From assembly GCA_026995985.1 (NCBI GenBank), contig JALWNF010000066.1, positions 1 to 5,938 of the forward strand: a stretch of 5,938 bases of DNA, read 5' to 3'. The notes under the pieces were generated by a model. It saw nothing but the letters and a program-made list of their open reading frames with translations. It was not told the DNA's origin and ran no database searches. Below are positions 1 through 5,938 of the stretch, piece by piece (the first letter of the stretch is position 1; every line of letters begins with the position of its first letter). The stretch comes from Campylobacteraceae bacterium (lineage in GTDB: Bacteria; Campylobacterota; Campylobacteria; Campylobacterales; Sulfurovaceae). The position numbers were made by a program, and so were the translations under genes.

Positions 1-27
1 TTTACTAAGTTCTGATTTGATTTTCAT
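1..27 (-). CDS. Possible gene start running off the left window edge
   Basis: On the minus strand an ATG at 27-25 opens a frame reading MKIKSELSK before the window ends. A GGAA lies about 6 bases upstream of it, a plausible ribosome binding site. Nine codons are too few to identify a product. In H. pylori argS follows tatA on the same strand, but nothing visible here supports ArgS. This may be chance. Confidence 0.22.
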
Positions 28-125
28 ATAGTATTCCGTAGATAATGTAGTCTGTATTAGTTATAAACCAATACCTCAAAGAGAGTGTTTAAAAAAGAGA
101 AACAATCTTTTTGAAGTATTTTATC

Positions 126-153
126 TTGTTCCCAACAAAGAGGTTGGGAACAA
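126..153. terminator. Perfect 11-bp hairpin downstream of tatA
   Basis: Positions 126-136 (TTGTTCCCAAC) pair perfectly with 143-153 around a 6-base loop (AAAGAG). The hairpin lies 14 bases past the tatA stop codon on the minus strand, where an operon end would be expected. Neither strand has a run of T directly after the stem, so it is not a textbook intrinsic terminator. It could instead protect the 3' end of the mRNA. Confidence 0.4.
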
Positions 154-166
154 AGAGAACAATACA

Positions 167-388
167 TTAAGCCTGTTTAGTAGTAGACTCTTTAGTCTCT
201 GAACTACTCTCTTTAATCTCTTTTACAGACTCTTTTGCATCAGCTACTGTTGACTCATCATCTTTTACAGCATTTTTAAAATCTTTAATACCTTTACCAA
301 GACCCTTTGCTAACTCTGGTATCTTTTTACCTCCAAAGAGTAAGATAATTACTCCAACAATAACTGCTAGTTCTATTCCACCTGGCAT
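167..388 (-). CDS. tatA: Twin-arginine translocase subunit TatA
   Basis: TatA forms the protein-conducting part of the Tat system, which moves folded, often cofactor-loaded proteins across the inner membrane. The 73-residue protein shows the family layout: a short N-terminus with an acidic residue (E6), one transmembrane helix at about 6-18, the FGGKK hinge at 18-22, an amphipathic helix with [16 protein letters not shown] at 23-38, and a polar tail rich in E, S, T and K. The start is supported by AGGA 8 bases upstream. It lies 74 bases after gmk on the same strand, in the order known from H. pylori. The gap contains a perfect TATAAT, so it may have its own promoter besides readthrough from gmk. 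Assignment as TatA rather than TatB rests on the short length and motif. TatB and TatC are not in the window. Confidence 0.92.
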
Positions 389-445
389 ATTGTAAATCCT
401 TTAATCTATGTTTCTTCACTTAAAAGTAGGAAGATTATTTTCAAG

Positions 446-451
446 ATTATA
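446..451 (-). promoter_or_regulatory. Candidate -10 box for tatA
   Basis: The minus strand reads TATAAT at 451-446, between the gmk stop and the tatA start. A start point near 439 would give a leader of about 50 bases. No convincing -35 box is visible, which is common for Campylobacterota sigma-70 promoters. TATAAT can occur by chance in such AT-rich DNA. Confidence 0.35.
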
Positions 452-462
452 CTCTATTTTAT

Positions 463-1071
463 TTAATTATCCCAAATTTTAACGAAATTTTCTAACTCTT
501 GATGACTTTGTTTCAATCTTGCAGCGTTTGCAATTGTAGCAAACTCCTTAGAGGCTTTCTCAATATCATCATTAATAATGACAAAATCAAACTCTACAAC
601 TGCCTTAATCTCCTCTTTTGCATTGGCTATACGACGCTCAATAATCGAGCTATCATCTGTAGCACGAGCATATAGTCTTCTTTTAAGCTCACTTAGTGTA
701 GGTGGAGTAATAAAAGCAGAGGTCACATAATCACCCATCTTCGCACGAACTAAACGGTGACCTTGAACATCTATATCAAAAATAACTAACTTACCCTCTT
801 CTAGTGCCTCTTTAACAGGTTTTAAAGATGTCCCATAGTAGTTACCATGCACTGTAGCATACTCTAAAAACTCACCAGCTTTAATGCCCTCTTCAAACTC
901 TTCATGAGTTACAAAGTAGTACTCAACACCATCTCTTTCACCCTCTCTAGGCTTTCTAGTTGTTGTTGAGATAGAGAAGTAGTACTCTCCTATCTCATCA
1001 CTAGCATGATTTATAATGGTACTTTTACCTGCTCCAGATGGACCAGAGAGGACAAGAATAGCTCCTTGCAT
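463..1071 (-). CDS. gmk: Guanylate kinase
   Basis: This cytoplasmic enzyme phosphorylates GMP to GDP with ATP, a step in making GTP and dGTP. The 202 residues match the usual length (about 207 in E. coli). The P-loop GPSGAGKS is at 10-17. The GMP-binding region contains STTTRKPREGERDG (35-48) and EYYF (50-53), followed by Y78, Y79 and GT at 80-81. The Walker-B-like DIDVQG is at 99-104. The lid and arginine region RRLYAR followed by IIERRI lies at 131-148. Nothing essential appears missing. The start codon shares one base with the stop of the upstream ChePep gene (TAATG at 1073-1069). Only a weak purine-rich sequence precedes it, so translation is probably coupled to that gene. The chePep-gmk-tatA order is conserved with H. 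pylori. Confidence 0.97.
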   Translation of the reverse strand: MQGAILVLSGPSGAGKSTIINHASDEIGEYYFSISTTTRKPREGERDGVEYYFVTHEEFEEGIKAGEFLEYATVHGNYYGTSLKPVKEALEEGKLVIFDIDVQGHRLVRAKMGDYVTSAFITPPTLSELKRRLYARATDDSSIIERRIANAKEEIKAVVEFDFVIINDDIEKASKEFATIANAARLKQSHQELENFVKIWDN

Positions 1072-2207
1072 TATTTTGCTTCTGGAAATTTAATATTGAT
1101 ATTAATCTCTGCACCTGCAAATAGCTCACGAAGTGCCTCTACAGAAAGAGTTGAGAGTGCTTTTACAAGAGTATCCTTATCTATTTGACTCTCTTTGTTA
1201 TCCTCTTTTTCACTCTTTTTTTCTTGTTTATCTTCTGTCTCTTTACTACTCTCAACTATCTTAGTAGGTGTCATTAAATCATCTAAAGTCATCTCATTAT
1301 CTATATCTTCTGATAAAAGACCTTTAATATTTTCTATCTCATTCTTGTCAAGTATTTTTGTCTCTGCCTCACTCTCTTCTACTTTTGTTAAATCTTTAGC
1401 CTTATCTTTATTATCCTCATTATCATCTAAAACCATAAGTAACTCATCTTCTAATATAGGAGTAGTCTCTTCTTTTACCTTATCTAGTTTTAAATCATCA
1501 ATATTATCTTCAAAATCTAAAAGTTCATCTACTTTAGTCACCTCTTTTGCAAAAAGCTCCTCATCTAAAGTTAACTCATCATCTCTAATATCAAGCTCAA
1601 AAAGCTCTTTCTCTTTAGAGGTTTTATCTTTTATACTCTCTTCTTTATTGCTCTCTTTATCTTCAAACAACTCATCATCTAGTGTATTAATTTTTAAAGG
1701 GAATGCCTCTTCAAGCTTCTTATCAAAACTATCTTTAGTTTCAGCTACAACTTGTTCATCTTTAATATCCACTAAATCATTTAACTCAACAAGCCCTTCT
1801 TTATCTTCCTCTTCTTTATCTTCCTCTTTAGACTTATCTAAAAGATTAAAGTCTTTTATATCATCTTGTTTTTTCTCTTCTTTCTCTTCCATCTCTTCAA
1901 CAGAATGAATAACAGCAGAAACCTCTGATGGTAAGAAAGGTTTTAAAATTGTAATGTCAAATATAGACTTATCCTCCTCATCACCATCTGCATAAAATAG
2001 TACCGATTTTTTTACATTTAAATGCTCTTTGATTATATCATTTACATCTTTTGTCAATGAGTCCGAGTCTACAAACACTATATCATACCCATCACTATTT
2101 AACTCTGTAATCTCTTGAATTTCATCTATATCAATATTCTCTTTTCTTGCACTAAGTGCAGTTAGTCTTGATACTACTGGATTATTGTTTATTAATAATA
2201 TTTTCAT
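1071..2207 (-). CDS. chePep: ChePep-like chemotaxis protein (poly-E-rich, pseudo-receiver)
   Basis: ChePep (H. pylori HP0322) is a flagellar-pole protein that works with CheZ to control flagellar rotation; this role is carried over by homology and gene order. The 378-residue product has three parts. Residues 1-105 resemble a response-regulator receiver: MKILLINNNP at the first strand, DIVFVD at 42-47 with D47 in the phosphoacceptor position, and LKPF at 88-91. The usual acidic pair after the first strand is replaced by N7-N8-N9. Residues about 105-335 are low-complexity, rich in E, D, K, S and L, probably disordered or coiled. Residues about 340-378 form a non-repetitive tail (LVKALSTLSVEALREL, then INIKFP). 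A longer frame begins at 2252, but GGAG 6 bases before the ATG at 2207 and the receiver start favour 2207. Its stop overlaps the gmk start. Product identity rests on architecture and synteny, not an alignment. Confidence 0.82.
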   Translation of the reverse strand: MKILLINNNPVVSRLTALSARKENIDIDEIQEITELNSDGYDIVFVDSDSLTKDVNDIIKEHLNVKKSVLFYADGDEEDKSIFDITILKPFLPSEVSAVIHSVEEMEEKEEKKQDDIKDFNLLDKSKEEDKEEEDKEGLVELNDLVDIKDEQVVAETKDSFDKKLEEAFPLKINTLDDELFEDKESNKEESIKDKTSKEKELFELDIRDDELTLDEELFAKEVTKVDELLDFEDNIDDLKLDKVKEETTPILEDELLMVLDDNEDNKDKAKDLTKVEESEAETKILDKNEIENIKGLLSEDIDNEMTLDDLMTPTKIVESSKETEDKQEKKSEKEDNKESQIDKDTLVKALSTLSVEALRELFAGAEININIKFPEAK

Positions 2208-2213
2208 TTTTAA

Positions 2214-2217
2214 CTCC
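2214..2217 (-). promoter_or_regulatory. Shine-Dalgarno that fixes the chePep start
   Basis: The minus strand has GGAG at 2217-2214, 6 bases before the ATG at 2207-2205. It is the reason for choosing this start over in-frame ATGs at 2252 and 2219, which would add residues before the first receiver strand. Confidence 0.7.
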
Positions 2218-2256
2218 ATAGTTGTAACTGGTGTGTTATATTTTATTGGCAATTTT

Positions 2257-2262
2257 AGTATA
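2257..2262 (-). promoter_or_regulatory. Candidate -10 box for the chePep-gmk operon
   Basis: The minus strand reads TATACT at 2262-2257. A start point near 2250 would give a leader of about 43 bases. A second candidate, TATAAT at 2330-2325, lies farther upstream. No clear -35 element is seen for either, so the assignment is tentative. Confidence 0.35.
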
Positions 2263-2424
2263 ATTACCGTTTAATTAAGATTAATCAGCTTTTTATATAA
2301 AAATAATATTAAATTAACATATTAATTATAATGCTGATAAATATATTTAAACCCTCTAAACCTAATATTTGTTAAAATCTACTCTTAACTATTAAACTAT
2401 CTCAAAGTTCATAAAAGCTATAGC

Positions 2425-2433
2425 TGTTATAAT
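2425..2433 (+). promoter_or_regulatory. Extended -10 promoter of ppaC
   Basis: The plus strand reads TGTTATAAT, a TGn motif joined to a perfect TATAAT hexamer at 2428-2433. A start point near 2440 leaves a leader of about 25 bases. AAGGA at 2455-2459, 5 bases before the ATG at 2465, is the ribosome binding site. No good -35 box is present, as is usual for Campylobacterota. Confidence 0.65.
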
Positions 2434-2464
2434 GCCAAAAAAATTCCACTATATAAGGATATAA

Positions 2465-3382
2465 ATGTCAACTTACATTTTTGGACACACAACCCCTGAT
2501 TCGGACTCTATTATTGGAGCCTACTCACTCTCTTATCTAAAAAACCAACTAGGAGAAGATTGTATTCCATCACGTCAAGGAGAGATTAACCCTGAGACAG
2601 CTTTTATTTTAGAGAAGTTTGGTTTTAAAAAACCTATCTTAAAAACTAGCTATGCAGGAGAGAAGGTCTATCTTGTTGACTTTATGGAGCGTTCTCAAAG
2701 CCCAAAAGATATTGATGAAGCAACCATTTTAGGTATTGTCGACCACCATAAACTAGGTGACCTTAAAACAGATGCACCTCTTGAGATGTGGGTACGCCCT
2801 GTTGGTTGCTCTAACACCATCATAAAACAGATGTTTGACTACTACAATGTAGAGATTCCAAAAGATTTAGCTGGTATGATGATGTGTGCTATTTTATCAG
2901 ATACCGTTATTTTTAAGTCACCTACTTGCACAAAAGAGGATACCAAAGCAGTAAAAGAACTTGCCAAAATTGCACAGATAGATGACCCAAAAGCTCTTGG
3001 TATGGAGATGTTTATTGTAAAATCAGATGTACTAAATAGTACAAAAAGAGAGCTAGTTCTTAGAGATTTTAAAGATTTCAATATGGGTGGCAACAAAATT
3101 GGTGTTGGACAGCTTGAGGTGGTTGACCTATCTGTCTTTGACAATATGAAAGATGAGCTTTTTGAAGCAATGGCAGAGATTAAAGCTGAAGGTGAGCGTC
3201 ATAGTGTGCTACTTCTTTTAACCGATATTATGCAAGAGGGCTCACAACTACTTGTATTAAGTGATGAGAACTCTAAAATAGAAAATGCATTTGATATTAA
3301 ACTACAGAACAATCAAGTTTGGCTTCCAAAGGTGATGAGTCGTAAAAAACAGGTGATTCCATTCTTGGAAAAAGAGTTTTAA
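2465..3382 (+). CDS. ppaC: Manganese-dependent inorganic pyrophosphatase (family II, DHH)
   Basis: This cytoplasmic enzyme hydrolyses pyrophosphate to phosphate and so drives biosynthetic reactions forward. The 305 residues match the family length. The DHH domain shows the expected metal ligands: H8, D12 and D14 in GHTTPDSDS (7-15), D72 in LVDFMERSQS, the DHH motif D93-H94-H95, and D146 in LSDTVIFKSPTCT. The DHHA2 domain ends with the substrate-binding SRKKQ (292-296). PVGCSNT at 112-118 is also typical. One deviation: the usual VDHNE sequence reads VDFME at 71-75, keeping the ligand D72 and E75. There are no CBS domains, so this is the simple, unregulated form. It appears to be monocistronic, with its own promoter and a new promoter region following its stop. 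Identification is secure. Confidence 0.96.
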   Translation: MSTYIFGHTTPDSDSIIGAYSLSYLKNQLGEDCIPSRQGEINPETAFILEKFGFKKPILKTSYAGEKVYLVDFMERSQSPKDIDEATILGIVDHHKLGDLKTDAPLEMWVRPVGCSNTIIKQMFDYYNVEIPKDLAGMMMCAILSDTVIFKSPTCTKEDTKAVKELAKIAQIDDPKALGMEMFIVKSDVLNSTKRELVLRDFKDFNMGGNKIGVGQLEVVDLSVFDNMKDELFEAMAEIKAEGERHSVLLLLTDIMQEGSQLLVLSDENSKIENAFDIKLQNNQVWLPKVMSRKKQVIPFLEKEF

Positions 3383-3401
3383 AGTAATTTTTTCTGTTAT
3401 T

Positions 3402-3415
3402 TTAACAAATATCAA
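3402..3415. promoter_or_regulatory. CRP/FNR-family box upstream of the NnrS-like gene
   Basis: The plus strand reads TTAAC-N4-ATCAA. TTAAC is the half-site of NssR, the nitric-oxide-responsive CRP/FNR regulator of Campylobacter (TTAAC-N4-GTTAA); ATCAA is the FNR half-site (TTGAT-N4-ATCAA). Its centre (3408.5) lies 29.5 bases before the first base of the candidate -10 hexamer TATGAT at 3438. This is the geometry of a class II activator site centred at -41.5. Which regulator binds is unknown, and the match is mixed, so it remains a prediction. Confidence 0.4.
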
Positions 3416-3434
3416 TATTTTTTTTTGTTTACTT

Positions 3435-3443
3435 TGCTATGAT
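3435..3443 (+). promoter_or_regulatory. Candidate extended -10 promoter of the NnrS-like gene
   Basis: TGC-TATGAT is an extended -10 element with start point expected near 3450. A perfect TATAAT at 3444-3449 overlaps the same place and is an alternative. The first choice is favoured because it gives exact class II spacing to the upstream CRP/FNR-like box. AGGG at 3462-3465, 7 bases before the ATG at 3473, is the likely ribosome binding site. Confidence 0.45.
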
Positions 3444-3462
3444 TATAATAAATTACATAGCA
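3435..3462. repeat. Inverted repeat TGCTATG-N14-CATAGCA around the -10 region
   Basis: TGCTATG at 3435-3441 is the exact reverse complement of CATAGCA at 3456-3462, with 14 bases between. The left arm overlaps the candidate extended -10 element, and the right arm lies just before the ribosome binding site. It could be a repressor operator. A hairpin in the transcript is less likely, because the left arm would lie upstream of the predicted start point. Confidence 0.45.
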
Positions 3463-3472
3463 GGGTAAATTT

Positions 3473-4645
3473 ATGCTTAATTTAAAAAAACTAACAGAGA
3501 TAAAAGAGTCTTACTTTTTGTCACAACCACATCAACCATTTTTTGTTTTAGCATTTATCAATGCTATTATCTCTATGATACTTTTTGCTCTATTTTTTTC
3601 AGGATATTTAGTTCCTATTGTCCCAGCAAAATACTATCATGCCTATAGTTTTATCTATCTATCCTTTACACCAGCTTTTTTTGCTTTTCTATTTACAACT
3701 TTTCCAAGATTTTCGGCAACAGAACCTATTACAAAAAAAGAGTATCTGCGTGTACTTATCTACTATACTGTAGGCTCACTCCTTACTATTTTAGGTACAT
3801 TTGTCTCTATTCCTCTTTTAAGTACAGGAATCTTTTTAACCTTTATTGGACATATAGTAGCTGGACATATGCTCCTTCATATCTATAAAATATCAATACA
3901 AAAAGAGAAGTTTGACCAGTTTTGGATTTTAGTAGCTATGAGTTTTGGAATAGTTTCTCACTTTACACTTCTAGTTACTCTTTGGATTCCAAAACTATAT
4001 CTTTTCTCTATTCAAACAGCTATCTATCTATATCTATTTTTATTAATATTTACAGTTGCTCAACGTATGGTTCCTTTTTTTTCAAATACACCTATAGAGA
4101 AGCATATTGAACGTTTTAAAGTAATTGTTGGACTATTGTGTCTACATATTTTACTAGAGATTACACAATATAACTCATCTTTTTTGGTAGATTTTCTTCT
4201 AGCATACCTCTTTGCTAGAGAGTTAAAAAGATGGAAACTACCTTTCCCAAATGAAAACCCTCTTCTTTGGGTTTTACATATTGCACTCTTTTGGATACCT
4301 ATTGCCTTTTTAATCTCCTCTATTACAAGTCTTTTAGGGCTTATGTACGGTAGCAACTTCCTATATCTTGGCATTCACTCATTGGCGTTGGGCTTTTTCT
4401 TAACCATACTTATTGGTTTTGTAACACGTGTTACTCTTGGTCATTCAGGCAATGTTTTGATAGCAGACAACTACACTAAATATCTCTTTTATGGAACACA
4501 GATTGTTGTCTTTTTTCGCATATTGACCTCTATAACTGACAACAATATGATATTTTTTCAACTCTCTGTTGTAGCATGGATAATACTATTTGTAGCATGG
4601 GGATATAGATTTTTTGCTGTCTTGATTTTTGGGAAGAAGTTATAA
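3473..4645 (+). CDS. NnrS-family multispanning membrane protein
   Basis: NnrS proteins are heme- and copper-containing inner-membrane proteins linked to denitrification and protection from nitric oxide; their exact activity is not settled. The 390 residues match the family length, with about 12 hydrophobic segments from residue 23 to 385. Family signs are PHQPFF near the N-terminus (H20), RMVPFFS at 198-204, IHSLALG with H302, and the C-terminal RVTLGHSG signature at 319-326 (H324). Further histidines that might bind metal are H56, H127, H132 and H136. The WHxHE-type motif usual near the second helix reads YHAYSF here, so only H56 of that cluster is kept. It stands alone between ppaC and a convergent gene. 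A CRP/FNR-like box and an extended -10 precede it, which fits regulation by oxygen or nitric oxide. The family call is good, the physiological role is inferred. Confidence 0.85.
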   Translation: MLNLKKLTEIKESYFLSQPHQPFFVLAFINAIISMILFALFFSGYLVPIVPAKYYHAYSFIYLSFTPAFFAFLFTTFPRFSATEPITKKEYLRVLIYYTVGSLLTILGTFVSIPLLSTGIFLTFIGHIVAGHMLLHIYKISIQKEKFDQFWILVAMSFGIVSHFTLLVTLWIPKLYLFSIQTAIYLYLFLLIFTVAQRMVPFFSNTPIEKHIERFKVIVGLLCLHILLEITQYNSSFLVDFLLAYLFARELKRWKLPFPNENPLLWVLHIALFWIPIAFLISSITSLLGLMYGSNFLYLGIHSLALGFFLTILIGFVTRVTLGHSGNVLIADNYTKYLFYGTQIVVFFRILTSITDNNMIFFQLSVVAWIILFVAWGYRFFAVLIFGKKL

Positions 4646-4658
4646 AATTTAATTTATT

Positions 4659-4689
4659 ATGGTTATAATGATTGAATCATCATAACCAT
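4659..4689. terminator. Bidirectional hairpin between convergent genes
   Basis: The arms 4659-4672 and 4676-4689 pair with a single A-C mismatch (4667/4681), closing on a 3-base loop. The hairpin lies 13 bases after the NnrS-like stop and directly abuts the stop codon of the minus-strand SMR remnant (4692-4690). The flanks are AT-rich but lack a long T run. Its position between convergent genes suggests that it terminates both. Confidence 0.6.
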
Positions 4690-4971
4690 TTAACTCTTTG
4701 TACTTAAATGGAGTCCTACAACACCCAAAATAATAAATCCTATACTTACTATTTTTAGTGGAGTTATCTCCTCTTTAAAATAGTAAAAACCAATTATAGT
4801 AATAAGTGCTGTTCCTACACCTGACCATATAGCATAAGCCATACTAACATCAAATCTCTTTAAAGCAAATGTTAATGTACCCAAGGAGAGAATATAAAAG
4901 AGTGCCATAGCTATAGATGGTACTATTTTGGTAAAACCTCCTGACATCTTCATAGCTGTTGTTCCTGCTAC
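4690..4971 (-). pseudogene. 5'-truncated SMR-family multidrug efflux gene
   Basis: SMR proteins (EmrE/QacC type) are four-helix inner-membrane antiporters that export cationic drugs in exchange for protons. The remaining 93 codons begin with VAGTTAMKMSGGFTK, matching the sequence directly after the essential Glu14 of EmrE. They include TM2 (PSIAMALFYILSLGTLTFAL), TM3 with the AYAIWSGVG signature typical of the Qac branch, and TM4 (IVSIGFIILGVVGLHL). TM1 and its glutamate are missing. In their place is the right end of the adjacent tnpB element. The frame stays open upstream through the element, to an ATG at 5028 and TTG codons at 5061 and 5070, giving a chimera of up to 126 residues whose first 33 are element-derived and non-SMR; a histidine replaces the glutamate. 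Without TM1 it should not transport. The frame has no other damage, so the insertion looks recent. The missing 5' part is expected beyond the right window edge. Confidence 0.85.
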
Positions 4972-5069
4972 GTGAACCTCACTCTCCCAAATCAAAGAGA
5001 GCTTCGTAGGAGAGGCTTCATTTGTCATGAATACGAGATAAAAGGAGTAACACTTAGCCAAACTAAGCA
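4952..5069 (-). ncRNA. Predicted TnpB omega/reRNA with guide into the SMR gene
   Basis: IS200/IS605 tnpB elements make a guide RNA from the tnpB 3' end and the right end of the element, with the guide taken from flanking DNA. Here the scaffold would contain a hairpin CTTAG-TTTGG-CTAAG (5067-5053) over the tnpB stop, then GAAGCC and the GC-rich stem CTCTCC/GGAGAG (5014-5009 with 4987-4982), ending GAGGTTCAC near 4972. The guide would begin at 4971 as GTAGCAGGAACAACAGCTAT, which is SMR coding sequence. Exact ends are not determined. The 5' end given is only the outermost hairpin seen and may lie deeper in tnpB. Confidence 0.5.
4982..5014 (-). repeat. Subterminal hairpin of the element's right end
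   Basis: On the minus strand CTCTCC (5014-5009) pairs with GGAGAG (4987-4982). A competing shorter hairpin pairs CTCTC (5001-4997) with the same GAGAG (4986-4982) around a 10-base loop. An outer pairing GAAGCCTC (5019-5012) with GAGGTTC (4980-4974), with one bulged C, is a third option. Such a structure is expected for TnpA recognition and for the guide-RNA scaffold. Confidence 0.55.
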
Positions 5070-5938
5070 ACCTCTCTTAACTTAATTAACGAAGACAAAG
5101 TATGACTGGTTCTGTCTACAAGATGAGGAACTTTTGCCTCAACTTGCAACCTTGACTTTTCAGACAAGGGTTTTAAAATAGCTCTTGTAAAATATCGACT
5201 CGCAATATTGTAAGATGCTGATAAATCACTATGATATATTTTTCCATTTGTAAAGGTAGCAATATCTCTCTTATAACTTCTCTTTAGAACTCCACTTCCA
5301 TCATAAGCATAGATAGAAGTTCCTCTTGCTATCACTCTTGAATATCTAATCCCAAAACTATGTGCCTTCTCTCCAACTTTTTGTTGAATCTTTAGTTTTG
5401 CCCAAAATTGTAACTTGGCTCTTAATCTCTTTGCTCCAAATGTATTGTGTGACAGTCTCATCTTTCCAAGATACTCAAATACAATAACATCTGCTCTGTT
5501 TTTGATTGCAAACTCTACAATCTTATCTACTGTATCTTGGATTATAAACTTTTGTAGATTGTTAATTCTTCTCCAATGGTTTGGTTTTTCATTAAATATT
5601 CCAGATTTTCGTTTAGCTTTAGATAGCTTATTTACTCTGTGAGATAGTTGGTCTTTTTCTTTGGGTTGATTGATAAACAATCTATCCAAGACAGTTCCAT
5701 CTATATCTATACAACTACAAACTGCACTATTTGTTAAGCCTAAATCAACACCTATAACTTTTTGTTTTTTTAGAGGAGTTGAGTTAAGTTTAACATCTGT
5801 TTCATAGGAAATATGGAGAAAATACTTTTTTCCTCTTTTAACCAACATTGGGTTAAACTCTTTAAAATTTTTAAATCTATACTTTTGTCCTGATTTTAGA
5901 GATTTGGTTGAGTACTCTATATCTATCCATACCCAATC
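5063..5938 (-). CDS. tnpB: TnpB RNA-guided nuclease (partial, N-terminus outside window)
   Basis: TnpB is the RuvC-type, RNA-guided DNA endonuclease of IS200/IS605 elements and ancestor of Cas12; it cuts sites matching its guide and so helps keep the element in place. The frame is open from the window edge (DWVWIDIEYSTKS) through an internal ATG at 5848 to a TAG at 5065-5063: 291 visible residues of an expected 350-400. Counting from the internal Met at 5848, the RuvC acids are D35 in GVDLGLTNSA, E125 in VIVFEYLGKMR, and D208 in SDLSASYNIASRYF. The region between the last two motifs (ARGTSIYAYDGSG) has no CxxC pairs, so the usual zinc ribbon is absent, as in some TnpB subfamilies. No stop or frameshift is seen, so the nuclease may be active. 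It lies on the same strand as the SMR remnant, pointing into it. Confidence 0.93.
   Translation of the reverse strand, partial: DWVWIDIEYSTKSLKSGQKYRFKNFKEFNPMLVKRGKKYFLHISYETDVKLNSTPLKKQKVIGVDLGLTNSAVCSCIDIDGTVLDRLFINQPKEKDQLSHRVNKLSKAKRKSGIFNEKPNHWRRINNLQKFIIQDTVDKIVEFAIKNRADVIVFEYLGKMRLSHNTFGAKRLRAKLQFWAKLKIQQKVGEKAHSFGIRYSRVIARGTSIYAYDGSGVLKRSYKRDIATFTNGKIYHSDLSASYNIASRYFTRAILKPLSEKSRLQVEAKVPHLVDRTSHTLSSLIKLREVA

Follow-up and report, generated by a model that had tools for sequence, protein, structure and literature searches.

Does the tnpB element in the 5,938-nucleotide window analyzed here (the whole of contig C66) occupy an SMR transporter gene at its essential glutamate through a homing-like choice of a conserved site, or does its position follow from the target preference of an ordinary insertion sequence? 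In the case of group I intron homing endonucleases, the element lies inside a conserved gene and the nuclease is able to cut the empty allele. Reading the window alone, the original prediction had likened the choice of the glutamate position to that of homing endonucleases, and had placed the element in the SMR gene with a predicted guide RNA that targets this gene. The source is a draft genome of 1,608,417 bases in 275 contigs, estimated to be 82% complete. On the minus strand, the window runs from a tnpB fragment (5938-5063) through a tail ending at 4972 into an SMR frame that begins at 4971 (Table 1). We put the probability at about 0.9 that this is an IS200/IS605-type tnpB element inserted into the SMR gene behind the Glu codon, via its TTGAA motif. 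The case is one of a known kind of element, ordinary for its type, with a cleanly resolved insertion, and the homing-like reading is not supported.

Table 1. Features at the junction of the tnpB element and the SMR gene in the window
Feature	Positions	Strand	Basis or remark
tnpB 3′ part	5063..5938	-	291 codons, ended by contig edge; NF040570 match
Hairpin-bearing right end (terminal GAGGTTCAC); putative 3′ portion of the guide RNA scaffold	4972..5062	-	18-copy alignment
Predicted 20-nt guide segment GTAGCAGGAACAACAGCTAT, the first SMR codons past the junction	4952..4971	-	Published TnpB rule
SMR C-terminal 93 codons, residue after Glu to stop	4690..4971	-	PF00893, 74.5 bits
Open frame from right end into SMR piece	4690..5070	-	TTG start 5070, ATG 5028 (counted from translation)

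The right end of the element is window base 4972 (minus strand ...GAGGTTCAC), which sets the junction at 4971/4972. When window positions 4600-5938 were used to query the source genome, all five other matches started exactly at base 4972, bearing out the junction proposed from the window. With the last 229 element bases as the query, 36 of 42 places among the matches listed for 100 genomes stopped exactly at 4972, a survey that counts the source genome and the query itself (one of the 36) and scores no more than seven candidates per genome; three of the remaining places stopped 1-2 bases short and three were without the right end. The records carrying this right end (31 stretches) are assigned to Sulfurovum or Campylobacteraceae. 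The SMR frame begins with VAGTT directly past the element end, confirming the original prediction to the base. The open frame that crosses the right end and the SMR piece is probably incidental, and a functional in-frame fusion protein of the two was set aside because the first transmembrane segment is mostly lost.

The SMR piece in the window enters the PF00893 profile at position 14 and NF042984, the model for EmrE, at position 15, and it is the one SMR match in the source genome at E ≤ 1e-15. An N-terminal fragment, which should lie beyond the left end of the element if the gene is interrupted, was looked for and found on contig C175 of the same assembly. This contig came up when the left portion of the tnpB-bearing copy on contig C104 was used to query the source genome, and it stops inside 5′ tnpB. 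On C175, GGAGG lies upstream of the SMR ATG, the frame runs ATG...TTCTTTGAA and closes with ..TTTGAA, encoding MINWLYLFGAIFFE (left flank ATGATTAATTGGCTATATCTATTTGGAGCAATATTCTTTGAA), and the element left end then starts CAAAATATAATTCG. The pieces of 42 bases (C175) and 282 bases (window) are both free of in-frame stops, which suggests that the insertion is recent. Between C175 and the window, the assembly lacks about 240 bases of tnpB; the halves, on two draft contigs, are linked by sequence logic rather than by reads, and each was compared separately.

In 99 other genomes, all 15 SMR relatives detected (E ≤ 1e-15) are contiguous at the split point, with Glu before it; these relatives, from other species and so not same-species empty alleles, read through the equivalent of 4971/4972, and two of them, L021 and L023, have in-frame stops at other positions. 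Comparison of the two halves with the 15 relatives gave zero duplicated bases at the insertion point. The interrupted gene fits the SMR family of small transporters of the drug-efflux type, with the TM1 Glu on C175 followed by a VxGTT-like motif in the window. Judged from the sequence of the two pieces, the element splits the SMR gene between the conserved Glu, equivalent to EmrE E14, and the Val that follows it. The claim that the gene is interrupted at its essential-glutamate position is thus borne out, the halves on C66 and C175 meeting the exact element ends. In EmrE, E14 is reported to be essential to drug efflux (PMC11133458), and the interrupted SMR transporter is predicted to be non-functional.

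Why the insertion lies behind this codon can be addressed from the target motif. TTGAA directly precedes 34 of 38 distinct left ends, at loci most of which had been picked by their right end. Four left ends, counted in the 38, have no TTGAA in register: L011, L098, L126, and L129; in L011 and L098 the motif is present 1-3 bases out of register. In the two SMR pieces (42 + 282 bases) there is one TTGAA, at the Phe-Glu codons, and TTCAA, its other-strand form, does not occur. In stretches of the source genome totaling 53,872 bases, TTGAA occurs 208 times with both strands counted (3.9 per kb), so about one site would be expected in a gene as long as the SMR gene. As NTT-GAA in the sense frame, the motif encodes (F/L/I/V)-Glu, with Glu last, and in one other frame it is a stop (TGA), excluded within a gene. 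The insertion most likely lies behind the Glu codon because that codon belongs to the only TTGAA of the gene, and with a single TTGAA in the SMR pieces, the "catalytic site" position needs no homing preference. Two IS200/IS605 traits are present here, a short motif in a fixed position ahead of the left end and the lack of target duplication. In the literature searched, the coverage of which was partial, we did not find TTGAA named as a TnpB motif, and novelty of the motif is not claimed; in the accessible parts of two papers, the letters TTGAA stand alongside TnpB as parts of probes or oligonucleotides, not as a named motif.

The window TnpB matches the curated model NF040570 (guided_TnpB) with 99.2 bits (E 3e-28), just under the cut-off of 100, and a second TnpB sequence scored against the same model reached 94.4 bits (E 8.5e-27; cut-off 100). 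Pfam matches of the window TnpB to RuvC_1 (22.5 bits) and OrfB_IS605 (20.3 bits) are both below cut-offs, and the full TnpB copy gave no Pfam match at E ≤ 0.001. The 449-aa copy on C104 and the window TnpB are 98% identical; C175 carries roughly the first 77 codons of a tnpB copy, and tnpB is open across both sequenced parts (window and C175). Values of dN/dS were 0.078 and 0.182 for the window TnpB against two copies and 0.161 in a third TnpB comparison, reported without a significance test and leaving out copies L111 and L118, for which no fitting open frame was found; such low values would fit a TnpB protein kept under selection. Three acidic residues of TnpB align with those of the Cas12f structure 9nzq in a weak match (E 0.0067), and we take them to be the catalytic RuvC D-E-D site. 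TnpB proteins usually carry zinc-finger cysteines, and by eye the TnpB of this element is without them.

A Y1 (HUH) transposase TnpA, another IS200/IS605 trait, is encoded between these same ends in another species of the genus: contig C112 of genome G011 (L113) carries tnpA (PF01797, 136.5 bits) together with a full tnpB. This complete element of about 1.97 kb, with divergent tnpA and tnpB, is likely the autonomous parent form. In the source genome, the copies on C104 and C175 have tnpA shrunk to a remnant (by eye), and we did not detect any TnpA at E ≤ 1e-6 in this assembly, which is 82% complete.

The right end was aligned in 18 copies, and its last 20 bases are invariant. RNAalifold predicts a hairpin of 16 pairs from these copies; the changes within its pairs are all one-sided, and a single copy has one broken pair. 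As to the description of this region as a structured tail, a conserved hairpin can be drawn in the 18 copies, but the 91 right-end bases of the window fold no better than shuffles (z = -0.02), and two-sided changes are seen in 0 of the 16 predicted pairs. The right-end hairpin is conserved, and folding energy gives no proof of it. At the left ends, a palindrome is visible by eye; IS200/IS605 elements characteristically have subterminal hairpins at either end. TnpB has been described as taking its guide from the ~16 nt that flank the right end and as cleaving beside the same motif that TnpA uses (PMC8612924). By the published flank rule, the guide here would be GTAGCAGGAACAACAG(CTAT) and its target the empty SMR allele, which supports the guide sequence predicted from 4971. 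An Rfam search for self-splicing RNA gave no match in the window, L008, L111, or L113, and one tRNA in L144; self-splicing rescue of the IStron type was rejected for lack of such a match in the stretches scanned.

From 64 right ends, three duplicates and one short flank were dropped, which left 60 distinct flanks, each 150 bases or longer; "distinct" means different first 30 bases, so near-identical flanks may count twice, and the 64 include some from palindromic units and some showing just the last right-end bases. A frame open for at least 45 codons from the junction was present in 14 of the 60 distinct right flanks and in none of the other 46, a count that misses flanks with fewer than 45 codons of gene left. 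Pfam domains above curated cut-off at the junction were SMR, Fic, and DUF505 (3/60, with 7 of the 14 open-frame flanks examined), whereas L126 (Abi_2) and L099 (DUF7351) were below cut-off. The right flank of L118 had no Pfam match at the junction, and in that of L108, a peptidase domain begins 53 codons downstream of the junction. Copies with tnpB own 17 of the right ends, with 16 distinct flanks. We did not detect this SMR flank beside any other of the 64 right ends.

Several copies differ in form from the one in the window. Twenty of the 64 right ends are those of 57-bp elements, in which the left end passes straight into the right-end hairpin; dispersed through the genus (L010, L011, L012, L080, L082, and others), they are probably non-autonomous relatives of the tnpB element. 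Palindromic units with inverted right-end sequences (e.g., AACCTCACTCTCCC...GGGAGAGTGAGGTTCAC) occur at L087, L090, L092, L132, and L133. The C104 copy (L008, G000:C104, 2907/2908) adjoins a fic gene at its HPFADGNGR part; the left flank of this copy has, by eye, no fic-like frame or fic N-terminus, so that it is not a simple two-sided insertion, and it was likely rearranged later. At positions 1-599 of L009 (G000:C205), a tnpB copy reduced to its 3′ part adjoins an integrase fragment labeled by eye as IS3-like. The right end of L126 (G028:C211, 891/892) is in frame with a 135-codon frame of weak Abi_2 likeness (16.8 bits, below cut-off). L091 and L110 have a right flank common to two species (G022 and G011) and may represent one insertion that was inherited or transferred.

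The original prediction had suggested that related SMR genes might also be targets. TTGAA is found at the site in 2 of the 15 SMR relatives, with five and three mismatches in the first 16 guide bases, and the other 13 have other letters there, e.g., TTTGAG; none of the 15 combines TTGAA with at most two mismatches in the first 16 guide bases. Related SMR genes are therefore unlikely targets, and the suggestion is not supported. Exact matches to TTGAA followed by 17 guide bases numbered 0 in 397 genomes of the phylum, as did matches to TTGAA followed by 16 guide bases in viral contigs. At up to three mismatches, 52 places were found in 47 of the 397 genomes (the window's own site included) and two with the pattern read backwards; the excess is not explained as a whole, and related genomes share identical letters at several of these places. 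We read each of the 51 places outside the window, and 2 hold an SMR gene: the one on G046:C64 keeps the motif with three mismatches to the guide, and the one on G346:C16 has the motif broken to TAGAA, with two further mismatches. A 22-base near-match, TTGCAGTTTCAGGAACAACAGC, is repeated in several genomes of one family outside SMR genes (L178, L179, L180, and others).

These data bear on three alternatives to an ordinary insertion. If the element preferred conserved catalytic sites and used RNA-guided cutting, followed by repair, to spread among SMR genes, insertion at an essential glutamate would be expected, and the C104 copy beside the HPFADGNGR stretch of fic adds a second such position. 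The survey nevertheless gives 60 distinct flanks in 64 right ends rather than one conserved site occupied across genomes, and only 2 of the 16 distinct tnpB-copy right flanks have a Pfam-supported gene at the junction (4/16 examined). The insertion is absent from the SMR genes of other species in 15 of 15 cases, guide matches are no better in those genes than described above, exact matches are lacking in both the phylum and the viral contigs, and a synonymous GAG would abolish the TTGAA motif. Homing to conserved sites, and with it the likeness to homing endonucleases first proposed, was rejected on the right-flank counts and the single TTGAA in the SMR gene, and we regard it as very improbable.

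A misjoining of the SMR end and the element at a repeat, that is, an assembly chimera, might be suspected in a draft of 275 contigs in which the window contig breaks inside repeated tnpB, yet two separate contigs bear complementary SMR halves at the exact element ends, in frame, making this explanation extremely improbable. More weight is due to a dead relic, a reading that overlaps with the preferred one, accepts the insertion as described, and denies only that TnpB and its RNA are active now. The tnpA remnants in two source-genome copies, the lack of a detectable TnpA, and the TnpB score below the curated cut-off would all agree with it; the open tnpB in both sequenced parts and the low dN/dS between TnpB copies speak against it, and we consider it unlikely, with an appreciable chance of being correct.

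Under the preferred reading, insertion of an IS200/IS605-type element through TTGAA, TnpA supplied in trans or formerly present would have placed the element just 3′ to TTGAA and duplicated no target bases. A right-end RNA that includes some 16-20 nt of SMR sequence would be made, and TnpB with this RNA would cut TTGAA+GTAGCAGG... in empty SMR alleles; repair of the cut allele from an occupied copy would keep the element. Cleavage of the empty site followed by restoration through recombination is a published general model (PMC8612924, PMC11870625). On this analysis, present RNA-guided activity of the element is probable. A further step, in which the element, with a motif that overlaps the invariant Glu codon, is a natural drive that attacks intact SMR alleles of its own population by RNA guidance, we hold to be highly doubtful.

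The element resembles those of the ISDra2/IS608 type within IS200/IS605 (PMC8612924): tnpA (here in the sister copy) and tnpB lie between ends with hairpins, putative ones in the present element, insertion takes place just 3′ to a short T-rich motif and duplicates no target bases, and the right end, TGAGGTTCA(A/C), abuts the guide-matching flank. The ISDra2 right-end oligonucleotide contains TGAGGTTCAA (PMC2806898), and the element here has the similar TGAGGTTCAC. It differs in its motif, TTGAA rather than TTGAT or TTAC, in having lost most of tnpA in the two source-genome copies seen from the left end, and in a TnpB that appears to lack the customary zinc-finger cysteines. The proposed mechanism is like the TnpB gene drive of insertion sequences, in which the guide records the site and empty copies are cut; that drive was demonstrated on plasmids (PMC11870625), whereas the present case is known from draft-genome contigs. 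In the published TnpB work, flank-guided cutting is likened to group I intron homing (PMC8612924). With the group I intron homing endonucleases and IStrons (PMC4227781), the element shares its location in a conserved gene and a nuclease potentially able to cleave the empty allele; unlike them, it has no self-splicing RNA in the stretches scanned, leaves the gene broken, and has scattered insertion sites.

Should the element be a drive after all, the host would escape just through changes such as the synonymous GAG, which breaks the motif. The locus provides a natural TnpB target that is cleanly resolved, with junctions, TTGAA, and predicted guide readable from the sequence, so that cleavage is directly testable. 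It also illustrates that a short target motif encoding (F/L/I/V)-Glu can mimic the choice of an active site.
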